Source: Vibrio sp. CB1-14
Lineage (GTDB): Bacteria; Pseudomonadota; Gammaproteobacteria; Enterobacterales; Vibrionaceae
Length of the DNA: 64,000 bases
Direction of reading: 5' to 3'
NCBI RefSeq assembly: GCF_040412085.2
Contig: NZ_CP115920.1
Location: 2,976,001-3,040,000 of the forward strand
Positions 1-64,000 of the stretch are shown here, in pieces; positions within the stretch are counted from its first letter, which is position 1, and each line of letters starts with the position of its first letter. Both the position numbers and the translations under genes were made by a program. The notes below the pieces were generated by a model that ran no database searches, was not told where the DNA came from, and saw only the letters and a program-made list of their open reading frames with translations.

Positions 1-134
1 GCACCGGTGTGCCCTGCTTTCTCAGCGAAGTAGATGCGCTTTACTTTTTGCAGAGCGTCATTCGATGAGATACCGGTAGGTTTATCTAGAAGGATAACGC
101 CGTTGACTGGACGTCCCTTGCGACGTCTAGCCAT
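1..134 (-). CDS. truB: tRNA pseudouridine synthase B, N-terminal fragment
   Basis: This is the first 44 codons of TruB, cut by the window edge. TruB makes pseudouridine 55 in the T loop of tRNAs. The visible part contains the family's N-terminal block [15 protein letters not shown] and ends inside the GHTG motif, just before the catalytic Asp expected in GHTGTLDP. The start ATG overlaps the rbfA stop codon as TAATG, so the two genes are translationally coupled at the downstream end of the metY-rimP-nusA-infB-rbfA transcript. The rest of the protein lies outside the window. Confidence 0.95.
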
Positions 135-550
135 TATTGCTCTTCTCCCTCAGCACCATTTTCTTCGCTACGACCAGCTTCATCTTGCTTACGCTTGTCT
201 TCGCTAACCACTTCGCTCACTAGGTTAGACATACGCATACCTTCGACAAGTGTGTTGTCGTATTGGAAGCGTACTTCTGGCGTTAGGCGTAGGCGAATGC
301 GCTTGCCTAGCATCATACGAATATGAGCTTCGTGCTCACGAAGTGCTGCAATGCTTGATTCTGGGGTTTGCTCACCAACACATAGGAAAGTAACGAATAC
401 TTTTGCATAAGCTAGGTCACGAGACACTTCTACGTCTGAAATCGTCACCATACCAAGGCGAGAATCACGAACTTCGCGTTGAAGGATAAGAGCAAGCTCT
501 TTTTGTAGTTGCTGCGCAACACGTTGTGTGCGGCTAAATTCTTTTGACAT
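134..550 (-). CDS. rbfA: 30S ribosome-binding factor A
   Basis: RbfA is a KH-fold protein that binds immature 30S subunits and helps 16S rRNA 5'-end maturation and cold adaptation. The product is 138 residues, close to the usual length, starting [14 protein letters not shown], with the family core [24 protein letters not shown] and an acidic, probably disordered C-terminal tail. A longer open frame reaches 616, but the extra residues match no RbfA N-terminus and lie over a strong hairpin, so the ATG at 550 is chosen. It sits between infB and truB in the standard operon order. Confidence 0.96.
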
Positions 551-572
551 TTCATTTCTCACTATAGAAAGA

Positions 573-602
573 ATGGGGGGATGGTAATAACCAGCCCCCC
601 AT
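573..602 (-). promoter_or_regulatory. Strong G/C hairpin upstream of rbfA
   Basis: A 30-nt hairpin lies in the infB-rbfA gap: 8 bp ATGGGGGG/CCCCCCAT, one mismatch, 4 bp TGGT/ACCA and a 4-nt loop. It ends about 22 nt before the rbfA start codon. No U-run follows on the minus strand, so it is not a typical terminator. An RNA processing site or translation control element is possible; the role is inferred. Confidence 0.55.
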
Positions 603-658
603 GGCGTATTCAACAACCATCAATACTCAAGTTTGATACTGAGTAGCGATTTTGTCTA

Positions 659-3364
659 TTAGTCTAGAGTACGTTTGATTTCAACGATTTCGAATACTTC
701 GATTTGGTCGCCAACGCGAACATCGTTGTAGTTCTTAACGCCGATACCACACTCGTAACCGTTCTTAACTTCTTGAACGTCATCTTTGAAGCGGCGTAGA
801 GATTCTAGTTCACCTTCGTAGATTACAACGTTCTCACGCAGTACGCGGATAGGGTTGTTACGCTTGATAGTACCTTCAGTTACCATACAACCCGCGATTG
901 CGCCAAGTTTTGGAGACTTAAATACGTCACGTACTTCTGCAAGGCCGATGATTTCTTGCTTGAATTCAGGAGCAAGCATACCGCCCATTGCTTGTTTCAC
1001 TTCGTCAATCAACTGGTAGATGATTGAGTAGTAGCGTAGGTCTAGGTTTTCTGTATCTACAGTACGGCGAGCAGAAGCATCAGCACGTACGTTGAAGCCT
1101 AGGATGATAGCGTTAGAAGCTGCTGCTAGTACTGCATCAGTTTCTGTGATACCACCAACACCAGAACCAACGATGTTTACTTTCACTTCTTCAGTAGACA
1201 GTTTCAGTAGAGAATCAGAGATTGCTTCTACAGAACCCTGTACGTCGGCTTTCAGTACTACGTTAAGCTCAGCAACGTCACCAGCAGTCATGTTAGAGAA
1301 CATGTTTTCTAGTTTCGCTTTTTGCTGACGCGCAAGTTTCACGTCACGGAATTTACCTTGACGGTAGTTTGCTACTTCACGAGCTTTACGCTCATCACGT
1401 ACAACTGTTGCTTCGTCACCTGATGATGGAACACCAGATAGGCCAAGGATCTCAACCGGGATAGATGGACCAGCTTGCGTCACTTCTTTACCTAGTTCAT
1501 CACGCATCGCACGTACACGGCCGTATTCTTGACCACAAAGTACGATGTCACCCTTGTTCAGCGTACCAGATTGAACAAGAACAGTAGCAACTGGACCACG
1601 ACCTTTATCTAGGAATGATTCAACAACCACACCCGATGCCATACCGTCAGCAACCGCTGTTAGCTCAAGTACTTCTGATTGAAGTAGGATAGCTTCTAGA
1701 AGACCGTCGATGTTAGTACCTTGTTTCGCAGAGATGTGAACAAACATGTTCTCACCGCCCCACTCTTCAGGGATAACGTCGTATTGCGCCAGTTCGTTCT
1801 TAACGTTGTCTGGGTTTGCGTCTTCTTTATCGATCTTGTTCACTGCAACAATCAGAGGAACGCCAGCCGCTTTCGCGTGTTGGATCGCTTCGATTGTTTG
1901 TGGCATTACGCCATCGTCCGCAGCAACAACTAGAACAACGATATCCGTCGCTTGAGCACCACGAGCACGCATTGCAGTAAACGCCGCGTGTCCAGGAGTA
2001 TCAAGGAAGGTAATCATGCCGTTGTCAGTTTCTACGTGGTATGCACCGATGTGCTGGGTAATACCACCTGCTTCGCCTGATGCAACGTGAGTGCGACGGA
2101 TGTAGTCAAGTGTCGATGTTTTACCGTGGTCAACGTGACCCATGATAGTAACAACAGGTGCACGAGATACTGCTTCTGATGTTTCATCACGGTCAGACAG
2201 TACCGCTTCTTCCAGTTCGTTCTCTTTACGTAGAACAACTTTGTGACCCATTTCTTCAGCAACAAGCTGTGCAGTTTCTTGGTCGATAACTTGGTTGATA
2301 GTCGCCATCGCGCCCATCTTCATCATCACCTTGATAACTTCAGTTGCTTTAACAGACATCTTGTTTGCTAGCTCAGAAAGGACGATAGTCTCGCCAATCA
2401 CAACGTCTTGCTTAGCAACTTGAGCGGTCTTATCGAAGCCGTGCTGCATAGACGTAGGCTTAGCCAATTTGCCTTTTCTACCACGTTGGTTACGACCACC
2501 GCGACCACCGCGGTTGTCTTCTTGTGGGCTTGCTTTCTTCTTACGACGACGAGGCGCTTTCTCTTCTTTACGGTCTTGAGCATCTTCTGCTTCACGAGCG
2601 TACGTAGAGGTTGTCGTGTGGTAGTCTGCTTTTTCGTTGTCTTTAGATTTTTTCTCTTCTTCAGACCAGCGTGCGGCATTCTCTTCCGCTAGTTTGCGAG
2701 CTTCTTCAGCTAGACGAGCCGCTTCAGCTTCCGCCTTACGTTGCGCCTCTTCTTCTTGACGACGTTTTAGTTCGTCTGCTTCTTTCTTCGCTTCAGCATT
2801 CTTTGCGTTCATTTCTTTCTTAGCCTTTTCCGCTTCTTCGCGCTTAGCAGTATCTGCTTCAGGTTGCTCCGCCTCACGTTTAGCGTTTTCCTCTGCTAGA
2901 CGTTTTTCTTCGGCTTCGCGCTGAGCTTTCTCTTCTGCTTCACGCTGTGCTTTCTCTGCAGCTTCACGTTTGGCTAGCTCTTCGGCTTCACGTTGGGCAC
3001 GCTCTTCCGCCTCACGATTTGCTGCATCCTCAGCTTCACGTTTTGCTTGCTCGTCGATCGCACTGCGCTTGACATAAGTGCGCTTCTTGCGCACTTCTAC
3101 TTGTACATCTTTGCTCTTACCGCCACCGGCAGAAACAGACAGAGTGCTACGAGTTTTACGCTGAAGCGTAAGACGAGTAGGCTCTGACTCACCAGATGTA
3201 TCACCATGTTCTTTCTTAAGGTGAGTAAGAAGCGTTTGCTTCTCTTCATCATTCACCTGATCGCTTTCTGATTTTTTCAGACCAGCATCAGCAAGTTGTT
3301 CAATTAGGCGTTCAACTGGCGTACCAATCTCTTCGCTAAGTGCTTTAACCGTAAGTTTTGTCAT
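659..3364 (-). CDS. infB: Translation initiation factor IF-2
   Basis: IF-2 is the GTPase that brings initiator tRNA to the 30S subunit and promotes subunit joining. The product is 901 residues. It has an IF2 N-terminal domain at about 1-50, then a long charged coiled-coil built of REAEE-like repeats at about 105-250, a basic Arg/Gly-rich stretch near 285-300, and the GTPase domain. G motifs are GHVDHGKT near 409-416, DTPGH and NKID, followed by the C-terminal barrel and tRNA-binding domains. It lies 22 nt downstream of nusA. The long N-terminal region is normal for gammaproteobacteria; internal starts giving shorter isoforms are known in E. coli but were not resolved here. Confidence 0.98.
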
Positions 3365-3386
3365 GCAACTACCTCCTTGCTGATTA

Positions 3387-4874
3387 TTATTCTTCGTCGC
3401 CGAACCAACAGATGTTACGTGCAGCCATGATTAGCTCGCCTGCGCGTTCTTCTGTTAGCCCTTCAATGCCCTCTAGCTCATCGACACCTTGATCTGCAAG
3501 GTCTTCAAGAGTAGCTACACCTTTTGCAGCCAGTTTGAATGCCATTTCACGCTCTAGACCTTCTAGTGCTAGTAGGTCATCTGCTGGCTCAACACCTTCG
3601 AATGACTCTTCTTGAGCAAGAGCAAGTGTTGTTAGGGCATCTTTTGCACGGCTACGAAGCTCTTCTACAAGCTCTTCGTTTAAGCCGTCGACTTCTAGAA
3701 GTTCATTAACTGGCACGTATGCCACTTCTTCTAGCGTAGAGAAGCCTTCCTCAACAAGCATTTCCGCAAAGTCTTGCTCGATGTCTAGGTGCTTCATAAA
3801 GTTTTCGATAGAAGCTGATGCTTCTTCTTGGTGTTTCTTCTGAAGGTCTGCAACCGTCATAACGTTTAGTTCCCAACCCGTTAGTTGAGAGGCTAGACGT
3901 ACGTTTTGACCGCTACGACCGATAGCTTGCGCTAGGTTGTCAGCTTCAACTGCGATGTCCATTGCGTGTGCATCTTCATCAACGATGATAGAAGCAACGT
4001 CTGCTGGCGCCATTGCGTTGATAACGAACTGAGCTGGGTTATCGTCCCAAAGAACGATATCGATACGCTCGCCGCCAAGCTCACCAGAAACCGCTTGTAC
4101 ACGTGCACCACGCATACCCACACACGCACCCACAGGGTCGATACGCTTGTCGTTGGTTTTCACGGCGATCTTCGCGCGAGAACCTGGATCACGTGCCGCG
4201 CCTTTCAGCTCGATAAGCTCTTCAGCAATCTCTGGCACTTCCACACGGAATAGCTCAGCTAGCATTTCTGGCTTAGAACGAGTAATGAATAGCTGGAAGC
4301 CGCGAGCTTCTGGAGCCACTTTGTATAGAAGACCACGTACACGGTCACCTGGACGGAAGTTTTCACGAGGAAGCTGGTCATCACGTAGGATAACGGCTTC
4401 TGCGTTGTTACCAAGGTCTAGGATGATAGTGTCACGGTTAACTTTCTTAACCACACCGGTCACTAGATCGCCTTCGTTGTCGATGAACTGTTCAACGATT
4501 TGCGCGCGCTCAGCTTCACGTACTTTTTGTACGATAACTTGCTTAGCCGTTTGCGTGGTGATGCGGTCAAACGTTACTGACTCGATCTGTTCTTCAACGA
4601 AGTCACCAATTTGAACAGACTCGTCGTCGTACTGTGCCGCTTCAATAGAAATTTCTTTCGTTGGGAATTCAACTTCTTCTACTGCCATCCAGCGACGGAA
4701 GGTTTCGAATTCACCTGTTTTGCGGTCAATGGCAACACGTACATCGATTTCGATTTCGTGTTTTTTCTTAGAAGAGGTTGCTAGTGCAATCTCTAGCGCT
4801 TCAAAAATACGCTCACGAGGAACAGCTTTCTCGTTAGAAACTGCTTCTACTACCGCTAAAATTTCTTTACTCAT
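3387..4874 (-). CDS. nusA: Transcription termination/antitermination factor NusA
   Basis: NusA binds RNA polymerase and nascent RNA and modulates pausing, termination and antitermination. The 495-residue product has the N-terminal polymerase-binding domain, an S1 domain around 130-200, two KH domains ([12 protein letters not shown] near 255 and [12 protein letters not shown] near 320), and two acidic helical repeats in the last 130 residues. Those repeats are the form found in gammaproteobacteria. It follows rimP by about 30 nt and precedes infB, the conserved operon order. Confidence 0.98.
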
Positions 4875-4907
4875 TTATCTAGCCTCTAAGCTTTTATTAT
4901 TAGGGAC

Positions 4908-5363
4908 CTAAAATTTAGGGATAAGGTTAGCTTTGGAAATGTTGCTTAGCGCCATTTCTTCTTCGGTACCATCGGCAAGGATGGTCACTGTCTCGCCATC
5001 AATAGATTGGATTACACCTTTCCACTTACGACGGTTGCCGACAGCCATTTTCAACACGATGCTGACCTCGTGACCAATAAACTGTTGGTAATGTGCTGCT
5101 TTGAAAAGTGGTCTTTCTAGGCCTGGTGAAGACACCTCTAGGTTATAAGCCACCGTAATTGGGTCTTCGACGTCCATTACTGCACTTACCTGATGACTTA
5201 CTTCTGCGCAAGCATCAACAGTAATACCATTTTCATGGTCGATATAGATTCGAAGGGTAGAATGCTCACCAGCACGGATGAACTCTAAACCAACAAGCTC
5301 GTAGCCAATTGCCTCTACAGGCGCTTCGAGCAATTCTGTAAGTTGTCTTTCTAAACCAGTCAT
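4908..5363 (-). CDS. rimP: Ribosome maturation factor RimP
   Basis: RimP acts in late 30S subunit maturation. The 151-residue product is of normal length and has family motifs in both halves: the N-terminal alpha/beta domain ([20 protein letters not shown]) and the [12 protein letters not shown] block leading into a C-terminal SH3-like barrel. It is the first protein gene after the two tRNA genes and leads the nusA-infB-rbfA-truB series. The upstream gap contains a rho-independent terminator-like hairpin and another inverted repeat, so its expression may depend on readthrough or a separate promoter. Confidence 0.96.
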
Positions 5364-5449
5364 TTAACCACTCCAGAAACAAAAAAAGGGCATATAGCCC
5401 AATTTAAATTCCAAGCACTTGTATTTGCTGCCTTTTAAAAAGCGCAAAT

Positions 5450-5482
5450 AACAAAAAACCCCGAAAGTCGGGGTTTTTTGTT
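5450..5482 (-). terminator. Hairpin with U-run between metY and rimP
   Basis: This is a perfect inverted repeat with 15-bp arms (AACAAAAAACCCCGA), 3-nt loop and a T-run on either strand. On the minus strand it would end transcripts that come through the tRNA genes before rimP, or act as an attenuator if part of the polymerase reads through. Confidence 0.85.
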
Positions 5483-5495
5483 GCTGGACCCTGAT

Positions 5496-5544
5496 CATCG
5501 AGAAAAAGTAACACCCTAAAAACATAGCTGGTGTTTTCTCGATG
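5496..5544 (-). repeat. Inverted repeat in the rimP leader
   Basis: The arms CATCGAGAAAA...ACACC (5496-5515) and GGTGTTTTCTCGATG (5530-5544) pair over 15 bp, with about five unpaired bases in one arm. It lies between the initiator tRNA gene and the rimP-proximal terminator, so the metY transcript would contain two stacked hairpins. Its function is unknown; an RNase processing site is one possibility. Confidence 0.6.
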
Positions 5545-5599
5545 TGCAGTGATTTTTTCACACTGCTAAACTTGCAATCCATCAACACTTGGAAAGTAT

Positions 5600-5676
<77 letters not shown>

Positions 5677-5731
5677 TCCGACTTGCTGAGCATTATACGC
5701 TCACCAAACTGTATTACAAGTTTATAAATAA

Positions 5732-5815
5732 TGGTGCCGAGAGAGGGACTCGAACCCTCACACCAAAGGCACTAGCACCTCATGCTAGCGTGTCTACCAA
5801 TTTCACCATCTCGGC
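5732..5815 (-). tRNA. leuU: tRNA-Leu(GAG)
   Basis: An 84-nt class II tRNA with encoded CCA. The acceptor stem is GCCGAGA/TCTCGGC, the anticodon stem CTAGC/GCTAG encloses a loop with GAG, and there is a short variable arm and a GAGGGTTCGAGTCCCTC T-arm. It lies between secG and metY, as leuU does in E. coli. Confidence 0.95.
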
Positions 5816-5849
5816 ATCTAAGTTTCTTGATTCGTTAGAACCAATCGAC

Positions 5850-6185
5850 TTATTGAGGGATCTCGTCGCTGTTTTCAGCTGGAACATCACTCGCTGTATC
5901 AGCTGCTTGCTCAATTACTTGACCTTGAGTAGGGTCAACCCATTGAGACTCACCTTTGTGAGTGTACATGTTGCCAAGTACTAAGCTGATAACAAAAAAT
6001 ACGATTGCAAAAACTGCAGTCATTCGGGTTAGGAAATTTCCTGAGCCACTAGCACCAAACACTGTGTTTGAAGCGCCAGCACCGAATGAGGCTCCCATAT
6101 CTGCGCCTTTACCTTGTTGAATCAACACTAGGCCAATAACACCGAGCGCAGCCAACAGGTAAATCACAAGTAGAACTTGAATCAT
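5850..6185 (-). CDS. secG: Protein-export membrane protein SecG
   Basis: SecG is the small subunit of the SecYEG translocon in the inner membrane and aids SecA-driven export. The 111-residue product has two hydrophobic segments (about 3-22 and 53-74) separated by the conserved Gly-rich loop LIQQGKGADMGASFGAGAS, and a polar acidic C-terminus. The tRNA-Leu gene begins 34 nt downstream on the same strand, so secG and the tRNAs may share a transcript. Confidence 0.97.
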   Translation of the reverse strand: MIQVLLVIYLLAALGVIGLVLIQQGKGADMGASFGAGASNTVFGASGSGNFLTRMTAVFAIVFFVISLVLGNMYTHKGESQWVDPTQGQVIEQAADTASDVPAENSDEIPQ

Positions 6186-6413
6186 GTGTCCACCTATGTT
6201 CCTAATTGTTGAGCCAGCGCCGCTTTCCTTGCAGAACGCATTGAAAGCCTGGCTATGACCTCCTAAGCGAAGGCGGTGGCAATACTAGCGAATGCCGCAC
6301 TGACTGACAAGAGAAAAATGACAAAAATCTTCCGCCGAGCAACTGACCGCTCAAAAAAAGGGCAAAAGAACAATTACCAATAAGAATAAGCGAGTAATCA
6401 TATAAAAAATAAG

Positions 6414-6443
6414 CAAGAACCAAAAGAACTAATTTGGTTCTTG
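6414..6443 (-). terminator. Terminator after glmM
   Basis: The hairpin CAAGAACCAAA / TTTGGTTCTTG with a 7-8-nt loop is followed on the minus strand by a T-rich run at about 6405-6412. It lies just after the glmM stop codon and separates glmM from secG. Confidence 0.8.
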
Positions 6444-6464
6444 CTCATACTAAATTGTCGAGAC

Positions 6465-7802
6465 TTAGCAGTTTTCTTTTACGATATCAGCAATGTATTG
6501 TGCTGATTTATTCACTAGCGCATCATCTTCGCCTTCAACCATGACTCGCAACAAGGGCTCAGTGCCCGATTTGCGAAGCAGCACACGACCTTTATCGCCA
6601 AGATCGGCTTCTGCTTTTGCAACCGCCTGCTTCACAGCGTCTGCTTCTAGCGGATTCGCATCGCCACTGAAACGAACATTGATCAGCACTTGTGGGTATA
6701 AGGTCATACCGCTGGCAAGCTCATTAAGTGACATCTTCGCGCCAACCACTGATGCCAGTACCTGCAGCGCAGCGACAATGGCATCACCCGTCGTCACTTT
6801 GTCCAGTAGGATAACGTGGCCTGAGTTTTCTGCGCCAATACGCCAGTCACGCTCAAGCAACTGCTCCATTACGTAGCGGTCACCAACGGCGGCACGTACA
6901 AATGGAATACCAAGCTGCTTAAGGCCATTTTCCATACCGAGGTTGGTCATTAGAGTACCAACAACGCCACCTTTTAGCTCGCCACAGCGAAGCGCGTCAC
7001 GAGCAATAATGTAAGCGATTTGGTCGCCATCCACTTTGTTACCCAAGTGGTCAACCATAATGATGCGGTCGCCGTCGCCATCAAAAGCAAGACCAAGAGC
7101 TGCATTCTCTTCAACTACTTTTGCTTGTAGCGCACGCACATCTGTCGCACCTACTTCCGCGTTGATGTTGGTACCGTCTGGGTCAACCCCTATTGCGATA
7201 ACGTCTGCACCTAGCTCTTTAAATACCGAAGGCGCGATTTTGTAGGTTGCGCCATGCGCACAATCGATAACAATTTTTAGACCCGCAAGGCTTAGGTTGT
7301 GTGGGAAAGTACTCTTACAAAACTCGATATAGCGACCAGCAGCATCGTTAAGACGGCTCGCTTTACCAAGCTCAGAAGATTCAACACACTCGATGTCTTT
7401 ATCCAGCTCTTCTTCAATTGCAAGCTCAATAGCGTCAGGCAGTTTCGTGCCTTCCGATGAGAAGAACTTAATGCCGTTGTCGTAGTAGGGGTTGTGAGAT
7501 GCAGAAATCACGATACCCGCTTCCGCACGGAACGTCTGGGTAAGATATGCTACTGCCGGCGTTGGCAGCGGTCCGGTGAAGATCGCTTTAAGCCCAGCTG
7601 CCGATAAACCCGCTTCGAGTGCCGATTCCAGCATGTAGCCTGAGATACGCGTATCTTTACCAATGATCACTTTCTTAGTGCCTTGCTTTGCAAGCACTCG
7701 ACCAGCAGCCCAACCTAGCTTAAGTACAAAATCCGGTGTGATTGGGTACTGGCCCACTTTACCTCGAACACCATCGGTACCAAAATAACGTCGTTGTGAC
7801 AT
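6465..7802 (-). CDS. glmM: Phosphoglucosamine mutase
   Basis: GlmM converts glucosamine-6-phosphate to glucosamine-1-phosphate in the cytoplasm for UDP-GlcNAc, peptidoglycan and LPS synthesis. The 445-residue length is typical. The phosphoserine loop [16 protein letters not shown] puts the catalytic Ser at 102. A Mg-binding DGDGDR loop lies in the middle, and the sugar-phosphate loop [15 protein letters not shown] near the C-terminus. It is 19 nt downstream of folP, a conserved pair. Confidence 0.98.
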
Positions 7803-7821
7803 TCTATTTCCTTATTCGTTT

Positions 7822-8652
7822 TTATAGATTTGATTGCATCATCTGGACGATCTTCACCGCCTCGACTGTTTCAGCCGCGTCATGAACACGGATGATTTGC
7901 GCCCCTTTCGCAGCAGCAAGAGTAGCGCAAGCTAAGCTCCCTGCTAAACAGTCCGCAGGTACTTTATCAAGCAGCTTAAAAATCATTGATTTACGCGACA
8001 TACCGGCAAGCACTGGCAGTCCAAACTGATGAAATTTGTCCAAATGCGCTAGCAGATGATAATTGTGTTCCAGTGTTTTGCCAAATCCGAAGCCGGGATC
8101 CAAGATTAATTGTTCGCGCGTAATACCTACCGCTTCACAGGCTGCGATACGCTCCTGTAAGAATTGCGCCACGTCTGTCAGAAGATCTTCATAGGTAGGG
8201 TTGGCTTGCATCGTGCGCGGCTGCCCCTGCATGTGCATAAGACAGATCGGCACACCCGCGGCTGCGGCGACCTCCAGAGCGCCGGGCTCTTGCAGGGCAC
8301 GGACGTCGTTGATGATATCTGCACCGGCCTCTACGGCTTGGCGCATGACTTCTGCCTTACTGGTGTCGACGGAAATCCAAACACCAAATCGCTCACGTAT
8401 TGCCCTAATCACGGGGATAACTCGTGCCAACTCTTCTTGCAGCTCAACATCAGGAGCCCCTGGGCGCGTTGATTCACCACCGATATCAACAATCGTCACA
8501 CCTGAAGCGATCATCGCTACAACCTGCTCAAGCGCAGCATCCACTGAATTGAATTTGCCACCGTCAGAAAAAGAGTCAGGGGTGACATTGACGATACCCA
8601 TCACTTGTGGTGTATCGAGAGAGAGAGTTTTCTGGTTTGCTTGTAAAATCAT
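7822..8652 (-). CDS. folP: Dihydropteroate synthase
   Basis: FolP condenses p-aminobenzoate with the pterin pyrophosphate in folate synthesis and is the sulfonamide target. Motifs include VMGIVNVTPDSFSDGG near the N-terminus, DIGGESTRPGA, and DPGFGFGKT. An in-frame TTG lies at 8670, but the ATG at 8652 is preferred: it gives 276 residues with the usual 14-residue lead before PQVMGI and clears the ftsH terminator at 8671-8695. No strong ribosome-binding site is visible. It precedes glmM. Confidence 0.96.
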   Translation of the reverse strand: MILQANQKTLSLDTPQVMGIVNVTPDSFSDGGKFNSVDAALEQVVAMIASGVTIVDIGGESTRPGAPDVELQEELARVIPVIRAIRERFGVWISVDTSKAEVMRQAVEAGADIINDVRALQEPGALEVAAAAGVPICLMHMQGQPRTMQANPTYEDLLTDVAQFLQERIAACEAVGITREQLILDPGFGFGKTLEHNYHLLAHLDKFHQFGLPVLAGMSRKSMIFKLLDKVPADCLAGSLACATLAAAKGAQIIRVHDAAETVEAVKIVQMMQSNL

Positions 8653-8670
8653 AACTGCTTTAAACGACAA

Positions 8671-8695
8671 AAGCCCCGAGCTAGGCTCGGGGCTT
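8671..8695 (-). terminator. Terminator between ftsH and folP
   Basis: AAGCCCCGAG CTAGG CTCGGGGCTT is a perfect hairpin with 10-bp arms followed on the minus strand by TTTTG. It sits 13 nt after the ftsH stop, just before folP, so it should end or attenuate ftsH transcripts. Confidence 0.88.
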
Positions 8696-8707
8696 AATCA
8701 GTAGTGG

Positions 8708-10681
8708 TTATTCTGAGTCTTTCTTAGTTGGCTCAGAAGACACATTTTCAGCCTTAGTTTCTGAGTCCGCGGCTGGCGCTGCTGGCTCTTCTACTTTCGG
8801 TTCTTCAGCTTTAGGCTCAGGCTTCGCCTCTGCCTTTTCTTGCTGGGCTGCGGCTTGGTCAGCCCAACCTGCTGGCTCACGAATATCTGTTTTACGCTCC
8901 ATCAGGTCATCAATTTGACCTGCATCGATGGTCTCGTATTTCACGAGAGCATCTTTCATAGCATGCATAATATCCATGTTGTCTTCTAAGATCTTTCTAG
9001 CGCGATCGTAGTTACGGTCAATCAAGAGACGTACTTCTTCGTCAATCAGCTTAGCCGTTTCACCCGATACGTGTTTCGTTTGAGTAACGCTACGACCTAG
9101 GAATACTTCACCTTCATCTTCTGCGTACAACAAAGGACCCAGTTTTTCAGAGAAGCCCCATTGTGTCACCATCTTACGAGCGATGTCTGTCGCACGTTCG
9201 ATATCATTTGATGCGCCTGTCGATACTTTGTCTTTACCGTAGATAAGTTCTTCAGCTAGACGGCCACCATATAGACTTGAGATCATTGACTCTAGGTGCT
9301 GGCGAGACATGCTTACACGGTCTTGCTCTGGTAAGTACATAGTTACACCCAGCGCACGACCACGTGGAATGATAGATACCTTATACACAGGATCGTGCTC
9401 AGGAACCAAGCGACCAACGATAGCGTGACCCGCTTCGTGGTATGCCGTTGACTCTTTCGTTTCTTCAGACAGAACCATAGAACGGCGCTCTGCACCCATC
9501 ATGATCTTGTCTTTCGCAAGCTCAAACTCAACCATAGATACGTTGCGTTTGTTACCGCGAGCCGCAAATAGTGCTGCTTCGTTAACTAAGTTAGCAAGGT
9601 CTGCACCAGAGAAGCCTGGTGTACCACGTGCGATCAATGATGGCTCTACGTCTGACGCTAGAGGTACTTTACGCATGTGTACTTTCAAGATTTGCTCACG
9701 GCCACGTACATCAGGTAGACCAACCACGACTTGACGGTCAAAACGACCAGGACGAAGTAGAGCTGGGTCAAGTACGTCAGGACGGTTGGTTGCTGCAATA
9801 ACGATGATACCTTCGTTACCTTCGAAACCATCCATCTCAACCAGCATTTGGTTTAGGGTTTGCTCACGCTCATCGTGACCACCACCAACACCAGCGCCAC
9901 GCTGACGGCCTACCGCATCGATTTCATCGATGAAGATGATACAAGGTGCTGCTTTTTTCGCTTGTTCGAACATGTCGCGCACACGAGATGCACCCACACC
10001 CACGAACATTTCTACGAAGTCAGAACCTGAGATAGTAAAGAACGGAACCTTCGCTTCACCAGCAATGGCTTTAGCAAGGAGCGTTTTACCTGTACCAGGA
10101 GGACCAACCATTAGAACACCCGTTGGGATCTTACCGCCCAGTTTCTGGAATCGGCTTGGATCACGTAGATAGTCTACTAGCTCTTTAACGTCCTCTTTTG
10201 CTTCGTCACAACCTGCAACGTCAGCAAACGTGGTCTTAATCTGTTCTTCGCTCATCATGCGAGCTTTACTCTTACCAAACGACATGGCGCCTTTGCCACC
10301 GCCGCCTTGCATCTGGCGCATAAAGAAGATCCAGACACCGATAAGAAGAATCATTGGGAACCACGAGATGAAGATAGTGCCTAGCAGGCTCTGCTCTTCT
10401 GGTGGAGTACCCGAAACTTTTACGTTTTGGTTAATTAGGTCATCAAGAAGTTTTTGATCATAAACCGGCATGTAAGTCACAAAGCGACTGCCACCACCAC
10501 GGCGAGTAAAGGTTATCTCGCTGTCTTTGAATTGAGCTTCCTGAATCTGGCCATTGCCAACTTCCTGTACGAACGTGGTGTAATCTACCGCTCGACCGTT
10601 ACTTTCCCCCGGTCCGAAGCTTTGGAATACCGACATCAACACAACGGCGATGACTAACCACAAAATTAAATTCTTTGCCAT
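8708..10681 (-). CDS. ftsH: ATP-dependent zinc metalloprotease FtsH
   Basis: FtsH is the inner-membrane AAA+ protease that removes damaged membrane proteins and regulators such as LpxC. Two transmembrane segments (about 4-22 and 101-121) flank a small periplasmic domain. Walker A GPPGTGKT is at 193-200, Walker B IIFIDEID near 248-255, and the zinc site HEAGH at 415-419. The C-terminal tail is unusually rich in Glu, Pro, Ala and Lys and is likely disordered. The start [10 protein letters not shown] at 10681 is used; a TTG 9 nt earlier is less likely. rlmE lies upstream, as in other enterics and vibrios. Confidence 0.98.
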
Positions 10682-10787
10682 GTCACTCAAGGTGTCAGCC
10701 TCTCGATAACTAATTGTAATTAAAGGTAGGGTACTACAGTTTTTAGGCTGTAGCTACATTGTTAATTTTGTCTTTGTAAACTAATGT

Positions 10788-11417
10788 TCAGCCTTTGAAG
10801 CCATTAGCTACAATAAACACCTCACGAGAGCGAGCTCTAGATGAGTCCGGCTTGCGAATCTTCACCACTTTGAAGGCTTCACGCACCTGTTTTACGTAAT
10901 CATCAAACCCTTCGCCTTGGAACACTTTCACTACGAAACTGCCGCCAGGGGCTAAAGTTTGATGACACATATCTAATGCTAGTTCAACAAGATACATAGC
11001 TCTAGGTTGATCAACAGATAAGTTTCCAGCCATGTTAGGAGCCATATCTGACATTACTACGTCGACCATATCCGGTTGGATTCTTTCTAGTAGTGCATCA
11101 AGCACCGCTTCTTCACGAAAATCGCCCTGAAGGAAGCTCACACCAGAGATAGGATCCATCGGCAGCAAGTCACAAGCAATCACTTGTCCCTCGTCGCCAA
11201 CGACTTTAGCAGCGTACTGAGACCACCCACCAGGAGCAGCACCAAGGTCAACCACAGTCATCCCAGGTTTCAGTAGCTTATCCTTGTTTTGAATCTCTTC
11301 AATCTTAAAGATAGCACGTGAACGATAGCCTTTTCTTCTGGCCTCATTGGCATATTTATCATCAAAATGCTCTTTTAGCCAACGACCCGAACTGGCCGAA
11401 TGTTTTTGCTTACTCAT
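10788..11417 (-). CDS. rlmE: 23S rRNA 2'-O-methyltransferase RlmE (FtsJ/RrmJ)
   Basis: RlmE methylates the 2'-OH of U2552 in the 23S A loop late in 50S assembly. The 209-residue product has a SAM-binding motif [15 protein letters not shown] near 55-69, an acidic SDMAPN motif, and conserved basic residues in the N-terminal [21 protein letters not shown] segment. It lies upstream of ftsH and is divergent from yhbY. Confidence 0.97.
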
Positions 11418-11529
11418 TCAATTTCCAACTCAATAAGGGCATGCCCTTAGAATAAAGTATAGTCTTCGTCATTAGATGGCGTTAAAATACGACTTTTCAA
11501 CCCTAATAGTAAATAAATTTGGCCGCGTT

Positions 11530-11826
11530 ATGAACCTAAGCACCAAACAAAAGCAGCACCTAAAAGGCCTAGCACACGCACTTAAACCCGTTGTGCTTAT
11601 GGGCGCAAATGGACTAACAGAGGCTGTACTAGCGGAAATCGAAATCGCTCTTGACCACCACGAACTGATTAAAGTGAAAGTGGCGTCAGAAGACCGTGAA
11701 ACTAAACTGCTGATTATCGACGCGATTGTGCGCGAGACAAAAGCAGAAAAAGTTCAGGTTATCGGTAAGACTCTTGTTCTTTACCGTCAGTCAGAGCAAA
11801 AATCGAACTGCCACGCAAGTAATTAG
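11530..11826 (+). CDS. yhbY: YhbY-family RNA-binding protein (CRM domain)
   Basis: This 98-residue protein is almost entirely one CRM domain, a small RNA-binding fold associated with pre-50S ribosomal particles. Conserved blocks are KQKQHLKGLAH, LIKVKVASEDRETK and VQVIGKTLVLYR. The frame is open from 11476, but the family start MNLSTKQKQ is at 11530 and is chosen. It is transcribed away from rlmE and ends in its own terminator. Its exact role in ribosome assembly is not settled. Confidence 0.94.
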   Translation: MNLSTKQKQHLKGLAHALKPVVLMGANGLTEAVLAEIEIALDHHELIKVKVASEDRETKLLIIDAIVRETKAEKVQVIGKTLVLYRQSEQKSNCHASN

Positions 11827-11868
11827 CCCAGCAGTTGGTTTTATAGAAACAATTTGTTTCAAAGTGGG

Positions 11869-11892
11869 AAAGGTCGCTTAGGCGGCCTTTTC
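11869..11892 (+). terminator. Terminator after yhbY
   Basis: The hairpin AAAGGTCGC / GCGGCCTTT (one mismatch, TTAG loop) is followed by TTTTCATTTTT on the plus strand, 43 nt past the yhbY stop. Confidence 0.8.
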
Positions 11893-11949
11893 ATTTTTCT
11901 GACAAGGTGTGTTTGCCAAACGAGGACAACACCACCAACATGCAGGCAC

Positions 11950-11973
11950 AAAAAAAGCCGCCAATTTGGCGAC
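11950..11973 (-). terminator. Terminator after greA
   Basis: The stem GTCGCCAA/TTGGCGGC is followed on the minus strand by seven T residues (11950-11956), 32 nt beyond the greA stop codon. Confidence 0.85.
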
Positions 11974-12004
11974 TTTCTCACAACCTTTCAGTCAACAACG
12001 CAGC

Positions 12005-12478
12005 TTAAACGTAAGCTACTTTGTCGATTTCGAAGTCTTTTTGACCGCCTGGGGTCACGATAGTTACTTCGTCACCTTCCATTTTACCGATAAGGCCACG
12101 AGCGATTGGTGAGCTAACTGAAATACGGCCGGCTTTGATGTTCGCTTCGTCATCACCCACGATTTGGTAAGTTTGCTCAGCATCCGTATCGATATCAATC
12201 AAAGTAACGGTAGAACCAAAGATGATCTTGCCTGTGTTGTCTAGCTTAGTCACGTCAATCACTTGCGCGACAGATAGCTTGTACTCGATATCACGAATTT
12301 GCGCTTCACAGATGCCCTGCTCTTCACGAGCCGCGTGGTACTCTGCGTTTTCTTTTAGGTCACCAAGTTCACGAGCTTCTGCAATTGCTTCAGAAATCTG
12401 TGGACGAAGTTTAAGTAGACGATCTAGCTCTTCACGTAGCTGCTGTTCGCCACGTACAGTCATTGGAACCTTTTCCAT
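12005..12478 (-). CDS. greA: Transcription elongation factor GreA
   Basis: GreA enters the RNA polymerase secondary channel and stimulates cleavage of backtracked RNA. The 157-residue protein has an N-terminal coiled-coil with the family block [21 protein letters not shown] (acidic tip) and a C-terminal FKBP-like domain. The frame stays open to 12673, but [14 protein letters not shown] at 12478, preceded by AGAGG, is the normal start. A 7-bp hairpin (12494-12511) lies just upstream of the ribosome-binding site. It is divergent from dacB, as in E. coli. Confidence 0.97.
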
Positions 12479-12901
12479 TATAACAACCTCTTTTCCAAAG
12501 CACCCTTTGGACAATAAAATCCTACTCAAGCAAGCCTGAGTACAATTTGAAAAATAAACTGGATTAAGCCTAGTGTAATCAATCCGTGGATACAAATCAC
12601 TGTGATTCGGATTCTGAGCTAATAAGGGAACACTTATTGCTGGCACTGGCTGTGGTGCTCTTTCTGATAACAATCAGAGTTATTCTTTTAGAGCAACACA
12701 ACAATATAGCCTAGTTGGCTTTGATTTCGCAAGGTAAACCACGCTGACGACAGTATGAAAGTGTGAGCGAGCTTGCGTCCGTTTCGCTGCACTGTACGAA
12801 GACTATTCGAAGCGACTTTTTTGCGAAAATTTAACGCTTTATCTCGACTTAATAGGTTGTTAGCCTACATTAAAAATTAAGCCCATCCTGATGAATTCGC
12901 T
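12479..12901. promoter_or_regulatory. greA-dacB divergent intergenic region
   Basis: No convincing gene is seen in 423 bp. On the minus strand a weak promoter candidate for greA reads TTGATT (12577-12582) and TTTATT (12553-12558) with 18-bp spacing. The hairpin TCCAAAG-CACC-CTTTGGA (12494-12511) lies in the greA leader 5-10 nt from its ribosome-binding site. The dacB side shows nothing clear. Confidence 0.4.
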
Positions 12902-14341
12902 ATGACAGCCAAACTCCCACTCACCTGTTTACTTATTTTCTCCACTGCGACGTTTGCAGGCGGTGTCGATGCAACCAAACACCTTCCTTACGGAAGCCGC
13001 AGTGCACAGCTCATCGCGCCACTCTCAGCTCCGCAACAGGCGCTAATTGAGAACAATACTGAGCAGTTTTTTCCCCCTGCCAGCACACTAAAAGTCGTTA
13101 CAGCGCTGGCAGCCAAGCTGGCGCTACCTGATAGCTTTCGATTTGAGACCACACTCTATACCTCAGGCAATGACCTCATTATCAAATACTCGGGTGACCC
13201 AACATTTAGCCGTGCTTCACTCACCACAATGCTAAAACAGGCCAAATCAGAGGTGGGAGCTCGATTTAATAATGTTTGGTTGGATGACAGCGTGTTTACG
13301 GGTTACCAGCGCGGTGTTGGCTGGCCTTGGGATATTCTTGGCGTTTGCTATAGCGCACCAGCCTCTGCGATTACGCTTGATGGCAACTGTGTTCAAGGCG
13401 CGTTATACACTAATAAGAATGGTACGACACGCATCAATGTGCCTTCACATCAACCGATTAGTGCGTCGACCTCCGCTAAGAGCGTCTCTAAGGACTACCA
13501 AGAGCAGAGCTATTGCGATCTGCAGCTTGAAGTAAGCCCTAACAATCAATACTCGCTTAGTGGCTGCGCTGTTGAGCGAAAGTCGCCAATACCACTCAAG
13601 TTTGCCGTTTCGTCACCTGAGCAATTTACCGTCGATGTCATCAAATCAGAGCTTTCGCGCATCGGCGTGAGTTTATCCGGTGAAGTCAAAGTGGGTACGC
13701 CAAACATCAAGGGACAAAAGCCGCTGTTTATTCAGCGCTCACGGCCTCTCAATGACTTGCTCGCAGTGATGTTACAAGACTCCAATAACCTGTATGCCGA
13801 TAACATCACTAAAACCCTTGGAATGAGCTATTTTAACCAGCCAGGCTCCTTTATTAATGGCACTGAAGCGATAAAAGCCATTATTAAGCAAAAGGCTGGT
13901 ATCAACCTTGATCTGGCAGTGCTGGAAGATGGCTCTGGACTGTCACGTAATAACCGCGTCACCGCCAGTCAAATGCGCGAGATACTCAGCTACATCCACA
14001 ACAATGACAGCACACTCAAGCTCGCTCGCCTCATGCCCGTTTCTGGCAACAACGGCACGCTAAAGTATCGTTCAAGTATGCGAAAGGCACCGGTTAAAGG
14101 CGCATTAGTGGCAAAAAGTGGCTCTCTGTTTGGCACCTATAACATGATGGGATTTGGTCTTGGCAGTAAAGGGGAGCGTGAAAGCTTGTTTGTCCAATTT
14201 GTCACTGATTACCATCCAAAGAAAGCGACCAACAGCAAACCAGTGGAGTCACCGTTAACACAGTTTGAGAAGGCCTATTATCGCCAAGTAGTTGATTACA
14301 GTTATTCATTGGAGCGCTCAAACAATAAAGCGCAGCCGTAG
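12902..14341 (+). CDS. dacB: D-Ala-D-Ala carboxypeptidase/endopeptidase (PBP4)
   Basis: PBP4 is a periplasmic class C penicillin-binding protein that trims or cleaves peptidoglycan cross-links. The 479-residue product has a signal peptide (about 1-19, cleavage near TFA-GG), then the active-site STLK with Ser at 61, a SNN motif (DSNNLYADN) near 299, and a KSGS motif (KSGSLFGTYN) in place of KTG near 402. The long insert between the first two motifs is normal for this class. It is divergent from greA, and its stop codon lies inside the terminator hairpin. Confidence 0.95.
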   Translation: MTAKLPLTCLLIFSTATFAGGVDATKHLPYGSRSAQLIAPLSAPQQALIENNTEQFFPPASTLKVVTALAAKLALPDSFRFETTLYTSGNDLIIKYSGDPTFSRASLTTMLKQAKSEVGARFNNVWLDDSVFTGYQRGVGWPWDILGVCYSAPASAITLDGNCVQGALYTNKNGTTRINVPSHQPISASTSAKSVSKDYQEQSYCDLQLEVSPNNQYSLSGCAVERKSPIPLKFAVSSPEQFTVDVIKSELSRIGVSLSGEVKVGTPNIKGQKPLFIQRSRPLNDLLAVMLQDSNNLYADNITKTLGMSYFNQPGSFINGTEAIKAIIKQKAGINLDLAVLEDGSGLSRNNRVTASQMREILSYIHNNDSTLKLARLMPVSGNNGTLKYRSSMRKAPVKGALVAKSGSLFGTYNMMGFGLGSKGERESLFVQFVTDYHPKKATNSKPVESPLTQFEKAYYRQVVDYSYSLERSNNKAQP

Positions 14342-14350
14342 CTGCGCTTT
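14327..14350. terminator. Terminator shared by dacB and mgtE
   Basis: AAAGCGCAGC CGTA GCTGCGCTTT is a hairpin with 10-bp arms and A/T on both sides. It overlaps the dacB stop and lies 35 bp from the convergent mgtE stop, so it can serve both strands. Confidence 0.75.
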
Positions 14351-14385
14351 ATCATCGTAATATCGACTTAGTAGATTGTGGTCAA

Positions 14386-15234
14386 TTAAGATAAACCTAG
14401 GAAATGATTGACCACAGTAAAGTAAATCCACATACCTGAGATATCGACAATCGATGCCAATACTGGGCTCACCAGTACTGCAGGATCGAGTTTAAACACA
14501 CGAGCGATGATAGGCAGAACGCCGCCTAACGTTGTCGATACCGTGACCTGAATAAACAGCGCCACCGCTATCGCCATCGCGATAAGGTTGATATCAAAGC
14601 CGCCAGCAGAATTCACATCACCAAAGACGAGAATACGCCCAACCATCACCAGAGCTACTGCGGCAGCCAGACATACCGCGACACGACTCTCCTTCCAGAG
14701 CACCTCTAACCACTGCCTCTTTCGAAGCTCACCGGTTGCCAATGCGCGTATCACAAGAGTTGCGGCCTGGGTACCGGTATTACCACCAGCGGCGGCAATC
14801 ACTGGCATGTAAACGGCCAATAGTACTAATTGGCTCAAGGTATCTTCGTACTGTGCAATGATAAGCCCAGAAACGATGCCTAGCAGTGCTAGGGTAACAA
14901 TCCATCCTATGCGCTGCTTGACGTGTTCGAGTACACCCGTCGTCAAGTAACCACCTGTGGTCTCCGCTTCTGAGTGGATCAACCCCAAATGGTGGGCGTA
15001 CAGTCTTGCGCGTTTATCGTGCCCTTGCAAATCAAGCTCTTCAATCAAGAACTGAACTTGTCCTAAGGCACAGTGCTGCAGCACACCTACCGCTTCATCG
15101 ATCGGCATTACCGTAAGCAGGTTTAACTGCTGATCTGTTTCGTATTGCAGAAATGCTTTCGTTGCAGCACTGATCTCCTCTTCAGAGAAGCGAGGTGCTG
15201 TATTTTCAATATATGTATTGCTCATTACCGTCAT
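14386..15234 (-). CDS. mgtE: Short MgtE-type Mg2+/divalent cation transporter without CBS domains
   Basis: The C-terminal 175 residues form the five-helix MgtE channel domain. Segments start near 109, 132, 182, 214 and 256. Conserved features include the AAGGNTGTQAATLVIRALA loop and an Asp in SIVDISGMWIYF, at the place of the pore Mg-binding Asp. The N-terminal 105 residues resemble part of the cytoplasmic N domain (MPIDEAVGVLQ), but the tandem CBS pair that gates classical MgtE (about 450 residues) is absent. The start ATG at 15234 has GGGAG seven bases upstream. A leader with a small ORF and inverted repeats precedes it. Co2+ or other divalent ions are possible substrates. Confidence 0.88.
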   Translation of the reverse strand: MTVMSNTYIENTAPRFSEEEISAATKAFLQYETDQQLNLLTVMPIDEAVGVLQHCALGQVQFLIEELDLQGHDKRARLYAHHLGLIHSEAETTGGYLTTGVLEHVKQRIGWIVTLALLGIVSGLIIAQYEDTLSQLVLLAVYMPVIAAAGGNTGTQAATLVIRALATGELRKRQWLEVLWKESRVAVCLAAAVALVMVGRILVFGDVNSAGGFDINLIAMAIAVALFIQVTVSTTLGGVLPIIARVFKLDPAVLVSPVLASIVDISGMWIYFTVVNHFLGLS

Positions 15235-15419
15235 GGCGAATCTCCCGATTAGCGTTGGTAACGACCATCAGAAAGTCGGCTCACTAATTGACAAAATAAT
15301 GCCAAAAGCATGACCAGATGCTAAGTACGAAGACATAGTCTAGGCGCACCAATGTCAGGCCATGTACACAGCCAAAACACGCATCAAAAGGCATACTCAT
15401 TGAGTGACTCAATAGTAGT

Positions 15420-15519
15420 AAAGGAGAAAAATATCAGGATGTTATAGAAGGGAAACACACCTACCTCAACGGTAGGAACGAAGATCGCAATTACCGACGC
15501 GAGGCTATTTTTCTCCTTT
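15420..15519 (-). promoter_or_regulatory. Inverted repeats forming a putative attenuator in the mgtE leader
   Basis: The last codons of the leader ORF (15506-15519, minus strand AAAGGAGAAAAATA) are perfectly complementary over 14 bases to 15420-15433. Between them lies a second hairpin CCTACC-GTTGA-GGTAGG (15462-15478). A short hairpin CTACC-AGTAG-GGTAG followed by six T lies just upstream of the leader ORF, and a 15-nt palindrome lies at 15399-15413. The layout suggests competing RNA structures set by ribosome position. This is inference from sequence only. Confidence 0.55.
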
Positions 15520-15549
15520 CATACTAGGAGGATGGTCGGTATTGTTCAT
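15505..15549 (-). CDS. Putative 14-residue leader peptide upstream of mgtE
   Basis: A 14-codon ORF reads MNNTDHPPSMKGEK. It has a good ribosome-binding site, GGAG six bases before its ATG, and ends 270 nt before mgtE. It has a Pro-Pro pair after Asp-His and ends in charged residues. Acidic and proline-rich leader peptides control Mg2+ transporter genes in enterics (MgtL), so a similar role is plausible. No sequence similarity to MgtL beyond composition is claimed. The 3' end of this ORF is one arm of a 14-bp inverted repeat. Confidence 0.5.
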   Translation of the reverse strand: MNNTDHPPSMKGEK

Positions 15550-15675
15550 AGTTATCTCCGAAAAAACTACCCTACTGGTAGCGCGGCGTAGGATACCAAA
15601 ATACGCCCATGAGTAAAGCCCATTTTCCCCTATGGAAATCATTTTTTACGTTTGTTCATATAAGTGTCATATCAC

Positions 15676-17565
15676 ATGTCTCGTTCTACTCTTCTAGCAT
15701 CCTCTCTAATGCTTTGCGCCGGTGTTTTGCTCTCTGGCTGTGATTCTTCAAATAGCGCAGGAAATGCGCCTTCGCAGCCACCAAGAACCAATCGTTGTGA
15801 TGTCGATTGGCAACAAAGCTTCACCGATCTCAACCGAGACTGGACTCGCTCCCAATACGATCACCATTGTGATGAAACAGCGCAACCTGCGCCGCAGTTC
15901 ACGACAAGTTCGGACGCCTCATCCTCGGTTCACTACGCGAATATTTTTGATGGTGAGCGTGAGCGCTATGGTTACAATCCAAGATTCATCCCCGGTCGTC
16001 CCTATTTTGATGCCAATAACCTACCATGGATGATCGTCAACAACATGAATCAGTTCAACGTCGGCGACGGTCAGCCTGGCTATCATCAAGATCCGGTGAC
16101 TCTAGAGAAAACCAATAAGCCGCTACACGCACTGACTTACGATGACCGTGTCTATTCATCTCTATATAGCGACGCCAATCCATGTACCGACTGTGACTCA
16201 TACTTAGTGAGATTGACACCAAACGGTGAATGGATCAGCACATCGCTAAGAGCTATGGAGCAAGAGTTTGGGTTTAGGCAAAACGCCGATGGGCTAGATG
16301 GCTATCGCTACCGTTATATTGAACAGGTGTATTTTCAAGACAATGGTGATGTCTTTTTCAAACTCGACCATGGTGCTATCCGCTATCAGGCACAAACCCA
16401 AACTTGGCAGGGCTATAAAAAGAACTGGTTAGCACAAACTGAAATGGTGGGGAATGGTAGCCAGGCACCGCTATTCATCCGCACATCGAACAACAACAGC
16501 GAATACGCCATCTCTCGCTTAATCGACATTGGTAATGATGAACTCGATTGGCAAGAAGAGACGCTATCACTGCCAATTCACTTAGGCTTGTATCGAGGTA
16601 GCAAGCCCGTCATTTGGGAAGGCAATACCCTACATATCGCAGCCATTAGCTACGATGAGAGTGCACTGAATCGTCTTGATTACAACACGGGGCAATACTA
16701 CGTCCGCTATCAACTTGGCACTGAGCAAGCAGACGTCCTGTTTATGGGCTGGAGCGGCTCAACCTCAGAGGCAACACCGGACGGTCACAACCAACCTATC
16801 CTTTTGCTCGACAGCCAAAAACGATTGCACTTTATTTCTGGTGCTCACAACCACCAGATCTGGCACCGCTACTCGTTAGAGCCAGTAACCAATAACGATT
16901 GGAACAATGGAAATAATTTATGGGGCAACGTAACAGCAAACGACAAATTTTCATACGGACGAGAAACGCCCGTTGGCCGCTATCCAGAAGAGACATCCAG
17001 CGATAACAACGTGAATTACGTCGGTCAGCCAATAGGGCGCTATACCTATGTACACGCAGTTATCCAAAGCGATGACAGCATTTTACTCGTTATGCGCAAC
17101 ACAGCGCCCGCTACAAGTGCACCAAGCGGCTATCGACTTGAATGGATAGCCGGTACGCCACAAACAAATGGTCAATACCAGTGGCAAGACAAAGGTGTCA
17201 TCGTGATGCCAAACTGGCAGCAGTATTCAAACTACACTCAAAAACTGCATCAGGATAAACGCGGGAATCTATACCTGTTGTATACCTATGAGATCCAAAA
17301 CTTTAACGATGATACTTGGTTTAACCAGATGCTGCGTGTTTCAAAATCAAGTCAACAAGAGTGTGAGCTGCTGTCTGATGCCAAGGATTGCATTCATGTG
17401 GTTAGCGAGCACTATCGCCGCTGGCCTAACGAAATACTGGCCGGTAGTCCAAGTCGTTACAGTCAACAATTCCAGCACCACCCAGTATTGCTGGTCAGCT
17501 CCGATAAGGGTAATACCTGGCGCTTAGCTACCACAGAAGCACTGCTGTCCCAGCAAACCAAATAG
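15676..17565 (+). CDS. Predicted lipoprotein, BNR/beta-propeller-like, unknown function
   Basis: I do not recognise a specific family member. The product has 629 residues from MSRSTLLASS with a lipoprotein signal ending LLSGC (Cys 22). The rest is rich in Trp, Tyr, Asn and Asp, with repeated short strands of the type seen in BNR/Asp-box beta-propellers, and one clear Asp-box SSDKGNTW near the C-terminus. A CTDC pair and a TYDDRVYSS motif occur in the first third. Such proteins often bind or cleave polysaccharides, but no catalytic residues can be named. An in-frame GTG at 15664 is an alternative start. It is a single gene, divergent from mgtE, ending in a strong terminator. Confidence 0.7.
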   Translation: MSRSTLLASSLMLCAGVLLSGCDSSNSAGNAPSQPPRTNRCDVDWQQSFTDLNRDWTRSQYDHHCDETAQPAPQFTTSSDASSSVHYANIFDGERERYGYNPRFIPGRPYFDANNLPWMIVNNMNQFNVGDGQPGYHQDPVTLEKTNKPLHALTYDDRVYSSLYSDANPCTDCDSYLVRLTPNGEWISTSLRAMEQEFGFRQNADGLDGYRYRYIEQVYFQDNGDVFFKLDHGAIRYQAQTQTWQGYKKNWLAQTEMVGNGSQAPLFIRTSNNNSEYAISRLIDIGNDELDWQEETLSLPIHLGLYRGSKPVIWEGNTLHIAAISYDESALNRLDYNTGQYYVRYQLGTEQADVLFMGWSGSTSEATPDGHNQPILLLDSQKRLHFISGAHNHQIWHRYSLEPVTNNDWNNGNNLWGNVTANDKFSYGRETPVGRYPEETSSDNNVNYVGQPIGRYTYVHAVIQSDDSILLVMRNTAPATSAPSGYRLEWIAGTPQTNGQYQWQDKGVIVMPNWQQYSNYTQKLHQDKRGNLYLLYTYEIQNFNDDTWFNQMLRVSKSSQQECELLSDAKDCIHVVSEHYRRWPNEILAGSPSRYSQQFQHHPVLLVSSDKGNTWRLATTEALLSQQTK

Positions 17566-17592
17566 CTAGAAACTCAATAATGAGTATCGATC

Positions 17593-17623
17593 AAAAACGC
17601 CGCGATTAAAACGCGGCGTTTTT
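17593..17623. terminator. Bidirectional terminator (propeller lipoprotein / ispH)
   Basis: AAAAACGCCGCG / CGCGGCGTTTTT is a perfect 12-bp stem with A- and T-runs, lying between two convergent genes, so it serves both. Confidence 0.9.
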
Positions 17624-17645
17624 ATTCAATCGATTGGATTCAGGG

Positions 17646-18602
17646 TTAATCCACCACTTTAACTTGAAGCTCTCTTGGTACCTCAAAGAACATGTTTTCT
17701 TCTCGGCCTAACACTTCCTCAACATCATCAGCGCCCAGCGCTTTGATTCTATCTATGATTTGATTGACTAGCTCTTCTGGCGCGGATGCACCGGCTGTCA
17801 CGCCAACCAAACCTTTTCCTTCAAACCACTCGGCTTCAATCAAATCAGGCGTGTCTGTCAGGTATGCCGGTGTGCCCAGCTTTTCCGCAAGCTCTTTAAG
17901 GCGCGTTGAATTCGAAGAGTTGGTTGAGCCGACGACAACCATAACATCCACGGCACCGGCCAGTTCACGAACCGCATCTTGGCGGTTTTGCGTTGCATAG
18001 CAGATATCGTCTTTACGAGGACCTTGGATCTCAGGGAACACTTCGCGAAGCTTATCAATCACATCAGCGGTTTCATCCACAGATAGCGTGGTTTGACTCA
18101 CGTAATGAAGATTACTTGGATCTTTGACCTCAAGCGTTAGAACATCTTCTGGACGCTCAACAAGGTACATGCCACCAGTCTCACTTGAGTACTGACCCAT
18201 TGTCCCTTCCACCTCTGGGTGACCCGCATGACCGATAAGTACCACTTCCATATTACGGCGACTCGCACGAGCCACTTCCATATGTACTTTGGTTACCAGC
18301 GGACAAGTGGCATCAAATACCGTCAGTTCACGCGCTTTCGCTTCTTTACGAACCGCTTGAGACACACCGTGAGCTGAAAAGATCACAATGTTGTCATCAG
18401 GCACTTCACTCAGTTCCTCAACAAAGATCGCACCACGCTGCTTAAGACCTTCAACCACAAAACGGTTATGTACCACTTCATGACGAACATAGATTGGCGG
18501 TTGATACATCTCAAGCGCGCGCTCAACAATACTGATCGCTCGGTCTACACCCGCACAAAAGCCACGTGGGTTAGCTAGTTTAATTTTCATTTCATTACTC
18601 AT
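17646..18602 (-). CDS. ispH: 4-hydroxy-3-methylbut-2-enyl diphosphate reductase
   Basis: IspH is the [4Fe-4S] enzyme of the last MEP-pathway step, making IPP and DMAPP. The 318-residue protein has the three cluster cysteines in [27 protein letters not shown] and [11 protein letters not shown], and the conserved AHGVS and SxNSSNSxRL motifs. The start [14 protein letters not shown] at 18602 is used; the internal Met 5 at 18590 is an equally plausible start. fkpB lies 47 nt upstream, the usual fkpB-ispH pair. Confidence 0.97.
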
Positions 18603-18649
18603 TGAGGAACCGCTATTACTTATCGTATTAATCTAGGTCTGTCTTGTCG

Positions 18650-19081
18650 TTATTCTACTTCGAGAATTTCAACTTCAAAGGTGACATCTTGCCCTGCCAA
18701 CGGGTGATTAAAGTCTACCGTTACCGAATCACCCGCAATGTCTGTGATGATACCCGGGATCTCCATGCCATCAGGACCTGAGAAGGCCATTATTGTACCG
18801 ACTTCAACTTCAGAGTCACCCACAAACTTTGCGCGATCCATATGGTGAACATTGTCAGGGTTTGGCATACCGAACGCATCCGCGGCCTTTAACTCAATCG
18901 CTTTGTTGTCACCGGATGACAAACCCACCAAGCACTTTTCGAAATTCTCACTTAAACTGCCGTCACCAATAATAAATTTCGCAGGCTTACCCATATTGTG
19001 GGTGCTATCTGCGACCGAGCCATCGCTCAGCTTGATGGTGAAATGTAGGGTGACAGCGCTATCTTTGGAAATGATGCTCAC
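18650..19081 (-). CDS. fkpB: FKBP-type peptidyl-prolyl isomerase SlpA/FkpB
   Basis: This is a cytoplasmic FKBP-family prolyl isomerase of 143 residues. The split FKBP fold is recognisable from VTLHFTIKLSDGSVADST and FIIGDGSLSENFEKCLVG, and the inserted IF chaperone domain holds AFGMPNPDNVHHMDRAKF. It ends in VDFNHPLAGQDVTFEVEILEV, the SlyD/SlpA signature. It sits between lspA and ispH; a terminator after lspA suggests fkpB-ispH has its own promoter here. Confidence 0.95.
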   Translation of the reverse strand: MSIISKDSAVTLHFTIKLSDGSVADSTHNMGKPAKFIIGDGSLSENFEKCLVGLSSGDNKAIELKAADAFGMPNPDNVHHMDRAKFVGDSEVEVGTIMAFSGPDGMEIPGIITDIAGDSVTVDFNHPLAGQDVTFEVEILEVE

Positions 19082-19158
19082 GTTACGGCTTCCTTGTGTT
19101 ATTGAGTCTGTGTTGATTGATTACGCACAGTAGCTCTTTATCATTTAGCTTGTTATAT

Positions 19159-19192
19159 AAAAAAGCGCCGTGCATATCAACGCACAGCGCTT
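19159..19192 (-). terminator. Terminator after lspA
   Basis: AAGCGC(T)GTGC / GCAC(G)GCGCTT is a hairpin with a T-rich run on the minus strand (19159-19164), 20 nt past the lspA stop. Confidence 0.8.
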
Positions 19193-19212
19193 AAGGTTAT
19201 TCGTTATCTGCG

Positions 19213-19716
19213 CTACTTTTGCTCTTTATTGCGAAAGCTATCGATAATAATCATCGCCGCACCAATACAGATCGCCATGTCTGCTAGGTTGAAGGCGGGC
19301 CAATGATAGTTACCCCAGTAGAAATCCAAGTAGTCGACAACAAAGCCATGAACAACGCGATCAAAGACATTACCCACTGCGCCGCCAATGATCATCGCGT
19401 AAGCAATGTTGTTCCACTTCTCTTTTGCCGGAAGCTTGCTCATCCAATACGTTAGCATGCCAGTGACGACAAACGCGATACCGGTAAACAGCCAGCGCTG
19501 CCAGCCTGCTTGGTCACTCAAAAAGCTGAATGCGGCACCGTAATTATGGACATAAAGCAGATTGAAAAATGGCAAGATCTCAATTCGATTCGCCCAGCCG
19601 TAGCCCATGTTATCCATGACCACGAGTTTGATGCTGATATCAGCAATAAAAATCACTACCGCTAGCCATAGCCAGCGCACACCTGATTGTCGAAATGTGA
19701 TTGCCGTTTCGCTCAT
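19213..19716 (-). CDS. lspA: Lipoprotein signal peptidase (signal peptidase II)
   Basis: LspA cleaves lipoprotein signal peptides after diacylglyceryl transfer by Lgt. The 167-residue protein has four hydrophobic segments and the two conserved regions with the catalytic aspartates, [18 protein letters not shown] and [12 protein letters not shown]. It lies downstream of ileS as in many bacteria, but a terminator-like hairpin (19784-19813) separates the two. Confidence 0.97.
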
Positions 19717-19783
19717 CTGTTTCCTTTCTCGCTACCTTTGGTAGCAAACATTCAATGAATTATATATTCAATCAGTTAGCTGA

Positions 19784-19813
19784 TAAAAACAACCCCAGTA
19801 AAAACTGGGGCTG
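19784..19813 (-). terminator. Terminator-like hairpin after ileS
   Basis: CCCCAGT AAAA ACTGGGG (19793-19810) is followed on the minus strand by TTGTTTTTATC. It lies 34 nt beyond the ileS stop and upstream of lspA. Confidence 0.8.
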
Positions 19814-19846
19814 TTAAATCTTTCAAAAGTTCCGGTTAGCTTACCA

Positions 19847-22693
19847 TTAAGCGAACTTACGAACTTCGCCTTCACCGTCTACGTTCGATACGCAGCGACC
19901 ACAAATCTTTTCGTGACCAGCAATCGTACCAACGTCCGGAGTGTGGTGCCAACAACGGTCACACTTCTCGTTTTCAGTAGCGGCTACTTCAACGAATAGG
20001 CCTTCTAGCTCTGTCGCTTTCGCTGTATCTGTCTTCTCAGACATTGGCTTAACCATTGCTGCAGACGTAATAAGAACAAAACGTAGCTCATCTTCTAGCT
20101 TGCCAAGCTTCGCAATTAGCGCATCATCAGCAAACAGTGTGATTTCAGCCTGTAGTGCACCACCAATGGTTTTCTCACTACGCGCCGCTTCTAGCTGCTT
20201 GTTCACTGCATCACGAACCGTTTGGATTTCAGCCCAGAACTCGTTGTTTAGCTCTTCGCCTTCAGCAAGACCGAATAGACCTTCGAACCATTCACCCGTG
20301 AAGACAAACTTATCACGGCTTTCTCCATTTGGAAGAGAAGCTGGCATTTCGTTCCAGATTTCGTCAGCAGTGAACGACATGATAGGTGCCATCCAACGAA
20401 CAAGTGCTTCAACGATGTAGTAAAGCGCTGTCTGACAGCTGCGCTGTGCATGGCCGCCCAGTTTCGCTGTGTACTGACGGTCTTTGATAACGTCTAGATA
20501 GAATGAGCCCATTTCGATAGAGCAGAACTGCATTAGACGCTGAGTCACGCCGTGCGTGTTGTACTCTTCGTACGCTTTTACAATCTCTTCTTGAGCCGCT
20601 AGTGCACGACCTACCGCCCAACGATCCAATGCCACCATTTCTTCTGCTGGTACCAGGTCAGTTTCTGGGTTGAAACCGTTTAGGTTTGCCAGGAAGAAGC
20701 GAGCTGTGTTACGGATACGACGGTAAGCATCTGCAGAGCGCTTAAGGATTTCATCAGAAACCGCGACTTCACCTGTGTAGTCAGTCGATGCTACCCATAG
20801 ACGCAGAATGTCTGCACCTAGCTTGTTAGTCACATCTTTTGGCGCAACAACGTTACCGATTGACTTAGACATCTTACGGCCGTGACCATCAACCACGAAG
20901 CCGTGCGTTAGCACTTGCTTGTATGGTGCTTCGTCTTTCATCGCGATAGATGAAATTAGCGAAGACTGGAACCAACCACGGTGTTGGTCAGAACCTTCTA
21001 GATAAAGGTCTGCACTGTTGCCATTGAACTCTTCACGAGAATCAACAACAGAGTAGTGGGTCACACCAGAATCGAACCAAACATCTAGTGTATCCAGAAC
21101 TTTCTCGTACTGGCCAGCTTCGTCGCCCAGTAGGTCTGCAGTTTCTACATCCCACCAAGCTTGAATGCCTTTCTCTTCTACTAGCTGAGCCACTTTTTCA
21201 ATCAGCTCTAGCGAGTTTGGATGAAGTTCTGCCGTCTCTTTGTGAACAAACAGAGCGATTGGCACACCCCAAGTACGTTGACGAGAGATACACCACTCAG
21301 GGCGACCTTCAATCATACCTTCGATACGGCTTTGACCCCACTCAGGCATCCACTCAACACCCTTGATTGACTCTAGTGCTTTAGCACGTAGTCCCGCTTG
21401 ATCCATAGATACGAACCACTGAGGTGTTGCACGGAAGATGATTGGCGTCTTATGGCGCCAGCAGTGTGGGTAGCTGTGCTCGTAAGCGTGATGATGAAGT
21501 AGCGCACCTTTTTCTTTCAGTACTTCTACAACGGCATCGTTAGCTTTAAATACGTGCTGACCCGCGAATAGCTCAGTATCAGGCAAGTAAACGCCGTTTG
21601 AACCTACTGGGTTAGCGACTTCTAGATCGTATTTTTGACCGACCGCGAAGTCTTCTTGACCATGGCCAGGTGCTGTATGAACCACACCAGTACCTGATTC
21701 AGTCGTTACGTGATCGCCTAGGATCGCCGGAACGGTGAAGTCGTAGAATGGGTGGTTGAACTGAGAAAGCTCTAGATCGGCACCTTTCGCAAAACCAAGG
21801 TTGTGGAAGTGCTCGATACCAGCACGATCCATCACGTCTTTCGCTAGCTCAGAAGCCACGATAATACGCTCTGGGTTGTCGCCTTCAGTTTGGATAAGTA
21901 CGTACTCAAGATCGTCACGTAGACATACCGCACGGTTAGCAGGTAGTGTCCACGGTGTTGTTGTCCAGATAACAATTGAGATATCGCCCTGGCCTTCATG
22001 ACCTTCGCTTAGCTCAAATTTAGACAAAAGCGCAGCTTCGTCGGCCGCTTTAAAGCGTACGTCGATAGAAGGAGAAACTTTATCTTTGTACTCAACTTCT
22101 GCTTCAGCAAGTGCCGAGCCACAGTCTGTACACCAGTGAACTGGTTTAAAGCCTTTTAGTAGGTGGCCTTTGTCTGCGATCTTACCTAGTGCACGAATGA
22201 TGTTTGCTTCAGTTGCAAAGTCCATCGTGCGGTAAGGCTTGTCCCACTCTCCAAGAATACCTAGACGCTTGAAGCTCTCTTTTTGACCTTCAACCTGGCC
22301 TGCCGCGTACTGGCGACACTTCTCACGGAATTCAGCCGCGGTCACTTTTTGGCCAGGCTTACCCACTTTCTTCTCTACCATCAGTTCGATAGGTAGACCG
22401 TGGCAATCCCAACCTGGAATATAGGGTGAATCAAAACCTGAAAGTGTTTTGGATTTAATAATAATGTCTTTAAGAATCTTGTTTAGAGCGTGACCAATGT
22501 GAATGTCACCATTCGCATATGGAGGACCATCGTGTAGAACGAAGGATTTTTTGCCTTTTTTAGCTTTACGGATCTCACCGTAAAGATCTTCTTTATACCA
22601 ACGCTTAAGCATTTCTGGCTCACGATTGGCCAGGTTGCCGCGCATTGGAAACCCTGTTTCAGGTAGGTTCAGGGTATCTTTATACTCACTCAT
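19847..22693 (-). CDS. ileS: Isoleucyl-tRNA synthetase
   Basis: Class I synthetase that charges tRNA-Ile and edits valine. The 948-residue protein has the HIGH motif ([16 protein letters not shown] near 58-73), the CP1 editing domain with [12 protein letters not shown], the KMSKS motif ([12 protein letters not shown] near 605), and the C-terminal zinc-binding cysteines CDRCWHH and CGRC. ribF lies 62 nt upstream and lspA downstream, the conserved order. Confidence 0.98.
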
Positions 22694-22755
22694 CGATTCT
22701 TAATTCCGTTGTATTGGGCGACAGTTAGACATTATGTTAGCGGTGGAATCTTCCG

Positions 22756-23691
22756 CTAACCCTTAAACTGACGTAGCCACACCCTTGCTACATCAGCATC
22801 CAATTCTATTTGCTGCTTAAGCAGCTCCAATGACTCGAATTTTTTCTCATCACGGATTTTGTGAAGCAGTGCCACTTCAATTTGTTGACCATAAAGGTTG
22901 CCCTCGTAGTCAAAAATATGCACTTCAAGATCGGGCGTTGTCCCCGCGACCGTTGGCTTTTTACCTACATTAGCAATGCCTGGTAGCGGCTTATCATCCA
23001 CACCGAATACCTGCACAGCATAAACGCCACGCACCGGCACGACATAGCGCTTAAGTGAAATATTGGCGGTCGGAAATCCAAAACCACGCGCTAACTTTTG
23101 ACCATGGGCAACACGCCCTGACAAAGTATAGTGACGCCCCAACATTTCTGCGCTTGCATCGAGCTCGTCATTGGCAAGAGCCTGACGAATGGCCGTTGAA
23201 CTGACTCGAGTCTCTTCAACAAGAAAACTTGCCGTATTCACGACTTCAAAACCGAACTCATCGCCCGCTTTTTGAAGCATCTCGAAATTACCTTCGCGCC
23301 CTTTACCGAAGCGGAAGTCATCGCCGATGACAAGGAACTTAACACCCAATTTGTCCACCAACAAGTCTCGAATAAAAGACTCCGCAGTTAAGCTGGCAAA
23401 TCGTTGATTAAAGTTCACGCACAACAGGCGATCCAGTTCCATTTTCTCAAGCAGTTCGTACTTATCACGTAATCGAGTCAAACGCGCTGGCGCTTTATCT
23501 TTCGCAAACAGCTCCATCGGTTGTGGTTCAAAAGTCATCACAACCGCAGGCAAACCAAGCAGAGATGCTCTCTGTTTTACCTGGCTCAGTACACGTTGAT
23601 GCCCAAGGTGGACACCGTCAAAGTTGCCGATGGTTAAAACGCAGCCATGGTGCTGATTTTTAAGGTTATGTATGCCTCGAATGAGTTCCAT
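22756..23691 (-). CDS. ribF: Bifunctional riboflavin kinase/FAD synthetase
   Basis: RibF makes FMN and then FAD. The N-terminal nucleotidyltransferase has GNFDGVHLGHQRV near 23-35 and the GDDFRFGKGREG motif; the C-terminal kinase has GFPTANISL. The product is 311 residues from MELIRGIHNL, the usual start. The open frame continues upstream to 23754, but those residues match no family N-terminus. It lies between murJ and ileS. Confidence 0.96.
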   Translation of the reverse strand: MELIRGIHNLKNQHHGCVLTIGNFDGVHLGHQRVLSQVKQRASLLGLPAVVMTFEPQPMELFAKDKAPARLTRLRDKYELLEKMELDRLLCVNFNQRFASLTAESFIRDLLVDKLGVKFLVIGDDFRFGKGREGNFEMLQKAGDEFGFEVVNTASFLVEETRVSSTAIRQALANDELDASAEMLGRHYTLSGRVAHGQKLARGFGFPTANISLKRYVVPVRGVYAVQVFGVDDKPLPGIANVGKKPTVAGTTPDLEVHIFDYEGNLYGQQIEVALLHKIRDEKKFESLELLKQQIELDADVARVWLRQFKG

Positions 23692-23760
23692 GAAACGACC
23701 AAACCACCTGCTTGAGTAAATATTACGAGTGTGAAACCGACGGATTATAACCAATCATTG

Positions 23761-25323
23761 TTAATCTGTCGCTGCTTTTACGTCTTTCGGACGAATTCCC
23801 AAAATAAGCAGTGCCACCAAGTATGTCACCCCTCCAAGACCAATCAGTACCGTCAAGCTAACAATACGCTCAGATAAGCCCCAACTAAGCCACTGCTGCA
23901 TGTCTTGTAGCTGCCACAGCAATACCGCCACCATAGCGGCTACAGCAATCACTAGACGAACGACAAAGCCAACGGTTTTCTTGGTAATGCGATAGACATT
24001 TTGACGATGAAGTCCACGATAGAGCAGCGCCATATTAATAAAGGCAGACAACGCTGTTGCCATTGCCAGACCAACATACCCATAGAAATAAGCAAAGATC
24101 GCATTGAAGACCATGTTGGTCGCCATAGCAACAATGCCATATTTCACTGGCGTCTTCGTATCTTGGCGCGAGTAATAACCTGGCGCGAGTACCTTAATCA
24201 ACATAAAGTTAAGTAGACCGGATGCATAAGCTAATAAAGATAGAGACGCCTGATCAACATCATGAGGAGTAAATTCACCACGCATGAAGAGCACCATCAA
24301 CATCGGCTTTGCGAGCACCATTAATCCCAACATCGCAGGTAAGCCGAGTAGGATAACCATGCGTACGCCCCAATCCATGGTGTGAGCAAAACCTTCACTT
24401 TGAGCGTCAACGTGCTTACGTGATAGCGCCGGCAAAATCACGGTAGCAATGGCAATACCAAACAAACCAAGCGGGAACTCTAAAAGACGGTCAGAGTAGT
24501 AAAGCCAACTGATTGAACCTGTGGCTAGGAAACTGGCAATAAAGGTATCGAACAGCAGGTTAATTTGGCTCACCGATACACCGAACAATGCAGGAATCAT
24601 CAAGGTACGGATCTTAGTCACCCCAGGATCGCGCCAGCCCCACTTAGGCCTAACCAATACCCCCTCTTTAATAAGGAAGGGAATTTGGAACGCAAACTGG
24701 ACAAAGCCACCTAAAAACACCCCAATTGCCAAGCCAATTTCCGGCTGTGCCAGGTTTGGTGAAAGGAACCACGCACAGGCAATGATCATCACATTGAGAA
24801 AGACGGGCGTAAAAGAAGACACCGCAAACTTGCCTAAGGTGTTAAGAATCGCCCCTGATAGCGCAACAAACGTAATAAACCAGAGATACGGGAAGGTGAT
24901 TTTAAGCATCAAGCTGGCGAGTTCAAACTTCGGAGCCGCAGGGCCATCATTGAGCCAATCAAGAAACCAACCAAAACCAAATAAAGCGGTAACAACGCTC
25001 GAGCCAAGAATACCGAGTAGCGTCACAATAGTGACAATCACTCCCAACGTACCGGACGCTTTAGCGATTAAATCTCGAGTTTTATCTTTATCACCAGAGG
25101 CATGATATTCGGTAAGTACAGGAACAAATGCCTGAGAGAAAGCACCTTCTGCAAAAAGGCGTCTAAGAAAGTTGGGGATTTTATTGGCAAAGAAGAAGAC
25201 ATCAGCGCTCGCCCCTGCCCCCATTAGATTCGCCACCACCACATCACGAACCAGTCCCAATACTCGAGACACCAGCGTCATGGCACTGACAATCATGCCG
25301 GACTTAAGAAGGCGTTTACTCAC
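23761..25323 (-). CDS. murJ: Lipid II flippase MurJ
   Basis: MurJ flips the peptidoglycan precursor lipid II across the inner membrane. The 520-residue protein shows about 14 hydrophobic segments and the MOP/MurJ signature start (SGMIVSAMTLVSRVLGLVRDV), with conserved RRLFAEGAFSQAFVPVL. The start is GTG at 25323 with GAGG upstream. It is divergent from rpsT and precedes ribF, as in E. coli-like genomes. Confidence 0.97.
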   Translation of the reverse strand: MSKRLLKSGMIVSAMTLVSRVLGLVRDVVVANLMGAGASADVFFFANKIPNFLRRLFAEGAFSQAFVPVLTEYHASGDKDKTRDLIAKASGTLGVIVTIVTLLGILGSSVVTALFGFGWFLDWLNDGPAAPKFELASLMLKITFPYLWFITFVALSGAILNTLGKFAVSSFTPVFLNVMIIACAWFLSPNLAQPEIGLAIGVFLGGFVQFAFQIPFLIKEGVLVRPKWGWRDPGVTKIRTLMIPALFGVSVSQINLLFDTFIASFLATGSISWLYYSDRLLEFPLGLFGIAIATVILPALSRKHVDAQSEGFAHTMDWGVRMVILLGLPAMLGLMVLAKPMLMVLFMRGEFTPHDVDQASLSLLAYASGLLNFMLIKVLAPGYYSRQDTKTPVKYGIVAMATNMVFNAIFAYFYGYVGLAMATALSAFINMALLYRGLHRQNVYRITKKTVGFVVRLVIAVAAMVAVLLWQLQDMQQWLSWGLSERIVSLTVLIGLGGVTYLVALLILGIRPKDVKAATD

Positions 25324-25582
25324 GATAACCTCTGAATTACCTAGCCAATGCTTTGCTATTTATCGGTTTCAATAGCCTTTGTTATTGAAGAGAGGATTAG
25401 TATTAGCATTGGTCGAAAAATACTGTTAGAATCCCCGCCATCTTAACCGCGATAGCCCACAGATATCAAAAATTGTTTTGTATCGTCGGGTTTTTGCACA
25501 AATCATTTGACAATTGAGCGCAAATGAGGGATATTCCTCGCCCTTAAATTGTCACCGAACTAAGTTTTTGGGAGTTAGACCC

Positions 25583-25843
25583 TTGGCAAACAGTAAATCT
25601 GCTAAGAAGCGCGCTATCCAAGCTGAGAAACGTCGCCAGCACAACGCTAGCCGTCGTTCTATGATGCGCACTTACATGAAGAAAACAATCGCAGCTATCG
25701 AAGCTGGCGACAAAGAAGCAGCAACTTCAGCATTTGCAGAAGTTACTCCAATCCTTGACCGCATGGCGACTAAAGGCCTTATTCATAAGAATAAAGCTGC
25801 TCGTCACAAGGCTCGCTTCTCTGCTGCAATCAAAGCTCTATAA
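25583..25843 (+). CDS. rpsT: 30S ribosomal protein S20
   Basis: S20 is an early-binding 16S rRNA protein. The 86-residue, highly basic product begins [20 protein letters not shown] after the initiator and carries [19 protein letters not shown] near the C-terminus. The start is a TTG at 25583 with GGGAG upstream; E. coli rpsT also uses UUG, which is tied to its weak, autoregulated initiation. An ATG at 25514 in frame is upstream but gives an N-terminus foreign to S20. It ends in a strong terminator. Confidence 0.96.
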
Positions 25844-25863
25844 TCTAGACTTTGTATTGTGTT

Positions 25864-25889
25864 AAAAAAACCGGCTAAGGCCGGTTTTT
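25864..25889 (+). terminator. Terminator after rpsT
   Basis: AAACCGGC CTAAG-type hairpin ending GCCGGTTTTTG, with the stem CCGGC/GCCGG plus A/T extension, 20 nt after the rpsT stop. Confidence 0.88.
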
Positions 25890-25968
25890 GTATCTGCATT
25901 TTCTATATTGACAGTTTTCTTTGTTAACAAGAAAACACTCGCTACGACAAAGTAGCGAACGTTATGGC

Positions 25969-26268
25969 TTACTCATCACTGCAGTACATACCATGCAACG
26001 TTTCAATCAACTGGCGAACTTCGCTGCTGCTCAGGGTATAAAACACCGTTTGTGCTTCTTTACGCGTGGAGACCAATCCATCGCGGCGCAACCAAGCTAA
26101 ATGCTGAGACAGTGCTGATTGACTCAATTCCAAACGCGCACACAACTCACCGACCGACAACTCTGTATTGTGTAGCATACACAGAATTTGCAGGCGTCTC
26201 TCATTAGCCATCGCTTTTAAGAGTACTACCGCTTGTGATGCGTTTTTCTCCATATCCTGCAAGTTCAT
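25969..26268 (-). CDS. hlyU: ArsR/SmtB-family transcriptional regulator HlyU
   Basis: HlyU is a Vibrio winged-helix activator that relieves H-NS repression of haemolysin and RTX toxin genes. The 99-residue product has the ArsR helix-turn-helix (LSVGELCARLELSQSALSQHLAWLRRDGLV near 37-66) and the wing KEAQTVFYTL. Sequence and position between rpsT and nhaR match V. cholerae hlyU as I recall it. Metal-binding cysteines of classical ArsR are not evident; Cys 30 and Cys 96 are the candidates for the known HlyU redox pair. Confidence 0.9.
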   Translation of the reverse strand: MNLQDMEKNASQAVVLLKAMANERRLQILCMLHNTELSVGELCARLELSQSALSQHLAWLRRDGLVSTRKEAQTVFYTLSSSEVRQLIETLHGMYCSDE

Positions 26269-26437
26269 AATCTACCTCTAGTTATTTGGTGATACCGTTG
26301 TCAATGTGCCAGTCTTTGCCACAGAAAATCATAACGCTGGCAATTTCCGACACATTTTACATGGTTAGCACGCGCATGCTAACGCTTTGTTTAATTAACT
26401 GTTGTTGACATGAATAAATTGATAACTAACTCTAAAG

Positions 26438-27331
26438 TTAAAACGCAAGTAGATCAGTAAAATCCGCTTCACAGACACTTTTTACCGCTGGATGTTGGAT
26501 CATTCGTTCTGCGAAAATTACGTAATACTCTTCTTTAATGTCTTCAATATCTCCAATCAACTGCAAGTTACGCTTATCTTTTATTTCCGACATATAGATA
26601 CTCGGCGCCAAGAAGATGACATCGTCTTTGTACATAGAGAAGGCTTTCATCAACGCAACATCGTCAAACTCACCCAAAATATTCGGCTGAATTCCCTGTT
26701 GGTCAAACCATTGGATAACTTTACGACCCATGGATGTACGACTACCAGGAATAAGCAGCCGAGTCTGTTCAAGTACTTCAGGAAAACGTACGTTCTCCAA
26801 ATGCCCAGAAGTAAAGAAGCTCATGCGACTTTCGCCCAGCTTTTTACTGAACAACCCCGGGCTTTGGCTGGAATCCACTGGACAATCAGACAGAATCATA
26901 TCCAGCTTATGCTGAGCCAGTTGCTCTAACAGCATTTCGTGCGTTGATTCAAAGCAGCGAAGGTGGATGTTGTTATCTTCAGGAATAGTCGTCATTAAGA
27001 TCTTACTGACTAGACGTTTAGACAGCGCATCCGCGACACCAACATCAAACAGTAGGTTGGAGCGCTGGCTGTAATTAACGATATCCAGCATCTCGTAACT
27101 CAGCCCAAACATTCGATCTGCGTATTTATAGACCAGTTGTCCTAGCTCGGTTGGCTCAACACTGCGACCATTTCGCTTAGTCAATTTGCCATCCATACGC
27201 TCTTCTAGCGCTTTGATTTGTCCGGTAACCGTTTGTGGAGTCAAAAACAGCGCATCGGCTGCTTTGGTAACTGAACCTTGTTTGCACACCATCCAGAAGT
27301 AGTACAAATGGTTATAGTTGAGATGAGACAT
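26438..27331 (-). CDS. nhaR: LysR-family Na+-responsive activator NhaR
   Basis: NhaR activates Na+/H+ antiporter genes in response to sodium. The 297-residue protein has an N-terminal LysR HTH ([40 protein letters not shown] near 3-42; in pieces here) and a substrate-binding domain typical of the NhaR branch. It follows the divergent nptA promoter region; no nhaA is in the window, so regulation is in trans. Confidence 0.92.
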
Positions 27332-27736
27332 TCTAAATCGCCTAAATTGAGTGACTCTCTTTTATAGCAAAATCTCGCCACGGCAACAATGTTCGATATA
27401 ACCGATGACAAAAACAACTTACCCTTCATTTTTACGAAATAAGCACTGTCACATTCGCCACACTACTGTCATATAAATGACAAAGTGGTCAATATAAATC
27501 GATTTAATTCATCAATCACGTCAGATTAATCTCTTTTTCTCAAAAAGGATCAACCCCTTAAATATCAAGAATTTAAATGCGTAAATGCAAATTTACAGAA
27601 CAAAAATCAACCGATGATCGCACTTAAATCACATAGAAATAGTTTCGTCATATTTCTGTAATATTCGAGTTCTACTATCGCGTCAGATTCAACAACAGGC
27701 CGCAAATAGATTAACCAAGGCCAAACGGAGAAAACT
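27332..27736. promoter_or_regulatory. nhaR-nptA divergent region with a Pho-box-like site
   Basis: The 405-bp gap holds no gene that I can support. At 27466-27483 the sequence CTGTCATATAAATGACAA matches the E. coli PhoB box model well in its first 11 positions and poorly in the second half-site; another CTGTCA lies 20 bp upstream. It is about 255 bp before nptA. An 8-bp inverted repeat TTACAGAA/TTCTGTAA lies at about 27593-27661. Confidence 0.3.
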
Positions 27737-28885
27737 ATGATGAACCAAGCAACTACAGCGACGACTCCTATGTCGACTACGACGCGTTGGCTGCGCTGGG
27801 CTAACTTGGCATTCATGCTTTACCTATTGCTACTTGCTGTTTCTATGGTAGGTAGTGGCTTTAAAATGGCGACAGGCGAGCACGCAAAAGTGCTATTCGA
27901 GTTTGCTTCTCACCCAGTAGCAGGCTTGATGATTGGTTTGGTTGCTACGGCACTGATTCAGTCTTCTAGTACTGTTACGTCTATTATTGTTGGTCTGGTA
28001 GCCGGTGGCTTACCTGTGACGACTGCAATCCCAATGATCATGGGTGCAAACATTGGTACTACCGTCACCAATACCCTAGTCAGTCTTGGTCACGTTCGTT
28101 GCAACACCGAGTTTAAGCGTGCTTTTGCAAGTGCTACGATTCACGACTTCTTCAACTTGCTTGCTGTCGCTATCTTCCTGCCGCTAGAAATGATGTTCGG
28201 TGTGCTAGACAAGATCTCTAGCTGGCTTGTATCGCCAATGATGGCGACAGGCGATATGAGCATGGGTGGTCTTAACTTCATCAAACCAATCACCAAGCCA
28301 ATAGTGAGCGCTATTCAAGAGCCGCTGAGTGCATTTGGTGACGTGACCGGTGGTGTACTACTTATTGTTCTTGGTATCGCGACTATCTTCGTTGCTATCA
28401 CTGTGATGGGCAAACTCATGAAGAGCCTAATGGTTGGTCGTGCTCGCGAAATTCTAAAGAACGCAATTGGTCGTGGCCCTATTCACGGTATCGTGTCTGG
28501 CTCTATCGTGACAGTACTGGTTCAGTCTTCATCAACAACCACCAGCTTAATGGTTCCGCTAGTCGGTACGGGTGCTCTGAAAGTTCGTGACGTGTACCCA
28601 TTCACGCTAGGTGCGAACATTGGTACTTGTATCACGGGTCTGCTTGCTGCCACTGCGGTATCTGGTGAGTACGCTGTGTTTGCTCTGCAGATTGCTCTAG
28701 TGCACTTGGTGTTCAATATCATGGCAACGGTATTTATCTTCGGTATTCCGTTCCTGCGTGAGCTTCCAGTGAAAGGCGCCGACTTTATCTCTGATATGGC
28801 TATCAAGAACAAAGCCGTTGTGGCGGGTTACCTAGTGTCTATCTTCGTGATTATCCCAGGTTCGATTCTAGCCCTGACTGCTTAA
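27737..28885 (+). CDS. nptA: Na+/phosphate cotransporter (PNaS family)
   Basis: The 382-residue inner-membrane protein has two inverted Na/Pi-cotransporter repeats marked by QSSSTVTSIIVGL near 75 and QSSSTTTSLMVPLVG near 259, each followed by GANIGT motifs. This is the NptA type known from V. cholerae and related to animal NaPi-II carriers. It is thought to move phosphate with sodium, which is useful in seawater. It is a single gene divergent from nhaR, with its own terminator. Confidence 0.92.
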   Translation: MMNQATTATTPMSTTTRWLRWANLAFMLYLLLLAVSMVGSGFKMATGEHAKVLFEFASHPVAGLMIGLVATALIQSSSTVTSIIVGLVAGGLPVTTAIPMIMGANIGTTVTNTLVSLGHVRCNTEFKRAFASATIHDFFNLLAVAIFLPLEMMFGVLDKISSWLVSPMMATGDMSMGGLNFIKPITKPIVSAIQEPLSAFGDVTGGVLLIVLGIATIFVAITVMGKLMKSLMVGRAREILKNAIGRGPIHGIVSGSIVTVLVQSSSTTTSLMVPLVGTGALKVRDVYPFTLGANIGTCITGLLAATAVSGEYAVFALQIALVHLVFNIMATVFIFGIPFLRELPVKGADFISDMAIKNKAVVAGYLVSIFVIIPGSILALTA

Positions 28886-28930
28886 CAACGAATTCACTGG
28901 CGCCGCTAAATGGCAATGGTAAAGAATAAA

Positions 28931-28957
28931 AAAACGCTCAGCAGATGCTGAGCGTTT
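28931..28957. terminator. Bidirectional terminator (nptA / slp)
   Basis: AAAACGCTCAGCA / TGCTGAGCGTTT with a short loop, flanked by A- and T-runs, lies between convergent nptA and the Slp lipoprotein gene. Confidence 0.9.
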
Positions 28958-28963
28958 TCGTTT

Positions 28964-29545
28964 TTAGAAGTCACCATAATCGTAGGCGTCATAAGCATCG
29001 TACGCGTCGTAATGATCGATAAGATCGGCTTCATCGACGTAGTCCCAATAGTAATAGCGGTCATAATAGTAGTTGTAGTACGGGTCGCCGACATAATAGG
29101 TTTTGATGCGTTTATCTTCCGTCCAAAGGTAGTAGTTTGACGCCTTTAACACCGGGACAGAAAGCGTTTGCTCACCCACTTTGATATCCGTTTGTCCCTC
29201 AATGTTGCCGACAAAAGTCATCGGTTTACCTAGCACAAAGATCTTCGGGTCTAAAAATCGCTCTACCTTAACGACAAAACGGCTACTTCCCTGCCGGGTC
29301 TCATCTGGTCGCCCTTTCGCATCAAGCTCAAAATAACTGATTTGCAACTCACTACTGCTTGCCGACGGGTTAGTAAGTTTTGCGACCACCCCACCCCAGC
29401 GCGCTGGCTGACCTTTATAAGGTGTCGCATCAGGGTTCGCATCTTGATAACTGACCAACAGCTTTTCATCGGCAACTTTGATCTCATCGGGGCCGCTACT
29501 GCAGCCCACCAGTAAGGCTGCCAATATCCATACATACGCTCGCAT
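28964..29545 (-). CDS. slp: Slp-family outer-membrane lipoprotein
   Basis: A 193-residue lipoprotein with signal MRAYVWILAALLVGC (Cys 15). The body carries the Slp/YeaY pattern: KGQPARWGGVVAKLTN, LQISYFELDAKGRP and SSRFVVKVERFLDP. Slp proteins are starvation- or stress-induced outer-membrane lipoproteins of unclear function. The last 45 residues are unusual: a Tyr/Asp-rich tail with runs of YY and a DAYDAYDAYDYGDF repeat. It is a single gene facing nptA. Confidence 0.85.
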   Translation of the reverse strand: MRAYVWILAALLVGCSSGPDEIKVADEKLLVSYQDANPDATPYKGQPARWGGVVAKLTNPSASSSELQISYFELDAKGRPDETRQGSSRFVVKVERFLDPKIFVLGKPMTFVGNIEGQTDIKVGEQTLSVPVLKASNYYLWTEDKRIKTYYVGDPYYNYYYDRYYYWDYVDEADLIDHYDAYDAYDAYDYGDF

Positions 29546-29785
29546 TTTCTGCTCTCCTATTTTTCGCTCATTTCATTATGAGTCAACCGCTTAACGCTTC
29601 GCAAGTTACAACCTATTGTTGAGTCTTTGCATCCTATTATTGACACATCACTTAGCGACGCAGACCGCCAATACAGCACAACAATACCAAGACTAGAAAC
29701 TAACCCAAGATTGACGTTGACCAACTTACCGAAGTTTAAGTCGTTGTTTACTCTATTACGTAATCACTATGTATAGGACTCTGTC

Positions 29786-30139
29786 ATGAAAACAAAAATT
29801 CTACTTCTCAGCACACTTATCGCCTCACCAAGCTTTGCATACTACTGTGACCAAACCGCAGAAGGCGCTATCGATGGAGCAGTAGATGGTGCAATCACCG
29901 GCGCTGTTGTCGGTGGTATTGTTGACGGCGGACGCGGCGCAGCTGCCGGTGCTGCAATTGGTGGCGGTACGGGTGCGGTTGTAGGTACTGTTGATGGCGC
30001 TTACGATGAAGAAGCGTGTGAAGTCGTTACTGATGTCGCTGTAGAAGACGAAATCGTGGCTGAAGAAGTCGTTGAAGAAGAAATTATCGAAGAAGAGATC
30101 GTCGACGAGGAAATCGCTGAAGAGTACTACTACGACTAA
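29786..30139 (+). CDS. Secreted glycine-zipper protein with acidic tail
   Basis: A 117-residue protein with a signal peptide (MKTKILLLSTLIASPSFA). The middle, about residues 27-72, is a glycine zipper of GAVVGG and GAAAGAAIGGG units, as in membrane-inserting envelope proteins. The C-terminal 45 residues are about half Glu/Asp in an EEVVEEEIIEEE pattern ending EEYYYD. There are two cysteines, near residues 21 and 79. No specific family is recognised; an outer-membrane or periplasmic structural role is possible. The gene stands alone, upstream of the SDR gene. Confidence 0.75.
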   Translation: MKTKILLLSTLIASPSFAYYCDQTAEGAIDGAVDGAITGAVVGGIVDGGRGAAAGAAIGGGTGAVVGTVDGAYDEEACEVVTDVAVEDEIVAEEVVEEEIIEEEIVDEEIAEEYYYD

Positions 30140-30253
30140 CGTTTTACCTTCACATTTTGGCAGTTACCTAGAGGTAACATCCCCCTATGTTACTGCCAAC
30201 CTTCTCCCTCCAGCGATAAACTGCAATCAATAAACTCGACGAAAAGGTCCAGT

Positions 30254-30994
30254 ATGCACAAAATCGCACTTGTTACCGGTGCGTTTCAAGGGATCGGTCT
30301 CGCCACATCTGAAATGCTCATGGAACAAGGTTTCCACGTGATCATGGCGGACATCCAATCTTGCAGCGCCCTCGCCAATGAACTCCGTCACAAAGGCTAC
30401 CTGGCATCGCACGTTAAAATTGATCTTGCGATGTCTTCAATGTTTCCGGCTATCGCCAACAAGATAGAGGAAGAGTTTGGTCGTTTAGATGTGTTGGTCA
30501 ACAACGCTTCAATCTTAGCGGATTTTGGCAAGCATCCATCACGGATCGATGAGGACACTTATCGACGAGTGATTGAAATCAATCAGATTGGCCCATTCTT
30601 GCTTACACGAGCTTTAACCCCGCTACTGAAAAAATCCGCCGGGGCTCGTGTGGTCAATGTATCGAGCCAAGCGGCTCAGCTTTCTCAGCTCGCCAATATG
30701 AACTCCCCTTGGAGAGATGATGTCTGTGCAGCCTATCAGTCCTCAAAAGTTGGTGTTAACGCCAACACAGTCCTGTTTGCCAAAGAGCTTGAACCATTTG
30801 GTATTAAGGTGAATTCCTACTGCCCTGGTTGGGTCGATTCCGGCATGAATCTAGATGAACTGCCTGAATACGGAGACAAGGTGAAGCTGAAAACACCACG
30901 AGAAGGCGCCGACACTGCGATTTGGTTAGCGACACTAGAAGAAGATGGTCCAACCGCAGGCTTTTTTACCGAACGTGAAGCCATTAGCTGGTAA
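30254..30994 (+). CDS. SDR-family oxidoreductase
   Basis: A classical short-chain dehydrogenase of 246 residues. The NAD(P)-binding TGAFQGIG motif is near residue 8, followed by NNAS near 82, the catalytic Ser in NVSSQAA, and YQSSK (Tyr and Lys of the active site) near 157. The family includes carbonyl and sugar alcohol reductases; the substrate cannot be assigned. It has its own ribosome-binding region (GAAAAGG) and a terminator shared with thyA. Confidence 0.88.
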   Translation: MHKIALVTGAFQGIGLATSEMLMEQGFHVIMADIQSCSALANELRHKGYLASHVKIDLAMSSMFPAIANKIEEEFGRLDVLVNNASILADFGKHPSRIDEDTYRRVIEINQIGPFLLTRALTPLLKKSAGARVVNVSSQAAQLSQLANMNSPWRDDVCAAYQSSKVGVNANTVLFAKELEPFGIKVNSYCPGWVDSGMNLDELPEYGDKVKLKTPREGADTAIWLATLEEDGPTAGFFTEREAISW

Positions 30995-31035
30995 AGAAGC
31001 TTTTAGTCAGCAACAGAGCTATATTAGCTGGTCAC

Positions 31036-31072
31036 AAAAAACGCCGAGCAGACTGACCTGCTCGGCGTTTTT
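31036..31072. terminator. Bidirectional terminator (SDR / thyA)
   Basis: AAAAACGCCGAGCAG / CTGCTCGGCGTTTTT stem with a short loop lies between convergent genes. Confidence 0.9.
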
Positions 31073-31094
31073 GTTCGACTCTTTACATGAAACG

Positions 31095-31946
31095 TTATAC
31101 TGAAAACGGATAACGAATCGGCTCGTGACTCTCGTACCCAATCACTTCAAAATCATCCAGCGTTACCCAAGTTTCTAGATCTTCTAGTGACTTAATTTTT
31201 GGGTTAATGCGAAACTCTGGCGCAGCCAAGGGCTCACGTTTAAGCTGCACGTCACGCATCAGCTCAAGCTGATCTTCATAAATATGCGCATTCACAATCT
31301 TGTGGTAAGCCAGACCCGGCTTCTTGCCGGTGATTTGCGCCATGATGGCCAAGAACACATACACCTGAACCATATTGAAATTAAGTCCAAGCGGCACGTC
31401 ACAAGAGCGCTGAGTACTGTTTAGATATAAGGTGTCACCCAATAGAGAAAAGTGGTGGCTGTACATACAAGGACGTAGGCACCCCATATGAAATTCACCT
31501 GGGTTGTAGAAATTAAGAATTTCACCACGGTCATCAACGCCCTTTGAAAGGTCATCAACAATCTTGCGAAGCTGGTCAATATGGCCGCCATCCGGCTTCG
31601 CCCATGCTCGGCCTTGAACACCATAGACACGTCCCATATCGTCTTCGCCTTTACGATATGGATTGTTTAACCACGCTTCATTGAGGTTAGCGTTGGCATC
31701 CCACGTTTTGGTGCCCAACTTGCGAAAATCTTCCGCATTGTCATAGCCGCGGATGTAGCCAAGTAGCTCAGCGACTGCTGCTTTCCAAAAGCTCTTGCGA
31801 GTTGTGACCAATGGAAAGGCATTACCAGCAACATCGTAAGTAAGATCGGCATTAATCACGGTTAAACAACGTTTACCAGTGCGCTCGTTCTCAACCCAAA
31901 TACCCTCGTCAACGATTCGCTGACATAAGTCTAAATACTGCTTCAC
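31095..31946 (-). CDS. thyA: Thymidylate synthase
   Basis: ThyA methylates dUMP to dTMP with methylenetetrahydrofolate. The 283-residue protein is the longer, divergent form found in vibrios: the catalytic Cys lies in [11 protein letters not shown] rather than the usual APCH, followed by [14 protein letters not shown] and the C-terminal [15 protein letters not shown]. It lies 11 nt downstream of lgt, as in many gammaproteobacteria. Confidence 0.95.
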
Positions 31947-31957
31947 GACAATTCCTA

Positions 31958-32773
31958 TTACTTCGATACTTTTGGAGTGGTTGCACCGTTGACTTTATAA
32001 GCCCACGCGACCATCAAGCCGCCAATGATCATCATTGGCAATGAGAGGATTTGACCCATTGAGATAAATCCACCAAACAAACCTAGGTGGGCATCCGGCT
32101 CGCGCACGTACTCTACCATAAATCTAAAGGTTCCATAACCAAGCAAGAACAAGCCAGAGACAGAGCCTTCTGGGCGAGGTTTACGAATGAACCAGTTCAG
32201 AATTAGGAATAACACCACACCTTCTAACGCAAACTCATACAATTGAGATGGGTGGCGAGGTAACGGACCGCCGTTGGGGAAGATAATCGCCCATGGCACA
32301 TCTGTCACGCGTCCCCAAAGCTCACTATTCATGAAGTTGCCAAGACGCCCCATGCCTAAGCCAAACGGCACTAGTGGCGCAATAAAGTCCGCAACATTGA
32401 AGAAAGTGCGACCGTTTTTACGTGCGTACCAAAACATCGCCGTGATAACACCCAGCAAGCCGCCGTGGAATGACATACCGCCAGTCCACACTTTAAATAG
32501 ATAAAGCGGGTCTTGTAGCAGCTCTTCAAAGCCGTAAAACAATACGTAGCCGACGCGACCACCGATAACTACTCCAAGAAAGCCGGCAAACAGAAGATCC
32601 GACACTTGCTCTCGAGTCCAACCTGAACCTGCCTTATCTGCGCGTCGATTTGCAAGCCACAAAGCGAAAGCAAAACCGATCAAGTACATCAAACCGTACC
32701 AACGGACAGACAGCGGACCTAACTCAAACAGAACAGGGTCAATATTTGGAAACTGGATATATCCCTGAGACAT
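31958..32773 (-). CDS. lgt: Prolipoprotein diacylglyceryl transferase
   Basis: Lgt transfers diacylglycerol to the lipobox Cys of prolipoproteins, the first step before LspA (19.2 kb). The 271-residue membrane protein has seven hydrophobic segments and the Lgt signature [18 protein letters not shown] near 143-160, with conserved HGGLLG and RHPSQLYE motifs. It is part of the rppH-ptsP-permease-lgt-thyA run. Confidence 0.97.
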
Positions 32774-32806
32774 AAAACGCTCACTTAAAGTTATTAAATA
32801 ATGGGG

Positions 32807-33598
32807 CTAAAACATCATAGAAAATGCCACGAACAATAGAAAGACTGCAAAAATCTTTTTAAGTTTCGGTGTTGGCATTGTCGTCGCCAACTTGGCACCA
32901 AATCGCGTCGTCACCATGGAGGTAGCGGCAATCGCAAACAAAGCTGGTAGGTAAACATAGCCGACACTGAATTCCGGCAGCCCTTCGGCCTTCGCACCAT
33001 GAAACACGAAGCCTAACATGCCTGCCAGTGCAATCACACAACCACAAACAGAAGAAGATCCCACCGCACGGCGCATTTCAACGCCATGTTTACTCAAAAA
33101 TGGCACCGACATCGAACCGCCACCGATGCCTGCTAGGCTCGAAACCATGCCAATTCCCGCACCACAGCATGTGGTGATAAATGGAGATGGAAGATTTCGT
33201 ACCGTTTGAGACTTAATTGATAGGAACATTTGAATCGCTAACATCAGCACGATAAAAGCAAACACCTTTGGCAGGTAATGCGAAGGGATCCACTCTGCGA
33301 TGTAAGAGCCAGCAAACCCACCGATGACCACACCGGGTATGAGCCACTTAATCACAAACAAATCAACATTGCCTAACTTAAGGTGATTTATTGCCGATGA
33401 ACCAGAGGTAATAATGATCGAAGCCAGAGAGGTCGCGAGTGCTATATGCATGACTAAATCACTACCAATGCCAAACTTAGGCAGCAAAAACGCCAGGGCT
33501 GGTACAACAATCAGGCCGCCGCCAATCCCCAGCAGACCCGACATAGTTCCTACTACAGCACCAAGCAGTAGCAACAGCAATATCAATTCGTAATTCAC
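32807..33598 (-). CDS. TauE/SafE-family permease
   Basis: A 263-residue protein with about eight hydrophobic segments and two repeats of a Gly-rich motif, GLLGIGGGLIVVPAL near 21 and SLAGIGGGSMSVPFL near 153, typical of the TauE/SafE (DUF81) family. Members export sulfite, sulfoacetate or other organic anions; the substrate here is not known. It lies between ptsP and lgt with small gaps (21 and 33 nt), so it is likely co-transcribed. Confidence 0.9.
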   Translation of the reverse strand: MNYELILLLLLLGAVVGTMSGLLGIGGGLIVVPALAFLLPKFGIGSDLVMHIALATSLASIIITSGSSAINHLKLGNVDLFVIKWLIPGVVIGGFAGSYIAEWIPSHYLPKVFAFIVLMLAIQMFLSIKSQTVRNLPSPFITTCCGAGIGMVSSLAGIGGGSMSVPFLSKHGVEMRRAVGSSSVCGCVIALAGMLGFVFHGAKAEGLPEFSVGYVYLPALFAIAATSMVTTRFGAKLATTMPTPKLKKIFAVFLLFVAFSMMF

Positions 33599-33619
33599 AA
33601 CAAGACCAAAATATAAGAG

Positions 33620-35869
33620 TTAAAATTTACCTGCACGGATGAAGCCTGCAAGACCTTTGGCCTCAAAGAAATCGCGCATTTGATTGTAGATGGTTTTTCC
33701 ATAGGGTTGCATCAGCGCTTTGTCAGCAAGTTGTTTAAGCTCATCGAGTGAGCTCTGCGCAAGCAAGTATTTCACTTTTGCCACGTTAGAGGTGTTCATA
33801 CTCAAGGTATCGTAACCCAAGCCAACGAGTAGAAGCGCGCCAATAGGGTCACCGGCTAACTCGCCACAGATACACACAGGTAAGTCATAGGCTTGGCAAG
33901 TCGCAAAAATGTGTTTCATTGCCGCAAGCACTGAGGGGTGCAACGTTTCGTAGATGTCTGCTACTTGCGCATTATTGCGATCAACCGCCAATAAATATTG
34001 GGTTAAGTCATTGGTGCCCACCGAAACAAAATCGACTCGCTGTGCCATGAACGGCAAAATATACAACATCGATGGGACTTCAATCATCACACCGATTTGT
34101 GGTTTTTTCACCTCTGGATGAGCATCATGCACTTCCTGATAAGCTTGTTCAATCAGGGTTGCCGCATCATCAAACTCCTGCACCGAAGAGACCATAGGCA
34201 GCAAAATGCTCAGATTATCAATGCCAATGCTAGCACGAAGCATCGCACGCAACTGAATCAAAAAGATATCAGGATGATCTAGGGTAAAACGGATCCCACG
34301 CCAACCCAAAAATGGATTATCTTCCTCGATAGGCAAATACGGCAACGCTTTATCGCCACCAATATCCAATGTACGCATGACGACTCGCTTATTCGAGTAA
34401 GCACTTAGCACAGAACGATATTGATGCAGTTGCTCTTCTTCCGATGGAAACTGCTGCTGCAATAAGAACGAAATTTCGGTGCGGTACAAGCCGACGCCAT
34501 CAACGTTTTTGTTGATTGAAATACTGGTATCAGCACTAAGACCCGCATTGAGCATAACTTGAATACGCTGACCATCTTTGGTGGCGGCCTCAAGGTCAGC
34601 CGTCGACTCCACCATTTGTGACAGTTCCGACTCCTCACTGACCAGCTCTCGGTATTCCAATAGCAGCTCTTGGCTAGGGTCTGGGAATATTTCACCGCTG
34701 TAGCCATCAACAATACCGAGCTTGCCACTAAGCAGCTCAGGGTTAGTATTCACCCCCATGACCGCTGGAATGCCCATGGCTCTAGACAAAATTGCCGCGT
34801 GCGAGTTAGCCGCGCCTTCCAGCGACACAACTGCAAGCAATTGCTGTTTCGGAATAGACGCTAAAATCGAAGCGGTCAGCTCTCGAACCACTAAAATCAC
34901 GGGCTCGTTAAACTCGTGAATGGGGTACTCTGTATCATGGAGGAAGAACAGCAATCGCTGCCCAAGCTCTTTAATGTCTTGCGCCCGCTCGCGTAAATAC
35001 ACATCGGACATTTTTGCAAAGCGGTTAGCGTAACTTTCGACGACTTGGCGCAGTGCCCAATCGGCTTTATCCCCTTTTTGGATCTGAGCTTTGAGGTCGT
35101 TTCTCAACATCGGATCGTTGAGTAAGTGGGTAAACAAGTCAAATATGGCCAGCGCATCTTTATTAAGCTCCAAATCGAGCTTTTTGCGCATGCGCTTAAA
35201 GTCCGCCAGCGCATGTTCTATCGCAACCGAGAGCATCTCTTGCTCACGTGCCACATCAAGCGTGGACGCAGGGAATACGTCACTCAGGTCTGGCTGAGTG
35301 TTGTCCCACCAAATAGGGCCAATCGCAACACCAGAAGAAGCCCCGATGCCCTTAATGACAAGCGCAGCATTATCATCAAAAAAGCCATGTCCCTGGGCGA
35401 TCGCATGAGCAATCAACACCGCGATCTGCGCAGACAATGTGACCAGAAAAGACTCTTCCATTTCACTAAATTGTCGGGAGCTTTTTTGCTGCACGACCAA
35501 CACACCGAGCACTTGCTTGCGATGGATAATAGGCGTGCCAAGAAAGGAATGATAGAGGTCTTCCCCCAGTTCAGGGAAGAACTTAAATGCGGAGTGTTTG
35601 GCGGCCTCTGCCAGGTTGATAGGTTCGGCGGTACGCTTAACTAAGCCGACCAAACCTTCATTGAAGCCAATATGAATCGTATCACCTTGGAAGGTAAGCC
35701 CTTGGGTCGCCATGAGCTCTAGGCGCTGCTTATCGTCGTTGGCAAGATAAATAGTGCAGCACTCGGTATTCATCGCTGAACACGTTTGCTGCACTAACAT
35801 CTCGAGGGCTGCATGCACGTCTTCTACTTTTGAGACGTGCTCAACTATATCCCTTAGTTGCGATAGCAT
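33620..35869 (-). CDS. ptsP: Phosphoenolpyruvate-protein phosphotransferase PtsP (Enzyme I-Ntr)
   Basis: PtsP starts the nitrogen-related PTS by passing phosphate from PEP to NPr. The 749-residue protein has an N-terminal GAF domain (about 1-150), the PTS Enzyme I phospho-His site in EGAANSHAAILSRAMGIP, and the PEP-utilising TIM-barrel with GVGLYRTEISFL, RTLDIGGDK and VSVGTNDLTQYLLAVDR. It lies 2 nt downstream of rppH, the conserved pairing. Confidence 0.97.
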   Translation of the reverse strand: MLSQLRDIVEHVSKVEDVHAALEMLVQQTCSAMNTECCTIYLANDDKQRLELMATQGLTFQGDTIHIGFNEGLVGLVKRTAEPINLAEAAKHSAFKFFPELGEDLYHSFLGTPIIHRKQVLGVLVVQQKSSRQFSEMEESFLVTLSAQIAVLIAHAIAQGHGFFDDNAALVIKGIGASSGVAIGPIWWDNTQPDLSDVFPASTLDVAREQEMLSVAIEHALADFKRMRKKLDLELNKDALAIFDLFTHLLNDPMLRNDLKAQIQKGDKADWALRQVVESYANRFAKMSDVYLRERAQDIKELGQRLLFFLHDTEYPIHEFNEPVILVVRELTASILASIPKQQLLAVVSLEGAANSHAAILSRAMGIPAVMGVNTNPELLSGKLGIVDGYSGEIFPDPSQELLLEYRELVSEESELSQMVESTADLEAATKDGQRIQVMLNAGLSADTSISINKNVDGVGLYRTEISFLLQQQFPSEEEQLHQYRSVLSAYSNKRVVMRTLDIGGDKALPYLPIEEDNPFLGWRGIRFTLDHPDIFLIQLRAMLRASIGIDNLSILLPMVSSVQEFDDAATLIEQAYQEVHDAHPEVKKPQIGVMIEVPSMLYILPFMAQRVDFVSVGTNDLTQYLLAVDRNNAQVADIYETLHPSVLAAMKHIFATCQAYDLPVCICGELAGDPIGALLLVGLGYDTLSMNTSNVAKVKYLLAQSSLDELKQLADKALMQPYGKTIYNQMRDFFEAKGLAGFIRAGKF

Positions 35870-35871
35870 AC

Positions 35872-36390
35872 TTACCCTCTTCGATGCTTTCTTTTGCCTT
35901 TAAATTTTCGTTCTTTAAACGGCATCGCTAGCGAAGCAAACTCTTTCATCGCACGGCGGTAGACATCACGCTTGAACGAAACCACTTGTCTAACTGGGTA
36001 CCAATAACTTACCCAACGCCAACCATCAAACTCAGGGGTATTACCGCGCTGCATATTGATTTTGGACTCATCGCAGTCCAAGCGCAGTAAAAACCATTTC
36101 TGTTTTTGCCCGATACAGACCGGTTTCGAATCCCAGCGCACCAAACGCTTAGGTAACTTATATCTTAACCAGTGACGACTGACCGCAACGATTTTAACGT
36201 CGTTCTTAGTCAATCCCACTTCTTCATACAGTTCTCGATACATGGCCTCTTCAGGGGATTCACCTTCGTCAATACCGCCCTGAGGAAACTGCCATGAGTG
36301 TTGTCCGTATCGTTTAGCCCAGAAGACCTGACCATGGTTGTTACAGATTACAATACCAACATTAAGTCGGTAACCATCGCCATCTATCAC
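35872..36390 (-). CDS. rppH: RNA pyrophosphohydrolase
   Basis: RppH removes pyrophosphate from mRNA 5' ends and so triggers RNase E decay. The 172-residue protein has the Nudix box [20 protein letters not shown] (catalytic Glu cluster) near 38-57, the family start [15 protein letters not shown], and a basic C-terminus ([14 protein letters not shown]). It is divergent from mutH; the gap holds a cluster of DnaA boxes. Confidence 0.97.
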
Positions 36391-37013
36391 TGGCCAACCT
36401 CAATTAAATTTTCATTACCTTGATTTTTCCACATATCCCCAACTTGAGCAAACTTATGGATGTGTAAATTTGAACAATTACCACTTCTTTGTAGTTCACT
36501 GGATAAGATTCAAACAACATCGTAGTTATCAACACCACAATGAGACATAGGCCACATTTATTCACCTTTTCTGTGAATAACTGTGTGCAGAATCGTTGAT
36601 CTCTCTAAAAAATCGTAGAAAAACTAGAACCTACTAAACTATCCCAAAAACAGAACAATATAATAAAGTCATAATAAACATAAACATAAAATCAAAACCA
36701 TCATGTCTTATGCGTAGTTCTTAAGATTTTGATTTGCCACCATTTAGATCGGTCAAAGATCCACCACAGCTTGGTTTATCCACATTAGGATTGCCAGTTT
36801 TCATACAAAGCCCGATATTTCAAGCAGTTTATCAGGTCAAATATACTGATTATTTATCCATGCATTCATTTTTAATGGCAATTAAGCAATCTAGCTGTGG
36901 ATAACTATTTAATAGATCAAGTTTGCAGCGAAGTGATCCTTTTTTGTACAGAGCTAGAATTCGTTCTCATGGTAAACTAGCGGCGGTTAGAAAAAACAGC
37001 GACATTAACACCC
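36391..37013. promoter_or_regulatory. rppH-mutH gap with DnaA-box cluster (DARS2-like)
   Basis: The 623-bp A/T-rich gap has no gene but several DnaA boxes. Exact matches to TTATNCACA are at 36572-36580 (minus), 36776-36784 (plus) and 36896-36904 (minus). One-mismatch forms are at 36425-36433 (TTTTCCACA), 36526-36534 (TTATCAACA) and 36558-36566 (TTATTCACC). A two-mismatch form is at 36854-36862. Boxes at 36558 and 36572 face each other 5 bp apart. The E. coli DnaA-reactivating site DARS2 is in the gap beside mutH, so this is a candidate counterpart. Confidence 0.6.
36722..36734 (-). promoter_or_regulatory. IHF consensus match in the DnaA-box region
   Basis: On the minus strand AATCAAAATCTTA matches WATCAANNNNTTR exactly. 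It lies between the head-to-head DnaA boxes and the distal TTATCCACA box. E. coli DARS2 needs IHF, so the position supports that interpretation, though a 13-bp degenerate site can occur by chance in A/T-rich DNA. Confidence 0.45.
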
Positions 37014-37679
37014 ATGAACACAGCACCAAAATCCGAAGCCGAACTGTTAGAACGCGCCCGTCAAATCGCTGGCATGAGCTTTGGCGATCTTGCCAAGCCA
37101 GCCAATATGCGTGTACCTGACAATCTCAAGCGAGACAAGGGTTGGGTTGGTCAATTACTGGAGTGGCACCTTGGTGCAACGGCTGGCAGCAAACCTGTAC
37201 AAGATTTTCCTGAAATCGGTGTCGAGCTAAAGAGCATCCCAATTGGCTACAATGGCAAACCACTGGAGTCGACCTTCGTTTGCGTCGCCCCTTTAACAGG
37301 GATCACTGGGTTAACTTGGGAAGCCAGCCATATTCGAAATAAACTGTCGCGAGTCCTTTGGCTACCTGTTGAGGGTGAGCGCGAGATTCCTGTCGCAGAG
37401 AGGCGTGTGGGATCTCCGCTTATCTGGAGCCCTTCGAAGCAAGAAGAGGCATTGCTTAAAAACGACTGGGAAGAGCTCATGGATTTGATTGCACTCGGTG
37501 ATGTTAATCAAATTACCGCCAGAAGCGGTGAAGTACTGCAAATAAGGCCAAAGGCCGCCAACAGCCGAGCGAAGACGGAAGCGTATGGCACAAATGGTCA
37601 GCCAATAAAAACCCTACCCCGAGGCTTTTACCTCAGAGCGAGTTTTACGAGCTATATCTTAGAAACCTACTTTGCTTAA
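37014..37679 (+). CDS. mutH: DNA mismatch repair endonuclease MutH
   Basis: MutH nicks the unmethylated strand at hemimethylated GATC sites in methyl-directed mismatch repair. The 221-residue protein has the D-x(n)-ExK active site in [15 protein letters not shown] near 65-79 and the C-terminal [14 protein letters not shown] segment. Its presence implies Dam methylation. It is divergent from rppH. Confidence 0.96.
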
Positions 37680-37706
37680 TACCTGTTTGCCGCTACAGAG
37701 ACACGC

Positions 37707-38012
37707 TCAGTGCAAGTTGAGTTCAATATCACAGTAGCGATTCATCTCTGCGCTGCCGCACTCATCGTAGGCGTTATGAAGCCGTAGATAAGCTTTTTCT
37801 ACACCGAGACGTGTCAGTGCTTCTTTTACAGAATCTAAAGATTCGTAATGAATAGGCTCATCATCTTGTTTAATGGGTTCGAGTTTGTGCTTGTATTCCA
37901 CTGCAAGTAAATAGTGTGAAATATCAGCACAACCGATCACAAACACTTTAGGTGGCTTATAACTCTCTTTATGATGTCCGTGTAACCAACGATCGAGCTG
38001 ATGTTTTTGCAT
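37707..38012 (-). CDS. DUF6482-type conserved hypothetical protein
   Basis: A 101-residue cytoplasmic protein, MQKHQLDRWL onwards. The frame is open to 38132, but the ATG at 38012 is preceded by AGGAGGT and gives the conserved N-terminus. I associate the type with DUF6482 small proteins of marine gammaproteobacteria; function is unknown. It has a Gly/His-rich start (LHGHHKE), the motif IGCADISHYLLAVEY and a C-terminal CDIELNLH. It lies convergent with mutH and divergent from tas. Confidence 0.7.
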   Translation of the reverse strand: MQKHQLDRWLHGHHKESYKPPKVFVIGCADISHYLLAVEYKHKLEPIKQDDEPIHYESLDSVKEALTRLGVEKAYLRLHNAYDECGSAEMNRYCDIELNLH

Positions 38013-38156
38013 AGTCCACCTCCTCTGCTTTGTGGATAATGCGTGACTTATCACTATCAGTTTAGCCAAGGCGCAGCCAGTTGCGCATAAAATGAGCAGA
38101 ACTTTTATAAAAACGGGGTATAGTGGAATCAAGTAACAACAAGCAAGGATGGCTCA

Positions 38157-39191
38157 ATGAAATACCACAAGCTCCCACACTCTTCGCTCGAAGTCAGTAA
38201 AATCTGTTTGGGAACCATGACATTCGGTGAGCAAAACACCAAGCAAGAAGCCTTTGAGCAGCTTGATTATGCCGTTGAACGCGGGATCAATTTCATTGAT
38301 ACTGCAGAGATGTATCCAGTTCCACCCAAACAAAACACTCAAGGGTTAACTGAATCTTATATCGGTGACTGGCTATCGCATTCTGATAAAAGACAAAAAG
38401 TCGTTTTAGCAACCAAGGTCGCAGGCCCGCGCAACGTCCCTTACATTCGCGAAAATATGAGCCTAGATCGCCGCAATATACATCAAGCTCTCGATGACAG
38501 CCTCGCTAGATTAAAAACCGACTATATCGACCTTTACCAGCTTCATTGGCCCCAGCGCAAAACTAACTGTTTCGGCCAACTTAATTACCCTTATCCTGAC
38601 GACAATGAAGAAGTTACCTTAATTGAAACGCTCGAAGCACTAAACGAGCTGATTAAGGTGGGAAAAATTCGCTACATTGGCGTCTCCAACGAAACGCCAT
38701 GGGGTGTAATGACACTGCTCAAGTTGGCGGAAAAGCACGACTTGCCAAGAATCGTTTCCATTCAAAACCCTTATAATTTACTTAATCGAAGCTTTGAAGT
38801 GGGACTGTCGGAAATCAGTCACCATGAAGGGGTTGAGCTACTCGCCTACTCGCCATTAGCCTTCGGCTGCTTGAGCGGTAAATACCTTGAGGGACAAAAA
38901 CCTGAAGGCGCACGTTGCAGCCTATTTGAACGCTTTGTCCGTTACTTCACGCCTCAAGGCATTGAAGCAACTCAGGCTTATGTCGATCTTGCCCATAAAC
39001 ACGGCCTAGATCCATCACAAATGGCCCTGGCATTTGTGAATCAACGTCCTTTTGTGGCCTCCAATATTATTGGTGCCACCAATCTCGACCAACTAAAAAG
39101 CAATATCGATAGTATTGACGTCACCTTGTCCGATGAACTGTTAGAAGAGTTACAAATAATAGGGGCAAGGTATTCAAATCCTTGCCCCTAA
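38157..39191 (+). CDS. tas: Aldo/keto reductase, Tas type
   Basis: A 344-residue NADP(H)-dependent aldo/keto reductase of the Tas subfamily. The barrel's catalytic tetrad is visible as Asp and Tyr in FIDTAEMYPVP, Lys in ATKVAGP and His in YQLHWPQR. Further motifs are YIGVSNET and RIVSIQNPYNLLNR. E. coli Tas complements tyrosine auxotrophy in starved cells; the natural substrate is unknown. It lies close to mutH, as in E. coli. Confidence 0.93.
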   Translation: MKYHKLPHSSLEVSKICLGTMTFGEQNTKQEAFEQLDYAVERGINFIDTAEMYPVPPKQNTQGLTESYIGDWLSHSDKRQKVVLATKVAGPRNVPYIRENMSLDRRNIHQALDDSLARLKTDYIDLYQLHWPQRKTNCFGQLNYPYPDDNEEVTLIETLEALNELIKVGKIRYIGVSNETPWGVMTLLKLAEKHDLPRIVSIQNPYNLLNRSFEVGLSEISHHEGVELLAYSPLAFGCLSGKYLEGQKPEGARCSLFERFVRYFTPQGIEATQAYVDLAHKHGLDPSQMALAFVNQRPFVASNIIGATNLDQLKSNIDSIDVTLSDELLEELQIIGARYSNPCP

Positions 39192-39255
39192 TCGTGTTTT
39201 CTAGCGCGTTTTTGAGGGATGGAAAAATGACTCAATCTCGCTATATCAAGAACTC

Positions 39256-39278
39256 GGCGGGCAGTGACACTGCCCGCC
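39256..39278. terminator. Strong hairpin between tas and a DUF1127 gene
   Basis: GGCGGGCAGTG A CACTGCCCGCC is an 11-bp perfect stem, extended by AACTC/GAGTT with bulges to 39251-39285. No long T-run follows on either strand, so it may be a weak terminator or an mRNA 3' stabiliser. It abuts the stop codon of the downstream minus-strand gene. Confidence 0.55.
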
Positions 39279-39283
39279 TTGAG

Positions 39284-39535
39284 TTACGTAGCTAATCTTG
39301 ACTGCAACTCTCGACGTAGATGACGAGCTTTGCGTTTAGCGACAACTTGAGGAGCTGCGACATGACCAAGTGGACGACCTTCTTTGTCTAAGCCGATGTC
39401 TCTTAGTAGGGGCTCGTTGTGAAGCGGCAATTGATACGCGCTACGACGGTAGCGTCTTTTCCACTCACGCTCTTCTTTTTGAATGTCAGCTTTAATTAGC
39501 CATGTTGCGATAGTTAGATAAACAGAAGTACGCAT
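39284..39535 (-). CDS. DUF1127-like small protein
   Basis: An 83-residue basic protein, rich in Arg and Lys (KEEREWKRRYRR, RKARHLRRELQSR). The segment LLRDIGLDKEGRPLG resembles the DUF1127 (YjiS-like) motif of a short helix followed by RDIGL. Small DUF1127 proteins elsewhere bind RNA or affect phosphate and carbon metabolism. It is upstream of nothing obvious; a 41-residue ORF lies before it on the same strand. Confidence 0.65.
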   Translation of the reverse strand: MRTSVYLTIATWLIKADIQKEEREWKRRYRRSAYQLPLHNEPLLRDIGLDKEGRPLGHVAAPQVVAKRKARHLRRELQSRLAT

Positions 39536-39643
39536 AATAATCTCCAGATTATGAAATAAAGAGGAGAGAAATAGCAGTCTAGGAAAGATATAAAGACTCT
39601 TATGTGACTGCTATTTCCGCAGCCTCATAAGGTTACGGATTAA

Positions 39644-39769
39644 TTAAGCTTGTGCTGAACTTGCTACCGGTTTGTCGGTAACAGTGGCGGTCGAAACTAG
39701 ACCACACATATGATCAGCATCAGTACGGCGAACAGCACAAGCGTTGATAAAAGAAATACGATTCATCAT
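39644..39769 (-). CDS. Putative 41-residue small protein
   Basis: From MMNRISFINA, with GGAGG eight bases before the ATG, the ORF encodes 41 residues containing a pair of cysteines (NACAVRR and HMCGLV) and ending VTDKPVASSAQA. The frame is open further upstream to 39832 but without a better ribosome-binding site. No family is recognised. It is about 100 bp upstream of the DUF1127-like gene on the same strand, and the two may be co-transcribed. Confidence 0.42.
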   Translation of the reverse strand: MMNRISFINACAVRRTDADHMCGLVSTATVTDKPVASSAQA

Positions 39770-40088
39770 TTTCTGTGCCTCCATACTGACTTTATTAATC
39801 CTGAAATTTGGGTAAATGAGCGTCTCGCTCACGGTTAATTCTTATGCAGTTCGTTTATTAAATCAACAAAGCATATATAAAAAAGTGAAAAACAAATGAA
39901 TACTCTAGTGATGACGATCAAGAGTGTTTTAATGCCGAGTATTTAATCAATCACCTACAAAAATACGGTGATTAATTTTATTTAAGCAAAATACAACCTG
40001 ATATTATTTCAAGCCCACTTAGTGCGAGCTACATCAACCTTCCGTGTAATTGCAATGTAAACCACTTAAAACGGCGTCAATTTCAACC
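39770..40088. other. Intergenic stretch between small ORF and vpsR
   Basis: A/T-rich sequence of about 320 bp with no supported gene. It holds the promoter side of the small ORF and ends at the vpsR terminator. I see no clear operator. Confidence 0.5.
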
Positions 40089-40112
40089 AAAAAAGGTGCC
40101 GAAGCACCTTTC
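40089..40112 (-). terminator. Terminator after vpsR
   Basis: GAAAGGTGC TTCG GCACCTTTTTT on the minus strand is a stable UUCG-type tetraloop hairpin with a T-run, 25 nt past the vpsR stop. Confidence 0.88.
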
Positions 40113-40136
40113 ATTGTTCAAAACCTATCCGTTACG

Positions 40137-41465
40137 CTAGATAGTCTCTTCTGTGATCAAGTTGTGCTTGTTCAACAAGCGATACATCGTCGCCCGCGAA
40201 ATACCTAACTCTTTCGCCGCTTGCGTTACCTGCCCGTTGTGACTATCGAGGACTAAAATAAGCGCATCACGCTCTGAGCGTTCACGAATACTTTTCAAAC
40301 TACGTTTACCAGAAAACGTACCCGGTAGCTCAAAGTGTTTTTTCGATAACACCTCTTCTTCAGTCATTAATACCGCTCGCTTCACCTGATTCAGTAGCTC
40401 CTTCACGTTTCCAGGCCAATGATAATAAGTCAGTGACTTAATTGCATCGTCGTCAATAGATTTCACAGGAGAATTAAATTCTTTAGCAAATTGGTTTATG
40501 TAATGTGTCACCAATAGTGCAATATCTGTCGCACGCTCTTTAAGACTAGGGACATTAATTCTTAACACATTAATGCAATGGAAGAGCTCCTCGTTAAAGG
40601 TACCGTCACCCAAGGCTTTCTCAATATCTGAGGAATCCGCCGCTAAAATACGCACATCAAATTCCTTGATGCCTTTAGCCGTTTCGATTTGCCCATCTTG
40701 ATAGAACTTTAACAAGTTAAGTTGCTGCTTAGGTGGCAGAGTAAATATGTCGTTGAGGACAATGGTGCCGCCAGATGCTTGATCAAGCAATGAACTCTGA
40801 GAAGCGTCATGCATACCAAAAAACTCATTTTCGAAACGAGCATCCGAAAACGCACGACAATTGACAGCAATAAACGGTTTTTGCGAGCGAGCTGAACAGC
40901 GATGAATCGCCTTGGCGACCGACTCCTTACCTGCTCCAACTTCACCGTGGATCATAATACTCACGTCTGTTGGACCAATACGACGAATTTGGTCACGTAG
41001 TCGTCTAATGGGCAGCGATTGCCCGACTATACCTAGGTCGTTATCGTTGCCATTGTGCGGCCAAACTTTTTGCTCAAGTTTGAGCATACCAAGCTGGTGA
41101 CCAATGGTACTCATGAGTCTTGAGTCTGGAATTGGCGTGGTGAAGAAATCGATACAGAAATTGACGATAAATTGGCAAATCGTATCTGAGCTAAGTTGCG
41201 ACTCACGGATAAACGCTATCCAACGCACCTGCTTATGCGTACTAACGAGTTTCGCGATACCATTTAAGCTAAAATCATCCCGCGTGAGATCGACAATACC
41301 AATACATGGTCCAATCTCAGAAAACAGTGCATCTGCTTTGCGAAGATCAGAGCATTGCGTGCAGCGCCAACCCGCTTGCTCTAAAACAGATAGCCAAGGC
41401 TCATAAACTCCACCCACCACGACCAAAGAGCCGGGGATTGAATCCATCCGAAATTCGGTTCCCAT
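40137..41465 (-). CDS. vpsR: Vibrio polysaccharide/biofilm regulator VpsR
   Basis: A 442-residue NtrC-like regulator that activates exopolysaccharide genes with c-di-GMP in V. cholerae. It has an N-terminal receiver-like domain with Asp 59 (IGIVDL), an AAA+ domain, and a C-terminal Fis-type HTH (QAAKELGISRATMYRLLNKHN). The GAFTGA loop that contacts sigma-54 is absent. Walker A reads GEVGAGKE instead of GESGTGKE, and the Walker B segment is TIVLNDI with Asn-Asp in place of Asp-Glu. This fits the known VpsR, which works with the housekeeping sigma factor. Confidence 0.9.
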   Translation of the reverse strand: MGTEFRMDSIPGSLVVVGGVYEPWLSVLEQAGWRCTQCSDLRKADALFSEIGPCIGIVDLTRDDFSLNGIAKLVSTHKQVRWIAFIRESQLSSDTICQFIVNFCIDFFTTPIPDSRLMSTIGHQLGMLKLEQKVWPHNGNDNDLGIVGQSLPIRRLRDQIRRIGPTDVSIMIHGEVGAGKESVAKAIHRCSARSQKPFIAVNCRAFSDARFENEFFGMHDASQSSLLDQASGGTIVLNDIFTLPPKQQLNLLKFYQDGQIETAKGIKEFDVRILAADSSDIEKALGDGTFNEELFHCINVLRINVPSLKERATDIALLVTHYINQFAKEFNSPVKSIDDDAIKSLTYYHWPGNVKELLNQVKRAVLMTEEEVLSKKHFELPGTFSGKRSLKSIRERSERDALILVLDSHNGQVTQAAKELGISRATMYRLLNKHNLITEETI

Positions 41466-41631
41466 TACATCATTCCTATTATTGTTTTTAGATTCAATAG
41501 CTCCATTCTATGCATGTGGCGCTATCTATCAAAGACGACTATCGCGTTTAAAACGTACAGAGGTGTCTCACATTTAAGACTAGTGCACGATTTGTAACTT
41601 TTCTATAAACATTCAAAGGAATTTGGCATAA

Positions 41632-41655
41632 AAAGCCTCTCCGCAGAGAGGCTTT
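41632..41655 (-). terminator. Terminator after lysS
   Basis: AAAGCCTCTC CGCA GAGAGGCTTT hairpin followed by a T/A-rich run on the minus strand, 29 nt after the lysS stop. Confidence 0.85.
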
Positions 41656-41683
41656 GTAAGAAGTCATAACCTTAGCAGAGAGC

Positions 41684-43216
41684 TTACTGCTGAGGACGCA
41701 TCGCTGGGAATAGGATAACGTCACGGATGGTGTGCGTATTAGTAAATAGCATCGCCAGGCGGTCGATACCAATACCTTGACCCGCTGTTGGTGGTAGACC
41801 GTGCTCTAGTGCAGTGATGTAGTCTGCATCGTAGTACATTGCTTCGTCATCACCTGCGTCTTTCGCATCAACCTGTGCTTTGAAGCGTGCGTCTTGATCT
41901 TCTGCATCGTTAAGCTCAGAGAAGCCGTTCGCGACTTCACGGCCACCGATGAAGAACTCAAAGCGGTCAGTGAAGAATGGGTTGTCATCGCTACGACGCG
42001 CCAGTGGAGAGATATCTGCTGGGTAGCCAGTGATGAACGTTGGCTGGATTAGCTGAGGCTCAGCCGTCTCACCAAAGATCTCTTCAAGAAGCTGGCCACA
42101 TGTCCAGAACGTCTCTACTTCAACGTGTACAGACTTAGCAATCGCTACCATCTTGTCACGGTTAGTTAGGTCTTCTTCTGTCAATGCTTGGATTTCAGCG
42201 TGATCTGGGTTGTAGTGTTTGATCGCTTCAAACATACTCATACGTGCGTAAGTGCCACCAAACTCAACGGTTTCGTCACCGTAAGGCATAGACGTTGAAC
42301 CTAGAACATCCATCGCTACCGTGCTTAGCATCTCTTCAGTGAGATCCATCAGATCTTTGTAGTCAGCGTATGCTTGGTAGAATTCCATCATAGTGAATTC
42401 TGGGTTGTGACGTGGCGATAGGCCTTCGTTACGGAAGTTACGGTTGATCTCGAATACGCGATCAAAGCCACCAACCACTAGACGTTTTAGGTAAAGCTCA
42501 GGGGCAACACGCAGGAACATGTCGATATCAAGTGCGTTATGGTGCGTGATAAATGGACGTGCAGTCGCACCGCCAGGGATCACGTGCATCATTGGCGTTT
42601 CGACTTCTAGGTAGCCTTTTGAGCTCATGAAGTTACGAATTGCTGATACAAGCTTAGAGCGAATGATGAATGCGTGACGAGAGTCTTCGTTAACGATTAG
42701 GTCAACGTAACGCTGACGGTAACGCATCTCTTGGTCAGTTAGACCGTGGAACTTCTCTGGTAGTGGACGAAGTGCTTTCGTTAGCAACTCGTACTCTTCC
42801 ATGTTCACGTAAAGATCGCCTTTACCAGACTTGTGAAGTGCACCTTTCACACCGATGATGTCACCGATATCAAGGCCTTGGTATTTCTCTTTTAGCTCTT
42901 TTTGAACATCTTTTGCTGCGTATGCTTGGATACGACCAGACGTTTCTTGAATCGCTAGGAATGGACCACGCTTAGCCATAACACGGCCTGCGATTGCCAC
43001 TACGTGGTTTAGCTCTTCTAGTTCTTCTTTCGTCTTCTCACCAAATTCCGCTTGAAGGTCGCCTGCTAGGTGTTCACGACGGAAATCATTTGGGTGGCCG
43101 TTGGCTTTGCAGCTTTTACGGATATGATCCAGCTTGCTACGACGCTCAGCGATCAGCTTGTTTTCTTCAGGTGAAGAGGCTTCTTGTGCGTTTTCGTTTT
43201 GAACAGCATCAGTCAT
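41684..43216 (-). CDS. lysS: Lysyl-tRNA synthetase (class II)
   Basis: Charges tRNA-Lys. The 510-residue product has an N-terminal OB-fold ([19 protein letters not shown]), class II motif 2 [20 protein letters not shown] and motif 3 [12 protein letters not shown] near the C-terminus. It follows prfB by 36 nt, the conserved prfB-lysS order. The upstream gap to vpsR holds the terminator only. Confidence 0.98.
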
Positions 43217-43252
43217 TTTTCGATGTATCCTGTTTTAAAAGTGGTGAAAAGC

Positions 43253-44351
43253 TTACAGGCCTGATTTTAGGCTAGCTTCGATAAATTTGTCCAAGTCGCC
43301 ATCAAGAACCGCTTGAGTGTTACGGTTTTCAATGCCAGTACGCAAGTCTTTAATGCGTGAGTCATCAAGTACGTAAGAGCGAATTTGGCTGCCCCAACCG
43401 ATGTCAGATTTAGCATCTTCGTTCGCTTGCTTCTCTGCATTTTGTTTTTGCAGTTCATGCTCGAACAATTTTGCACGTAGCTGTTTCATCGCTTGGTCTT
43501 TGTTTTTATGCTGAGAACGATCGTTCTGACACTGAACCACGATGTTAGTTGGAACGTGAGTAATACGAACCGCAGATTCCGTGGTGTTAACGTGCTGACC
43601 ACCCGCACCAGAAGCGCGGTAAACGTCGATACGAAGATCAGACGGGTTGATCTCGATATCAATGTTGTCATCAATCTCTGGATAAACAAACGCAGAAGCA
43701 AATGAAGTGTGACGACGGCCGCTTGAGTCAAATGGTGACTTACGAACTAGACGGTGAACACCTGTCTCTGTACGTAGCCAACCATAAGCATACTCGCCAG
43801 AGACCTTCACAGTCGCGCCTTTAAGGCCAGCGACTTCACCTTCTGATACTTCGATGATTTCTGTCTTGAAGCCTTTCGCTTCTGCCCAACGAAGATACAT
43901 GCGTAGCATCATGTTGGTCCAGTCTTGCGCTTCCGTACCACCAGAGCCCGATTGCAAGTCGATGTAGCAATCTGACGCATCGTGGTCACCGGCGAACATA
44001 CGACGGAACTCAAGCGTTTCTAGCTTGGCTTCCAGTTCAGCAAGTTCTGGTTCAATTTCATCGAAAGTTTCTTGGTCTTCTTCTTCAACCGCAAGCTCAA
44101 GAAGACCGTCTACGTCTTCCACACCTTGGTCAAGAAGGTCGATGGTTTCAACAACCGCTTCTAATGAGGCACGTTCTTTACCTAGTGCTTGCGCACGCTC
44201 AGGCTCGTTCCATACATCCGGTTGTTCAAGTTCTGCGTTGACTTCTTCTAGACGCTCTTTCTTAGCGTCATAGTCAAAGATACCCCCTCAGGATATTTGT
44301 GCGTTCAGACACATCCTGTAGGCGGTTTTTGATAGGATTGATTTCAAACAT
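43253..44351 (-). CDS. prfB: Peptide chain release factor RF2, with programmed +1 frameshift
   Basis: RF2 reads UGA and UAA stop codons. Translation starts at the ATG at 44351 (MFEINPIKN), runs 25 codons to CTT TGA C and shifts +1 there; the second segment is 43253-44275. The total is 365 residues, as in E. coli. The internal Shine-Dalgarno-like AGGGGG precedes the CTT-TGA site. The product carries the SPF stop-recognition motif ([10 protein letters not shown]) and the catalytic GGQ ([13 protein letters not shown]). It is followed by lysS. Confidence 0.97.
44274..44290 (-). promoter_or_regulatory. prfB autoregulatory frameshift site
   Basis: Reading the minus strand, AGG GGG TAT CTT TGA C is the classical RF2 site: an anti-Shine-Dalgarno-pairing AGGGGG three bases before the slippery CTT TGA. 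Low RF2 stalls at TGA and shifts +1 to GAC. Confidence 0.97.
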
Positions 44352-44455
44352 ATTTGCTCAGCATTTATGAGTAGAATTTAACCGCAGAATTCTACTCAAA
44401 AATGTGACGAAGATACAGGAAAATATCGATTTTCCTTGACCGAAATATCAACCCC

Positions 44456-46195
44456 CTATCGAGGCTCAATATGGTCGACCATCAGTTGCAATGACTGGTT
44501 TCCACGAAAGTCATTGATATCCAGTTTGTAAGCGAGAGTGACGGTTTTCACCGAAGCATCTGGCCAACGGCGTAAATCCACATTAAAGGCGATCGCATCC
44601 AGCATAATATTGGTGCCAAACCCTTTATGCATCGGCTCAACCATCAGCTTGAGGTGTTTTTCTCCAACCAGCTTTTGATGCAGCACTTTAAACTCACCAT
44701 CAAACACAGGATCAGGGAACGCTTGTCCCCAAGGACCTCCAGCACGGATCTGCTCTGCGGTATGCATGGAAAACTCTTCCGGCGTTAACTCACCATCCGA
44801 CAAGATAATACCTTTTAACGCGGTATCACCCAGCTCTTCACGCACCACCTCATCAAACAGCTTACTAAAGCGCTCGAAGTCTTTTTCCATGATGGTAAGA
44901 CCGGCTGCCATCGCGTGACCACCGAACTTTAAAATCAATCCCGGGTTCTGGGTATCAATACGGTCAAGAGCATCACGCATATGCAAACCTTGGATAGAAC
45001 GACAAGAACCCTTAATTGTTCCTTCGCCACCATCGGCAAACGCTATCACCGGGCGATGGAATTTGTCTTTGATACGAGAAGCCAAAATGCCAATCACACC
45101 TTGGTGCCAATCACGCTGGAACAGCGCTAGGCCATACGGCAGCGCCGCCTTATCACTAATTTGCAAGCGCTCACAAAATGCCAATGCCTCTTGCTTCATG
45201 CCTTCTTCGATGTCTTTGCGCGTCTGGTTAAGACCATCAAGTTCACTGGCCATCCGGCGAGCAGCGTGGAGGTTATCCGACATCAAAAGCTCAACACCAA
45301 ACGACATGTCATCCAAGCGACCAGCGGCATTGATTCGTGGACCAAGCGCAAAACCAAAATCGGATGCCACCAGCTTTCTTGCATCGCGCTTAGCAATTTC
45401 AATCAAAGCTTGAATGCCGGGTCTAGCTTTGCCCGCTCGAATTCGCTGCAGGCCTTGATGCACCAAAATGCGGTTGTTCTCATCCAAAGGCACCACATCG
45501 GCAACGGTACCAAGCGCCACCAAATCAATCAGCTCCATCAATTTTGGCTCAGCCATACCTTGCTCGGCGAACCAATTGCGCTTTCTCATATAAACGCAAA
45601 GTGCCATCATAAGATAAAACGCGACGCCAACACCCGCTAGCGCTTTCGATGGAAACCCACACTCATTGAGGTTGGGGTTGACCATTGCATCTACATTCGG
45701 CAGCTCTGAACCCGGTAAGTGGTGGTCAGTCACCAGCACCTTGATGTTATTGTCTTTGGCGTACTGCACCCCGGAAATCGAAGAAACACCATTATCAACA
45801 GTCATGATGACTTCTGCACCAATCTCGATAGCTTGATCGACCACTTCAGGGCTTAGACCATAGCCATCTTCAAAACGGTTCGGCACCAGATAGTCTACAT
45901 TTCGACTGCCTAGCATACGCAGCGCCAATACAGAAAGCGCCGAGCTCGTAGCACCATCAGCATCAAAGTCACCGACAACGATGATGCGCTTTTGCTGCTC
46001 AATCGCTTCAAACAGCAGCTCAACAGCGGGGTCAATTCCCGCTAGTTGTTGGTAGGAATGCAGCCCTTTGGCCGCTTTTTCCAATTGAGCGACATCACTC
46101 ACACCACGGCTGATGTACAGACGGCGCAGCAAAACAGGTATAGAGTCAGGAAGTATCGAAATATCGACGTCAGGGCGGCGTTGGATTTCTATCAT
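44456..46195 (-). CDS. recJ: Single-stranded-DNA-specific exonuclease RecJ
   Basis: A 5'-3' exonuclease in recombination and mismatch repair. The 579-residue protein has the DHH domain: VVGDFDADGATSSAL near 80, TVDNGVSS, and TDHHLPG near 156, with the DHHA1 motif FGGHAMAAGLT further on. MIEIQRRPDVDISI at 46195 is taken as the start; an in-frame TTG at 46225 lies inside a hairpin. It follows dsbC, as in E. coli. No strong ribosome-binding site is visible. Confidence 0.96.
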   Translation of the reverse strand: MIEIQRRPDVDISILPDSIPVLLRRLYISRGVSDVAQLEKAAKGLHSYQQLAGIDPAVELLFEAIEQQKRIIVVGDFDADGATSSALSVLALRMLGSRNVDYLVPNRFEDGYGLSPEVVDQAIEIGAEVIMTVDNGVSSISGVQYAKDNNIKVLVTDHHLPGSELPNVDAMVNPNLNECGFPSKALAGVGVAFYLMMALCVYMRKRNWFAEQGMAEPKLMELIDLVALGTVADVVPLDENNRILVHQGLQRIRAGKARPGIQALIEIAKRDARKLVASDFGFALGPRINAAGRLDDMSFGVELLMSDNLHAARRMASELDGLNQTRKDIEEGMKQEALAFCERLQISDKAALPYGLALFQRDWHQGVIGILASRIKDKFHRPVIAFADGGEGTIKGSCRSIQGLHMRDALDRIDTQNPGLILKFGGHAMAAGLTIMEKDFERFSKLFDEVVREELGDTALKGIILSDGELTPEEFSMHTAEQIRAGGPWGQAFPDPVFDGEFKVLHQKLVGEKHLKLMVEPMHKGFGTNIMLDAIAFNVDLRRWPDASVKTVTLAYKLDINDFRGNQSLQLMVDHIEPR

Positions 46196-46205
46196 AAAAT
46201 GCAAT

Positions 46206-46223
46206 GGGGCCTTAAAAGGCCCC
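46206..46223 (-). terminator. Hairpin between dsbC and recJ
   Basis: GGGGCCTT AA AAGGCCCC is a perfect stem directly after dsbC, but the minus-strand continuation ATTGCATTTT is only weakly T-rich. It could attenuate readthrough into recJ or mark a processing point. Confidence 0.45.
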
Positions 46224-46234
46224 AATCCTAATCG

Positions 46235-47029
46235 TTATTGAATTTGTTGTAGACGCTTTAGAAGATCAGCAGGAGGAAGATAGCCACCCACCATTTCACC
46301 GTTTGGTAGGAAAATAGCTGGCGTACCACTGATACCTAGTTCGCGTCCAAGCTCATAGTGCTTAGCTACGGTCTCTTGACACTGCTTCAGGTCACCATCA
46401 AACACCGCTTCTTTGCGGTTAACTTTAGCATCGTGCATCGCGTCTGCGGGATTTTCTGAACACCAGATTTTCGCCATTTGGTCAGCAACCGAGCCCGTCG
46501 CTCCTTGTCGTGGGTAAGCAAGGTAGCGCACTGTAATTCCAAGGTCGTTGTATTGTTCCATTTGACTGTGCAGTCTCACGCAGTAGCCGCAAGTAATATC
46601 AGTGAATACCGTCACCACGTACTTTTCGTCTTTTGCTTTGTATTCAATGACTGTATCCGCAAATGATGCGATTTTTTCAGCATTGATTGGCGCTTGGCGC
46701 TCAGCAATCACATCTTTGTAATTGCCGTCAGCATCGATAGAGTACAGTGTGCCGGCAATGAAATGATCACCTGATGGTGATGCGAACAAGATACCGCCAG
46801 GTGTGCGAACTTCTATCAGACCCGCGATATCTGAAGCCACGATTTCTGATACCTCAATGCCGATTTTGGCAAATCGTTCACGAATGGCCGCTTCGTCTGC
46901 TGCAGAACTCGCCGCCGCCGCTTCAACGACAGTTGCTGGTGTTGCTTGGCTTGGTTGAGACTCTTCTGCACCGCAAGCCGTCACGAAAAATGGCAGAGAA
47001 AGTAGAGTTAAGCGGCGTAATACGCTCAT
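46235..47029 (-). CDS. dsbC: Thiol:disulfide isomerase DsbC with predicted lipoprotein signal
   Basis: A periplasmic disulfide isomerase. From MSVLRRLTLL (264 residues, ribosome-binding site AAGGTG), the signal ends FFVTAC with a lipobox Cys 19, followed by Gly and an Ala/Ser/Gln-rich linker of about 25 residues. Then come the dimerisation domain (IGIEVSEIVASDIAGLIEVRTPGGILF) and the thioredoxin-fold active site TCGYC near 147-150, with cis-Pro in GTPAIF. E. coli DsbC is soluble; this one may be membrane-tethered. It lies between xerD and recJ, the conserved order. Confidence 0.93.
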   Translation of the reverse strand: MSVLRRLTLLSLPFFVTACGAEESQPSQATPATVVEAAAASSAADEAAIRERFAKIGIEVSEIVASDIAGLIEVRTPGGILFASPSGDHFIAGTLYSIDADGNYKDVIAERQAPINAEKIASFADTVIEYKAKDEKYVVTVFTDITCGYCVRLHSQMEQYNDLGITVRYLAYPRQGATGSVADQMAKIWCSENPADAMHDAKVNRKEAVFDGDLKQCQETVAKHYELGRELGISGTPAIFLPNGEMVGGYLPPADLLKRLQQIQ

Positions 47030-47059
47030 TAAAATCACCTTTGTATAGAAAACGTTAAA

Positions 47060-47968
47060 TTAAGCCCTTGGATGATGCTGGCTATGAATGTTCTTCAATC
47101 GTTCAGTTGCTACGTGAGTATAAATTTGTGTCGTAGATAAGTCACTATGCCCTAGCAACATCTGTACGACACGCAGATCTGCGCCATAGTTCAATAGATG
47201 CGTCGCAAAAGCGTGTCTTAGTACGTGTGGCGACAATAACTCGGTATCAATATCAGCCAGCACAGCATAGAACTTAATACGGTGCCAAAAGGTTTGTCGG
47301 GTCATCTGCTTGGCTCGTTTACTTGGAAACACCACGTCCGAGGTTTTCTCACCAAGCAACTGAGGGCGACCTTTATCGATAAACTCAGAGATCCAATCAA
47401 TGGCGTTCTCGCCCATGGGCACCAAACGCTCTTTGTTACCTTTACCCACAACACGTACCACGCCTTGTCTTAGGCTGATATTTTCCATCGTCAGGCTCAC
47501 AAGCTCAGTGACACGAAGGCCTGTTGCATAGAGCAGCTCTAGCATCGCTTTGTCACGCAACTCTATAGGATCGTTCGGATCGGGCGCTTCCAGGAGTGCC
47601 ATCACTTGATCTTCGGTTAAATCTTTCGGTAGTCGCTTAGGGAGTTTTGGGCTCACCAATAGAGCGGTTGGATCGTCCGAGCGCAGTTTTTCTCGGTGCA
47701 GATATTGGAACAACCGACGGATCGCAGACAGCATTCTCGCTCTTGAGCTTTGTTGGTAGTTTTGATCCGCCAACCAGCTTTGATACTCCTGCAAGCCCGC
47801 TAAGCTAATAAAATCCAGTTTATAGTTGTGCTCATGCATCCATTTCAACAACTTCACCAAATCATTTCGATAAGACGCCAAGGTATTTTCTGACAATCCT
47901 CGCTCCATCCACATAGAATCGAGAAATTGCTCCACTAAGCCCTGATCTTGGATATTGACGTCGCTCAC
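47060..47968 (-). CDS. xerD: Tyrosine recombinase XerD
   Basis: XerD acts with XerC at dif to resolve chromosome dimers. The 302-residue protein has the SAM-like N-terminal domain and the catalytic residues: Arg in YATGLRVTEL, HVLRHAFATHLL (His-x-x-Arg), and Tyr in QIYTHVATERLK. It lies upstream of dsbC and is divergent from fldB. Confidence 0.97.
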   Translation of the reverse strand: MSDVNIQDQGLVEQFLDSMWMERGLSENTLASYRNDLVKLLKWMHEHNYKLDFISLAGLQEYQSWLADQNYQQSSRARMLSAIRRLFQYLHREKLRSDDPTALLVSPKLPKRLPKDLTEDQVMALLEAPDPNDPIELRDKAMLELLYATGLRVTELVSLTMENISLRQGVVRVVGKGNKERLVPMGENAIDWISEFIDKGRPQLLGEKTSDVVFPSKRAKQMTRQTFWHRIKFYAVLADIDTELLSPHVLRHAFATHLLNYGADLRVVQMLLGHSDLSTTQIYTHVATERLKNIHSQHHPRA

Positions 47969-48125
47969 GACTACCTCTTGGATGTTTATACAGTACTTTG
48001 AACAGAGTAAGCGAGAAAAAACCAGATTGCCATAAAAACCAACACCTAGCGAATAAGCGCTGCAAAGATGGTCGAATTCAGAGTAGAATCTTGGCCAATC
48101 ATCACAACCAAGTTACAGTGAAGTT

Positions 48126-48644
48126 ATGAAAATAGGCTTATTTTACGGCTCGTCCACCTGCTACACCGAGATGGCTGCAGAGAAAATCCGCGACATCATC
48201 GGCCCTGATATCGTCGACATATTCAACGTAAAAGAGACGCCTATTACCAAGATGAGCGAATATGATCTGCTTATCTTAGGCATTTCCACTTGGGATTTTG
48301 GTGAACTCCAAGAAGACTGGGGCGCTATTTGGGATCAAATCTCCGGTGTATCACTCAGTGGTAAAGTCGTTGCTTTATTCGGGTTAGGTGACCAGGAAGG
48401 CTATGGCGAATGGTATCTCGATGCCATGGGCATGCTACACGACGAGCTTAAACCAACCGGCGCTCAGTTTATTGGTTATTGGAATAATCAAGGCTACGAA
48501 TTTGAAGCGTCAAAAGCACTCACCGAAGATGGCAGTCAGTTTGTCGGTCTCGCTTTGGATGAAGACTCTCAATACGAGCTTAGTGATGAGCGCATTGCAA
48601 GCTGGGTTGAGCAGATCCTTGTAGAGTATCAGCAAACGCTGTAA
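48126..48644 (+). CDS. fldB: Flavodoxin FldB
   Basis: FMN-binding low-potential electron carrier of 172 residues. The phosphate loop is [16 protein letters not shown] at the N-terminus. Isoalloxazine contacts are in [14 protein letters not shown] and [17 protein letters not shown]. FldB differs from FldA by its Cys in the phosphate loop and by the xerD neighbourhood, as in E. coli. It ends in a strong terminator. Confidence 0.95.
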
Positions 48645-48671
48645 TGCTTACAAAGTAAAAAATTTCTAAAC

Positions 48672-48699
48672 AAACGGCGCCTATCAAGGCGCCGTTTTT
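48672..48699. terminator. Bidirectional terminator (fldB / brnQ)
   Basis: AAACGGCGCC TATCAA GGCGCCGTTTTT lies between the convergent genes, with T-run on the plus strand. Confidence 0.88.
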
Positions 48700-48746
48700 A
48701 GTTCTCATGAAGTCTTACAAGCAGACTTTACTATTAGCATGCTCAA

Positions 48747-50057
48747 CTAGGCAGCTTCTTGCTCAAGACTTTGGTCACTACGGCCAATAAAGCACATGCA
48801 GACAATCGCAACAAACGTTGGCATTACCCAACCCATGCCCACACTAAACAGTGGCAATGCATTGAAAGCTGATACATCAATACCTGCTACTTTCGCAGCA
48901 TCGATCATGGCAAATGCTAGTGATACCAAGATAACCACGCGGTAAGCAAGTTTCGGGTTCGCTAGGTACTTACGAGTAAAGGTCAAAGCTACTAGTGCAA
49001 TCGCAACTGGGTATAGTGCAAACAGGACTGGAACCGATAGCGAGATAAGCTGCGCCAAACCAACGTTTGCTACTACAGCACATGCAACACCAATGATCAC
49101 AACCCATTTCTGGTAGCTGATAGACGTGAGTGAGCTGAAGTAATCAGAACACGCTGAGATCAGACCGATCGCTGTTGTCAAACACGCTAGCAATACAATC
49201 ACAGAAAGTACGACCTGCCCGTATGGACCAAACAACGCTTGTACGTATTGACTCAAGATGGCACCGCCGTTGTCTGCACCTGCTGCAACCGTCGCGCTCG
49301 TCGCACCTAGGTAGAACAAAGAGATGTAAACAAAAGCAAGACCCGCAGCAGCAATTAATGCTGAGCTAATCAGGTACTTAGTCGTTGCTGCTTGCTCAGT
49401 AATGCCTTTCTTACGCAGTGCATCCACAATCAACATACCAAACATCAAAGAGCCAAAGGTGTCCATGGTGTTGTAACCTTCAAGGAAACCTTTGGTCAGA
49501 GGCTGGCTTAGATACTCTCCGACTGGAGCAATCATCTCACCCTGTGGGTCAATGAATACCGCACCTGCTAGAACAATTAGGCCAACAAACAGAACGGGTG
49601 TAAGAACCTTACCGATAACATCAATCAGTTTGCCTTGTGACCAAGCAAATGACATGGCAACAGCAAAAAACAGAATTGAGAAAATCGTTAGGTGCATTTG
49701 GGCTGCGTCAGCGAAGAATGGGCGAATCGCCATTTCATACGCAACCAGACCAGTACGAGGCGCCGCGAACGCAGGGCCGATAATAATAAAGATCAGTACC
49801 GCAATAAGCGTCGCAGCCTTCTTTGGCAAATCTTTCGTCAGGTGCTCCCAAGAGCCTCCTGCCACTGCAACAGCAATAATGGTAATAAGAGGAAGACCTA
49901 CTGCAGTGAGAAGAAAACCGGTCATCGCTGGGAGCAAATTCTCACCCGCTAATTGACCCGCTAGTGGTGGAAAGATGATGTTGCCAGCACCAAGGAAAAA
50001 CGCAAACAGCATAAAGCCGACTGCTATAATATCTGTTGTTTTTAACGTCTGTTTCAC
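48747..50057 (-). CDS. brnQ: Branched-chain amino acid:Na+/H+ symporter BrnQ (LIVCS)
   Basis: A 436-residue inner-membrane permease with about 12 hydrophobic segments and the LIVCS signature GFMLFAFFLGAGNIIFPP near the N-terminus. It imports Leu, Ile and Val. The start is taken at GTG 50057 with AAGGG upstream, which gives the family N-terminus MKQTLKTTDII; the frame is open to 50150. About 300 bp upstream separates it from trmN. Confidence 0.93.
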   Translation of the reverse strand: MKQTLKTTDIIAVGFMLFAFFLGAGNIIFPPLAGQLAGENLLPAMTGFLLTAVGLPLITIIAVAVAGGSWEHLTKDLPKKAATLIAVLIFIIIGPAFAAPRTGLVAYEMAIRPFFADAAQMHLTIFSILFFAVAMSFAWSQGKLIDVIGKVLTPVLFVGLIVLAGAVFIDPQGEMIAPVGEYLSQPLTKGFLEGYNTMDTFGSLMFGMLIVDALRKKGITEQAATTKYLISSALIAAAGLAFVYISLFYLGATSATVAAGADNGGAILSQYVQALFGPYGQVVLSVIVLLACLTTAIGLISACSDYFSSLTSISYQKWVVIIGVACAVVANVGLAQLISLSVPVLFALYPVAIALVALTFTRKYLANPKLAYRVVILVSLAFAMIDAAKVAGIDVSAFNALPLFSVGMGWVMPTFVAIVCMCFIGRSDQSLEQEAA

Positions 50058-50353
50058 AGATATGCCCTTACTTGTTATGTTGTGTTTCTGTAGAAGGAAT
50101 CTTGGTTCCCTCGTAAAATAAGGCGGGCATAATGACGAATCACTAGTCAATAAGCAATAGATATAGATATAAACACTATATAAATTTGTTTAATTGATTC
50201 GAAAGCAGTTTGATTAACTAAAGTAAATGCCAAGACTGGAATTTTATCTCGATCATTTTCCTACACACATTACTTACATACAGAACATATCACTACTCAA
50301 CAATTTAACAACAGTACCTATCACTCAAAAGCAAACGATTAACAAAATAACTT

Positions 50354-51076
50354 ATGACTCGTAGCACATCAAAAACGAAAGGCTTTCAATTCAAACAGTT
50401 CGCAATTCTAGATGGTCATTCCGGGATGCCGGTTAGCACCGATGGGGTACTTCTTGGTGCGTGGACACAATATACCAACGCAGAGCGACTGCTCGATATC
50501 GGTACCGGTACAGGCCTTCTAGCCTTGATGAGTGCGCAGCGTTATCAAGATGCAGCGATTACAGCGATCGATATCGACAGCACGGCCATTAATGACGCCA
50601 AACGCAACTTTGCGGACACCGAATGGAGTGCGCGTCTAACACTGCTTCAAGGAGACGTACTAAAGCAGAGCTTTAGCGAGCGTTTTACGGGGATCATTTG
50701 TAACCCACCCTATTTCAATAGCGGTGAAGTCTCGCACAATGCCCAGAGAGCCACTGCTAGACATACTCACACCCTAGCGCATGAGCAATTACTAGAGCGC
50801 TGCCACAGTTTACTTATTGAGGAGGGGCAAGCCAGCTTTGTCCTGCCAACAGCAGAAGGTGAGCAGTTCATCGCAATGGCTAAGCAGCAAGGTTGGTATT
50901 TAACACGCCTATGCCGAGTACAAACCACCCCTAAAAAGCCTTGTCACCGTCTGCTGTTTACCTTGAGTAAGGTATTTGAAGAGTGTAAAGAGGAGCATTT
51001 AGTTGTCCATGGCGACGTCGGTGGATATTCTGCGGACTTTATTACTCTAACTAAGGACTTTTACCTTAAAATGTAA
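50354..51076 (+). CDS. trmN: tRNA1(Val) adenine-37 N6-methyltransferase
   Basis: The 240-residue YfiC/TrmN6 enzyme methylates A37 of tRNA-Val. It shows the SAM motif LLDIGTGTGLLALMSAQR near 46-63 and the N6-methyltransferase motif CNPPYF near 117. It precedes srmB, as in E. coli yfiC-srmB. No cross-strand conflicts are seen. Confidence 0.92.
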   Translation: MTRSTSKTKGFQFKQFAILDGHSGMPVSTDGVLLGAWTQYTNAERLLDIGTGTGLLALMSAQRYQDAAITAIDIDSTAINDAKRNFADTEWSARLTLLQGDVLKQSFSERFTGIICNPPYFNSGEVSHNAQRATARHTHTLAHEQLLERCHSLLIEEGQASFVLPTAEGEQFIAMAKQQGWYLTRLCRVQTTPKKPCHRLLFTLSKVFEECKEEHLVVHGDVGGYSADFITLTKDFYLKM

Positions 51077-51174
51077 GTGCGCCGCGCGTTCGTTTGAGTA
51101 TAATAGCCGCCCTACTTTTTCCCTGTTTGATGTTTTTTGTTCAGGGTTAACCTACGTCTTGTGGAGACACTATA

Positions 51175-52404
51175 GTGATCAGAACCTTTGCCGAACTCGA
51201 TCTAGATCCAGTCCTTTTAGAAGCGATTGAAGAAATGGGCTTTAGCCGCCCAACTGACATCCAGGCTCAGGCTATTCCACAAGCATTGGATGCAAGGGAT
51301 ATTCTTGCCTCTGCACCAACAGGAACAGGTAAAACCGCTTCCTTTGCTATTCCAGCAATCCAATACTTACTCGACTTCCCTCGTAAAAAGGCAGGTCCAG
51401 CACGTATTTTGATCCTCACGCCAACTCGTGAGCTGGCAATGCAAGTAGCAGAACAAGCGACTGCACTCGCGAAGTACACTCGCCTTAAAGTCGCGACCAT
51501 TACCGGTGGTGTGACGTACGATTCTCACGCCGCAACGCTGGCAGAGACTCAAGATATCGTGGTGGCAACGCCAGGTCGTTTGATGGAATACATCGAGGCA
51601 GAGCGCTTTGACTGCCGTGCTATCGAATGGTTAGTACTTGATGAAGCAGACCGCATGCTGGACTTAGGCTTTGGTCCAACCGTTGATCGCCTGTCAGCAG
51701 AGTGTCGCTGGCGTAAGCAAACATTGCTGTTCTCTGCAACGCTTGAAGGTCGTGGTGTTGAAGGTTTCACTGCCGATCTTTTGAAAAATCCAGCCGAGCT
51801 CGAAGCGCAGCCATCAACTCGCGAACGCAAAAAGATCACCCAGTGGTATCACCGCGCCGATGATGCGAATCACAAACTGAACTTGCTAAAACGCATCCTG
51901 ACCGAGCAAGCTCAGCGTACTATCGTATTTGTAAAGACGCGCGAGCGTCTAGGCGAGCTTCGTCAGCAACTAGATAGCGCGCAGATCCCATGTTCGTGGA
52001 TCCAAGGCGAAATGCTACAAGATCGTCGTAACAACGCTATCAGCCGCTTTCGTGATGGCCAAGTGAACGTCCTTCTCGCAACCGACATCGCTGCACGTGG
52101 TATCGATTTGCCGGATGTCTCTCACGTTATCAACTACGACATGCCACGCAGTGCCGATGTCTATCTACACCGCATCGGTCGTACCGCTCGTGCAGGTAAA
52201 AAAGGCATAGCTATCTCTATTGTGGAAGCACACGATCAACCAATGATGGATCGCGTCGCTCGCTACACCAAAGAGACCATCAAAGAACGCTTCATCGACG
52301 GCATGCGCCCAACGCATAAAAAGCCAGTCTTCAAGAAAAAAAAGCCAAAGAAAGACGACAAGAAGAAAGCGGTGAAGAAAAAGAAAAGCGCTAAGAAGAA
52401 ATAA
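51175..52404 (+). CDS. srmB: ATP-dependent RNA helicase SrmB
   Basis: A DEAD-box helicase in 50S subunit assembly. The start is GTG at 51175 with GGAG upstream. The 409-residue protein has the Q motif, motif I APTGTGKTAS near 43, DEAD (VLDEADRML), SAT (FSATLEG) and HRIGRTARAG near 324. The C-terminal tail is almost purely Lys-rich (KKKPKKDDKKKAVKKKKSAKKK in pieces), an RNA-binding extension. It follows trmN and ends in a terminator. Confidence 0.95.
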   Translation: MIRTFAELDLDPVLLEAIEEMGFSRPTDIQAQAIPQALDARDILASAPTGTGKTASFAIPAIQYLLDFPRKKAGPARILILTPTRELAMQVAEQATALAKYTRLKVATITGGVTYDSHAATLAETQDIVVATPGRLMEYIEAERFDCRAIEWLVLDEADRMLDLGFGPTVDRLSAECRWRKQTLLFSATLEGRGVEGFTADLLKNPAELEAQPSTRERKKITQWYHRADDANHKLNLLKRILTEQAQRTIVFVKTRERLGELRQQLDSAQIPCSWIQGEMLQDRRNNAISRFRDGQVNVLLATDIAARGIDLPDVSHVINYDMPRSADVYLHRIGRTARAGKKGIAISIVEAHDQPMMDRVARYTKETIKERFIDGMRPTHKKPVFKKKKPKKDDKKKAVKKKKSAKKK

Positions 52405-52410
52405 CAAACT

Positions 52411-52437
52411 AAGCCAACACTTCGGTGTTGGCTTTTT
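52411..52437 (+). terminator. Terminator after srmB
   Basis: AGCCAACAC TTCG GTGTTGGCTTTTT, a stable UUCG hairpin with a T-run, 7 nt after the srmB stop. Confidence 0.92.
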
Positions 52438-52446
52438 AGTTTCTGT

Positions 52447-52454
52447 GCCTAACG
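52447..52454. repeat. 8-bp direct repeat, left copy
   Basis: GCCTAACG lies 6 bp beyond the lipoprotein stop codon. The same 8 bases occur in the same orientation at 53722-53729 on the far side of the lysozyme gene, so the pair frames the two-gene module. Chance occurrence is possible. Confidence 0.4.
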
Positions 52455-52459
52455 TTGGT

Positions 52460-53161
52460 TTATTTTCTCCACAGCATTGAAGGCGGCACATCAGGCGCAG
52501 TCTTAGTTAACACTATCCAATCAAACCCTTCTCCAAATGAATCTTTTCCATACCAATCCAGTCGGATAAACATATCTTGATAACCATCTCGGTTAAAATC
52601 CGCTCGAGCCAGTACCACATAGTCAATGACCATATTATCAATCTGAACTTTCACATGGTGTTCACCTGACTTAATTAGGTTTAGCTTAGAGCTATTCGCA
52701 CCTAATAAACCTCTTCGATCATCCAACTCCTGACCACCAAGGTAAGGAACCGCTGTTACAGGGATAGTTTTTAGCAAATCCAGGTCAAATTCTCTTTCCC
52801 AATAACTTACCGCCGTATCTGGCGAGCGAAAATACCAACTCGCTCCATGACAGCTCGCTTTGAGCCACTCCCATCGGGCAAACTCTTGATGAGCAATTAC
52901 GTCATCGCCTATCGCGAATACGTCAACACAATTGTTTACTATGTATTCTTCCCCCCCAAAACCTGCAAAAGAAATTTGGAATGTGACATCTTGCAATGTG
53001 TCACCATCGGTACTTACGTGGTCAAAAGTCATTGGATTAAGCCAACGAGGTGCCATCAAAGAACTGTCCGATTCGTCTCCAATCGATGGAGAACATCCAT
53101 ACAACCAAATACAACAAAACAGTATCGAAACGAAAGGCAGATTTAGGTTTGTTCTGATCAT
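52460..53161 (-). CDS. Predicted lipoprotein downstream of a lysozyme gene, candidate immunity protein
   Basis: A 233-residue protein from MIRTNLNLPFVSILF, with lipobox LYGC at about residue 23. No family is recognised. The C-terminal half contains VVLARADFNRDGYQDMFIRLDWYG, which looks like a Ca-binding EF/FG-GAP-type loop. It starts 10 nt after the lysozyme stop codon and is likely co-transcribed. If the lysozyme is an antibacterial effector, a periplasm-facing lipoprotein at this place could protect the producer; that is inference. The frame extends upstream to 53215 without a better start. Confidence 0.65.
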   Translation of the reverse strand: MIRTNLNLPFVSILFCCIWLYGCSPSIGDESDSSLMAPRWLNPMTFDHVSTDGDTLQDVTFQISFAGFGGEEYIVNNCVDVFAIGDDVIAHQEFARWEWLKASCHGASWYFRSPDTAVSYWEREFDLDLLKTIPVTAVPYLGGQELDDRRGLLGANSSKLNLIKSGEHHVKVQIDNMVIDYVVLARADFNRDGYQDMFIRLDWYGKDSFGEGFDWIVLTKTAPDVPPSMLWRK

Positions 53162-53171
53162 TTCTATCACC

Positions 53172-53690
53172 CTATGGTTGGAGCTTTTGTGCTGAATTGA
53201 GTAAATCTGACACATACTTATTTCTCATTGGAGCAATCCCCATACGATTGCTATGTTTGGCTGCATCTCCCCACCTGTTTGCTTTTAGAGAAGAATTAAA
53301 TTTGATGAACTGATTTCTCAGCTTCGTCAACCCTAGGTTGAACACCATATCAAACAAAGCCATTTGAACTTGATGGGGCATAGCATCAAACGATTGTGGA
53401 AAGCCATTGGCGGTGTTATAGAATCCAGAAGCTCCAAATCGTCTACCAAAAGGTAACCTCTTAATAGCATCATACTCCGCCTGCTTTTCGGGCAGAGATG
53501 CTAAAGCCAATGAACGACCGCTTCCTTTCTTGTACATTTTTACCGTTGCCATCGATGATTTATTTGGCACCATATGACCGACTCCGACGGTAATTTTTCC
53601 AACTGTATCTAAATATAAATGCGGAATACGCCCCTCATACCTTTCGATATTCTTACTAACTTCACTTTTCACAATTAGGGTCAGGGGCAT
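53172..53690 (-). CDS. GH24/pesticin-type lysozyme
   Basis: A 172-residue muramidase. The catalytic triad E-x8-D-x5-T of T4-type lysozymes is clear: Glu 19 (RYEGR), Asp 28 (LYLDTVG) and Thr 34 (ITVGVGH). The wording YEGRIPHLYLDTVGK is of the kind I recall from pesticin-like and type VI effector lysozymes more than from phage endolysins. There is no signal peptide, holin, spanin or phage gene nearby. The ATG at 53690 has AAGGA upstream. It precedes a lipoprotein gene by 10 nt. Target: the peptidoglycan of a rival cell, by inference. Confidence 0.8.
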   Translation of the reverse strand: MPLTLIVKSEVSKNIERYEGRIPHLYLDTVGKITVGVGHMVPNKSSMATVKMYKKGSGRSLALASLPEKQAEYDAIKRLPFGRRFGASGFYNTANGFPQSFDAMPHQVQMALFDMVFNLGLTKLRNQFIKFNSSLKANRWGDAAKHSNRMGIAPMRNKYVSDLLNSAQKLQP

Positions 53691-53721
53691 GAATGTTCCT
53701 TAGTTAAGTGTGGAGGTCATG

Positions 53722-53729
53722 GCCTAACG
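53722..53729. repeat. 8-bp direct repeat, right copy
   Basis: GCCTAACG 32 bp upstream of the lysozyme start, identical and in the same orientation as 52447-52454. The two copies are 1,275 bp apart. Confidence 0.4.
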
Positions 53730-53876
53730 GAAAGCCAAAGCGCCAATACGCAACCTTACACATAAAAGTAATCTCTAAACTTAACTATTTTTTACCGTTT
53801 GCTCTCGAGAATTGAACCGCCCCTCGACCCAAATCACAGGGTGAAACATAAATCTATTCAGTACTAAACGCCAAAA

Positions 53877-53910
53877 AAAGACAAAGCTCGCATTTGCGAG
53901 CTTTGTCTTT
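53877..53910 (-). terminator. Terminator after yaaA
   Basis: AAAGACAAAGCTCGC ATTT GCGAGCTTTGTCTTT is a perfect 15-bp stem, 18 nt after the yaaA stop. It also has A-rich sequence on the far side, so it can act on both strands. Confidence 0.88.
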
Positions 53911-53928
53911 AATTCTATGCTGTGAGAA

Positions 53929-54702
53929 TCACTGCTCTTCGCGCTTGAACACCAATTCAGTCGCCGTCGATTCTTCTTCAACAAAGTAGTAGCCTGCGAC
54001 ATCAAATGCCGTCAGCTTTTCAATCGAATCAATTCGGTTCTCGATGATGTAACGTGCCATCATGCCGCGCGCTTTTTTAGCGTAAAAACTGATGACCTTG
54101 TATTGGCCGTTCTTACAATCTTTGAATACTGGCGTGATCACCTTGCCATCGAGCTGTTTTGGCTTAACTGCCTTGAAGTACTCGTTGGATGCTAGGTTGA
54201 TCAGCACATTGTCACCTTGTGCATTAAGAGCATCATTGAGCTTGTTGGTGATAATGTCGCCCCAGAATTGGTATAGGTTCGTACCACGCTCGTTGGCAAG
54301 CTTGGTGCCCATTTCTAAACGATAAGGCTGCATCAAGTCCAATGGCTTAAGTAGACCATAAAGGCCAGAAAGCATGCGTAAGTGCTGCTGAGCAAAGTCA
54401 AAGTCATCCTCTGACAAACTTTCTGCTTCCAGCCCTGTGTAAACATCACCTTTGAAAGCAAGGATTGCCTGGCGAGCATTGTCTGTTGTAAACGTTTGTG
54501 ACCACTCTTCAAAACGCGCCACGTTCAAGCCAGCGATCTTATCGCTCACCTTCATCAAAGCAGAGACATCGGCTGGGTTAAGCTTACGACACTCTTGAAT
54601 AAGCTCTGCAGAATGCTCGATTAACTCTGGTTGAGTGAATCGCTCAGTGGCGAGCGGTGACTCATAATCTAGGGTCTTTGCGGGTGAAACAACGATAAGC
54701 AT
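53929..54702 (-). CDS. yaaA: Peroxide stress protein YaaA
   Basis: YaaA limits free iron and protects DNA during hydrogen peroxide stress. The 257-residue protein starts [16 protein letters not shown], the family hallmark, and has [23 protein letters not shown] in the middle (in pieces), and [18 protein letters not shown] [15 protein letters not shown] near 210. It is a single gene with terminators on both sides, upstream of the AGCS symporter on the same strand in E. coli-like order (yaaA-yaaJ). Confidence 0.95.
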
Positions 54703-54737
54703 GACTTTACTCTTTTAGTATTGGTTTGCTTCAGTAT

Positions 54738-54783
54738 AAAAAAAGCCACGCACTTTCATCAATGAAATAGTGCATGGCTTTTT
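54738..54783. terminator. Terminator after the AGCS symporter
   Basis: AAAAAGCCA-GCAC...GTGC-TGGCTTTTT hairpin with a short inner ATGAAA/TTTCAT stem, between the symporter stop and yaaA. It is followed by T-runs on both strands. Confidence 0.8.
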
Positions 54784-54808
54784 CTATTTTTGAGATAGGC
54801 AAAAGCGA

Positions 54809-56248
54809 TTACTTGTTCGCTGCATCCTTAGCATCGTACCAAATACCCTCTTCTAGCTGAGATTTCAGCTCTGGGTAGTCATTGGCATCAAAGGTTGGAA
54901 CCTTGCCTGCTTTTAGCTGCTGATTGTAGTCTTTGGCAAGTTTGATCACGATACCCGATAGCAGGATGATCGCAATTAAGTTAACTATGGCCATCAGACC
55001 CATGGACACATCCGCTAGCGCCCAAACCATTGGCAGAGTGGCCACTGAACCAAACATCACCATGCCTAGTACGATAACGCGGAACAGGCCAAGACCCGCC
55101 TTATGGTTATGCTCTAGGAAGATAAGGTTTGTCTCTGCGTACGAGTAGTTAGCAATAATAGAGGTAAACGCGAAGAAGAAGATCGCAACCGCTACAAAGA
55201 TACCGCCCCAGTCACCAACTTGAGCACTCAATGCACGCTGAGTCAGCTCGATACCTGTAATTTCACCGTGCGGTACATATTCACCTGACATTAAGATGAT
55301 AGCCACAGTCGCCGTACAGATAACGATAGTATCGGTAAATACGCCTAGCATTTGCACGTAACCTTGAGACGCAGGGTGTGGCGGATAAGGCGTTGCTGAT
55401 GCTGCTGCGTTTGGCGCAGAACCCATACCAGCTTCGTTTGAGAACAGACCACGCTTGATACCTTGGATCATCGCTTGAGCGATAGCATAACCTAGGCCAC
55501 CAGCAGCAGCTTCTTGAAAGCCGAATGCGCTCTTAAAGATGTAAGCAATCACATCTGGCACTTTCTCAATGTTCATGAACATCACGACAAATGCCAGAAC
55601 AAGGTACGCCAGCGCCATTACTGGAACGATAAGCTCCGCTGTGCGCGCAATCTTACGTACGCCACCAAAGATAACGAATGCAGAGATAAGTACAATCACC
55701 ACACCCACGATCATTGGATCAAAACCAAACGCGGTATTCATCGCATTGGCAATCGCGTTAGCTTGAACCGCGTTGAACACCAAACCAAAAGCAATAATAA
55801 GGAAGATAGAGAACAATACGCCCATCCAGCGCATGCCTAGACCTTTTTCCATATAGTAAGCTGGACCACCACGGTAGTTACCGTCGTCATCTTTGGTTTT
55901 GTATAGCTGTGCTAGAGTACTTTCTGCGAATGATGTCGCCATACCCAGCATTGCAATTAGCCACATCCAGAAGATAGCACCAGGGCCACCTGCTGTTAGC
56001 GCGACAGCAACACCTGCCATGTTACCTGTGCCTACACGAGCAGCAAGACTGGTACAAAGTGCTTGGAAAGATGAAATACCAGCAGTGTCTGCTTTACGGC
56101 TGTTTTTCAGCACACTGAACATGTGACCGAAATGGCGGAACTGAATAAACCCAAGGCGTACTGTAAAGTAAATCCCCACACCTACGAGCAAGTAAACAAG
56201 AATCGATCCCCAAAGTAGATCGTTCATTAGATTAATAACGTCTGTCAC
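54809..56248 (-). CDS. yaaJ: Alanine/glycine:Na+ symporter (AGCS family, YaaJ type)
   Basis: A 479-residue inner-membrane permease with about 11 hydrophobic segments. The AGCS blocks TVRLGFIQFRHFG, SLAARVGTGNMAGVAVALTAGGPGAIFWMW and SNEAGMGSAPNAAASA are present. It imports alanine or glycine with Na+. The GTG at 56248 with GAGG six bases upstream is taken as the start; a GTG 12 nt earlier lacks one. It is next to yaaA, as in E. coli. Confidence 0.93.
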   Translation of the reverse strand: MTDVINLMNDLLWGSILVYLLVGVGIYFTVRLGFIQFRHFGHMFSVLKNSRKADTAGISSFQALCTSLAARVGTGNMAGVAVALTAGGPGAIFWMWLIAMLGMATSFAESTLAQLYKTKDDDGNYRGGPAYYMEKGLGMRWMGVLFSIFLIIAFGLVFNAVQANAIANAMNTAFGFDPMIVGVVIVLISAFVIFGGVRKIARTAELIVPVMALAYLVLAFVVMFMNIEKVPDVIAYIFKSAFGFQEAAAGGLGYAIAQAMIQGIKRGLFSNEAGMGSAPNAAASATPYPPHPASQGYVQMLGVFTDTIVICTATVAIILMSGEYVPHGEITGIELTQRALSAQVGDWGGIFVAVAIFFFAFTSIIANYSYAETNLIFLEHNHKAGLGLFRVIVLGMVMFGSVATLPMVWALADVSMGLMAIVNLIAIILLSGIVIKLAKDYNQQLKAGKVPTFDANDYPELKSQLEEGIWYDAKDAANK

Positions 56249-56297
56249 TTTAAACCTCACTTAAAGTTAGAGTCCGAGCTGCACTTCCTAGTGCGTC

Positions 56298-56435
56298 CTA
56301 AGCGCCATGGTCTTCTCCATCCGTGAAGTTTTGTTCATTTCTTTCTTTTTCACGGCAACTTAGCTTGTATTTCTTACCACTTGAGAACGGCATACAAGTC
56401 GGCGTATTTTTTGACGGAGCGGATTTTGCAGCCAT
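56298..56435 (-). CDS. Small protein with a degenerate SEC-C-like end (putative)
   Basis: A possible 45-residue protein from MAAKSAPSKN, with CMPFSSGKKYKLSC, a relaxed version of the SEC-C metal-binding motif (CPCGSGKKYKKCC) lacking most zinc ligands. Then follows a charged tail. There is no clear ribosome-binding site, so the start and even the expression are uncertain. The frame is open upstream to 56531, but there it is A/T-rich and low in sense. Confidence 0.35.
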   Translation of the reverse strand: MAAKSAPSKNTPTCMPFSSGKKYKLSCREKERNEQNFTDGEDHGA

Positions 56436-56952
56436 GTTCACGAAAAAGCAATACGCAATTGGTAGTATATTGTTGTTATTTTTCACCTTAAAATCACGAA
56501 AAGTTAACACTAAGCAAAGCAAATGATTCACTTTTTCGCCTCAAATTAGCATCAAATATACAACAACCTAAAGGTGTTAGGCGCAAAGCGCTTAGGGTTA
56601 GGCAAAATTAGTACAAACCTTGTTAGCACAACGGGTCTACGCTCATTTACCAAACGAGGTACTTTTTAGCAGTTATCAGGCAATGAGAATGCTTATCGTA
56701 GCACGCAAACGTTGCCCTTCAGCCTGATTCGCACAGGGCGTTAACAAAACTCACTGAACCACTCTTTTGCAATTTGTGATTTAAGTGGTCATTTTTTATT
56801 CGAATCTAAGCTCTAAAAATGTGAGATTGAGTTCAAAATGGCATAAAACATTCATAGTCTCGAAACAAATGAGAAACATATCAAAGTTAGTCTGCGTAAG
56901 AATGTGGTACTTAAAGGGCTCCGTAGGGAGAACAAAACAAGTGAGGTAGCTT
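56436..56952. other. Long intergenic stretch upstream of DUF3545 gene
   Basis: About 520 bp with no supported gene. The part near 56900-56940 is likely promoter and leader of the DUF3545 gene, whose ribosome-binding site is GAGG at 56942. No operator or structured RNA is evident. Confidence 0.5.
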
Positions 56953-57138
56953 ATGGATGGCTTTGAACTGGATGAGATTACGGAAGTAGACGCACCTAGA
57001 GGGCGCGCCGCTCGCTCGAAACCTGTCAAAAGAAAATGGCGAGAAATTGAGGCTATTAAAGACAGGCAGCGCCTACAAAAAGAGCTTAACGACATGGACA
57101 TCGGTCTGGACTTTGCGCTTGACGACGTCGACCTTTAA
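56953..57138 (+). CDS. DUF3545 family protein
   Basis: A 61-residue protein, charged, with the conserved segment VKRKWREIEAIKDRQRLQKEL and acidic ends. This matches the DUF3545 type of small proteins found in Vibrio and relatives as I recall it; the function is unknown. The ribosome-binding site GAGG lies seven bases before ATG. A terminator follows about 70 nt downstream. Confidence 0.85.
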   Translation: MDGFELDEITEVDAPRGRAARSKPVKRKWREIEAIKDRQRLQKELNDMDIGLDFALDDVDL

Positions 57139-57208
57139 TTTATCACTCAAACACACATTAACGAATTTTCGGTGGAGGCGAGCCTGAAACGCCCCTACCG
57201 ATACTAAC

Positions 57209-57236
57209 AAAGCCCTCAGATTGAGGGTTTTGTTTT
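57209..57236 (+). terminator. Terminator after the DUF3545 gene
   Basis: AAAGCCCTCA GA TTGAGGGTTTTGTTTT, a 9-bp stem with T-run on the plus strand. Confidence 0.85.
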
Positions 57237-57329
57237 ATCTAGCTTTCTAGTATCAACCTCTCTTAGCATCGACCTTGACGAAATAAAATGCCAATATAAT
57301 AGGCTCTTGGACGAGGTGGAGATTCAATA

Positions 57330-58226
57330 ATGGTCTCAAAACGGAAACCTATACATCTGAATCGGGTTGAAAAAGTGGTGGACTATATTCACCAGAACCT
57401 AGATAAAGCGCTTTCCGTCAATGATCTGGCCGACATAAGCTGTTGGTCTCGCTGGCAACTCCAACGCGTATTCCAAGAGCAAACCAACCACAATCTTGCT
57501 CAGTACGTACGAGAGCAGAAACTCAGCCGCGCCGCCGAGCAGTTACTTAATAGCATGACCAAGATCGCCGACTTGGCGCTGGTATTTGGCTTTAACTCAG
57601 AGAATAGCTTTAGTCGCGCCTTCAAACAGCAGTTTGGAGTCTCTCCACGTCAATACCGAGTAAGCGGTAAGCTAAGCGGTATTCGCTTACCGTTGACCAA
57701 TAGCGCGGATCTCCCTCTTGATCAGGCTGCAACTCAAGTGGTTCGTATCGAGAACCAGCCTCAACGCACATACTATGGCGTATATGGCCCGATCGACACA
57801 CTTTATGCCACCAATCCACAGTTTAGTGACCAAGTTGCTAATATTTGGGGAACATTTACTCGCACGGTTCTAAAACAGTCTGATAAACCGTGCGCCCACT
57901 ATTATGGGATCATCGACACCCTTCATTTATTGCCAAACACACAAGTGCTGTATTGGGCGGCCAGCGATGATGAACAATTCTCTACGCATCCAGATCTCGA
58001 GTCGATCGTCGTCCCAGAGCAAAGCTACGCCGTCGTGACTCACCTTGGGCCAACCTCTACATTGCCACAAACGCTAAAATGGGTACTTAATGTTTGGCTT
58101 CCTCAGTCAGGCTATATAGGTAAAGAAGGGTTTGAAATTGAGCGCTACCCCCGTGACTATGACGTAAGCAGCCCACACGCTCATATGGATTTCTGGCTTC
58201 CTATAGAAAAAATGGCCCTTAGCTAG
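57330..58226 (+). CDS. AraC-family regulator with GyrI-like effector domain
   Basis: A 298-residue regulator. The N-terminal AraC double HTH (VEKVVDYIHQNLDKALSVNDL and FGFNSENSFSRAFKQQFGVSPRQYR) is followed by a GyrI-like/Rob-type small-molecule domain at about 135-295. This Rob/SoxS layout differs from PchR/YbtA regulators of siderophore systems. It lies 120 bp upstream of the siderophore receptor on the same strand and may control it, but the link is by position only. Confidence 0.87.
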   Translation: MVSKRKPIHLNRVEKVVDYIHQNLDKALSVNDLADISCWSRWQLQRVFQEQTNHNLAQYVREQKLSRAAEQLLNSMTKIADLALVFGFNSENSFSRAFKQQFGVSPRQYRVSGKLSGIRLPLTNSADLPLDQAATQVVRIENQPQRTYYGVYGPIDTLYATNPQFSDQVANIWGTFTRTVLKQSDKPCAHYYGIIDTLHLLPNTQVLYWAASDDEQFSTHPDLESIVVPEQSYAVVTHLGPTSTLPQTLKWVLNVWLPQSGYIGKEGFEIERYPRDYDVSSPHAHMDFWLPIEKMALS

Positions 58227-58296
58227 CGTAGATATCGCGGCAAAAGTTGCACCAAATTGTTAAGTATTAACTCAACAAACCGAATAGAATTGCAAA

Positions 58297-58311
58297 TGAA
58301 ATTAATTATCA
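58297..58311. promoter_or_regulatory. Predicted Fur box upstream of the siderophore receptor
   Basis: TGAAATTAATTATCA matches the 7-1-7 Fur box TGATAATNATTATCA at 12 of 14 defined positions; the right half is exact. It lies 35 bp before the receptor start, the expected place for iron repression. Confidence 0.7.
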
Positions 58312-58345
58312 ATAGCATCTACATGCTCTTTGCGATTCTTTTTCT

Positions 58346-60478
58346 ATGATGTTAAAAACAAAACTCAAGCCAATAGCAGTGGCGATAAGCATGCTAGTGA
58401 CATTAGCATCTGTCGCTAGTGCCGAAGAAACTGTACAGTCAAAAGATACCCAAGCCGACGAGCAGATGACGGTTTTGGGGAAAACTTACCGCAACACCGC
58501 AACGAAGACTTCGTTATCCCCTGAAGAGACACCGCAAACTCTGAACGTCATTGAAAGCGAGCAGATGGAACAGCGCGGCGTTCAATCCGTCATGCAAGCC
58601 CTGCGTTACGCTCCGGGCGTCTCAACCGAGAACAAGGGCGGCGCTGTCGTATTAACCGACTGGGTAAAAATTCGCGGTTTCGATTCATCAAACAACTACT
58701 ATGATGGATTGATGCTCCCCGGTCTGCCTGGTTGGAATGCCAAGCCCCAAATTGACCCAATCGCGATGGAGCGATTAGAAATTTTCAAAGGCCCAACATC
58801 TGTGTTGTACGGCACCATGCCTCCTGGCGGCATGGTCAACATCATCGCTAAAACACCTAAGTTTGAAGAAAGCACCAAGGTCAATCTCGCGACAGGTTTC
58901 AACAATCTACTTGAAGCCTCTATTGATAAGACGGGCGCACTTAGCGACAACGTGGCTTACCGCTTTATTGCTCTTGGCCGCAAAAAAGATACGCAAGTCG
59001 ATCACGTGCAAGAAGAGCGCTACGTTATCGCACCATCTATCGATTGGAATGTTTCAGACAAGACGTTTGTGAACTTCAACCTCTACTACCAAAATGACCC
59101 TCAATTAGGGCAGAACGTGACCGTTCCTCTTGCAGCGTTCGAGTCTGGTAAAATTTCCCCTTCAACATTTGCAGGTGATGTGAACTACAACGACATCAGT
59201 CGCGAGTTCATGCTGGCAGGTTATAAGATCAAGCACGACTTCAACAACGATTGGTCTTTCTTTCAAAACTTCCGCTATATGACGACAAAGTTTAATCAAA
59301 AGAGCACAAATAGCGGTGCTTTCGACGAGAAGACAGGCGAACTACAGCGCACAGCTTATAGCACTGATGAAAGTTCAAAAGGCATCAGTGTCGATAACCA
59401 ACTCTCTGGCTTCGCAAGCACTGGTGCTCTAGATCACTACTTACTATTTGGTGTTGACTACCGCTCTATTGAAGGTGACGTAGACTACAACTCCTTCGAT
59501 GGCGTAAAGAGTATCAACCTCTACAACCCAGATAATAATCAGCTTAACCCTAACGATTTCAATAGAAACTACTACTCAAATACGGACGTTTCTATGAAGC
59601 AGTTAGGAGCTTACTTCCAAGATCAAATGTTGATCGACAATTGGGTATTCATTGCCGGTGGTCGTTACGACTGGGTTGAGTCTAAGACTATCGGCTCTGC
59701 TAACGGCGCAGCTCCAACAGACACGGTAACCCGCGACAGTAACTTCTCGTATCGTGTTGGTGGTATGTATCAGTTCGACAACGGTATTTCTCCATTTGCA
59801 AACTTTGCGACCAGTTTCGAACCAAACGCTAAGCTTGATGCCAATGGCAACAACCTAAAACCAGAGAAGGGCGAACAAGTGGAAGCCGGTGTTAAGTACG
59901 CGTCTTACGACAGCACAACAACCGCATCGGCGGCGTTATTCCACATTAAAAAACGCAACGTAGGTGTGCGTAAAGATGGCGCCTCTCCTTACGAAGCCAT
60001 CGGCGAAGTACGTTCCCAAGGCCTAGAGCTTGAAGGTCGCACACTGGTGAATGACAACCTAGACCTTATCGCCAACTACACCTACACCGATATGGAAATC
60101 ACCAAAGATGAGAACCCAAATAATGTAGGTCAAAAAGCGATTTACGTACCTGACCATGCGGCTAATCTATGGGCAAACTACACCATGCATGAAGGTGCCA
60201 TGCGCGGGCTGCGCATTGGTGGTGGCGTACGTTACGTTGGCGAAACTGTGAAGAATAATGCGGCTAACGTGAATGCAGGAATGCTCCCATCGTACACGCT
60301 CGTTGACCTGTCTATCGGCTACGACTTAGGGGAAGTCAGCTCAACATTGAAAGGCGCTTCAGCTAACTTAATTGCTAACAACTTGTTCAACCAAGAGTAC
60401 TACACGTGCTGGAATGAAAGTTACTGTTGGTACGGCCAGCAGCAAACTGTACAAGTCAACGTGAAGTTCGACTTGTAA
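58346..60478 (+). CDS. TonB-dependent siderophore receptor (hydroxamate type)
   Basis: A 710-residue outer-membrane receptor. It has a signal peptide (to about SVASA-EE at 28), a TonB-box-like MTVLGK, a plug domain (ETPQTLNVIESEQMEQRGVQSVMQALRYAPGV in pieces) and a 22-strand barrel. The C-terminal YYTCWNESYCWYG with a Cys pair is like FhuA/FcuA hydroxamate receptors. It ends KFDL, so Phe is not the last residue as in most barrels. The start is ATG 58346 or the next ATG; no strong ribosome-binding site. Fur box upstream, fhuF-like gene downstream: ferric hydroxamate uptake is likely. Confidence 0.9.
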   Translation: MMLKTKLKPIAVAISMLVTLASVASAEETVQSKDTQADEQMTVLGKTYRNTATKTSLSPEETPQTLNVIESEQMEQRGVQSVMQALRYAPGVSTENKGGAVVLTDWVKIRGFDSSNNYYDGLMLPGLPGWNAKPQIDPIAMERLEIFKGPTSVLYGTMPPGGMVNIIAKTPKFEESTKVNLATGFNNLLEASIDKTGALSDNVAYRFIALGRKKDTQVDHVQEERYVIAPSIDWNVSDKTFVNFNLYYQNDPQLGQNVTVPLAAFESGKISPSTFAGDVNYNDISREFMLAGYKIKHDFNNDWSFFQNFRYMTTKFNQKSTNSGAFDEKTGELQRTAYSTDESSKGISVDNQLSGFASTGALDHYLLFGVDYRSIEGDVDYNSFDGVKSINLYNPDNNQLNPNDFNRNYYSNTDVSMKQLGAYFQDQMLIDNWVFIAGGRYDWVESKTIGSANGAAPTDTVTRDSNFSYRVGGMYQFDNGISPFANFATSFEPNAKLDANGNNLKPEKGEQVEAGVKYASYDSTTTASAALFHIKKRNVGVRKDGASPYEAIGEVRSQGLELEGRTLVNDNLDLIANYTYTDMEITKDENPNNVGQKAIYVPDHAANLWANYTMHEGAMRGLRIGGGVRYVGETVKNNAANVNAGMLPSYTLVDLSIGYDLGEVSSTLKGASANLIANNLFNQEYYTCWNESYCWYGQQQTVQVNVKFDL

Positions 60479-60530
60479 ATCGCACGCAAGTCATGCATAA
60501 GCGCTGCTTTCTAGCTTATAAAAGGTCAAA

Positions 60531-61138
60531 ATGGAAAGGTTAAACCACACAGAACACCAGGCTCAGTTGCTCGCACTCACTCACGTATCGAGTCAGATTT
60601 CGCCGCTACTCGATGTTCTACACGAGACGAATAGCGTCATTTTGCCTGAAGTAATGGCCGAGACGTCTGATCCATCCGCGACGATTGAGCAGTTGTATCA
60701 ATACTGGCAAACCCACTATCCGGAAGCAGGGCGTGCCTATTGGCAAACTCGCACCTGGACAATGTTGATCTGGCAACCAATTACTCTCGCTTTAGTGGCG
60801 ACATACTACGCGAAGCGCGTACCTCCCTTGAGCCAATTACGTCAGGGAGTGAGCTTTCAAGTGGTCTAGTTGCCAACTTCGATTTCCTTGACTCTAAATG
60901 GCAAACCGGCGATCAACATCAGCGCCAAGTCATTGCCGCTAAAGAACTAAAAAGGCTTATAGCGCAGTTAGCCAATCAGGTTGAGGGGATATTCCGCCTT
61001 CCCATCACGCGCTTTGGTCGCCTTGAAGTAGACAATCAAGGAGAGCACTATATTCAACGACGCAGTTGCTGCATGCACTACAAACGTGCGGACGGTGGCT
61101 ATTGCCAAGGATGCCCGAATGCCCCACTGTCAAAATAG
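60531..61138 (+). pseudogene. fhuF: FhuF-type ferric siderophore reductase, frameshifted
   Basis: Two overlapping frames together encode one FhuF-like protein. The first (60531-60869) has YPEAGRAYWQTRTWTMLIWQPITLAL. The second, ending 61138, continues with NFDFLDSKWQ and ends with the [2Fe-2S] motif CC-x10-C-x2-C (SCCMHYKRADGGYCQGC). They join near 60861-60866: one extra base there would give VSFQVGLVANFDF and about 203 residues. No slippery heptamer is visible, so a real one-base deletion or a sequencing error is most likely. The reductase would free iron from the siderophore brought in by the upstream receptor. Confidence 0.8.
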
Positions 61139-61249
61139 GACTCCTATCATACGCAAGCGCTACTTTTGCTACTAACGTTTACATCAAAAGCCAACAAGCA
61201 ATGATTGCCACGCACTATTTCTGTTAACAAATGAGACACAAAGTACAAA

Positions 61250-61264
61250 TGACATTCATTATCA
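61250..61264. promoter_or_regulatory. Predicted Fur box upstream of the TonB cluster
   Basis: TGACATTCATTATCA matches the 7-1-7 Fur box at 12 of 14 positions, with the right half exact, 118 bp before the DUF3450 gene. It implies iron control of the energising cluster. Confidence 0.68.
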
Positions 61265-61381
61265 ATAAATCTATACATCCCCTGCTGATTAAAATAGAAT
61301 AGTGTCATTTTTATTCAGGCTGGTATTCACCAGTGTCGCCATCCAGTGATGGCCGCCCTTTAGCAACAATAGGCTTCTAAA

Positions 61382-62149
61382 ATGAACAAAACGGCTCTTC
61401 GCCTGACTTTGTGTTCGCTGCCACTGCTGAGTTTGACCAGCTTTGCGAACGCAAACGATCTCAACACTGCTCGCAATGTCGAAGCAAAGACCATTACACA
61501 GAGCGCGCAAAGCCAAGCTCGCATCAACCAAAGCAGCGACAAAGCCTTTGAGCTTAAATCTGACATTGCCATGCTTGAGCAAGAGGTTGCCAACCTTGAG
61601 GTTTATGAGCGCCACCTAAAAGATGTGGTGAATAACCAAGAGCAAGAAATGGCCAGTATCGATGTTCAACTTGAACAAATCAGTGATACTCGCCAAGGTG
61701 TTGTGCCTTTGATGTACCAGATGCTCGAAGGTCTGGAACAGCACATTGCTAGCGACAAGCCGATTCGCCAGCAAGCTCGCCTAGCAAGACTCGATGAGTT
61801 AAAAGCGTTGATGCCACAGGCTGATGTGAGTGATGCAGAAAAGTATCGCCGCATTCTTGAGGCTTACCAGATTGAGATGGATTACGGCATCAAGCTAGGT
61901 AGTTACCGTTCTCTTATTAACGTCGGCAGCGAGATCGAAGCTGAACAATTGTATCTTGGTCGTTTGTCATTGGTTGCTCGCAGCCTAGACCGAAACCAAT
62001 ACTGGACTTGGGATAGCCTCCAAAATAACTGGGTTGCTGTCGATGCAGCTCTGGCGCCACAGATTGATAAAGCGTTTGCCATTGCCAACAGGCAAGCTTC
62101 TCCTGCTCTAATTGAGCTTCCAGTGTCTCTACAAAAGGATCCAAGCTAA
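61382..62149 (+). CDS. DUF3450 family periplasmic protein of the TonB cluster
   Basis: A 255-residue protein with a signal peptide (to about NANA) and a long coiled-coil at about 45-115 (DIAMLEQEVANLEVYERHLKDVV). This DUF3450 type precedes ttpC in Vibrio TonB2-like operons as I recall. The stop TAA overlaps the ttpC ATG (TAATG). Its role is probably structural support for the TtpC-ExbB-ExbD-TonB complex; not demonstrated by the sequence. Confidence 0.85.
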   Translation: MNKTALRLTLCSLPLLSLTSFANANDLNTARNVEAKTITQSAQSQARINQSSDKAFELKSDIAMLEQEVANLEVYERHLKDVVNNQEQEMASIDVQLEQISDTRQGVVPLMYQMLEGLEQHIASDKPIRQQARLARLDELKALMPQADVSDAEKYRRILEAYQIEMDYGIKLGSYRSLINVGSEIEAEQLYLGRLSLVARSLDRNQYWTWDSLQNNWVAVDAALAPQIDKAFAIANRQASPALIELPVSLQKDPS

Positions 62150-63492
62150 TGCGCAATTCCGTATTCCTCGCCGCACTGCTTGCATTCGGCTTGTCACAAC
62201 CAAGCTTCGCTGCGGACTCTCTGACATCAAAAGCACAGACAGCACAGCAACAAGAACGTGCTCACAACAGTGAACGTGAAGCCAAGTTCAAAAGAGAAGA
62301 ACAATCGCTTGCTGCGCGTAAAGCACAACTTGAAACTCGCAAAGCTGAGCTTGAAGCCAGCATCGAGTCATTGAGCACTGCATTTTCGGAAAACGAGCGC
62401 ACTTTGGCAGAGCAACAAAAGAAACTGCATTTAGAAACAGGCAGCTTAGGTGAACTGTTTGGCGTGGTGCGTCAATCCGCGAAAGAACTGCAAGTCGAAC
62501 TTGAGCAATCTGTTGCAAACACACAGCAGTCTGCGCAAATTCAAGCAATAGACAACATTGTTGCCGCCAAAACGCTACCATCGATTCAAGAACTTACTGG
62601 CCTATGGGAAGCCTACCAAGCGCAAATCGCTTCAAGTGCTACCTATGCTGACGTTAAAGTCCCGTTTGTTAACGGCGCCGGTGAAATCACCACGATTAAC
62701 GCGACTCGTCTAGGTAACTTTGCGCTACTTGCTGAACACGGCCCAGTTGACTGGAACGGTAAACTGGCGAGCGATTTCCCTCGTCTACCAAAAGAAGTAC
62801 CGACATCGGCAGAAACAGCGGGCATCGTGACAGGTCAAACCGCAACGCTTATCGACCCAAGCCGCGGAGACATCTACAAGCAACTTGCGGATAACCCAAC
62901 CCTTGGCGAGCGTTTTGCCCATGGTGGCATTGTCGGTAAGATCATCGCCGCTCTCTTTGCCATTGGTATGATCATTGCACTGTACCGTGCTGTGGTTCTT
63001 ACCACGACAGAACAAAAGATTAAGAAGCAGCTTAAGACTCCAGAAACGCCAACCGACAACCCGTTAGGTCGCGTACTCAGCGTCTATAACAGCGAGAAAA
63101 AACTGCACGTAGAAGCCCTTGAGCTGCGACTCCTTGAATCTATCATGGATGAACAGCAGCATCTCGAACGCGGTTTGAGCATGTTAAAACTTCTGGCAGC
63201 ACTTGCTCCAATGCTTGGCCTACTCGGCACCGTTACGGGCATGATTGAAACCTTCCAGGTCATCACACAATTTGGCAACGCTGAGCCAAGAGTGATGGCT
63301 GGCGGCATCTCAATGGCGCTTGTGACTACGGTTCTTGGTTTGATTACTGCTATGCCGCTGCTTCTTGCTCACAACCTGTTGAGCTCAAAAGCAGAAGCAA
63401 TCCGCAACGTTTTAGAAAGACAGAGTGTGGGTCTAGTGGCTGAGCAAGCTGAAGCGCAAACCATGGAGACTAAGCAAGCGTATGCCGCATAA
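62149..63492 (+). CDS. ttpC: TonB2-associated protein TtpC (MotA/TolQ/ExbB domain)
   Basis: A 447-residue inner-membrane protein. A signal peptide (MRNSVFLAALLAFGLSQPSFA) is followed by a periplasmic coiled-coil at about 25-125, then a TM near 263-285 and a C-terminal MotA/TolQ/ExbB domain with LAPMLGLLGTVTGMIETFQ and GGISMALVTTVLGL. TtpC is needed with TonB2 in V. anguillarum and others, probably to bridge the periplasm. It overlaps exbB by 11 nt. Confidence 0.9.
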   Translation: MRNSVFLAALLAFGLSQPSFAADSLTSKAQTAQQQERAHNSEREAKFKREEQSLAARKAQLETRKAELEASIESLSTAFSENERTLAEQQKKLHLETGSLGELFGVVRQSAKELQVELEQSVANTQQSAQIQAIDNIVAAKTLPSIQELTGLWEAYQAQIASSATYADVKVPFVNGAGEITTINATRLGNFALLAEHGPVDWNGKLASDFPRLPKEVPTSAETAGIVTGQTATLIDPSRGDIYKQLADNPTLGERFAHGGIVGKIIAALFAIGMIIALYRAVVLTTTEQKIKKQLKTPETPTDNPLGRVLSVYNSEKKLHVEALELRLLESIMDEQQHLERGLSMLKLLAALAPMLGLLGTVTGMIETFQVITQFGNAEPRVMAGGISMALVTTVLGLITAMPLLLAHNLLSSKAEAIRNVLERQSVGLVAEQAEAQTMETKQAYAA

Positions 63493-64000
63493 CCTCTTTA
63501 GTTGGTTGCCAGGAAGCGAGCACTTAAATCAGTTTATGACACAAGGTGAGCCAGTGCTTTGGTGGCTGGCCGCCGTGGTGTTCATCTTCTGGGTGGTGGC
63601 CGTTGAGCGTGTCATCTATTTCGCTAAGATCTTTCCCTCTGAAAGAAAAACCTGGGTGGATAAATGGGCGACGCGCCAAGACCACTACTCTTGGTATGCG
63701 CAGTCACAACGCAACGCCATGCTTAGCGAGGCAGAGAATAAGCTCAAGCAAAACATTAACTTGCTGAAGTGCCTATTAAGCCTGTGTCCGATGCTTGGTT
63801 TGCTCGGTACTGTAACCGGCATGATCACCGTGTTTGATACCCTTGCAGCGCAAGGCAGTGCGCAACCAAGATTGATGGCAGCAGGCATCTCTATGGCGAC
63901 TATCCCGACAATGGCGGGCATGGTTGCTGCACTTTCCGGCATGCTAGCCTTTTCCCGTATTCAAAAATGGAGCAGAAAGAGCCTGCTTCAACTTGAGCAG
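63482..64000 (+). CDS. exbB2: ExbB-type proton channel subunit, N-terminal part
   Basis: The first 173 codons of an ExbB/TolQ protein, cut by the window edge. The start ATG at 63482 (MPHNLFSWLPGS) overlaps the ttpC end by 11 bp. One TM is seen near 25-45, and the family block CPMLGLLGTVTGMITVFDTLAAQGSAQPRLMAAGISMAT near 100-138 (in pieces) with a further TM. With ExbD and TonB it would energise outer-membrane receptors such as the one at 58.3 kb. ExbD and TonB2 should follow outside the window. Confidence 0.9.
   Translation, partial: MPHNLFSWLPGSEHLNQFMTQGEPVLWWLAAVVFIFWVVAVERVIYFAKIFPSERKTWVDKWATRQDHYSWYAQSQRNAMLSEAENKLKQNINLLKCLLSLCPMLGLLGTVTGMITVFDTLAAQGSAQPRLMAAGISMATIPTMAGMVAALSGMLAFSRIQKWSRKSLLQLEQ

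Follow-up and report, generated by a model that had tools for sequence, protein, structure and literature searches.

How might expression of a magnesium transporter that lacks a recognisable sensor domain be controlled? The question is raised by mgtE of Vibrio sp. CB1-14, which lies on the minus strand at 14386..15234 of the 64,000-nucleotide stretch analysed here (the window). Its 282-residue product carries the MgtE membrane domain PF01769 at residues 143-274 (E 5.7e-32), the sole Pfam domain up to E 10, and aligns with TIGR00400 at positions 271-448 only; neither search recognised a CBS domain, the usual protein Mg2+ sensor of MgtE, and the earlier note's picture of a transporter without its own CBS sensor holds good in that only the membrane domain is recognised. 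Relatives in the PDB found by sequence are MgtE entries, matched over the membrane part, and a structure model of low confidence (pLDDT 67) also matches MgtE entries. The protein is 100% identical to that of V. maritimus strain CAIM 1455. Judged by its residue number 430, the V. cholerae mgtE product mentioned in the available part of PMC10127744 is longer; an MgtE gene of P. damselae is reported to change with salinity in the available part of PMC10308900, and mgtE is absent from that of PMC8632094.

The leader ahead of mgtE has a single match in the source genome. It had been proposed to encode a short peptide whose last codons form part of a long stem, the whole acting as an attenuator. The open reading frame (uORF) is present exactly as described, at 15505..15549 on the minus strand (MNNTDHPPSMKGEK), with its start codon 315 nt from mgtE; all further leader features named below lie on the same strand. 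Its Shine-Dalgarno sequence, GGAG, is at 15556..15559; in 122 of 126 leaders GGAG precedes the start codon by six bases. Upstream, a promoter-like TTTACT-16-TATCCT (15590..15617) was read by eye and is weak, a consensus scan having failed to report it; if it is used, the transcript might start just before hairpin H1, described below.

Comparison across vibrios, suggested in the earlier note as a way of finding conserved peptide codons, revealed them: Asp5-x-Pro7-Pro8 recurs in 76 of 77 mgtE loci from named genomes, within a uORF of the form M[NS][NT][TI]D[HN]PP.., the locus without it being L070. Eighteen of 20 further loci fetched upstream of mgtE matches carry the uORF as well. These mgtE-anchored sets are the free test of the motif: the pattern used for the later collection of leaders demanded GAC at codon 5, and subsequently also CC.CC at codons 7-8, so that the presence of Asp5, Pro7 and Pro8 in 126/126 leaders is largely by construction.

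By pattern, the uORF occurs in 183 of 296 Vibrionaceae genomes, at most once in each, and the reversed control pattern in 0 of the 296. MgtE protein matches at E 1e-40 or better were found in 188 of them and both protein match and pattern in 173, a location upstream of mgtE being confirmed in the loci that were read rather than in each of the 173 genomes. The 15 protein-positive genomes without the pattern comprise ten with a uORF that escaped the pattern (GUG as start codon in five, other changes in five), two with a diverged uORF, MQNVDFPPSLNGIGNN, without clear Shine-Dalgarno sequence or mgtE-start block, one with a degenerate uORF having CTG in place of ATG (L126), and two (G123 and G230) in which the protein match is a longer relative, with frames of 457 and 424 aa. 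An Asp-x-Pro-Pro uORF accompanies the MgtE relative in 185 of the 186 genomes that have it, two of these uORFs being diverged; variants included, such uORFs are found in 195 of the 296 genomes.

Several loci were dropped before the counts that follow: L125 (another MgtE locus of G148, with no leader), L070 and L126 (one lineage, degenerate uORF), L158 and L159 (diverged) and L196 (frame broken). One count omits L129, which duplicates L073, and upstream regions were read for 13 of the 30 loci of one later set. The 126 leaders amount to 121 distinct sequences, and the set of 127 leaders used in places excludes the window's own copy. L070 and L126 (Vibrio sp. S9_S30), in which the uORF start codon is lost to CTG and the H5/H6 block described below is missing, provide a natural comparison.

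The start codon is ATG in 121 and GTG in five of the 126 leaders. In the codon table all four Pro codons are used for Pro8 and two of them for Pro7; variation is seen at residues 2-4 and 6, and beyond Ser9 the peptide is unconstrained. Its length is 11-19 codons; in L030 and L069 a frameshift ends it at codon 11. Judged by the kept Shine-Dalgarno sequence and start codon, and by Asp and Pro-Pro kept with synonymous changes, the uORF is evidently translated. Because these residues persist despite synonymous changes, and because the two diverged uORFs (L158 and L159) keep Asp-Phe-Pro-Pro-Ser with other codons, the peptide seems to be selected for Asp-x-Pro-Pro, the bases of codons 2-6 apparently being held by RNA pairing as well. 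G230 is a contrary case: its RNA elements are kept and its uORF frame no longer reads Asp-x-Pro-Pro.

RNA structure in the leader was evaluated on an alignment of 68 dereplicated leaders, in which four named helices, H1-H4, make up 29 pairs. Together these are paired in 85.7% of cells, as against 37.8-54.2% in slid controls; they show 146 double-change cells, as against 47.5 (sd 7.5) after shuffling, and a covariation score of 0.310, as against 0.206 (sd 0.007), with 0 of 500 shuffled sets scoring as high. In the hairpins H1 and H3 every one of the 11 pairs shows double changes. H1 (CTACC-AGTAG-GGTAG, 15567..15581; 84% of cells paired, 5/5 pairs changed on both sides in the 68 leaders) is the 5-bp hairpin that had been noticed, together with six T, before the ORF. 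The hairpin is conserved but the T-run is not, at least six T within the 13 bases before the Shine-Dalgarno sequence being found in only 15 of 127 other leaders, which speaks against a terminator at this place. H3 (CCTACC-GTTGA-GGTAGG, 15460..15476; 91% of cells paired, double changes in 6/6 pairs) is the 6-bp hairpin that had been seen inside the loop of the long stem, though placed two bases off, at 15462-15478. A 15-nt palindrome at 15399..15413, also pointed out before, does exist, but recurs in only 2 of 127 other leaders, both from V. maritimus, and is not part of the conserved device. Left to itself, RNAalifold recovers H1 and H3, along with three base pairs between the uORF Shine-Dalgarno sequence and the uORF's Pro codons; neither H2 nor H4 is among its predictions.

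Both of these last helices are built from the uORF itself. H2, which the earlier note missed, joins uORF codons 2-5 (15535..15544) to GTCGGTAATTG just after the uORF stop (15488..15498). Taken alone (uORF bases 6-14 with bases after the stop) it is paired in 89.5% of cells, as against 7.9-44.4% when slid, and has 10 double-change cells, as against 2.4 after shuffling, distributed over 3 of its 9 pairs and mainly from A-U to G-C; a separate count on 50 leaders gave 405 of 445 cells paired, slid controls giving 91-197 of 438-445. H4 is the long stem already described: the last uORF codons (15506..15519) are, in the window, a perfect 14-nt complement of the pyrimidine-rich TATTTTTCTCCTTT at 15420..15433. 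This inverted repeat is not due to chance, since 0 of 2000 single-base shuffles of 15235-15620 yielded one as long. Across the alignment H4 alone is paired in 79.2% of cells, as against 60.2-70.9% when slid, and at least eight perfect consecutive pairs are present in 71 of 127 leaders, as against 9 of 127 when the downstream part is shuffled. Compensatory changes, which it had been suggested should be sought in this stem, do not rise above the slid controls (covariation score 0.242, controls 0.172-0.281). A strand pairs better with its own partner than with a swapped one in 45 of 50 leaders for H2 and in 38 of 50 for H4, and on permutation of partners among 12 hand-picked leaders the observed pairing energy was reached 197 times in 20000 for H2 and 531 times in 20000 for H4. 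H4 is thus best described as purine-pyrimidine complementarity that has been well conserved, with few signs of compensation base by base.

Taken as the best duplex in each leader, the two helices cross in all 68 leaders, and in a nested fold they therefore exclude each other; their mean penalties in the 5' domain are similar, at 3.2 (H2) and 3.8 kcal/mol (H4). What was proposed as a leader-stem attenuator is conserved as to its peptide and its long-stem complementarity. No conserved intrinsic terminator was seen between uORF and mgtE, nor any conserved T-run at the terminator-like sites of the window (counted for H1, judged by eye for the others), and an attenuator in the strict sense is for that reason unproven.

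A further element overlooked before is a nearly invariant block of the form GATGGTCGTTACC-(variable insert)-GCYAATCGGGAGATTCGCC-ATG, at 15236-15269 in the window; in 101 of 126 leaders the 19 bases that immediately precede mgtE have one of just two forms. Part of the block, CGTTACC (15257..15263), can form helix H6 with GGTAATG (15223..15229), which comprises the last base of mgtE codon 2 together with codons 3 and 4: 7/7 pairs are possible in 113 of 124 leaders, and codon 3 is GTA in 123 of 126. The outer H6 pair is C-G in 108, U-G in 9 and U-A in 5 of the 124 leaders, and 2 leave it unpaired. U-A was seen in two unrelated groups, four genomes of genus g8 on the one hand and G707 on the other. 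On 15 distinct block types, before later leaders were added, neither H5 nor H6 was better than shuffled sequence, so that covariation in H6 rests on this one pair. Between the left strand of H6 and the start codon a hairpin, H7 (GC-T-AATC-GGGA-GATT-C-GC, 15236..15253; -3.3 kcal/mol), has the mgtE Shine-Dalgarno sequence GGGAG at its loop.

The remaining helix, H5, would connect this block to the uORF. Its left strand, CGACCATC (15531..15538), is an 8-nt complement of GATGGTCG (15262..15269) ahead of mgtE, all 8 pairs being possible in 110 of 124 leaders and the core 5 in 120 of 124; uORF CGACCAUC and GAUGGUCG are perfectly complementary. An 8-nt complement arises in 0.7% of shuffled consensus blocks. 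No compensatory change was found in H5 among the 124 leaders, and pairing between the uORF and the mgtE-start block is plausible on the strength of the complementarity. The H5/H6 counts leave out three block-less leaders (two distinct), the V. penaeicida-like L067 (identical to L127) and L128, in which the block is lost.

Some variants and discarded candidates in this region may be recorded. In four GUG-start leaders of genus g8 (L154, L156, L157 and L160) H7 is lost and the mgtE Shine-Dalgarno region altered, and the outer H6 pair is kept through compensatory change. A second, downstream uORF (MVVT...) was rejected because 1-nt differences in the length of the block disrupt its frame, and GGCGAUCUCC of the leader was rejected as an anti-Shine-Dalgarno sequence of mgtE, being missing from several clades, both as judged by eye.

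To relate these structures to mgtE expression we calculated, with ViennaRNA, the cost of opening the mgtE start, which is 10.5 kcal/mol in the free leader. A ribosome on the uORF raises this cost, by 1.95 when at the start codon, 2.19 at Pro-Pro and 1.57 at the stop, the increase being seen in 59, 64 and 55 of 68 leaders, respectively. Blocking uORF bases 12-19 adds 1.82 and blocking bases 6-11 subtracts 0.23; random blocks of 8 and 30 bases add 0.40 and 0.81. With H2 enforced the start costs 12.85 kcal/mol to open, as against 10.30 with H4, and the H2 value is the higher in 65 of 68 leaders; the energy model forbids pseudoknots, and so excludes H2 together with H5 by construction. An earlier measure, the unpaired probability of the mgtE start in 93 leaders (values below), revealed no effect of this kind. 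From these folding energies we infer that H4 with H5 would be the open state and that H2, or a uORF filled with ribosomes, would be the closed one.

The reading that we favour, to which we would give a probability of about 45%, is that the mgtE leader is a ribosome-gated RNA switch, in which drop-off at Asp-x-Pro-Pro lets H4 win and turns mgtE on. With ribosomes reading through the uORF, codons 4-7 would be either covered or afterwards captured by the short-range H2, leaving the mgtE start closed. Drop-off or a stop at Asp-x-Pro-Pro, at low Mg2+ as for MgtL, would free the uORF tail and allow H4 to form; H2 would thereby be excluded, and uORF codons 4-7 could pair with the complementary strand next to H6 to make H5. 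Once beside H6, H5 would loosen the mgtE start and mgtE translation would go up. As H4 covers a C-rich, G-poor tract, an added effect of Rho on transcription is possible. Ribosome progress versus drop-off would make a coherent control because H4 excludes H2, which is itself built from the uORF's first codons, and the structure at the mgtE start points to translation initiation as the output. That Mg2+ is the signal, and what sign the control has, we infer.

The same uORF could instead work through transcription, as with MgtL and CorL: its translation would keep the right strand of H4 open as a Rho site and drop-off would allow H4 to cover that site, the structure at the mgtE start merely tuning translation. 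This logic is reported for mgtA and corA in the available parts of PMC11282234 and PMC11552253, and the Vibrio leaders have some of the expected features, a surplus of C over G of about 0.2 per base being seen 50-90 nt beyond the stop across the 68 leaders, their richest 60-nt window averaging 29% C and 10% G, and the terminator-like sites lacking a conserved T-run, as noted above. The C-over-G peak of 0.193 lies, however, within one sd of that of shuffled leaders (0.153, sd 0.052), and Rho attenuation leaves no role for H6 and the conserved mgtE-start block. Rho termination in the leader is possible and weakly indicated; as an account of the whole leader it appears to us doubtful, although it survives better than the alternatives that follow.

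Control of opposite sign, by translational attenuation of the Erm type, would make H5 stacked on H6 the inhibitory structure, and a ribosome stalled at Pro-Pro would cover the uORF codons and switch mgtE on, in response perhaps to EF-P or to the supply of proline. Conservation of Pro-Pro is in keeping with this idea, as is part of an earlier accessibility measure on 93 leaders, in which a ribosome at Pro-Pro (codons 3-12 covered) moves the mean unpaired probability of the AUG from 0.52 to 0.57 and raises the medians of both AUG and Shine-Dalgarno sequence, the latter from 0.71 to 0.78. Mean Shine-Dalgarno accessibility, on the other hand, is unchanged (0.64 free, 0.63 with the ribosome), and the opening energies point the opposite way, covering of the uORF raising the cost in 55-64 of 68 leaders. 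Stalling as the activating event is accordingly judged unlikely.

Recognition of GAUGGUCGUUACC..GCCAAUCGGGAGAUUCGCC by a trans factor, be it small RNA, protein or ligand, with the uORF as a stabiliser only, would explain why the block is conserved beyond what pairing alone needs, and why G230 keeps the GGUGGUCGUUACC part although its peptide frame is broken. But Rfam gave no match at the leader, up to E 5 in window positions 10000-20000 or E 1 in six relatives, and synonymous changes have left the start codon, Asp and Pro-Pro in place even in the block-less L158 and L159, which makes a trans factor quite improbable. Least probable of all is a non-regulatory 5' untranslated sequence conserved for mRNA stability or high basal translation, since a conserved uORF overlapping competing pairings would be unexpected in a passive leader.

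A ribosome-gated switch of the kind we favour would probably work like an MgtL/MgtQ-type leader, to go by the resemblances, yet the leader matches no described RNA family tested; the models of the M-box and of the Enteric Mg sensor / mgtA leader RNA family of Rfam gave no match in window positions 10000-20000 or in six relatives. The M-box (ykoK), an Mg2+ riboswitch and regulator of mgtE in other bacteria, is a metal-binding aptamer that needs no uORF; it resembles the present leader in preceding an Mg2+ transporter gene and differs from it in that the Vibrio leader has no M-box match. A mycobacterial M-box case is treated in PMC12810186 (partial text). No description of the present leader appeared among the literature matches listed, subscription papers lying outside the search.

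In E. coli and Salmonella, translation through the mgtL uORF is thought to switch the transporter gene mgtA off, and drop-off to switch it on (PMC11282234, PMC11552253; partial texts). Like mgtL-mgtA, the Vibrio leader places ahead of an Mg2+ transporter a short uORF whose early codons include acidic and Pro residues, and it probably has alternative structures as well. Unlike MgtL, which has more such residues (EPDP), its peptide has one Asp and Pro-Pro; moreover, MgtE is not the P-type MgtA, no Rfam relation was found, a role of Rho is unproven in Vibrio, and Vibrio mgtE has a structured start with a strand complementary to the uORF. For corL-corA, efficient corL translation lowers corA, two exclusive structures are formed and Rho termination is supported (PMC11552253, partial text); a conserved N-terminal uORF part is found here too, with two probably exclusive structures, whereas the transporter there is CorA and the support for Rho termination applies there and not to Vibrio mgtE. 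At mgtQ-mgtB of Salmonella, acidic codons destabilise the ribosome, and exchange between stems 1:2/3:4 and 2:3 releases the transporter's ribosome-binding site (PMC8092293, partial text). That output is translational, as proposed for Vibrio mgtE, but mgtQ sits between mgtC and mgtB and has a single Pro and a different sequence. A start that opens on drop-off would fit the MgtL/CorL rule, under which a well-translated uORF means less transporter, and would fit mgtQ too, where the output is translational. Enteric mgtA and, in related forms, corA and mgtB already provide examples of leader peptides that gauge Mg2+ through ribosome instability. If our reading is true, the Vibrio leader, placed before a different transporter class in about two thirds of the sampled Vibrionaceae genomes, would count as evidence for ribosome drop-off as a recurrent magnesium sensor, and would suggest how an MgtE without CBS domains is kept in check.

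Outside the family the leader is scarce in the samples searched. Of 369 genomes of the class, none but the window's own has the exact mgtE-start pattern, the pattern being strict and no more than three other members of the order being in the sample. When 295 genomes of the order were searched with a covariance model of the 5' domain, matches came from 16 members of the window's genus and from one genome of a different family (G707, locus L194; E 1.3e-11). The latter has a uORF, MNDSDHPPSIKVGNNP, the mgtE-start block and the MgtE gene. Since the leader is complete there and ten relatives of G707 gave no match to the model, the distribution suggests that G707 acquired leader and MgtE by horizontal transfer.

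In ten genomes, seven of genus g10 (L131-L137; apparently Salinivibrio) and three of the window's genus (L181, L182 and L183), an intact leader precedes a short gene of 93-131 aa that corresponds to the N-terminal part of MgtE, in most cases with a single membrane helix; G230 (L196, also of the window's genus) has another N-terminal-only gene, behind its frame-broken uORF. The ten genomes with an intact leader make up the difference between the 185 counted with the MgtE relative and the total of 195. As intact leaders precede mgtE genes without a membrane domain, the leader appears to outlive the transport domain. The N-terminal part of six g10 copies has dN of 0.07-0.28 and dS of 0.45-2.6, and because dN is well below dS the N-domain-only protein of this genus is, on substitution rates, under purifying selection. 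These observations bear on a wider proposition, which we put forward tentatively and hold to be less probable than the switch itself: that the leaders constitute an Mg2+-sensing family of the Vibrionaceae, unrelated in sequence to mgtL and corL, in which the first peptide codons open a transporter start 200-380 nt downstream, drop-off handing these codons from H2 to the mgtE start, and in which the leader would go with the N-terminal domain of MgtE rather than with transport, because the N-domain-only Salinivibrio protein shares it.

Two observations concern the surroundings of the leader. Upstream of it in L118, at 679-760 on the minus strand, there is a sub-threshold match to the Rfam Vibrio antisense RNA V_AS5 (40.6 bits, gathering 96). 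In the window, a BNR-repeat gene with a lipoprotein-like start, as read by eye, lies on the plus strand at 15664-17565, divergent to the mgtE leader and between it and ispH (17646-18602); since in V. mediterranei (L006) ispH ends some 460 nt upstream of mgtE, the BNR-repeat gene appears to have been inserted in the window's lineage.
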